DNA of 23,001 bases from a virus, in the IMG/VR virus record IMGVR_UViG_3300046006_001220, positions 1 to 23,001 of that record; one strand, written 5' to 3'. A model generated the notes under the pieces. It was not told the DNA's origin and searched no databases. It saw only the letters and a list, made by a program, of their open reading frames with translations. This document shows, one piece after another, positions 1 through 23,001 of this stretch. The translations under genes were made by a program, and so were the position numbers. Within the stretch, counting starts at the first letter, position 1; each line of letters starts with the position of its first letter.

Positions 1-1
1 T

Positions 2-82
2 TCTCTTAGAGCTTGGGGCGCAACGTCCAAGGAAGACGCTAAAGCTAAAGCTAAAGCGATCTCTAAGAGGAATAGTAAATGA
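2..82 (+). CDS. C-terminal end of an upstream phage gene (partial)
   Basis: The window opens inside a reading frame whose last 26 codons are visible before a TGA. The tail of the protein is basic and alanine-rich (three KA-type repeats, ending SKRNSK), which suggests a flexible, solvent-exposed C-terminus. The stop overlaps the start of the next gene as ATGA, so both are translationally coupled in the virion-gene operon. By position, just ahead of tail adaptor genes, it could be a head or head-assembly protein, but too little is visible to name it. Confidence 0.7.
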   Translation, partial: SLRAWGATSKEDAKAKAKAISKRNSK

Positions 83-414
83 GGCCAGTATCAGTCGGAC
101 TTAACCCCACAGCCAATACGCTGACAACTGTTTATACAGTTCCTACGGGTTATTACGCCAAGTTTACTGTGATGTACATTCACAATACTGGCGGTTCGAC
201 TAAGCACATTACTGTTCAATGGTATGACGCAAGCACTGCTACTACCTTGGATATTCTTACTAACTACGACTTTACTTCAAAGCAATACCTTCAGTTTGAT
301 GGCAATGCTTATATCGTTTTAGAAGAAGGCGATAGAATTCAAATTACTACTCAATCTGCTAGTAGCTTTAGTTTTATTGCAACATTTGAGGTTCAGGGAG
401 CACAACGAACATGA
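79..414 (+). CDS. Small virion-associated protein, unknown function
   Basis: This 111-residue protein has no recognised catalytic motif. It is rich in Thr, Ser, Tyr and beta-branched residues with alternating hydrophobic pattern (for example YYAKFTVMYIHNTGG near residues 25-40 and ITVQWYDAS after it), which fits a compact all-beta fold such as those of head- or tail-decorating proteins. It overlaps the upstream gene by ATGA at the start and the adaptor-like gene by ATGA at the end, so it is translated with them. A structural role (head decoration, head completion or tail surface) is inferred from neighbours only. Confidence 0.75.
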   Translation: MRPVSVGLNPTANTLTTVYTVPTGYYAKFTVMYIHNTGGSTKHITVQWYDASTATTLDILTNYDFTSKQYLQFDGNAYIVLEEGDRIQITTQSASSFSFIATFEVQGAQRT

Positions 415-1055
415 CCTACTTAGAACTTGTGAATGACGTTCTCACCCGTTTGCGTGAGACTAATGTTTCTACAGTCTCAGAAACTGCCTATTCCGCATTG
501 GTTGGCAAGTTTGTCAATGATGCTAAACGTCAAATTGAAGATTCCTATAATTGGAATGTCTTGGGACAAACAATTACAGTTACTACCACCAGTGGCACAA
601 GTTCTTACGCTTTGACGGGTGCGGGTCAGAAGTTCCGTGTTAATGACGCTATTAACACTACCAGTGTTATAACATTGGATAACACCACTACTGCGGACAT
701 GAACCGCAAACTCAACTTTGGTACACCTTCACAATCTATTCCTTCAGAGTTCTGCTTTAGTGGTGTAGATGGTAGTGGTGACACAAAGGTTGATCTGTTT
801 CCTGTTCCTGATGGTGTCTATACACTTAAGTTTGATTTGACCATCCCACAGGCTAATCTGTCTGCTGATGGCACTTCAGTCAAGGTATTGGACTATTTGG
901 TGACTCAAAGTGCCTATGCTCGTGGTTTGATTGAGCGTGGTGAGGATGGAGGCACTGCTTCTAATGAAGCGTACGCTTTGTTCCGTGGAATGCTATCTGA
1001 CGCTATTGCATTGGAAAGCACTCGTTACCCTGAAGACAACTTTGTGGCGGTCTAA
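411..1055 (+). CDS. Tail adaptor / tail-tube-A-like protein
   Basis: A 214-residue protein beginning with a helical segment (MTYLELVNDVLTRLRE) of the kind seen in phage adaptor proteins that sit under the portal, such as P22 gp4 or T7 gp11 type proteins. The middle is beta-rich with a conserved-looking VDLFPVPDGVYTLKFD stretch at about residues 125-140, followed by a helical C-terminal part (residues about 160-205) similar in layout to gateway proteins. The next gene looks like a tail nozzle protein, and adaptor followed by nozzle is the usual order in short-tailed phages. The assignment rests on layout and weak motif similarity; a generic virion structural protein is the fallback. Confidence 0.65.
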   Translation: MTYLELVNDVLTRLRETNVSTVSETAYSALVGKFVNDAKRQIEDSYNWNVLGQTITVTTTSGTSSYALTGAGQKFRVNDAINTTSVITLDNTTTADMNRKLNFGTPSQSIPSEFCFSGVDGSGDTKVDLFPVPDGVYTLKFDLTIPQANLSADGTSVKVLDYLVTQSAYARGLIERGEDGGTASNEAYALFRGMLSDAIALESTRYPEDNFVAV

Positions 1056-2600
1056 ATGGCAGCACCACTTCAAAGTCAAAGTATTAGCGCACCAGGCTTT
1101 TTTGGCCTGAACTCGCAAGATTCGCCATTAGATTTGGCATCTGGCTTCGCTTTGGTTGCCGCTAACTGTGTCATTGACCAGTATGGTCGTATCGGCTCAC
1201 GCAAGGGCTATACACTTCTTAATTCCTCATCAGGAAATCTTGGTGATAATGATGTGGGTGTTATCCATGAATTAGTCCAATCTGATGGAACTTTGACTGT
1301 TCTGTTTTCTGGAAATAACAAACTATTTAAACTTGGCACTTCTAATGCTGTGACTGAGTTGACCTATGGTGGCGGTGGTTCTGCTCCTACCATTACGGCT
1401 AATAATTGGCAATGTGCTTCTTTAAATGGCATTGCATACTTCTTCCAAACAGGACACGATCCACTCATTTTTGACCCTGCTATAAGTACAACTACTTACC
1501 GCAGAGTTTCTGAGAAATCTGGCTATGTCGGTACTGTTCCGCAAGCAAACATTGGTATTTCAGCATTTGGTCGTTTGTGGGTGGCTAATACATCTACAGA
1601 TAAGGTGACGATTACCTTTTCTGACTTGATTGCAGGTCATGTATGGGGCGGTGGTACTTCAGGCACTTTAGATGTATCTCGTGTGTGGCCTAATGGTGCT
1701 GATGAAGTAATGGGTCTAGCGGCTCACAATGATTTCTTTTTCATCTTTGGCAAGAGGCAGATACTTGTTTACTCTGGTGCTTCTACACCCGCTTCTTTGG
1801 TTTTGAGCGACACAGTAGGTGCTATTGGGTGTATTGCAAGAGATTCCATTCAGAGCATTGGTACAGACGTTATCTTCTTGTCAGACTCGGGTGTTCGTTC
1901 TTTGATGAGGACAATCCAAGAGAAATCTGCACCCCTAAGAGACTTGTCTAAAAATGTTAGATCAGATTTAGTATCCTCTGTAACTGGAGAAAATCTGGCG
2001 AGTATAAAATCTGTTTATTCAGAAAAGAATGCTTTTTACTTGTTAACTCTCCCATTGTTGGCACAGGTCTTTTGTTTTGATACAAAGATGCAATTGCAAG
2101 ATGGAGCATACAGAGTAACCAAGTGGGATTCTGTTGCGCCAACAGCTCTTCACTCGCTTCGCAATGGTGACTTGTATATTGGTAAAAGAGGTTTTATAGG
2201 TAAGTATGGAGGTTTCTTAGATAACACATCTACTTACCGACTATCGTATTTTACTAACCATGCAGACCTTGGTAATGAGAATCAGATTTCTATTCTCAAG
2301 AGAATTAAGACAATCATCATTGGTGGCTCTAACCAGTTTGTGACGATCAAATGGGGGTTTGACTTTGCTGCCAACTATTTGTCTGGTAACGCTTTCATCC
2401 CTACACAACAGAACTATGAGTATGGACTTGCTGAGTACGGAGTAGCCCAATACTCTGGCGGTTTATTGATTAAAACACTAGATGTAAATGCTTCTGGTGC
2501 GGGAAAAGTTGTTCAAACAGGTTACGAAACCACTATCAACGGCACTCAACTGTCAATTCAGAAGATTGAAATTCAATCTAAGAACGGGAAAATATCATGA
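1056..2600 (+). CDS. Tail nozzle-like virion protein (P22 gp10 / T7 gp12 type)
   Basis: A 514-residue protein that starts directly after the TAA of the adaptor-like gene. The N-terminal part has the typical opening of short-tail nozzle proteins: a short hydrophobic lead, NSQDSPLDLASGFALVAANCV at about residues 21-41 and a Gly-Arg-rich turn (YGRIGSRKGY) soon after. Repeated strand-turn units follow (GLNGIAYFF-like, GRLWVAN, DFFFIFGKRQILVYSG), which fits a beta-propeller or beta-barrel nozzle. The end overlaps the fibre gene by ATGA. Known nozzle proteins form the distal tube through which DNA leaves; this role here is inferred from order and sequence style. Confidence 0.65.
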   Translation: MAAPLQSQSISAPGFFGLNSQDSPLDLASGFALVAANCVIDQYGRIGSRKGYTLLNSSSGNLGDNDVGVIHELVQSDGTLTVLFSGNNKLFKLGTSNAVTELTYGGGGSAPTITANNWQCASLNGIAYFFQTGHDPLIFDPAISTTTYRRVSEKSGYVGTVPQANIGISAFGRLWVANTSTDKVTITFSDLIAGHVWGGGTSGTLDVSRVWPNGADEVMGLAAHNDFFFIFGKRQILVYSGASTPASLVLSDTVGAIGCIARDSIQSIGTDVIFLSDSGVRSLMRTIQEKSAPLRDLSKNVRSDLVSSVTGENLASIKSVYSEKNAFYLLTLPLLAQVFCFDTKMQLQDGAYRVTKWDSVAPTALHSLRNGDLYIGKRGFIGKYGGFLDNTSTYRLSYFTNHADLGNENQISILKRIKTIIIGGSNQFVTIKWGFDFAANYLSGNAFIPTQQNYEYGLAEYGVAQYSGGLLIKTLDVNASGAGKVVQTGYETTINGTQLSIQKIEIQSKNGKIS

Positions 2601-4753
2601 GTAACTACACAAAAAGTACCAACTTTGCGACTAAAGATAACCTCACGCCTGGCGATCCACTAAAGATTGTCCGTGGTACTGAGATTGATACTGAGTTTAA
2701 CAATATTGCTACTGCTGTTGCAACTAAGACAGATAATTCTGCTGCGGCGATTACTGGTGGAACAATTACTGGTATTACAGACTTAGCAGTTGCTGATGGT
2801 GGTACTGGTGCTTCTACTGCGGCTGGTGCGTTGAACAACCTCTTGCCTAGCCAAACAAGTAACGCTAACAAGTATCTTCAAACTGATGGCACAAATGCCT
2901 CATGGGATGCGGTAAGCCTCTCAACTGCTGATATTACAGGAACTCTTGGTGTTGCCAATGGTGGTACTGGTGTAACTACATCTACAGGAACAACCAATGT
3001 AGTGTTGTCAAACTCGCCAACATTGGTGACTCCCGCCTTGGGAACTCCATCAGCCTTGGTTGGCACAAACATCACAGGGACTGCTTCTGGTCTGACTGCG
3101 GGTAACGTCACTACTAATGCTAACTTAACAGGTGCAGTCACTTCTGTTGGCAATGCAACGTCACTAGGCTCATTCACCTCTGCTAACCTTTTGGGTGCTT
3201 TGACAGACGAAACAGGAACGGGATCAGCAGTATTTGCTACCTCTCCTACCTTAGTAACTCCTATCCTTGGAACGCCTACTAGCGCAACCTTAACGAACGC
3301 TACAGGTCTTCCTATCTCTACAGGTGTGTCTGGTTTGGGTACTGGAATTGCGACTGCTCTAGCGGTCAATACAGGCTCTGCGGGTGCGCCAGTATTGTTC
3401 AATGGTGCATTGGGTACACCCTCTGGTGGCACTTTAACATCAGTAACTGGCCTACCACTGACAACTGGAGTGACAGGAACACTACCTACTGCCAATGGCG
3501 GTACAAACTTAGGTGGTGCTACTCCATTCACATCAGGCGGTGTGGTTTACGCATCTAGTACAAGTGCATTGGCTACTGGGTCTGCGCTTACTTTTGATGG
3601 TTCTAATTTGGGTATTGGAGTTACTCCGAGTACCACCAATTCTGCAATAAAATTATTAGACATTAATACAACGGGAAGTATTGCTTCTTACAGCGATAGC
3701 ACAACCGCCCAATTTACATATTTATCGTCTAACGCTTTCCTTAACTCAGGACTTTCTTGGACTTATAAGTTAACAGGTATAACCTCATCCGCTTATATGC
3801 AGTCCCACAATGCTGGTCATATTTGGTACACAGCCGCATCAGGAACAGCAGGGAACACTATCTCCTTTGCTCAACCAATGACTCTGGATACAAGTGGAAA
3901 TTTGATGGTTGGTATGACATCGCCACTTTTGAGTACAAGTGGTCGTGGAAACATTACTCTAAATGGGTCAAGTGAAACAATTTTGTCTTTTGGAATTGGT
4001 GGTAACTTAGCTTCATATATTTATAGTACCGCCTCGGCTATGGTTTTTAATGCACAGACTTCAAGAACTATTAATTTTGAAACAGGTGGTTCAGAAAGAC
4101 TACGCATCACAAGCACAGGTAAAGTAGGTATTGGAACAAGTTCGCCTGATGAAATACTCCGTATAAATGGTGGTTCAGATGGAGATTCAAGACTTAGGTT
4201 GTACAACCAAGGGACTGAAATGGGTGCGCTTGGTAGCCAAACAGGTTACTTTGGTTCTGGTGGTGCAAACCAATTACTTTTACATGGTGCTGTTGGTTTA
4301 ACTGTTGCCTCTAATTCGGCTTTGATTTTTATGGCTGGTGGTGTAACAGAACGTATGCGTATTGACTCGGCAGGCATTGTTACGATGAATGCTTATGGTG
4401 CGGGAGCAGCGACATTTTCAGCGGCTGGTGTTATTTCATCCGTATCAGATGAAACATGGAAAATTAAAGATGGTGTCCCATCTAATCCTGACGTAATGCT
4501 TCAAAAGTTAGAGCCATGCTATTGGTTCTATAACGAAGAAAAAGCACCTATTTTTGGGCAAGAAAGACAATTAGGTTTCTTTGCTCAAAACGTCAATGTT
4601 GCTATCGGCCCAGAAGCCGCACCAGAGCCAGAAGAAGGAAAGCCTTGGGGCTATTACGACAGGTCAGTTTTAGCGATAACTGTTATGTCTTTGCAAAAAG
4701 CACTTACAACTATTGAAACCCTCAAGGAACGACTTGATGCCGCTAATCTTTAA
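2597..4753 (+). CDS. Tail fibre with C-terminal S74 intramolecular chaperone
   Basis: A 718-residue fibre. The N-terminal part probably attaches to the tail; residues about 45-310 are a low-complexity Gly/Thr/Ser region with recurrent units such as NGGTG, SPTLVTP and LGTPS, typical of trimeric phage fibres. Residues about 330-600 contain recurrent GNVGIGT-like and ERLRI/ERMRI units common in fibres carrying this chaperone. The end (about 611-718) is a peptidase S74 domain: the dyad motif SDETWK gives Ser617 and Lys622 at the Ser-x4-Lys spacing known for endosialidase-type self-cleavage, followed by LGFFAQNV and a C-terminal helix. Known members trimerise, fold the fibre and then cut themselves off. 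It should recognise the host surface. Confidence 0.85.
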   Translation: MSNYTKSTNFATKDNLTPGDPLKIVRGTEIDTEFNNIATAVATKTDNSAAAITGGTITGITDLAVADGGTGASTAAGALNNLLPSQTSNANKYLQTDGTNASWDAVSLSTADITGTLGVANGGTGVTTSTGTTNVVLSNSPTLVTPALGTPSALVGTNITGTASGLTAGNVTTNANLTGAVTSVGNATSLGSFTSANLLGALTDETGTGSAVFATSPTLVTPILGTPTSATLTNATGLPISTGVSGLGTGIATALAVNTGSAGAPVLFNGALGTPSGGTLTSVTGLPLTTGVTGTLPTANGGTNLGGATPFTSGGVVYASSTSALATGSALTFDGSNLGIGVTPSTTNSAIKLLDINTTGSIASYSDSTTAQFTYLSSNAFLNSGLSWTYKLTGITSSAYMQSHNAGHIWYTAASGTAGNTISFAQPMTLDTSGNLMVGMTSPLLSTSGRGNITLNGSSETILSFGIGGNLASYIYSTASAMVFNAQTSRTINFETGGSERLRITSTGKVGIGTSSPDEILRINGGSDGDSRLRLYNQGTEMGALGSQTGYFGSGGANQLLLHGAVGLTVASNSALIFMAGGVTERMRIDSAGIVTMNAYGAGAATFSAAGVISSVSDETWKIKDGVPSNPDVMLQKLEPCYWFYNEEKAPIFGQERQLGFFAQNVNVAIGPEAAPEPEEGKPWGYYDRSVLAITVMSLQKALTTIETLKERLDAANL

Positions 4754-4764
4754 AAGGAAATAAC

Positions 4765-5061
4765 ATGACAAACTGGACTATCTCAACACTTGAGCGTGAA
4801 ACCTCAAACGGCTTTGTAACAACTGCACACTGGCAAGCCACAGCAGTAGATGGAGACTACACAGCCTCTATTTACTCAACTTGCTCATGGGCTGATGGCA
4901 CACCAACGATTCCCTATGCAGACCTGACACAAGAAACAGTCCTTGGTTGGGTATGGGCTAATGGTATTGACAAGCAAGCCACAGAAGATGCACTAGCCGC
5001 TAACATTGCTTTGCAGAAGAATCCTGTTACTGCTACTGGCACACCTTGGGGTCAAGCATGA
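4765..5061 (+). CDS. Small tail-fibre-associated protein, conserved hypothetical
   Basis: This 98-residue protein lies 11 bases after the fibre, with a good AAAGGAAA ribosome site. It starts with a short MTNWTISTLERE segment and then has AVDGDYTASIYSTCSW and LTQETVLGWVWANG stretches. Very similar small proteins often follow fibre genes in uncultured aquatic phages, and to my knowledge they have no proven function. Its position suggests a fibre assembly or fibre cap role, by inference. The C-terminus overlaps the next small gene by ATGA. No enzymatic motif is visible. Confidence 0.75.
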   Translation: MTNWTISTLERETSNGFVTTAHWQATAVDGDYTASIYSTCSWADGTPTIPYADLTQETVLGWVWANGIDKQATEDALAANIALQKNPVTATGTPWGQA

Positions 5062-5198
5062 AATTAGAGTTAGATGCAAACGAAGTGCAATTTATCTTGA
5101 ATGTGCTTGGTGAGATGCCAGCAAAATCAGGCGTTTGGCCTCTGATTCTTAAAATAAAAGATCAGGCTGAAGCGCAAGTACCTAAAGAAGCGGAGTAA
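5058..5198 (+). CDS. 46-residue helical small protein, unknown function
   Basis: A short gene that begins in an ATGA overlap with the preceding gene and ends 6 bases before the next start. The product begins MKLELDANEVQFILNVLG and continues with a second helix around residues 28-40 (LILKIKDQAEAQV). Leucine and isoleucine spacing suggests two amphipathic helices forming a small helical hairpin. Small proteins with this pattern are common next to fibre or internal-virion genes in aquatic phages, which supports a real gene, but I know of no function. Coding support comes from the overlap, the tight fit and codon use like the neighbours. Confidence 0.7.
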   Translation: MKLELDANEVQFILNVLGEMPAKSGVWPLILKIKDQAEAQVPKEAE

Positions 5199-5204
5199 AC
5201 AATC

Positions 5205-7937
5205 ATGGCCGTAACAAATCAACAAGTTATAGATTTCTTGCTTGCCAATCCAGGCATAAGCGATGAAAAGATTTTTGAGGCCATGAAAACGGCTGGAGTA
5301 CCTCCATCTCAAATGGCGGCTATTGCTGTTGTTCCTGTAGGCGATATTATTGCTAGACTTGCCCCATTTCTACCTCGGGATCAGGCTGTGTTGCTTGGTG
5401 ACACATGGGTTCAAGGCAACTATAGAACTATTGGCTCTGGCGAAAATCAAGAGATTGGCCCACTTGAGAGCATTAACATTTATAAAACTAAAGGTGGTAT
5501 AAAAGATAAAGTTCCCGTTGGCACAGAAGTTCAAAACTATAGCCCTACTGGTGAGTTTATTAATACATCTAAGACTAAAAAAGATTTATCATTTTTTGGT
5601 GGTTTAGTAGATGCACTTAAAGACCCCGTAGTTTTAGCCGCTTTAGGCGGTGCTGCTGCGGGTGGACTATTAACTGGCGCAGGAACAGCCGCTACTGTAG
5701 GAACTACTGGTCTGACTGCAGGTGAGCTTGCGTTAGCAGACTTATCACTCGGTGGTGCGGGTGGCACTGCGGGTGCTACTACTCTTGCCAATGCCTTGAC
5801 TACTGGTGCAACTGTTCCAACTTTAACCAACTTAACTGGTGGTAGCGGTCTTCTTACTGGTGAAGCGGCAGGAATCACGGCTGAGTCTGTTGCTAAAAAA
5901 CTAGCAGAAGATGCTGCGGCTCAAGCTAAGATTGCTGCAGATGCGGCTACTGCCAAGGCTGCTGCTGACGCTGCCGCTGCTAAAGCGGCTGCCGATGCTA
6001 AGGCAATTGCAGATGCTGCCGCCAGTGCTGATGCGGCTACTAAGGCCGCTGCCGCAGAGGCTGCTGCTAAAGCAACTGCTGATGCCGCTGCTGCCAAGGC
6101 TGCCGCTGATGCCGCTGCCGCTACAGCCGCTGCAGAAGCCGCTGCTGCAGAAGCCGCTGCTGCAGAAGCTGCCGCTGCAGAGATTGCCGCAACAGAGGCT
6201 GCAACTGCCAAAGCTGCTGCCGATGCTGCAACTGCTAAGGCCGCTGCAGATGCTGCCGCTGCTACTGCTGCGGCTAAGGCTACTGCCGATGCTACCGCTG
6301 CGGCTGCTGCTGCGAAGGCTACCGCTGATGCTGCGGCTTTGGCTACTGCGGCTACAACCCTTACCACAACTCAAGTTACTGATCTATTGAAAACAGGCTT
6401 AACAGCGGCTCAGATTGCTCAATTGTTTTCAACAGGAGCTACTACTGCTTCTGGTCTACTTCAACAAGCGACATCTCGTGAAGCGGCTGTTGCGGCTCAA
6501 CAAAGAATTGATGCTGAGACTGCGGCTGCCAAAACTGCTGCTCAGTTTAGACCTGTTGGGATGACTACTCGTTTTGGTACGTCACAATTTACAGTTGACC
6601 CAGTAACAGGTAGATTAACAAGCGCAGGGTACACACTAAGTCCTGAAGCCAAAGCTCAACAAGATAGATTGATGGCTTTGTCAAATCAAGGCTTAACACA
6701 GGCAGAACAAGCACAAGCCAAATTTGCTCCTGTGCAAACAGGCGCACAGAGTTTGTTTGGTTTAGGTCAAGGTATTCTTAATGCTCCTAGTGACACCCGT
6801 GTAGGCAACATTGCTTCTCAATATTTAGGTCAATCCGCAGAGAGCAAGCGTTTGACTGCACTTGGTGGTGATTATTTAACGCAGTCTCCAGAAAGTAAGG
6901 AGCTAACTGCTCTTGGTAAAGGTTATTTAACTGTCTCGCCAGAAAGCCAGCGTTTAGCTGCTCTTGGCGGTGATTATTTAACTCAATCTCCTGAGAGCAA
7001 AATGCTTACTGCTCTTGGAGGTCGGTACATTGCTCAATCTCCTGAACAAGTGGCTCAGAACTATCTCAATCAACAGATGGCTTTGTTGCAACCAGGCAGA
7101 GAGATAGAGTTGGCTAATCTGCAAAACAGACTCCAACAACAGGGTCGTGCAGGTCTTTCTGTGGCTCAAGGTGGTACTTATGGTGCTACTACCCCTGAAC
7201 TACAGGCTTTGTTTAATGCTCGTGCTATGCAAGAAGCTCAATTGGCGGCTCAAGCTCAACAGGCTGGTCAACAACAAGTTCAGTTTGGTGCGGGATTGGT
7301 TGGAACTGGTCAGCAACTTGGAATCCAAGGCCAGAAGTTTGGATCAGAACTAATTGGTGCAGGTCAACAGCTAGGCATCCAAGGCCAGAAGTTTGGAGCA
7401 GACTTAATTGGGTCGGGTCAGCAATTAGGAATTCAAGGTCAACAGTTTGGCTCTAACTTGATTGGTGCAGGTCAACAGTTAGGAATCCAAGGTCAACAAT
7501 TTGGCATTGATGCTTTGGCTAGACAACAGGCCTTAGAGCAACAAAGACTTGGTTTTGGCTCTGGATTATTAACGCAAGGCGCAGGGCTACAGGGTCAATA
7601 CTATGCGGGTCAGCAAGCCGCTTATTCACCTTATACGACTGCTTTGGGACAAGTTCAAGGCTTGGAGACTGCGGCACAACAACCTTACACAATGGGCGCA
7701 CAATTAGGTCAATATGGCGCACAAGCTGGTGCTAATGTTGGTCAACTTGGATTGCGTGGTGCTGAACAAAGTGTTGCATTAGCAACTGGTAGAGCCGCAA
7801 CAACCAATCCTTACGCTTCATTATTGGGTGGTGTTGGAGCTTCTGATGCCTTTAGTCAGCTCGTTGGTGGAGTGTTTGGAACTACTCTTACTGCTGAACA
7901 AGAAGCGATAGATCGATATATGAAAAACTTTGTTTAA
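5205..7937 (+). CDS. Large Ala/Gln-rich repeat protein, probable internal virion or ejection protein
   Basis: A 910-residue protein in the position where short-tailed phages encode internal core or ejection proteins. Residues 1-110 are a globular head; about 140-215 are Gly/Ala-rich and hydrophobic, which could enter a membrane. Residues about 226-388 are an alanine-rich heptad-like stretch, expected to be a very long helix or coiled coil. Residues 544-611 hold four 17-residue SPESK repeats and residues 702-773 four 18-residue QQLGIQGQ repeats. The remainder is Gln/Gly-rich. No lytic transglycosylase or peptidase motif is seen. A role in DNA ejection is inferred from context and composition; a tape-measure-like rod protein is the other option. 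Confidence 0.7.
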   Translation: MAVTNQQVIDFLLANPGISDEKIFEAMKTAGVPPSQMAAIAVVPVGDIIARLAPFLPRDQAVLLGDTWVQGNYRTIGSGENQEIGPLESINIYKTKGGIKDKVPVGTEVQNYSPTGEFINTSKTKKDLSFFGGLVDALKDPVVLAALGGAAAGGLLTGAGTAATVGTTGLTAGELALADLSLGGAGGTAGATTLANALTTGATVPTLTNLTGGSGLLTGEAAGITAESVAKKLAEDAAAQAKIAADAATAKAAADAAAAKAAADAKAIADAAASADAATKAAAAEAAAKATADAAAAKAAADAAAATAAAEAAAAEAAAAEAAAAEIAATEAATAKAAADAATAKAAADAAAATAAAKATADATAAAAAAKATADAAALATAATTLTTTQVTDLLKTGLTAAQIAQLFSTGATTASGLLQQATSREAAVAAQQRIDAETAAAKTAAQFRPVGMTTRFGTSQFTVDPVTGRLTSAGYTLSPEAKAQQDRLMALSNQGLTQAEQAQAKFAPVQTGAQSLFGLGQGILNAPSDTRVGNIASQYLGQSAESKRLTALGGDYLTQSPESKELTALGKGYLTVSPESQRLAALGGDYLTQSPESKMLTALGGRYIAQSPEQVAQNYLNQQMALLQPGREIELANLQNRLQQQGRAGLSVAQGGTYGATTPELQALFNARAMQEAQLAAQAQQAGQQQVQFGAGLVGTGQQLGIQGQKFGSELIGAGQQLGIQGQKFGADLIGSGQQLGIQGQQFGSNLIGAGQQLGIQGQQFGIDALARQQALEQQRLGFGSGLLTQGAGLQGQYYAGQQAAYSPYTTALGQVQGLETAAQQPYTMGAQLGQYGAQAGANVGQLGLRGAEQSVALATGRAATTNPYASLLGGVGASDAFSQLVGGVFGTTLTAEQEAIDRYMKNFV
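5901..6367 (+). repeat. Degenerate GCN-rich repeat coding the Ala-rich helix
   Basis: About 465 bases are dominated by alanine codons (GCT, GCC, GCG, GCA) interrupted by Asp, Lys, Glu and Thr, coding AAADAAAAKAA-type units. The repeat is degenerate at DNA level, with codons varied rather than copied, which fits selection on the protein. Because stop codons are rare in such sequence, several other frames on both strands stay open here; these are artefacts. Confidence 0.8.
6834..7037 (+). repeat. Four tandem 51-bp in-frame repeats (17 residues each)
   Basis: Four consecutive units code S-x-E-S-K/Q-x-L-x-A-L-G-x-x-Y-L/I-x-x and are followed by a partial fifth (SPEQ). They keep frame and length exactly, while many third positions differ, so the array is old or under protein-level selection. 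It lies inside the 910-residue internal-virion-type protein. Confidence 0.85.
7308..7523 (+). repeat. Four tandem 54-bp in-frame repeats (18 residues each)
   Basis: Units start at 7308, 7362, 7416 and 7470 (GGTCAGCA or GGTCAACA) and each codes GQQLGIQGQxFGxxLIGx, the last one diverging. A half-unit (FGAGLVGTG) sits just before. The exact 54-bp period keeps the frame. High nucleotide similarity between units suggests recent expansion or recombination compared with the 51-bp array upstream. Confidence 0.85.
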
Positions 7938-7946
7938 GGACTCATC

Positions 7947-9203
7947 ATGGCAGAAAATATCGTAGCGGGTTTATTTGGACTAACCCCACAAATGTATGGT
8001 GAGCAACAGCGCAGAAGTGCTTTGCAAGAAGGGATTGATCTTGCTCAATTAGACCCTGCCTCTAGGGGTGCGGCTATGACCTATGCGGGTGCTAAAGGTC
8101 TTGGTACTGCCATTGGTGGTGCTTTTGGAATAGAAGACCCACAACTGAAGCTAATCAGTGCTAGGAATACCATTGCCCAACAGATTGACCAGACCAATCC
8201 TGAGTCGATTCTAAAAGGTGCTCAGATGTTGGCTCAAGCTGGCGACCAACAAGGTGCTATGGCTTTGGCTCAATATGCTCGTCAAGCACAAAGTGAGATG
8301 GCTTTGATGCAACAAAGACGGGCGGCAGAACAGTCTTCATTGGCTACTGCGGCTAAGACTCAATTGTCTGTTAGACAAGAAGAGGAATTACGTGCTGAGT
8401 TGTCTAAACTTGGCCCTGACGCAACTCAAGATCAAGTTATCGGTGTTCTTACTAAATATGGCCCACCAGAGAAAGTTTTGGCGGCTTTAACAGCGGCTCA
8501 AAGCAGAACAGAAGCCACACAAGCTAGAACTGCGGCATCAGAGGCGGCTAATCAAGCTAAGATTGATGCGGCTAAAGTTGTAGCGGATGCCAAGATTGAA
8601 GCGGCTCGAGTGGCTGGTGCTACTGCTTTGCAAATTGCTCAAATGAGGGCTGATTCTGCAAGAGAATTGAGAGCATTAACAGCATCACTTAAAGGCCCTA
8701 AAGTTCTTCCTCCTAGTTTACAGAAAGAAGAAGACAAAGAACTAGAGTTAGTTGATTCATTAACGGCTCGTGAATCCTCATTAGCTCCCGCTATTGCAAC
8801 ATTGACTCCTGATCCTAAGACTGGCAAACCACCTTTGGAACTTGGCCCTGTCAACAATTTGCGTTATCAAGCACAGAATGCGGCAGGTAACTCTACTGTT
8901 GAGAGTCGAAACTATGCTGCTTTACAGCGTTCTGTTCAAGAGGCTACTAACTTGAAGACTGATGCCGCTAAAGGCGTACAAACTGACAAGGATGTGTTGC
9001 GTTTTGCCAACGAACTTATTGCGGCTTTTGGTGGAAATGATACTAAAACAACGCTCGAAGCTCTCAGTAACTTCTCAAAATCTACTGCAAAAGCTAAAGA
9101 AAACGCTCAAAAACGCATTGATAGTCGTCGTGTATCACAGGGTGTAGAACCTTATTACGGCATCAAGGCTGGCACTGCACAAAACCCTATTAAACTAGAC
9201 TAA
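7947..9203 (+). CDS. Probable internal virion protein, helical, unknown function
   Basis: A 418-residue protein starting 9 bases after the repeat protein. The start MAENIVAGLFGLTPQMYGEQ and a following Ala/Gly segment (about residues 40-65) are followed by long, Gln/Ala/Glu-rich helices (about 80-250) with clear coiled-coil character (for example residues 185-240, rich in AAxxAKIDAAK). The C-terminal part (about 265-418) contains ordinary globular sequence. No enzyme motif is visible. Together with its neighbours it forms a three-gene set of large helical proteins after the fibre, the usual place for ejection or core proteins in short-tailed phages, so it probably enters the cell with the DNA. 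That role is inference. Confidence 0.7.
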   Translation: MAENIVAGLFGLTPQMYGEQQRRSALQEGIDLAQLDPASRGAAMTYAGAKGLGTAIGGAFGIEDPQLKLISARNTIAQQIDQTNPESILKGAQMLAQAGDQQGAMALAQYARQAQSEMALMQQRRAAEQSSLATAAKTQLSVRQEEELRAELSKLGPDATQDQVIGVLTKYGPPEKVLAALTAAQSRTEATQARTAASEAANQAKIDAAKVVADAKIEAARVAGATALQIAQMRADSARELRALTASLKGPKVLPPSLQKEEDKELELVDSLTARESSLAPAIATLTPDPKTGKPPLELGPVNNLRYQAQNAAGNSTVESRNYAALQRSVQEATNLKTDAAKGVQTDKDVLRFANELIAAFGGNDTKTTLEALSNFSKSTAKAKENAQKRIDSRRVSQGVEPYYGIKAGTAQNPIKLD

Positions 9204-9214
9204 AGGTAAGCATC

Positions 9215-10750
9215 ATGGCGACTGTTTATGAATACAAAGGCGCAACCTATGAATTGCCTGATGGCTTATCAAATGAAGCCGCTTTAGCAAAGATTAAGGC
9301 TAGTTTAGGTGAAGCAGAGGGACAACCTTCTTCACAACCTGCTGGTCAACTTACTCCTCAACCTATGTCTTTTGCCGAAGCTCCAAAAGAGCAAGGGTTG
9401 GGTGATCTTCTTAGACGACAACTTGGTTTGGCTACTCGTGCCGTAGTTACTGGTGTTTCTGCCCCAGCAAACATCGTTACAGACTTTTTAAGTGGCGCAG
9501 CTAATGTTGGTGCAAACATTATTGGATCAGAGAAACGTGTGCCTTATTTATCGAAAGAACAAAGCAAAGGTTTGACTCAACTTGGCGTTCCAGAACCCGA
9601 AACTGGTGCTGAACGGGCGGCTCAAGTTGGTATGCAAGCATTGACATCAGCAGGTGGAATGGCGGCAATGGCTCCCAAAACAATTTTTGGTGCTGATTTG
9701 GCTCGTCAACTCCCTGCCGCTACTGTTGCACCTATGGCTGCACAACCTGTTGCAGAAATAACAAAAGAAATAACTGGAAGTGACTTAGCCGCAACAATTG
9801 CCGCTTTGGGTGTTTCTGGTGCTGTGGGTAAATATACGGGAGATGTTGCGGGTCGAATTGCCGCAGGTAAACAACCTACCACTACGATGGCTGATGTTCA
9901 ACAAAAAGCAAGTCGTGCTTATACAAAGGTTAGCGATCAAGGGATTGAAATATCTGGTCAAAACGCCACAAGCCTTGTTGACAAAATAAAAACTCGTTTA
10001 GACGCTGTTGATTACATTCCAGAAAATGCCGCACCTGTTGCCAACATTTTGAACAAATACGAAAGTATCCTTCAACGTGGAAACATTACGTTTGATAATA
10101 TTGAGCAAATGCGTAGATTGGCAAATAATCTAAAAAGCAATCCAGACAAAAACATTCGTAGACTTGCGAGTGAAATGGTTGATAGCATTGATGACCACGT
10201 TGCCGCATTGTCTCCAAAAGATGTGGTATCTGGTGCGGGTGGGATTGATGTTGCCGTTAAAACAATCATGGAAGCCCGTAAAGACTTTAGAAATCTGAGT
10301 CGTGCAACAACACTTCAAAATGTTTTAGATATTGCAGAAACTAAAGCATTAAATCCAACCGCCTCTGAAAGCGAGTTAATTCGTCAAGGATTTATTACTC
10401 TTGCTGCCAACAAAAGCAAAATGAGCCTGTTTAGCAAAGATGAGCAAAATGCCATTAAAGCGGTTGTTAAAGGTAGTTCATTAGACCCATTGTTGACTCT
10501 AATGGCTAAGTTCAACCCACAGCGTAGTCAAATCATGGCTGGTGGAGCTTTTGCGGGTTCAATTGCAAAGCCAGAAATAGCAATTCCAATTGCTGCCGCA
10601 GGTTTTGGTGCAGACAAGTTACAAGCATTGTTGCGTAGACAATCTGCTGAAAGTGCAATGAGTGGTTTATTAACAGGCACAACACCTGGCCCTCAACCAT
10701 CTTATTACACTCGTGGCTTGTTAAGCACAATGATGAATCCCCCTCAGTAA
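9215..10750 (+). CDS. Probable internal virion / ejection protein
   Basis: A 511-residue protein, 11 bases after the previous gene, with a GGTAAG ribosome site. Its first 30 residues (YEYKGATYELPDGLSNEAAL) form a small domain often seen at the N-terminus of virion proteins from aquatic phages, followed by a Pro/Gln linker (about 38-55). Residues about 70-210 are Gly/Ala-rich with several hydrophobic stretches that could insert in a membrane. Residues about 225-430 are charged helices. A further Ala/Gly-rich hydrophobic patch lies near 440-470. No lytic enzyme motif is seen. The stop codon overlaps the next start as TAATG. A role in crossing the cell envelope during DNA ejection is inferred. 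Confidence 0.7.
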   Translation: MATVYEYKGATYELPDGLSNEAALAKIKASLGEAEGQPSSQPAGQLTPQPMSFAEAPKEQGLGDLLRRQLGLATRAVVTGVSAPANIVTDFLSGAANVGANIIGSEKRVPYLSKEQSKGLTQLGVPEPETGAERAAQVGMQALTSAGGMAAMAPKTIFGADLARQLPAATVAPMAAQPVAEITKEITGSDLAATIAALGVSGAVGKYTGDVAGRIAAGKQPTTTMADVQQKASRAYTKVSDQGIEISGQNATSLVDKIKTRLDAVDYIPENAAPVANILNKYESILQRGNITFDNIEQMRRLANNLKSNPDKNIRRLASEMVDSIDDHVAALSPKDVVSGAGGIDVAVKTIMEARKDFRNLSRATTLQNVLDIAETKALNPTASESELIRQGFITLAANKSKMSLFSKDEQNAIKAVVKGSSLDPLLTLMAKFNPQRSQIMAGGAFAGSIAKPEIAIPIAAAGFGADKLQALLRRQSAESAMSGLLTGTTPGPQPSYYTRGLLSTMMNPPQ

Positions 10751-10842
10751 TGAGAGACTATGCCGAAGCTATTATCGCTGCGGTATGTATTAGTGCTTTT
10801 GTCATTTTTTGTAGCTACATTATTGTTTGGTGTTTTCCGTGA
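10750..10842 (+). CDS. 30-residue membrane peptide, overlapping frame
   Basis: An ATG sharing its A with the TAA of the preceding gene opens a frame for MRDYAEAIIAAV followed by about 18 strongly hydrophobic residues (CISAFVIFCSYIIVW) ending CFP. It is almost wholly a single transmembrane helix with a charged N-terminus. It overlaps, in another frame, the 62-residue membrane protein that starts at 10760. Support is the TAATG coupling and the clean topology; no strong ribosome site is seen. Either this frame or both may be translated. Its place in front of the lysis genes would suit a holin-like or accessory lysis peptide, but that is a guess. Confidence 0.5.
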   Translation: MRDYAEAIIAAVCISAFVIFCSYIIVWCFP

Positions 10843-10948
10843 TCGTCTAAAGGCGGCAACCATAGAGTACCGATGTATTAAATGGACTTGGGTTGGAGAT
10901 GTGTATAACCGAAGGGTTATCTGTCTTAAATGGGAGAAGGTGAAATGA
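10760..10948 (+). CDS. Small membrane protein with basic Trp-rich tail
   Basis: 62 residues: a hydrophobic N-terminal helix (about 5-25, LSLRYVLVLLSFFVATLLF), then a soluble tail with IKWTWVGDVYNRRVICLKW. The tail looks like a genuine folded motif, with alternating Trp/aromatic and charged residues, and similar tails occur in small proteins of aquatic phages. It uses a GAGAG-type ribosome site and ends in an ATGA overlap with the next gene. The helix could be an uncleaved anchor or signal sequence, placing the tail in the periplasm. Function unknown; a role in lysis or superinfection exclusion is possible from context. Confidence 0.65.
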   Translation: MPKLLSLRYVLVLLSFFVATLLFGVFRDRLKAATIEYRCIKWTWVGDVYNRRVICLKWEKVK

Positions 10949-11439
10949 TTGATCCGATGACGGCTCTAGCTGGCATTCAGCAAGCTATTTCGATGGTTAA
11001 GAAGGCGAGTAAGGTCGCCAATGATTTAGGTTCTCTTGCTCCAATGATTGGCAAGATGTTCGATGCCAAGAGTACCGCTACTAAAGCATTGATTGAGGCT
11101 AAAAAGGGCAAAGGTTCCAATATGGGAACTGCTCTCCAGATTGAGATGGCTCTTGAACAGGCTAGAGCATTTGAGGAAGAGTTAAAGATGCTCTTCATGA
11201 CCACAGGTAAGGTTGACGTTTGGAACAAGATTAAGGCTCGTCAAGACCAGATGGACATTGATGATGCTAGAGAACTTAGGGCTTTAGAGAGAGCAGATAA
11301 GAAAGCTAAACAAGAAGAAGAAGAGATGCAAGAGTTAGCCATGATTATTGGTGGTGTGGCTTTTGTTTTGTTCTTGGTTGGAATTGGTATTTATGAACTC
11401 ATGGAGTTTTGCGATACCACTAAAAGGTGTGGTCGGTGA
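10945..11439 (+). CDS. Helical protein with C-terminal membrane segment, unknown function
   Basis: I place the start at 10945, in the ATGA overlap with the preceding stop and after a GGAGAAGGTGA ribosome site, instead of an in-frame ATG 15 bases upstream. The protein (164 residues) begins MIDPMTALAGIQQAISMVKKAS and is mainly charged amphipathic helix, with a Lys/Glu-rich segment around residues 110-130 and one strong transmembrane helix near the end (AMIIGGVAFVLFLVGIGIYE, about 135-155). The bulk is likely cytoplasmic or virion-internal. Similar proteins sit between ejection and lysis genes in aquatic podovirus-like genomes, with no known function. Confidence 0.7.
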   Translation: MIDPMTALAGIQQAISMVKKASKVANDLGSLAPMIGKMFDAKSTATKALIEAKKGKGSNMGTALQIEMALEQARAFEEELKMLFMTTGKVDVWNKIKARQDQMDIDDARELRALERADKKAKQEEEEMQELAMIIGGVAFVLFLVGIGIYELMEFCDTTKRCGR

Positions 11440-11591
11440 ATGAGTATCAGAAGACTTTTGACCTATGCCTCAAGATATTCGTTTACGGGTGTGTGGCATT
11501 ATGGTTTCTTGGCTTCTTAAAGTTCTTGCCTGATGATTTGTCGGACAAGATTGTTAATCTTCTACTTGGAAGGGTTGGGTTAGGGAAATGA
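11436..11591 (+). CDS. 51-residue membrane protein with GTG start
   Basis: The GTG at 11436 overlaps the preceding stop as GTGA and follows an AAAGGTG ribosome site. The product reads (M)NEYQKTFDLCLKIF, then a transmembrane helix (about 12-30, containing VALWFLGFLKFL), then an acidic turn and a C-terminal amphipathic segment ending VGLGK. An ATG in another frame at 11440 gives only 26 residues and is less likely. The gene ends in an ATGA overlap with the next one. One-helix proteins of this size beside endolysin genes can be holins or accessory lysis proteins, but nothing here proves it. Confidence 0.65.
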   Translation: MNEYQKTFDLCLKIFVYGCVALWFLGFLKFLPDDLSDKIVNLLLGRVGLGK

Positions 11592-11758
11592 GAATTACCA
11601 CTTACCAACAGAATGCTCAAATGTTGTCAGAGGCTCACAGGATGATCCACCAACAGAATATGAAGCGTTTAGCAGAACTAACCAGACAAGCTGAACAACA
11701 ACAGAGAATCCATGAGATTAAGACTCAATGGGCTAAGTCTGTGGACATCAAAGCATGA
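11588..11758 (+). CDS. 56-residue Gln-rich helical protein
   Basis: It begins in an ATGA overlap after a GGGTTAGGGAAATG ribosome site and ends in an ATGA overlap with the lipoprotein gene. The product (MRITTYQQNAQMLSEAHRM...) is rich in Gln, His, Arg and Met, with residues about 8-45 predicted by eye to be one continuous amphipathic helix or short coiled coil. There is no membrane segment or signal peptide. The perfect fit between two overlapping genes is the main evidence that it is real. Function unknown. Confidence 0.65.
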   Translation: MRITTYQQNAQMLSEAHRMIHQQNMKRLAELTRQAEQQQRIHEIKTQWAKSVDIKA

Positions 11759-11946
11759 GATACCTACTGCTTCTTTTGTTGCTCAGTGGATGCAAAGATG
11801 TCTACAGGTATCCCTGCCAGAATCCTGATAACTTTCATGCACCTGATTGCCAGAAACCGAAGTGTTTGTTTACCCAACAATGCCCTGAATACTTAGTAGC
11901 CCCTATCTTGGAGAAAAAGGTCAATGACATCCAACCAGAAAAATGA
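11755..11946 (+). CDS. Small Cys-rich lipoprotein
   Basis: A 63-residue protein with a very short signal sequence: MRY, seven leucines, then a lipobox LSGC with the lipid-bearing Cys at residue 13. The mature part has five more cysteines (including PCQNPD, DCQKPKC and CP) and several prolines, suggesting a small disulfide-linked periplasmic or outer-membrane protein. It is embedded in the membrane-protein cluster ahead of the spanins, overlaps the upstream gene by ATGA, and its 3' end overlaps the next gene by 23 bases. It resembles small lipoproteins common in aquatic phages; function unknown, with a role in lysis or exclusion possible. Confidence 0.75.
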   Translation: MRYLLLLLLLSGCKDVYRYPCQNPDNFHAPDCQKPKCLFTQQCPEYLVAPILEKKVNDIQPEK

Positions 11947-12427
11947 GCCATTGAGTACAGAGGCTTTTGAGGTCAGAATTTGGGGCTTTGTAGTGGTTGT
12001 AGTCACTCTTATTCTGTGCATCATTGTTATTGCACTACTCTATTCTGTGACATTCGTCACTCAGCCAATCAAGAGTATGGCTCCAATTGACCAAGCCTAC
12101 ACCAAGATGTTGAACGACATCGTTCTTTTGATTGTTGGCGGTATCGGTGGAGTGATGACTAAAAGGGCGGCAGGTGCGGCTTCTAAGATGTTTAACCCTC
12201 CACCAATGTGTCAACCAATGGGCTATGGAGGCTCTCAGGGCGGTTTTAACGCCTCCTACGGGGCTTCTAACACATGGACTTCACCCTCGGGTGCTATGCC
12301 AGCTTGGGTGAATCCTCCTTTGGATGAATCTTGGACACCTGGCCCTCCTCCGACTACTCCTCCTGACCACTTAGAAGATGACCATGAGCGTGAAGAATTA
12401 GCACAAGCAAGAAAAGAGGCTGAATAA
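11924..12427 (+). CDS. Two-helix membrane protein with Pro-rich tail
   Basis: 167 residues. The start at 11924 lies inside the end of the lipoprotein gene and follows GGAGAAAAAGG. A first transmembrane helix covers about residues 19-46 (very Val/Ile-rich, WGFVVVVVTLILCIIVIALL) and a second, more Gly-rich one about 63-82 (DIVLLIVGGIGGVMTKRA). The C-terminal half is soluble, Gly/Pro/Ser-rich (PGPPPTTPPD near 146) and ends in an acidic helix. The two-helix layout directly before the spanins and endolysin makes it the best holin candidate in the window, although the long Pro-rich tail is not usual for a holin. It could equally be a virion membrane protein. Confidence 0.7.
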   Translation: MTSNQKNEPLSTEAFEVRIWGFVVVVVTLILCIIVIALLYSVTFVTQPIKSMAPIDQAYTKMLNDIVLLIVGGIGGVMTKRAAGAASKMFNPPPMCQPMGYGGSQGGFNASYGASNTWTSPSGAMPAWVNPPLDESWTPGPPPTTPPDHLEDDHEREELAQARKEAE

Positions 12428-12924
12428 TGTTCCCTATTCCTTTACCTTGGTTAATTGTGGGTGTTTTGGTATCTCTCTTTGGTACATACCGAGTTGGACA
12501 CCATTATGGGTGGCTAGAACGTGATGGCGACATGAAGATAGCCATTGCCAAGAAGAATGAAGAATCTCGTAAAACAGAACAGCAACTGAACGAACAAATC
12601 AACCAAAACGCTACTAAATTACTGGAGGCTACCAATGCTATCAATCAAAAGACTTCTGCCCTTGCTGTTGCCAATCGTGCTGGCAAGTTGCGCCTCTGCC
12701 CCACCAGTTACGTACAAGCCCCCACAAGTACCTCCGTTGCCACCACAGATACAAAAGCAACCAGTGAACCTGACAGATCGCCTGACACAGCTTCTGATGC
12801 CGAAAGAGCAACCATCGAAGCCATCGCAGAAATAGTGGCACAGGGAGATCGGAACACTATTGCATTGAATGCTTGTGTAGATTCTTACAATGATGTTAGG
12901 AATTTGTTAAATGATAAACGCTGA
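12427..12924 (+). CDS. Rz: Rz-like inner-membrane spanin subunit
   Basis: 165 residues with the classic layout of an i-spanin: a short N-terminal membrane anchor (FPIPLPWLIVGVLVSLFGTY, about 2-21) followed by a long, charged coiled-coil periplasmic domain (about 38-90, EESRKTEQQLNEQINQ) and a looser C-terminal part. A proline-rich lipoprotein, the matching Rz1 partner, is nested in the +1 frame. Known Rz/Rz1 pairs bridge the periplasm and fuse inner and outer membranes in the last lysis step of Gram-negative hosts. The gene shares its first base region with the preceding stop and overlaps the endolysin start by 14 bases. The nested partner makes this assignment firm. Confidence 0.85.
   Translation: MFPIPLPWLIVGVLVSLFGTYRVGHHYGWLERDGDMKIAIAKKNEESRKTEQQLNEQINQNATKLLEATNAINQKTSALAVANRAGKLRLCPTSYVQAPTSTSVATTDTKATSEPDRSPDTASDAERATIEAIAEIVAQGDRNTIALNACVDSYNDVRNLLNDKR
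12635..12835 (+). CDS. Rz1: Rz1-like outer-membrane spanin lipoprotein, nested in Rz
   Basis: 66 residues, wholly inside the Rz-like gene in another frame. It has a basic N-terminus (MLSIKR), a Leu-rich hydrophobic core and a lipobox LASC with the lipid-bearing Cys at residue 19. The mature part is proline-rich (APPVTYKPPQVPPLPPQI), which is the hallmark of Rz1-type o-spanins. An internal ribosome site (CTGGAGG) precedes the ATG. In the known system the lipoprotein sits in the outer membrane and binds the Rz C-terminus. An antisense frame also stays open here and is not considered a gene. Confidence 0.85.
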   Translation: MLSIKRLLPLLLPIVLASCASAPPVTYKPPQVPPLPPQIQKQPVNLTDRLTQLLMPKEQPSKPSQK

Positions 12925-13504
12925 ACAACTCAAAGAACTTCACATTGGTGCTGAGTGGCTAGATGGTCTAAATGCTACTTTTGAGCGTTTTGACATTATG
13001 AATCCACTTAGAAAAGCGGCTTTCATTGGTCAATGTGGGCATGAAAGCGGTAACTTTAAGATGCTTACCGAAAACCTGAACTATCGTGCAGAGGCTTTAC
13101 AGAAACTATGGCCTAAAAGGTTTGATGCTGCCAAGGCTCAGGCGTGTGCTAGAAATCCAAAGCTCATTGCCACGACTGTCTACAGCAACCGAATGGGCAA
13201 CAGGGATGAGGCTTCAGGGGATGCCTGGCGGTTTATTGGCAGAGGATGTATCCAACTAACTGGCTCGGCTAATTATTTCCATGCAGGGAAGGCTCTAGGG
13301 GTTGATCTCATTATGAACCCCGAGTTAGTGGCTACTCCTATGTATGCCGCACTAACTGCGGGATGGTTTTGGGATACGCATAAGCTAAACCAATACGCTG
13401 ATTCCCGTGACTATAAAACCATGACCAAAAAGATCAATGGTGGTTTTATTGGCTTAGACGACAGAATCAAGCATATTGAACACGCAATAGCAGTTTTGAC
13501 CTAA
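12911..13504 (+). CDS. Endolysin, glycoside hydrolase family 19 (chitinase-like muramidase)
   Basis: 197 residues. The GH19 catalytic signature is clear: FIGQCGHESGNFKMLTENLNY (about 38-58), with Glu45 after His44 as the likely general acid and Glu54 as the second catalytic Glu. Further family motifs are YSNRMGN, GDAWRFIGRGCIQLTGSANY (about 104-123) and AAGWFW-like (TAGWFWD). Length suits a single-domain phage endolysin without a wall-binding domain or signal peptide, so export would need a holin. Known members cut peptidoglycan glycan strands in Gram-negative cells. The start overlaps Rz by 14 bases; the TAA overlaps the last codon of the opposing gene. Confidence 0.88.
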   Translation: MINAEQLKELHIGAEWLDGLNATFERFDIMNPLRKAAFIGQCGHESGNFKMLTENLNYRAEALQKLWPKRFDAAKAQACARNPKLIATTVYSNRMGNRDEASGDAWRFIGRGCIQLTGSANYFHAGKALGVDLIMNPELVATPMYAALTAGWFWDTHKLNQYADSRDYKTMTKKINGGFIGLDDRIKHIEHAIAVLT

Positions 13505-13716
13505 GAAAACCTCGCAGGACAGTCTCTACCTTGATTGCAAGTGTTTAAACAAGGTGGGCAAGACTTCATATTCCTCACAAAAGTAGCGAAACTCTGCGAG
13601 GTGTCACCAAAGGCTTTCATCTTGTCAAACTCCTTGGCAACCTCCTCAAGCACTTCGTTTCGGTCTGGTCTATCAATGAATTCATGGTCATTGAGCCATG
13701 TTCTGATGATTCCCAT
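13501..13716 (-). CDS. Small protein with C-terminal Cys cluster, unknown function
   Basis: 71 residues, last gene of the leftward operon. The N-terminal part (MGIIRTWLNDHEFIDRPDRNEVLEEV in outline) is charged and helical; the C-terminus holds four Cys in CPPCLNTCNQGRDC (about 53-66), a plausible zinc or disulfide knuckle. A GGAGGG ribosome site lies about 10 bases before the ATG. Its start adjoins the stop of the upstream gene. Its stop codon overlaps that of the convergent endolysin gene. I do not recognise the family. Confidence 0.7.
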   Translation of the reverse strand: MGIIRTWLNDHEFIDRPDRNEVLEEVAKEFDKMKAFGDTSQSFATFVRNMKSCPPCLNTCNQGRDCPARFS

Positions 13717-13902
13717 TTATCTAACCCTCCTCAAGGGTACTTCTGTTCTCTCAATAGGTGGTGGTGGGGTCATACTCTCTGAGGGAGGAATCCAACCATG
13801 CTTTCTCCACAGGGTTTGAACGTCTGATCCAGACTCCCATTTGAAGTCTTTTAGTGGGACTGAAGGGTAGCTAATCTTGGAATGTGGTGGTTTTTCTATC
13901 AT
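13717..13902 (-). CDS. Small Pro-rich protein, unknown function
   Basis: 61 residues, starting in an ATGA overlap with the winged-helix gene upstream. The middle (KDFKWESGSDVQTLWRKHGWIPP) looks like a short folded segment with two Trp, followed by a Pro-rich stretch (PPSESMTPPPPIER) and a basic end (VPLRRVR). No signal, membrane helix or catalytic motif. Small proteins with a WRKHGW-type centre occur in other aquatic phages, without known function. Coupling with its neighbours suggests co-expression with the recombination genes. Confidence 0.65.
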   Translation of the reverse strand: MIEKPPHSKISYPSVPLKDFKWESGSDVQTLWRKHGWIPPSESMTPPPPIERTEVPLRRVR

Positions 13903-14231
13903 TTTGCTGCCCGCATAATTCGTTGATTTCTGCCAAACCGACCTCGTTTGACACCCGAAACTTCAATAAATCCTTTGTCTAACAAAGCACGATACCTTGC
14001 TGTTATTGAGGAATATGGGTAGTTTGGGAACATACCAAGGATGTCGTCTGAAATACACCCCTCTGGGAAGCTTTTAATGGCCTCATAGACCATTGTTTCT
14101 AGCTTGGTGGTATCAACTGCTTGAGCCGCCTGATGGCTCGTTGTGGGGTCTTCTCTTCTAGCCAGTTTAAACGCTGCCGTACCGAAGAATCTTCCGACTG
14201 TCTCATTCATGTTATCAAAAAATGTACTCAT
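13899..14231 (-). CDS. Winged-helix DNA-binding-type protein
   Basis: 110 residues. After a short N-terminal part, REDPTTSHQAAQAVDTT (about 26-42) leads into a compact helix-turn-helix: LETMVYEAIKSFPEGCI, SDDILGMFPNYPYSSITARYRALLDKGFI (helices at about 44-55, 61-68 and 73-86), ending in a basic wing (KRGRFGRNQRIMRAAK). This layout matches winged-helix proteins that recur near recombination or nuclease genes in phages. It starts after a strong AGGAGTTAATA ribosome site. A transcription or DNA-structure role is likely, but the target is unknown. An 88-base gap separates it from the upstream gene, so it might have its own promoter. Confidence 0.75.
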   Translation of the reverse strand: MSTFFDNMNETVGRFFGTAAFKLARREDPTTSHQAAQAVDTTKLETMVYEAIKSFPEGCISDDILGMFPNYPYSSITARYRALLDKGFIEVSGVKRGRFGRNQRIMRAAK

Positions 14232-14319
14232 TATTAACTCCTATTGGGTGGGGCTACGACTGCTCGTCTACAAGCTTTCAAAAAGTATAAAACAGCTTTC
14301 ACCCCGTGGTTATATTAAC

Positions 14320-14568
14320 TCAAAAGGGCAAATCCGACTCATCAAAACTTGCCTTTTTAGGGGCTTGTTTGGGCTGATAGTCTTCTTTAGGTGATACTGC
14401 TAAACCCATGAATTTGCCTGACTTTCCTTCTTTGACCCAAGCACTGAGCCAGTAGTCTTTGCCATCAACAGTGATATTTCCCTTATAGTGAGGATGCTTA
14501 TCGGTTTCCTTCTTATCATTAGAAAAAAGCACCCCACTATTGTTTCTTTGCTCTGATTTATTTTCCAT
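14320..14568 (-). CDS. Small ssDNA-binding-protein-like protein with SSB-type tip
   Basis: 82 residues. The core reads NSGVLFSNDKKETDKHPHYKG, VDGKDYWLSAWVKE, GKSGKFMGLAV: an N-x-G-x-L-F opening followed by strands typical of small OB-like phage proteins of the DUF736 style. The C-terminus ends FDESDLPF, the acidic D-x-D-x-P-F tip by which bacterial SSB recruits repair and replication partners. It follows the DUF1071-type annealing protein, interrupted by a homing endonuclease gene. Together these suggest a role in handling single-stranded DNA. Its ribosome site (AAGGAG) lies inside the end of the HNH gene. A true SSB would be longer, so this is a proposal. Confidence 0.6.
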   Translation of the reverse strand: MENKSEQRNNSGVLFSNDKKETDKHPHYKGNITVDGKDYWLSAWVKEGKSGKFMGLAVSPKEDYQPKQAPKKASFDESDLPF

Positions 14569-15067
14569 TTAAAACTCCTTTGTAAGCAGAAAATCTGCCA
14601 TGTATTAACTCAGTTGCCTCAATAGCAACAAGACCTGCTAACTCTAAATCTTCATACATACCAAATCGCAATTGTTTGTAGTTTTTGCAAACTTCAACTT
14701 GCCATTTTTTGCAATGCTCAACCCATTTGACTCCTTTATATCCAGATTTATTTGTTGATCTAATCTTTTGATTGCGGCAATTCTCCTCTTTGGTTGCTGC
14801 CCTCAAATTTTCTATCTTATTGTTAGTCTTATCGCCATCAATGTGGTCAACACATTCAGGCAAATATCCGTGGTGATACAAAAATATAAGGCGATGGGCT
14901 TTAAAGCATTTAGCTTTTATCTTCACATGGATATAGCCCTTCCCTTTATGAAGGCAACCAGCAACTTGACCAATCTCGTTTACACGCCCTATCTTTCTAA
15001 TCAGATTTCCATCTTGATAGTCAAATGCTGACAAAACATAATCATGGCTAATTGCTAGGCTTTCCAT
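14558..15067 (-). CDS. HNH homing endonuclease with AP2-type DNA-binding domain
   Basis: 169 residues. Residues about 56-62 give KAHRLIF and 73-89 VDHIDGDKTNNKIENLR, the HNH nuclease core found in free-standing phage homing enzymes (His58, His75, Asn83 and neighbours). Residues about 107-150 contain SGYKGVKW and KKWQVEV, an AP2-like DNA-binding unit often joined to such nucleases. The gene starts in a TAATG overlap with the annealing-protein gene and overlaps the next gene by 11 bases, so it has been inserted between two genes without breaking translation coupling. Codon use is more A/T-rich and Lys/Asn-rich than its neighbours, which fits mobile origin. Confidence 0.85.
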   Translation of the reverse strand: MESLAISHDYVLSAFDYQDGNLIRKIGRVNEIGQVAGCLHKGKGYIHVKIKAKCFKAHRLIFLYHHGYLPECVDHIDGDKTNNKIENLRAATKEENCRNQKIRSTNKSGYKGVKWVEHCKKWQVEVCKNYKQLRFGMYEDLELAGLVAIEATELIHGRFSAYKGVLNGK

Positions 15068-15675
15068 TACATTTCCTTCGCTTTCTTTAACGCACTTCTT
15101 ACTTTACTGGGAAGCAGAGTCCAGAGAGCAATTTTCTGTTCGCTATCTAGGTTCTCTGATTCCAACTTATCCCAAGCTGCCTTGGGGTCACCTTGCTCAC
15201 ACATGGCAATCAATTCCATTGCCATCTCTTGCAAGTACTGTAATTCCTCTGGAGGAATATTATCTTGTGCGCCCTGAGTAGGTGTAATCACTACTGATCT
15301 GCCCTCTTCAGGCAAGTCTTCACCCGCATAGATGTATAGACCTAAGCCATGCAGACTCAAAGCCTTTGTCATGCAACGCATGATGGCAGTGTTTACCGCA
15401 AACGCATCGGGAGTTGGGATGGCCTTGTTTCTGTAGTCCATAACAGGCAATTGACAGGTCATTGGTTTGCCAAACATGGTGGCAGTAACGAACACCATTG
15501 CCGTGCCGTTGATGTCCATGAAACACTTGTCGCCAAACATCTCTACTTTGTAGGTGGCGGTAGGATCAGCTTTAAGTGCTTCTGCCCATGCCCAAGCCCA
15601 TGACAGGTAGGTAAGGTTGTTTTTCTTCTCTGTATGAGAATTGACATCTTTTTTCAGTAATGCTTCTATTGACAT
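15067..15675 (-). CDS. Single-strand annealing protein, DUF1071/Sak3 type
   Basis: About 202 residues. I chose the ATG at 15675 (MSIEALLKKDV...) because an AAAGGAG site lies just before it; an in-frame ATG 21 bases upstream would overlap the preceding gene. The family signature near the N-terminus is clear: NLTYLSWAWAWAEALKADP (about 20-38), then GDKCFMDINGTAMVFVTATMFGKP and PDAFAVNTAIMRCMTKALSLHGLGLYIYAGEDLP (about 102-135). DUF1071 proteins are phage recombinases that anneal complementary single strands (Sak3 group). The C-terminal part is helical and acidic, with a basic end. It works with the SSB-like neighbour in recombination or concatemer formation. Confidence 0.85.
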   Translation of the reverse strand: MSIEALLKKDVNSHTEKKNNLTYLSWAWAWAEALKADPTATYKVEMFGDKCFMDINGTAMVFVTATMFGKPMTCQLPVMDYRNKAIPTPDAFAVNTAIMRCMTKALSLHGLGLYIYAGEDLPEEGRSVVITPTQGAQDNIPPEELQYLQEMAMELIAMCEQGDPKAAWDKLESENLDSEQKIALWTLLPSKVRSALKKAKEM

Positions 15676-15676
15676 A

Positions 15677-15865
15677 TTAACTCCTTTGATTTTCATTTAA
15701 CTCTTGTTGAATAATCTCTTTTTGTTGTTCAAGATATAAATCCTTGAACTCGATAAAGTCTGCTTCTTGGCAGCAAACTATTTTATCCCCTTTGATTGTC
15801 AGGCAATAGGGGCAGTAGTGTATGTCTGAGAACTCTGACACATAGGTTTGGAATAGTGTTTTCAA
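15677..15865 (-). CDS. Small Cys-containing protein, TTG start
   Basis: 62 residues. The only suitable start is TTG at 15865, overlapping the preceding TGA as TTGA. The product has CPYC (Cys18, Cys21) and CC (Cys31, Cys32), spaced as in a small zinc ribbon, then a Glu-rich helix (FIEFKDLYLEQQKEIIQQEL). Its stop lies one base from the annealing-protein start, and its last codons contain that gene's AGGAG ribosome site. A zinc-binding accessory role in the recombination operon is possible but unproven. Weak ribosome site and rare start suggest translation coupled to the upstream gene. Confidence 0.65.
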   Translation of the reverse strand: MKTLFQTYVSEFSDIHYCPYCLTIKGDKIVCCQEADFIEFKDLYLEQQKEIIQQELNENQRS

Positions 15866-16062
15866 TGGAAACTTTCATAAGCCATTGTCCACAAAACATC
15901 ACCCGCCAGATCGGTGAGCTTATTCAACTCATCTTCTGTCAATGGTGTTCCATCTTCATAGCATCCACTTGAAAAGTAGGCATCAGAGAAGTCTGGAAAG
16001 TCTCTGCTATCTACTCCATCTACTTCTAGGTCTACAACCATTTTTCCATTAAGAATCGGCAT
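15862..16062 (-). CDS. First gene of the leftward operon, acidic protein, unknown
   Basis: I place the start at 16062 (MPILNGKMVVDLEVDG), which has an AGGAG site 6 bases away; a longer frame from 16101 lacks one. The product is 66 residues, strongly acidic (EVDGVDSRDFPDFSDAYF, then TPLTEDELNKLTD), ending in a helix with AYESFH. The N-terminal PxxxGKxxVDLEVDGVD pattern is a beta-hairpin; small acidic proteins of this kind are common as first genes of phage early operons. An acidic DNA-mimic role is conceivable but not shown. It ends in a TTGA overlap with the next gene. Confidence 0.65.
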   Translation of the reverse strand: MPILNGKMVVDLEVDGVDSRDFPDFSDAYFSSGCYEDGTPLTEDELNKLTDLAGDVLWTMAYESFH

Positions 16063-16185
16063 ATTTACTCCTGTTAAACGTGGACTACTGTTTGCCCACA
16101 CCGATAATGTGCCACACCTTTTAAGCCTTTTACATAGGTAGTTTCCCTAGGTTACAAACCTTTTTTATCATGCTAGGCTACTCAC
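16063..16185. promoter_or_regulatory. Divergent promoter/operator region
   Basis: A 123-base gap between divergent operons. TTACAA at 16152-16157 can serve as a -35 for the rightward gene with TAGGCT (16174-16179) as a poor -10, and its reverse complement TTGTAA as a -35 for the leftward operon with TGTAAA (16129-16134) at 17 bases. Around it lie TAGGT direct repeats (16135 and 16148 area), a CCTAGG palindrome and GGTTTGTAACC-type symmetry, which could be an operator. All elements are weak matches, so this is a candidate only. Confidence 0.4.
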
Positions 16186-16365
16186 ATGAACATCGAAAAA
16201 ATTGAACTCCAATGTGCTGAAACCTTGCTTGCTTATGCAGAGTCAATGGCTGACGCTTATACCAACCAACCAGAGGATACAGAGGCTACTTTGACCGCTT
16301 TAATTGGCAGAACATTAGAACTACACCTGAACCGCAAAATCAACTTGGAGAACCTTTACAAATGA
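16186..16365 (+). CDS. 59-residue helical protein, first rightward gene
   Basis: ATG at 16186, ending in an ATGA overlap with the HTH gene. The product (MNIEKIELQCAETLLAYAES... ending NLENLYK) is acidic and almost wholly helical, with Leu/Ala spacing of an amphipathic helical pair. There is no good ribosome site; the candidate -10 lies only 7 bases from the ATG, so the mRNA might be leaderless, as for some phage repressors. It has no visible DNA-binding motif of its own. The operon position suggests a regulatory or early role together with the next gene. Confidence 0.65.
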   Translation: MNIEKIELQCAETLLAYAESMADAYTNQPEDTEATLTALIGRTLELHLNRKINLENLYK

Positions 16366-16736
16366 CCCAACAAGCAATTATTCGAGCTTTACAGAATGGA
16401 TCGCTTACCGCCTATGAGATGGAGAATCTAACGGGCATCCCAAGAACTTCCATCGTGGCTGCTTGCAAGAAGATGTCTCGCAAGAAAGAACTTACTGTTG
16501 AGAAAATCAAAGTGCATCGTGCTTGGGTCTGTAAATACACCTTAGAACCACACATGATTGAGGCTCAAAAAGCCGCCAATGATGAGCCTTATGACAAGCT
16601 AAATCCCTTTGATGTACGCAATGCCAAGGGTATTTTTACCAAATCTGAGTATGCCGTGATGAACAATCAGGCTAGAAGGTTGTTCAATGGCAATCCTAAT
16701 TTCACTAAAGAAATCACAAATAATCAATTTATTTGA
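16362..16736 (+). CDS. Helix-turn-helix regulator-like protein
   Basis: 124 residues. The N-terminus forms a tri-helical HTH: MTQQAIIRALQNGS, LTAYEMENLTG, IPRTSIVAACKKMSRKKELTV (helices at about 3-11, 16-24 and 29-40), followed by a wing-like strand (KIKVHRAWVCKYTL). This resembles the winged-helix domain of small phage regulators that act in replication control or transcription. The C-terminal half is basic and Asn-rich (GNPNFTKEITNNQFI) without recognised motif. It sits between the divergent regulatory gap and a strong promoter 9 bases after its stop, so it could control either one. Confidence 0.7.
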   Translation: MTQQAIIRALQNGSLTAYEMENLTGIPRTSIVAACKKMSRKKELTVEKIKVHRAWVCKYTLEPHMIEAQKAANDEPYDKLNPFDVRNAKGIFTKSEYAVMNNQARRLFNGNPNFTKEITNNQFI

Positions 16737-16745
16737 AAAAACCTC

Positions 16746-16772
16746 TTGACACATGAAAGAACTGTGTATAAT
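16746..16772 (+). promoter_or_regulatory. Strong sigma70-type promoter
   Basis: TTGACA (16746-16751) and TATAAT (16767-16772) are both perfect consensus hexamers, with a TG two bases before the -10-type extension. The spacer is 15 bases, shorter than the usual 17, which may lower or regulate its activity. It lies just after the HTH gene stop, with a start site expected near 16779. No gene follows for about 400 bases, so the first product should be an RNA. Confidence 0.8.
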
Positions 16773-16778
16773 CCAAAT

Positions 16779-16931
16779 CGTCTGAGTGGCATCAGGCGAT
16801 GAACGGAATAGAGAACCCCATAGATTTCTGTGTGGTCTTGCCTGACAACAGGCGAACTTTTGATTCCGTTCAATCGTCCGTTGTTGCTCTCGCCAAGAGC
16901 CAAGACCACAGAGTGATTTATGGGGTTTTTT
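16779..16931 (+). ncRNA. Putative structured small RNA or attenuator ending in a U tract
   Basis: Seen directly: (1) 16779-16798 folds into a 7-bp hairpin with loop GUGGCA. (2) 16814-16840 pairs with 16901-16927 over 27 positions, 25 of them pairs (two G-U), then six U's at 16926-16931, as in an intrinsic terminator. (3) Inside it, 16845-16855 pairs with 16874-16884 (one mismatch) and 16886-16900 forms a GCUCU/AGAGC hairpin, giving a rod with a bubble. (4) A competing helix pairs 16795-16809 with 16863-16878 (15 bp, one bulged A). Helices 2 and 4 interleave, so they form a pseudoknot or exclude each other. The family is not recognised; 6S-like shape and attenuator are both possible. Confidence 0.7.
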
Positions 16932-17179
16932 GCGTTTGGTGGCTATGCAATGCGGTACGTCGGTGGTTGCATTTAGGGATACCCTGTTACACGAGCGAAC
17001 TAAAGCAGGGGCGGTGGGCTAAGGATAGAGCCGAGTGGTTGGGACGCAAGTCTCAGAAGTCTGTCCGATGCGATGCGATGACATGGCTCCGAAGAGGAAG
17101 TTATCCACAAGCAGAGCGAAAACTGGGTTTTGACTCGGTAAGGCTTTGCTTTGCTCAAACATTCACCAAAGAGGAACTT
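16932..17179 (+). other. Gene-free structured stretch upstream of the replication genes
   Basis: No credible gene. Visible: AGGG/CCCT hairpin near 16975-16985; a possible three-way junction closed by 17028-17033 with 17084-17089, holding hairpin 17041-17054 (GGGAC-GCAA-GUCUC, a GNRA-type loop) and UGUC/GACA (17062-17065 with 17080-17083); three perfect CGATG copies at 17066-17080; and a hairpin pairing 17109-17117 with 17143-17151, with AAAAC/GTTTT (17119-17123, 17127-17131) inside. A consensus DnaA box lies at 17101-17109. It may be the 5' leader of the downstream operon or part of an origin. Confidence 0.5.
17101..17109 (+). other. Consensus DnaA-box sequence
   Basis: TTATCCACA is a perfect match to the bacterial DnaA-box consensus. 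It lies in the gene-free stretch just ahead of a replication-protein-like gene and beside a long hairpin. A single 9-mer can arise by chance and no clear second box was seen nearby, so an origin role is only suggested. Confidence 0.35.
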
Positions 17180-17329
17180 ATGAGGATATGTAAGTGTGGA
17201 GGAGTAGTAGGACAACATCAACTGACAAACAACCGAGAGGCTTGGACTTGTCGAAGTTGTGGAAGATATGAGATTGTTGAAGTAAAAAAACCCGAACCTG
17301 ATAGGAGTCAAGAAGATGGAAAAGTTTGA
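17180..17329 (+). CDS. Small zinc-ribbon protein
   Basis: 49 residues from the ATG at 17180, preceded by an AAAGAGGAA ribosome site. It has Cys4-x-Cys6 and Cys24-x2-Cys27 (MRICKCGG and WTCRSCGRY), a short zinc ribbon, then a charged tail (EVKKPEPDRSQEDGK). A much longer frame from 16799 is open upstream, but that part overlaps the structured RNA and reads like non-coding sequence (many Trp, Cys, Arg), so the short start is chosen. Its end overlaps the next gene by 14 bases. Small zinc ribbons next to replication genes may bind DNA or protein partners; function unknown. Confidence 0.7.
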   Translation: MRICKCGGVVGQHQLTNNREAWTCRSCGRYEIVEVKKPEPDRSQEDGKV

Positions 17330-17675
17330 GTTATTTTGGGCAACATGGCCTAAGTCGTTCAGAAAAGGCGGCAAGTCTGCTTGTTTGGCAAAGTGGAAAA
17401 AGTACTATTGCGAGACTTGTGCAGACCAAATCATCAAGCACATTGAGTGGATGAAAACCACAGATGCTTGGAGAAAAGACGATGGTGCTTTCATCCCCGC
17501 ACCTTTGGTCTATTTGAACCAACAACGATGGGATGGGGCTGAGATTCCTGAAGGCTTTGGGATCAAAGTTGAAGTGCAAATTGATCCTGCCCTTGCCAAG
17601 ATTGATGCAGATAGAAAAAAAGCCACCCCTATGCCTGAACACATCCGAGCAAGATTAGCAGAGTTACGCAAATGA
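17316..17675 (+). CDS. Replication-initiation-type protein (short, O/DnaT-like C-terminal form)
   Basis: 119 residues. FELFWATWPKSFRKGGKSACLAKWKK (about 4-29, here in two parts around Pro12) and FIPAPLVYLNQQRWD (about 59-73) are the two signatures of the C-terminal region of phage replication proteins and replisome organisers, where they are thought to contact helicase or loader. The N-terminal winged-helix DNA-binding part of such proteins is missing; it may be supplied by another protein, such as the HTH protein encoded upstream. The end (AKIDADRKKATPMPEHIRARLAEL) is a charged helix. An AGGAGT ribosome site precedes the ATG; the gene ends in an ATGA overlap with the Mom-like gene. Confidence 0.65.
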   Translation: MEKFELFWATWPKSFRKGGKSACLAKWKKYYCETCADQIIKHIEWMKTTDAWRKDDGAFIPAPLVYLNQQRWDGAEIPEGFGIKVEVQIDPALAKIDADRKKATPMPEHIRARLAELRK

Positions 17676-18328
17676 AAGTGTTGCCAATAAACAACTTCGA
17701 GGTTGAGCCTTGGTTGCTTGAAAAACACTATGCCAAGCGTATGCCACAAATAATGTTTGCGTTTGGGCTTTACAAAGATGACATTTTGGTTGGCGTAGTG
17801 ACTTATGGGATTCCCGCCTCACCACCACTTTGCATGGGAATCTGTGGCAAAGAATACTCAGACAAAGTTTTAGAGCTAAACCGAGTCTGTTTGTTGGACA
17901 ACCACAAAAACGAAGCATCATTCCTTGTTGCGAACTCAATCAAGTTATTGCCAAAGCCAATGATTGTGGTTTCGTTTGCCGACACAAGCAAAGGTCATGT
18001 GGGCTATGTTTATCAAGCCACCAATTTCCTTTACACGGGTTTATCAGCAAACAGAATTGATTGGACAATCAAAGGTCAAGAGCATAAACACGCTAAAACC
18101 ATTGGCGATGGCTTGACCTTGGCAGAGATTAAAGAGCTTCATGGCGATGACTTTTACTATGTCGAACGATCTAGGAAGCATCGTTACATCATCTTTCACG
18201 GGTCAAAGACTGACAAAAAAGTCATGCGATCTAAGCTGAAATACGAAGTTATGCCGTATCCCAAAGGCGACACTCAGAGATATGACTCTGGAACAACTGT
18301 AAAAACCCAACAACTTTTATTTGTATGA
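17672..18328 (+). CDS. Mom-like DNA-modification protein
   Basis: 218 residues with the features of the phage Mom family: an N-terminal LLEKHYAKRMPQIMFAFGLY (about 15-34), GVVTYGIPASPPLC, LELNRVCLLD (about 67-76), NEASFLVANSIKLLP and SFADTSKGHVGYVYQATNF (about 101-119), the region of the GNAT-like acyl-CoA-type fold. Phage Mu Mom converts adenines in its DNA to a modified form that resists host restriction; the family is predicted to share the fold of acetyltransferases. Here it would protect phage DNA. Residues about 140-218 are a basic C-terminal extension. The gene overlaps both neighbours by ATGA. No Com-like translational activator was recognised, although the small zinc-ribbon protein encoded at 17180 is of a similar type. 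Confidence 0.75.
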   Translation: MKVLPINNFEVEPWLLEKHYAKRMPQIMFAFGLYKDDILVGVVTYGIPASPPLCMGICGKEYSDKVLELNRVCLLDNHKNEASFLVANSIKLLPKPMIVVSFADTSKGHVGYVYQATNFLYTGLSANRIDWTIKGQEHKHAKTIGDGLTLAEIKELHGDDFYYVERSRKHRYIIFHGSKTDKKVMRSKLKYEVMPYPKGDTQRYDSGTTVKTQQLLFV

Positions 18329-18432
18329 ACTATTTTGAAGCTATGAGATTGCTAGACAAAGTGAAAGAGGGTGTGCCATATCCGCTTCATCTGATAAACA
18401 AAGCACTGGAGCTTACTGGTGACTTGGAGTAG
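18325..18432 (+). CDS. 35-residue protein, unknown function
   Basis: It starts in an ATGA overlap with the Mom-like gene and ends 14 bases inside the next gene. The product (MNYFEAMRLLDKVKEGVPYP, then LHLINKALELTGDLE) has two short amphipathic helices split by a Val-Pro-Tyr-Pro turn, and reads like genuine protein. Short proteins of this pattern (xxAxxLLDxVRxGxxYPxxxIxxAL) are frequent in phage replication operons. Function unknown; the tight overlaps and sequence style are the evidence. Confidence 0.65.
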   Translation: MNYFEAMRLLDKVKEGVPYPLHLINKALELTGDLE

Positions 18433-18631
18433 ACGTAACACAGAGAACCCAAGCGACAGAGTAATCCTAGAGCAAGCAGAAGCAAGGGAACTCTACCGCA
18501 CTTGGGAAACAAACAAGGACAGAGATTTTGTGCGTGGCAGATTGGAGAGAGCTGAAAGAATCTACGGCATAGGTGCTAGAGATCGAATAAGGGAGTTTAT
18601 GAACAGAATTAAAGACGGGACATTGCTATGA
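18419..18631 (+). CDS. Small charged helical protein, GTG start
   Basis: 70 residues from a GTG at 18419 inside the end of the previous gene, with TGGAG about 8 bases before it. It is very rich in Arg and Glu (AEARELYRTWETNKDRDFVRGRLERAERIYGIGARDRI in outline) and should be a helical bundle; the GxxARDRIREFM segment resembles a family of small helical phage proteins (DUF7696 type, from memory). It precedes the RusA gene with an ATGA overlap, a common arrangement in replication operons. No catalytic residues are evident. Confidence 0.7.
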   Translation: MTWSRRNTENPSDRVILEQAEARELYRTWETNKDRDFVRGRLERAERIYGIGARDRIREFMNRIKDGTLL

Positions 18632-19056
18632 GCTTCATGGTGACTTTTATGGTGGAAGGAACACCAATACCCAAGGGTAGGCCAAGGTTTGCTAGAAGGG
18701 GAAAATTCGTATCAACTTACAGCCCCAAGACTACTGTTGACTACGAAACCAAGGTCAGCGAGGCAGCACAACTGGCAATGGGCAGTAGCGAACCCCTCGA
18801 AACGCCTGTGGGAGCGTACATCTACATAACCTTACCGATTCCCGCCAGTTACAGTAAAAAGCGAACCCAAGCCTGTTTATCAGGAGAGGAACGCCCAACA
18901 AAGAAAAGTGACATAGATAACTTCTGTAAGGCAATTTTTGATGGCATGGGAGGAATTGTTTTTGTAAATGACAGTCAGATTGTTTCGCTTCATTCTACGA
19001 AGGTCTACGGGACTGTTGGCATGGTTGAAGTAATGGTGAAAGAAGAGCTTATCTAA
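18628..19056 (+). CDS. rusA: Holliday junction resolvase, RusA type
   Basis: 142 residues, normal for RusA. The N-terminal GTPIPKGRPRFARRG (about 11-25) and the active-site block KKSDIDNFCKAIFDGM (about 92-107) followed by VNDSQIV (about 113-119) match the family; Asp95, Asp97 and Asp115 correspond to the acidic residues that bind metal in RusA. The strand AYIYITLPIP (about 63-72) lies between. Known RusA dimers cut four-way junctions; in phages they resolve replication and recombination intermediates before packaging. It would act with the annealing protein encoded on the opposite strand. ATGA overlap with the upstream gene. Confidence 0.85.
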   Translation: MSFMVTFMVEGTPIPKGRPRFARRGKFVSTYSPKTTVDYETKVSEAAQLAMGSSEPLETPVGAYIYITLPIPASYSKKRTQACLSGEERPTKKSDIDNFCKAIFDGMGGIVFVNDSQIVSLHSTKVYGTVGMVEVMVKEELI

Positions 19057-19122
19057 GGGTAAGTCCCAATAGAAAAAGAAACAAACAAGAGTAAATTAAA
19101 GGTTTTAACAAGGGTGAATATT

Positions 19123-19356
19123 ATGAATACATGGGAATTTGACACAACAGTAGGTGCGGGTAGCGAAGTGGTGACAGTAGTTTACGAGTACGAGCAAGAC
19201 CTAGATTCCACCTTTAACGAGTCTATTCGGGAAGTTTGGTTTGAGGGGCGCAACTGTATCGGTTTGCTGAGTGACGAGTCTTTCAAAGAGTTGGAGTGCG
19301 AAGCTGCAATGAGGTTTCAGCACCATAAACTGAACTACAAAACCGAGGATGTATGA
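19123..19356 (+). CDS. Small acidic protein, unknown function
   Basis: I chose the ATG at 19123, 6 bases after AAGGGTGA; a GTG at 19114 lies inside this ribosome site. The 77-residue product (MNTWEFDTTVGAGSEVVTVVYEYEQD...) begins with beta-strand-like sequence and ends with a short helix rich in Glu, Cys and His. It is strongly acidic. A 66-base A-rich gap separates it from rusA, so it may have its own weak promoter there, but none stands out. I do not recognise a family. Confidence 0.7.
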   Translation: MNTWEFDTTVGAGSEVVTVVYEYEQDLDSTFNESIREVWFEGRNCIGLLSDESFKELECEAAMRFQHHKLNYKTEDV

Positions 19357-19589
19357 GGCTAGATGAACTCGAAAAGATGGCGAAGGAGACTGCCGCCTTT
19401 GGTGTTCATCCAAGTGGTGAATACATTTACTCTTTTTACACTGAGCAACTACAAGCCTTTGCTAAACTGGTTGCTGAACACGAGCGTGAGCAATGCAAGA
19501 AACTTTGCACATGGAAAACAGGAAACAAATTTGTAGATGAAGCGGTTGCTGTTTGCTATCGGGCAATAGACCAAAGGGGGCAAGCATGA
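19353..19589 (+). CDS. Small helical protein, paralogue of the next gene
   Basis: 78 residues, ATGA overlap at both ends. It opens LDELEKMAKETAAFGV and has QLQAFAKLVAEHEREQCKKLC (about 33-53), a motif found in very many small phage and bacterial hypothetical proteins. A following KTGNKFVDEAVAVCYRAID segment looks helical. The next gene repeats the same plan (EDIIRMAKEA ... RFAKLVAEYERNE), so the two probably arose by duplication. Function unknown; cytoplasmic, no signal. Confidence 0.7.
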   Translation: MRLDELEKMAKETAAFGVHPSGEYIYSFYTEQLQAFAKLVAEHEREQCKKLCTWKTGNKFVDEAVAVCYRAIDQRGQA

Positions 19590-19804
19590 ACAGAGAAGAC
19601 ATCATCCGCATGGCAAAAGAGGCTAGGTTTTACATTAACGACAATGAAGCATATAGCCCATCCAATCAGGAAGACTTCGAGTTAACCGAACACCTAGAAC
19701 GCTTTGCCAAACTGGTAGCAGAGTATGAACGCAATGAAATAATTGAAATTTTGGATGCTTCAACTGGCTATGTTAATATGGATGCAATCAGGGAAAGAAC
19801 ATGA
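19586..19804 (+). CDS. Small helical protein, paralogue of the previous gene
   Basis: 72 residues from the ATG at 19586, in ATGA overlap with the preceding gene and before GGGGGC. A longer frame from 19553 uses a non-ATG start inside the previous gene and is rejected. It shares MAKEARF and LERFAKLVAEYER with the neighbour at 19353, with a different acidic insert (NDNEAYSPSNQEDFEL) between. The end (ILDASTGYVNMDAIRERT) differs. Overlaps the next gene by ATGA. Function unknown. Confidence 0.7.
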   Translation: MNREDIIRMAKEARFYINDNEAYSPSNQEDFELTEHLERFAKLVAEYERNEIIEILDASTGYVNMDAIRERT

Positions 19805-20127
19805 GCGATAACCCCCATAAGGCGGTGCAATTCCTGATTGACACTGCCCCTCTCTATTCCAAGGCCAAGGCTAGTCGAATGTTTTTGGAGGAGTTCCGCA
19901 AGAGTCGCAAGGCTCAGCTTATGAGCCAGGCAGGGACTGAAGTGCTTGGAAAACAAGAAACCTATGCCTATGCTCACCCTGATTACATTCAAATCCTAGA
20001 GGGCATCAGGGAAGCTGTCGAATTAGAAGAGCGTTATCGTTGGCTAATGACGGCAGCACAAACCCGCATTGAGGTGTACAGAACCGAGCAATATAGTGCT
20101 AGGCATGAAATAAAAAATACTCAATGA
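19801..20127 (+). CDS. Conserved-type phage helical protein, unknown function
   Basis: 108 residues, helical throughout: AVQFLIDTAPLYSKAKASRM (about 8-27), a second basic helix (FLEEFRKSRKAQLMSQAG), and a third (LEERYRWLMTAAQTRIEVYR, about 76-95). The KAxRxFLEEFRKSRKAxLM pattern recurs in small proteins beside Ref/HNH nuclease genes in other phages. Tight ATGA overlaps at both ends tie it to the nuclease gene that follows. A DNA-binding or nuclease-partner role is inferred from basic helices and location. Confidence 0.7.
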   Translation: MSDNPHKAVQFLIDTAPLYSKAKASRMFLEEFRKSRKAQLMSQAGTEVLGKQETYAYAHPDYIQILEGIREAVELEERYRWLMTAAQTRIEVYRTEQYSARHEIKNTQ

Positions 20128-20402
20128 ATAACAAACTAAGCGCAAAGCATAGGCTACATATTGGAAAAGTTAAACTATTGCCATGCTCAGTGTGCGATCA
20201 ACATGGGCCAAGTGATGCACATCACATAGAGCAAAAACTACAATATTGCGTGATTGCTTTATGCAGGGATTGCCACAATAACTGGCATGGCACGAAGGCC
20301 ATATGGAGGGTTAAAAAAATGGATGAACTGGCAGCCCTTGACGTTACCATTCGCAGATTGACTCAGGAAATGCCCCTAGAAGACCATTCAAGCCCCTTTT
20401 AA
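20124..20402 (+). CDS. HNH nuclease, Ref-like
   Basis: 92 residues. Cys21-x2-Cys24 (PCSVCDQHGPSDAHHIEQ) and Cys47-x2-Cys50 (LCRDCHNNWHGTKAIW) form the zinc knuckles, with His33, His34, His51 and His55 around them: the compact HNH fold of the P1 Ref type (recombination enhancement function) and similar small phage nucleases. Known Ref cuts DNA at RecA-made loops. The last gene of the rightward operon, it ends near the converging terminator at 20480. Role in recombination or DNA degradation is inferred from the family. Confidence 0.8.
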   Translation: MNNKLSAKHRLHIGKVKLLPCSVCDQHGPSDAHHIEQKLQYCVIALCRDCHNNWHGTKAIWRVKKMDELAALDVTIRRLTQEMPLEDHSSPF

Positions 20403-20479
20403 GCGGTTTTCAGGCACAAGGGAATAGCGTGGGAAGGCTAAAGCCCCCTAGAGCCTCAAACAAGGGTTTTTATAGACGT

Positions 20480-20505
20480 AAAAAAACCCGCTTATTAGGC
20501 GGGTT
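20480..20505 (-). terminator. Intrinsic terminator for the leftward operon
   Basis: Stem AACCCGC (20485-20491) with GCGGGTT (20499-20505), 7-base loop, and seven A's at 20480-20486 that read as a U tract on the minus strand. It ends the leftward early operon after 20558. On the plus strand the stem is followed by a poor T tract, so it could act weakly in both directions. The remaining 20403-20557 holds no gene; a weak AGGCT/AGCCT hairpin lies near 20433-20455. Confidence 0.8.
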
Positions 20506-20557
20506 CTAGGTTATCGTTTTGTGAGTATTCGTAAAATCAGGGCGATCATTGCATAGA

Positions 20558-20728
20558 TCATTCAAACCCCACAAATTCAAGTGCTTCAAATTTGCAGATT
20601 TCAACTTGATCTACTGATAAACCAAAAGCCAATTTTTCCGCTAATTCGCTGGCTTGTTGCGCTTTTTGGTCATTAGGCGCAGTTAAAGCAAGAATTAGGC
20701 ATTGTGTGAGCGCATCAATTTGACTCAT
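20558..20728 (-). CDS. 56-residue helical protein, last gene of leftward operon
   Basis: Found by eye: the start lies in an ATGA overlap with the preceding gene and the TGA ends before the terminator. The product starts MSQIDALTQCLILALTAPND and continues with AQQASELAEKLAFGLS and a Glu-rich end. Similar small proteins with an ALxLALTAPxD...LAExLAxGL pattern are common in aquatic phages. The pattern suggests two amphipathic helices. Function unknown. Confidence 0.75.
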   Translation of the reverse strand: MSQIDALTQCLILALTAPNDQKAQQASELAEKLAFGLSVDQVEICKFEALEFVGFE

Positions 20729-20883
20729 GCTGCCACCTTTAGATTTTCTTCAATAACAGCCATTGCAGTGCAAACTTCATCCCAGATCGCATCGTGCATT
20801 TCATCCCCTTCGGAAACACTATCTTCTCTATATGCGTGTAGAGCATCCCAAATAATTTCAAGTTGTTGTTTTATATCGTGCAT
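20725..20883 (-). CDS. Small acidic helical protein
   Basis: I place the start at 20883 (MHDIKQQLEIIWDALH), after an AAGGGG site; an upstream start at 20913 lacks one and would overlap the neighbour. The 52-residue product is acidic and helical, with EDSVSEGDEMHDAIWDEVCTA in the middle, and ends LKVAA. Conserved style: two helices split by an acidic turn. It overlaps the next gene as ATGA. Function unknown; a possible host-takeover or accessory protein by location. Confidence 0.7.
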   Translation of the reverse strand: MHDIKQQLEIIWDALHAYREDSVSEGDEMHDAIWDEVCTAMAVIEENLKVAA

Positions 20884-20893
20884 TTTTAACCCC

Positions 20894-21067
20894 TTAATAA
20901 ACACAAACGCCACGGGAATAATAAGAATCTACATTTTTACCCTCTGGCACATCATCGGGTCGAATCAAGTAGAGTGCTGCACCCCTAGGGTCACCTTGGA
21001 TATAGGGTTTTATTTCGGCTGGAGACGTAGGGCAACCTTGAGCAGCCCATTCACGAAAATTTCTCAT
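20894..21067 (-). CDS. 57-residue protein, unknown function
   Basis: Found by eye in the gap between the neighbours. It starts in an ATGA overlap with the gene at 21064 and ends TAA at 20894. The product begins MRNFREWAAQGCPTSPAEIK, then GDPRGAALYLIRPDDVPEGK and ends SRGVCVY. The DPRGxALYLxRPxxxxEG pattern looks like a conserved small beta-fold protein of phages. No catalytic motif known. It fits exactly between two coding regions, which supports it. Confidence 0.7.
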   Translation of the reverse strand: MRNFREWAAQGCPTSPAEIKPYIQGDPRGAALYLIRPDDVPEGKNVDSYYSRGVCVY

Positions 21068-21327
21068 GCGAATAATATGGTCAAGACGCTTTTTTCTCTA
21101 TCTGCAATGGGTGAAAGTTTGCCAGAGTATTGACTACGCCAGAGAGCTTTTCCAGCTTCATCCCGTTCAACGCATCCTCCATCAATGCCGCATTCAAGCT
21201 CATGCCATCTTTGCAATGTCATGCTTATTTTGCGGAGTTTCTCAGCTTCGAATACTGTAAAACCTAAGCTCAAAAGAGTATTTTCTTGCGCTGTAATGCG
21301 CTGTTTTTCACGTTTTGTCATTGCCAT
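21064..21327 (-). CDS. Conserved-type phage protein, unknown function
   Basis: 87 residues from the ATG at 21327 (MAMTKREKQRITAQEN...), preceded by AGGTG; a second ATG two codons later is also possible. It has a basic helical start, LLSLGFTVFEAEKLRKISMTLQRWHELECG (about 17-46), then VERDEAGKALW and a final DREKS segment. This LGFxxxEAxKLRxISxTLxRWxELECG pattern recurs in phage early regions and suggests a small nucleic-acid- or protein-binding domain. The last residues are short and hydrophobic. Overlaps the next gene by ATGA. Confidence 0.75.
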   Translation of the reverse strand: MAMTKREKQRITAQENTLLSLGFTVFEAEKLRKISMTLQRWHELECGIDGGCVERDEAGKALWRSQYSGKLSPIADREKSVLTILFA

Positions 21328-21340
21328 ATTTACACCTATT

Positions 21341-21363
21341 GATAAAACCCTGCGAATTGCAGG
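21341..21363 (-). terminator. Possible weak terminator between clamp gene and downstream genes
   Basis: On the minus strand CCTGC and GCAGG (plus 21359-21363 and 21349-21353) form a 5-bp stem with a 5-base loop, followed by GTTTTATC. It lies in the 73-base gap after the clamp-like gene, so it might lower expression of the small genes that follow. The short stem and broken U tract make this uncertain. Confidence 0.35.
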
Positions 21364-21400
21364 CCACAAAACCCCTAATAAGAGGCTTTGCAGTCTGAAA

Positions 21401-22030
21401 TTAAGCGGTTTCAGTGGCTTCTACTGGCTTAACTGAGGGCAAATAGCACCATTCAGGCACTTTGGCGAGTGCATATTCACGGGTAGGCATGATAACCCCG
21501 ATAAATGCGTCATCCATCTGAGGGAATGAGACAATAGAAGATTGACTACCCCGTTGCAAAACCATTGGAATTTGACGTTTTCCGTAGAGTTCCTCCGATA
21601 CATCCATAAAGCGGACAAGTAGATCAGGGTTAAATGTTGAGGGTTTTACATCCTCATCCTTGAAAACCATTGGAATAACTCGATCAGTATCGGGAAAACG
21701 TGCGTCATGGGCAGAAAAACGGGTAGTCGATTGACTATCAATGCACTCTACTGCAAAGCCCTCAACGGAAAAACTAAGCCATTCCTCACCTTGCTTTTTT
21801 GTACCCTTGAGCTTTGAGAGTGCCTCAGTAGGTAAAACAACGTTTTGCTTTGTGTCTGACCTAATGCCGTCAATAAGTAAGCGGCCTAGAACGTGCCCGT
21901 CAGTGGCCTCTATATACGTGCCCCGATTGTCCCTGACTACGTTAATGCCTTGCAAATAGTATCGAATATCTTTTTTAGCCGCTAAGTGAAGCATGGCACG
22001 GATATCTTTGCGCTTAATAGAAAATTTCAT
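21401..22030 (-). CDS. Compact beta sliding clamp-like protein
   Basis: 209 residues, start at 22030 after AAAAGGTGTTCAC. YLQGINVVRDNRGTYIEATDGHVLGRLLI (about 25-53, quoted in parts: IEATDGHVLGR) matches the strand-turn pattern of DNA polymerase III beta clamp domains, and VSFPQMDDAFIGVIMPTRE resembles the C-terminal MPMR end of DnaN. Length is that of two clamp domains, not three, as in T4 gp45 which works as a trimer. A clamp ties a polymerase to DNA; no polymerase gene is in this window, so the partner may be encoded outside it or by the host. Medium confidence. Confidence 0.7.
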   Translation of the reverse strand: MKFSIKRKDIRAMLHLAAKKDIRYYLQGINVVRDNRGTYIEATDGHVLGRLLIDGIRSDTKQNVVLPTEALSKLKGTKKQGEEWLSFSVEGFAVECIDSQSTTRFSAHDARFPDTDRVIPMVFKDEDVKPSTFNPDLLVRFMDVSEELYGKRQIPMVLQRGSQSSIVSFPQMDDAFIGVIMPTREYALAKVPEWCYLPSVKPVEATETA

Positions 22031-22105
22031 GTGAACACCTTTTGAATTGAAATGATGCGACAGTGCATCGAATAAGCCCAGCCCGTGAGCTTACCCGCTA
22101 GATTG

Positions 22106-22300
22106 TCAGTTTTCAGGATATACCGCAACTGAGGTAAACCCGTAGTCCCATTGTGCGAGGTTTCCATCTTGTAAGGCATCAAAAGCCCTAATAATTGTGG
22201 CTTGAGTTGCATATACGCTACTTCTAGCGAATGAGAGTGCCTCAGTGATAGAACTAAAGGTTTTCTCTGAGTTGCCTTGAATGTGAACGATAATTTTCAT
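22106..22300 (-). CDS. Small protein, unknown function
   Basis: 64 residues, start at 22300 after AAGGGGTTCAC, a ribosome site of the same type as that of the clamp gene. It begins MKIIVHIQGNSEKTF, then SSITEALSFARSSVYATQATI and ends GFTSVAVYPEN: a beta-alpha-beta pattern (strand 2-8, helix 17-30, strand 58-63). No known motif. A different frame from 22212 is open across part of it and is a shadow. The 75 bases between its stop and the clamp start hold no gene. Confidence 0.7.
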   Translation of the reverse strand: MKIIVHIQGNSEKTFSSITEALSFARSSVYATQATIIRAFDALQDGNLAQWDYGFTSVAVYPEN

Positions 22301-22309
22301 GTGAACCCC

Positions 22310-22405
22310 TTATTTTACTAAAACGTCAAAATAAGCCATGAGGCCGATACAGAGACACAATCCCAAGCCGATTGCCGTTAAGTAGTCTAAAAAAGTGTTT
22401 TTCAT
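22310..22405 (-). CDS. 31-residue single-helix membrane peptide
   Basis: Found by eye. Start in an ATGA overlap with the gene upstream, stop 10 bases before the next start. The product, MKNTFLDYLTAIGLGLCLCI then GLMAYFDVLVK, is a clear transmembrane helix (about 8-27) with short charged ends. An AAAAGG site lies in front. Tiny membrane proteins in early operons sometimes act in superinfection exclusion or host inhibition; here that is only a possibility. Evidence is coupling and topology. Confidence 0.65.
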   Translation of the reverse strand: MKNTFLDYLTAIGLGLCLCIGLMAYFDVLVK

Positions 22406-22560
22406 TGTGTAGCCTTTTGAAGTTTTGCGATCTGATCTTGAGTGTCATCTATTGCAAGGCGAATTTGTGCCAAGGAATCCCAGTCGCCCTCTGAAAAACA
22501 GAGCTTATCTTCTACCATTAAAAACATTAAATGTTCTTCGAGCTTGAATAAAGTGGTCAT
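22402..22560 (-). CDS. 52-residue helical protein, first gene of leftward operon
   Basis: Found by eye. ATG at 22560 follows TTAAAA without a strong ribosome site; it is the first gene after the divergent gap. The product (MTTLFKLEEHLMFLMVEDKL, then WDSLAQIRLAIDDTQDQIAKLQ) is acidic and forms two amphipathic helices, likely a small coiled coil. It ends in an ATGA overlap with the membrane peptide gene. Function unknown; early expression expected from position. Confidence 0.65.
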   Translation of the reverse strand: MTTLFKLEEHLMFLMVEDKLCFSEGDWDSLAQIRLAIDDTQDQIAKLQKATQ

Positions 22561-22688
22561 TTTTAACGCCTATTTGTTGAACGTTCTTATTGAACGCATA
22601 GGAATAATATCAACAAAAAAGAAAAAAAACATAGGGATAAACCCTTAGATGATAGAATTTATTTAAATTATTTAATTAAGGGATGGAA
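22561..22688. promoter_or_regulatory. A/T-rich divergent regulatory region with dyads
   Basis: A 128-base gap between leftward and rightward genes. CCTAT (22569-22573) and ATAGG (22598-22602) are the outer arms of an imperfect 34-bp dyad with GTT/AAC and AA/TT matches inside; GAACGTTC (22579-22586) is a perfect palindrome and TTGAACG occurs twice, 13 bases apart. On the minus strand TTGATA (about 22609-22614) may be a -35. Downstream are A-runs, an AGGG/CCCT dyad and an A/T stretch before the rightward gene. Promoter hexamers are weak. Confidence 0.45.
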
Positions 22689-22958
22689 ATGGCGGGAAGA
22701 CCCTCAAGCCCTCAGACTAGGAATTTCCTCAGAAGATTGTCAGACCCTCAGAGAATGATACTGTTGGCCGCTGGAAATGGCGATCTATCCAAGGGTTTTG
22801 AAAACGTAATAGACCTCTACCATTACGTTCACAATGAGGGATATAGACCAGGCATGGAATTGAATTCCTTACAAATAGGTCGCGGAACAACAAACAACCC
22901 CGATACAGATCAATCTATTGTAGGTAAGGTAAGAGAATCAGTAGGAGAGAATAGATAA
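22689..22958 (+). CDS. Small DNA-binding-type protein, unknown function
   Basis: 89 residues from the second ATG (22689), which sits 6-7 bases after AAGGG; the first ATG at 22683 is too close to it. The start MAGRPSSPQTRNFLRRL is basic with an AT-hook-like GRP, followed by SDPQRMILLAAGNGDLSKGFENVIDLYHYVHNEGYRPG (about 18-55), a helical domain. The end is polar (GRGTTNNPDTDQS). Similar small proteins open the packaging side of some aquatic phage genomes. A regulatory or packaging-linked role is a guess. Confidence 0.65.
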   Translation: MAGRPSSPQTRNFLRRLSDPQRMILLAAGNGDLSKGFENVIDLYHYVHNEGYRPGMELNSLQIGRGTTNNPDTDQSIVGKVRESVGENR

Positions 22959-23001
22959 GGTAATACAAAACCTAGAATTCAAGTAACCCTAAAAAGGTCT
23001 T

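Follow-up and report, generated by a model that had tools for sequence, protein, structure and literature searches.

The locus examined here lies in a 23,001-nt stretch of viral DNA (the window), in which a consensus promoter points into a segment of long self-complementarities, and the question it raises is what this promoter expresses. The original prediction placed at this site an unrecognised structured RNA with two interleaved long helices and left three options for its role, namely a terminator/antiterminator switch controlling the replication genes, a pseudoknotted trans-acting RNA, and an RNA polymerase-binding rod similar in outline to 6S RNA. The parts of the element, termed RNA1, and of the conserved element that follows it, termed RNA2, are listed in Table 1.

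Table 1. Predicted features of the RNA1-RNA2 locus, in window coordinates
Feature	Position	Strand	Basis or remark
Promoter: TTGACA 16746-16751, 15-nt spacer, TATAAT 16767-16772	16746..16772	+	sequence; homologue counts
RNA1 (class I), non-coding RNA	16779..16931	+	fold z -8.2; family alignment, covariation
5' hairpin H1, 7 bp, loop GUGGCA	16779..16798	+	covariation, 4/8 pairs changed on both sides
Pseudoknot 5' strand TGAACGGAAT	16800..16809	+	pairs with 16863-16872; homologues
Rod P1, 5' strand	16814..16840	+	pairing and homologue covariation
Inner helix P2, 5' strand	16845..16855	+	4/11 pairs changed on both sides in homologues
Pseudoknot 3' strand ATTCCGTTCA	16863..16872	+	pairs with 16800-16809; homologues
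Inner helix P2, 3' strand	16874..16884	+	same covariation as P2 5' strand
Side hairpin P3, loop CGCCA	16886..16900	+	invariant in alignment A2; compensated change in L443
Rod P1, 3' strand	16901..16927	+	pairing and homologue covariation
U-run, with lower rod a putative intrinsic terminator	16926..16931	+	5-6 T run in 147/155 homologues
RNA2 type A, conserved non-coding partner	16934..17179	+	follows RNA1; type A core 17075-17090
RNA2 repeat X AAGAGGAA	17092..17099	+	comparison across loci
RNA2 repeat Y AAGAGGAA	17169..17176	+	comparison across loci

The rod lies exactly where it had been predicted, with 25 of its 27 positions paired (two as G-U) and mismatches at T16827/T16914 and G16830/G16911. 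The upper helix (P2) with one mismatch, the 5-bp side hairpin and the six-T end of the rod are likewise present, and H1 is an addition to the elements first described. Both promoter hexamers are perfect, as claimed; the spacer is only 15 nt, and the promoter was therefore missed by a standard promoter scan, which takes spacers of 16-18 nt. The interleaved helix comprises 15 bp between 16795-16809 and 16863-16878 with A16873 bulged, and it does share bases with the upper part of the rod, as had been noted: 16874-16878 are common to it and P2, and 16795-16798 are common to it and H1. Because of this double use, only the portion 16800-16809/16863-16872 is free of conflict; it can be extended by 16795-16799 on the 5' arm and by 16874-16878 on the P2 loop side. 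The nested fold of RNA1 has an energy of -74.7 kcal/mol (z = -8.2) and was equalled by none of 200 shuffles, so that the fold does not reduce to coincidence. Judged from its sequence, RNA1 is a small, sharply folded non-coding RNA with start and stop signals of its own, that is, a discrete gene with a putative transcript.

Related virus contigs were gathered via the proteins of neighbouring genes. Many of them carry RNA1 at the same place, and sequence similarity among them often ends at 16939, just past the putative terminator. Family scans anchored on loop motifs detected 86 stretches with the 5' hairpin pattern and at least 120 with the pattern of the P3 region, and the homologue set assembled from IMG/VR contigs comprises 155 distinct RNA1 sequences. 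A -10 element with at least five of six consensus bases is found in 146 of these at a near-constant distance from H1, a -35 element of the same quality in 84, and the 5-6 T run closes the rod in 147. Whole records contain one class I copy each (26/26); most second matches fall on the other strand at the same site, and contig G026 has a partial second match at its end.

Protein coding was considered and rejected. The open reading frames 16799-17329 (+) and 16724-16909 (-) span RNA1 in the window, but RNA1 lengths in the homologues fall in all three frames, which argues against conserved coding across the helices. With no reading frame conserved in homologues, the promoter appears to lead to a non-coding RNA, as had been proposed. 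The family thus displays the features of an autonomous non-coding RNA: a conserved promoter, a terminator and a covarying structure, without a conserved reading frame.

The Rfam comparison suggested at the outset (4227 models) gave no match for the window region at the gathering score or at E<=10, and none for 14 related loci; combined with strong covariation in homologues, this bears out the description of an unrecognised structured RNA. RNA1 was not found in the isolate phages and plasmids searched, and a 19-base conserved motif had a single chance match in 84,980 genomes, in surroundings unlike RNA1. A prophage or plasmid origin was rejected on these results. A literature search of limited reach found no description of the family. 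By comparison of its members, RNA1 is a genuine RNA family that no Rfam model matches, carried by more than 100 uncultured viruses of bacteria.

Selection on the structure, pseudoknot included, was assessed in 39 aligned homologues. In these, 92.6% of cells are paired, as against at most 48.5% in slid versions, and 22 pairs changed on both sides; shuffles reached 15.6 such pairs and the slid versions 7-12. The counts are 4 for H1, 7 for P1 and 4 for P2. P3 is without variation in this set, and a compensated P3 change, GTTCTCGCCAAGAACC, occurs in L443. In one alignment (A1), H1 stems of 7 bp and 8 bp are set in the wrong columns relative to each other, and covariation was therefore counted on alignments A2 and A3 and sequence by sequence.

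Since the pseudoknot varies in length, it was examined singly in 99 sequences. It forms 8-11 contiguous pairs in 98 of them; the strands come in 61 different sequences, G-U pairs number 17 across the set, and the control mixing arms and loops of different phages gave a mean of 4.8 pairs. A subset of 17 almost identical RNAs contains five pseudoknot pairs with both sides changed (27 cells, never on one side only) and no such pair in any other helix. The window and its relative L104 show 0 differences at the 129 other positions compared and differ in four compensated pseudoknot pairs. Compensatory changes in related phages, on which the prediction had been staked, were thus found in the pseudoknot, the rod and the 5' hairpin, and the core of the interleaved helix is, on this sequence evidence, a true pseudoknot.

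The genes neighbouring RNA1 in the same phages are 5-32% different, so that the pseudoknot is not necessarily fast-evolving. Its variation need not reflect diversifying selection, and the rest of RNA1 is unusually constrained. The identity of the pseudoknot strands is free but their pairing is not, as would be expected of a structural strut more than of a guide. An antisense role of the pseudoknot arm was considered and rejected, as third copies of the arm show no excess in flanking DNA at the 7-, 8- or 9-mer level. The H1 loop motif UGGC is complementary to GCCA in the P3 loop, and both motifs are invariant in sets chosen on the other motif (137/137; all complete members); a kissing contact between the two loops, which rests on complementarity and not on covariation, is plausible.

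RNA2 follows immediately after the RNA1 U-run in every locus with enough sequence. The RNA2 types found behind RNA1 are A, B/D or C, and the type A core stands behind the class I copy in 18 of 26 whole records. The fixed order on the same strand and the conserved junction make a composite read-through RNA possible. Repeats X and Y form an 8-nt direct repeat, with Y directly behind the 3' end of RNA2 type A; the two are identical (8/8) in 62 of 74 loci, and the repeat sequence differs between phages. No complement of X/Y was found nearby in the window, and there is no consistent cis partner. The window RNA2 alone folds no better than shuffles (z -1.0), and the RNA2 structure derives from a comparative fold without controls. 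Directly after RNA2, at 17180-17329, lies a small zinc-ribbon-like ORF (MRICKCGG...CRSCGR) with relatives in L378, L088 and L472 and no Pfam or PHROG match.

RNA1 in the window is flanked on one side by a 124-aa gene, weakly Ren-like, and on the other by a 119-aa gene whose match to phage replication-initiation proteins is confined to their C-terminal part (PHROG 9474, positions 177-273 of 288), after which comes a Mom gene (Pfam 1e-36). A replication-type gene follows RNA1 in 63 of 99 loci; in 7 of the 99, RNA1 is positioned 14-207 bp behind terL (terminase match), and the other next genes across loci include HNH, capsid and genes behind terL.

The site between the scaffold and capsid genes houses RNA1 classes that are unrelated to class I but of the same architecture. 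Classes II and IV have in common a promoter, a 5' segment, a rod with a U-run, and a pseudoknot of 7-10 bp from the 5' segment into the rod, whose strands differ yet remain complementary; with fewer sequences to compare, the evidence is weaker than for class I. The class I model search did not find class II and III representatives; class IV is set apart from class I by eye only. RNA2 type A is not confined to class I loci: it also stands behind first RNAs of class IV, of a class II-like kind and, once, of class V. The placement of unrelated RNAs of one plan before the same RNA2 suggests a shared job done by RNA, not protein. The scaffold-capsid site exists in an empty form of ~220-250 nt and an occupied form of ~590-980 nt, and an HNH gene is present in some cases. 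The varied next genes, the exchangeable partners and the empty and occupied sites together point to a portable cassette with exchangeable halves. In L408 and its relatives, the -35 hexamer of class IV, TTGACA, is embedded in the hairpin that terminates the upstream gene, a terminator/promoter overlap as expected of an independent unit.

Among the three options put forward originally, the pseudoknotted trans-acting RNA fits best. We consider it probable, although well short of assured, that RNA1 is an autonomous trans-acting structural RNA of the phage that constitutes half of a portable two-RNA cassette and is held together by the pseudoknot as a strut. RNA1 itself probably works as a free-standing RNA. 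Comparison reveals an upstream -10 element, a rod ending in a U-run, the 5' hairpin, a three-way junction of P1, P2 and P3, and a pseudoknot between the 5' arm and the P2 loop. In the proposed mechanism, the host RNA polymerase would produce RNA1 as a separate transcript of ~153 nt that ends at a terminator formed by the lower rod. Stacking of P2 and the pseudoknot helix would yield ~21 bp, which a fold-back of the three-way junction could bring alongside the 27-bp rod, with a linker of usually 2-6 nt as the bridge; the result would be a compact double rod whose two ends are protected. The pseudoknot would serve as a structural strut, with selection acting on its pairing and not on its sequence, whereas the working surface would consist of the invariant loops GUGGCA, CGCCA and CUUUUG and the upper rod. 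RNA1 would act in trans, its target being either a protein or the partner RNA2. The RNA1-RNA2 pair may be a moron-like cassette inserted between transcription units, whose role would most likely lie in host takeover, counter-defence or competition and not in controlling the gene that follows. More speculatively, and with little confidence, the pair can be viewed as a protein-free mobile cassette with exchangeable halves, drawn from at least three RNA1 classes of the pseudoknotted-terminator plan and at least three RNA2 types. It would have spread among uncultured phages as a competition or counter-defence device in which the pseudoknot, free in sequence but always paired, and the identical RNA2 repeats are phage-specific tags.

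Alternatively, RNA1 and RNA2 could be parts of a single composite 5' leader through which attenuation or translational control acts on the next gene. The invariable succession of the two elements on one strand, the conserved junction after the U-run, the position of the RNA2 end shortly ahead of a start codon in the window and the frequent replication gene downstream would all suit such a leader. However, the next gene varies from replication genes to HNH, capsid and genes behind terL, RNA1 classes swap before the same RNA2, and no alternative pairing frees the terminator stem: none of the pseudoknot, H1 and P2 occupies AACCCC/GGGGUU, which stays available for pairing, and the lower-rod pairs are kept in homologues. 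The variety of next genes and a pseudoknot that does not compete with the terminator make a leader function rather unlikely. The original idea of a terminator/antiterminator switch of the replication genes is disfavoured in the same way, since the pseudoknot is compatible with the rod and the cassette is also present behind terL and before unrelated genes.

The pseudoknot strands might instead pair between molecules, so that RNA1 assembles into rings or cages. The phi29 pRNA, also a short phage RNA, has complementary single strands that, as in RNA1, keep their pairing while changing in sequence. Intramolecular and intermolecular pairing would leave identical covariation, and the 7 loci with RNA1 behind terL count in favour of such an assembly. 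In contrast to pRNA, however, RNA1 has no Rfam pRNA match, most copies are away from packaging genes, and closure within one molecule is geometrically feasible; we regard a homo-oligomer as improbable. GOLLD and ROOL, structured phage or prophage RNAs with no known function, have conserved intermolecular kissing (PMC12286853), which also speaks for an oligomer. They resemble RNA1 in being strongly structured phage RNAs whose kissing or pseudoknot contacts are backed by covariation (PMC12286853) and differ from it in their size of ~600-800 nt or more and their frequent location near tRNA islands, as compared with ~153 nt and an own terminator in RNA1. The Rfam models of GOLLD and ROOL gave no match in the window or in the 14 related loci.

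A DNA-level element, such as a replication origin or a recombination hairpin, is very improbable. A truncated replication-initiation gene adjoins in many loci, and a DnaA-box-like sequence, TTATCCACA, is present inside RNA2 at 17101-17109 of the window; this site is missing in many relatives, and the cassette is also found far from replication genes. Moreover, G-U pairs are kept in the rod, P2 and the hairpin (for example, columns 53/151 are G-U in 36 of 39 sequences), which would be senseless in DNA, and the promoter and U-run are conserved. A 6S-like decoy for RNA polymerase is the least credible proposal, for RNA1 shares with 6S RNA the outline of a small, stable RNA with a long rod and its own promoter, but has no Rfam 6S match and, in place of a large central bubble, two single mismatches in 27 rod positions, an inner three-way junction and a pseudoknot.

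The favoured trans-acting RNA also invites comparison with two other systems. ToxI, the RNA of type III toxin-antitoxin systems, is a pseudoknotted RNA with a terminator, like RNA1, but is built of tandem repeats, whereas RNA1 is a single unit without an Rfam match; ToxI repeats adjoin a ToxN-like gene, and the genes just downstream of RNA1 match replication-initiation and Mom families. The VIPR vrRNAs are ~100-nt phage RNAs with variable parts that are reported to act against competing phages (preprint PMC13142463). They share with RNA1 the variable parts and, in one clade, a pseudoknot (preprint PMC13142463), but contain 9-16 tandem YNNGG repeats, as against a longest run of 1 in RNA1 and 2 in RNA2. 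Phage RNAs without a known function are a known kind; RNA1 is a new family, not described in the papers searched, that has an unusual partner and exchangeable equivalents. This adds a widespread and sharply defined family of phage non-coding RNAs that is absent from Rfam and from the isolate-phage, plasmid and genome collections searched, and its naturally covarying relatives provide ready-made compensatory mutants for studies of structure and function.

Several minor observations concern individual loci. In L114 (527-577), RNA1 breaks off within the first strand of P1 and most of it is lost, but RNA2 type C is kept, which implies that RNA1 is dispensable in this phage or that the assembly is faulty. 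In L469-L472, L490, L492 and L494 versus L476-L478, L491 and L495, the scaffold-capsid site is empty or RNA1-RNA2-occupied. About 150 nt before the capsid gene, L469-L495 contain a conserved leader (GACAACCGCAAGGCC...GGCCCAG...GGACAACCGTTGGCGA) that is possibly another structured RNA, and further conserved unrecognised stretches (GGTATATTGCAGTTGGGGAAAGCGGATGCTGGC...; CAGTCCCCAGCCGTGTTGGTG...) occur upstream of the cassette in L472, L473 and L409. Class III, which has no Rfam match, is a short leader (GAAACACGGCTAGG..GAAAAGAG..CTCCTGCCG..GTTTC) that includes a hairpin of variable but paired sequence; it was observed in L055, L006, L189, L197 and others, behind a homologue of the 124-aa gene and often before a DUF1376 gene. 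The replication-type protein is short in the RNA1-RNA2 loci of classes I and II, with an N-terminal extension of median 7 or 27 aa, and 134-197 aa longer, with DUF1376, in the class III loci L032, L039, L048, L218, L235 and L014.
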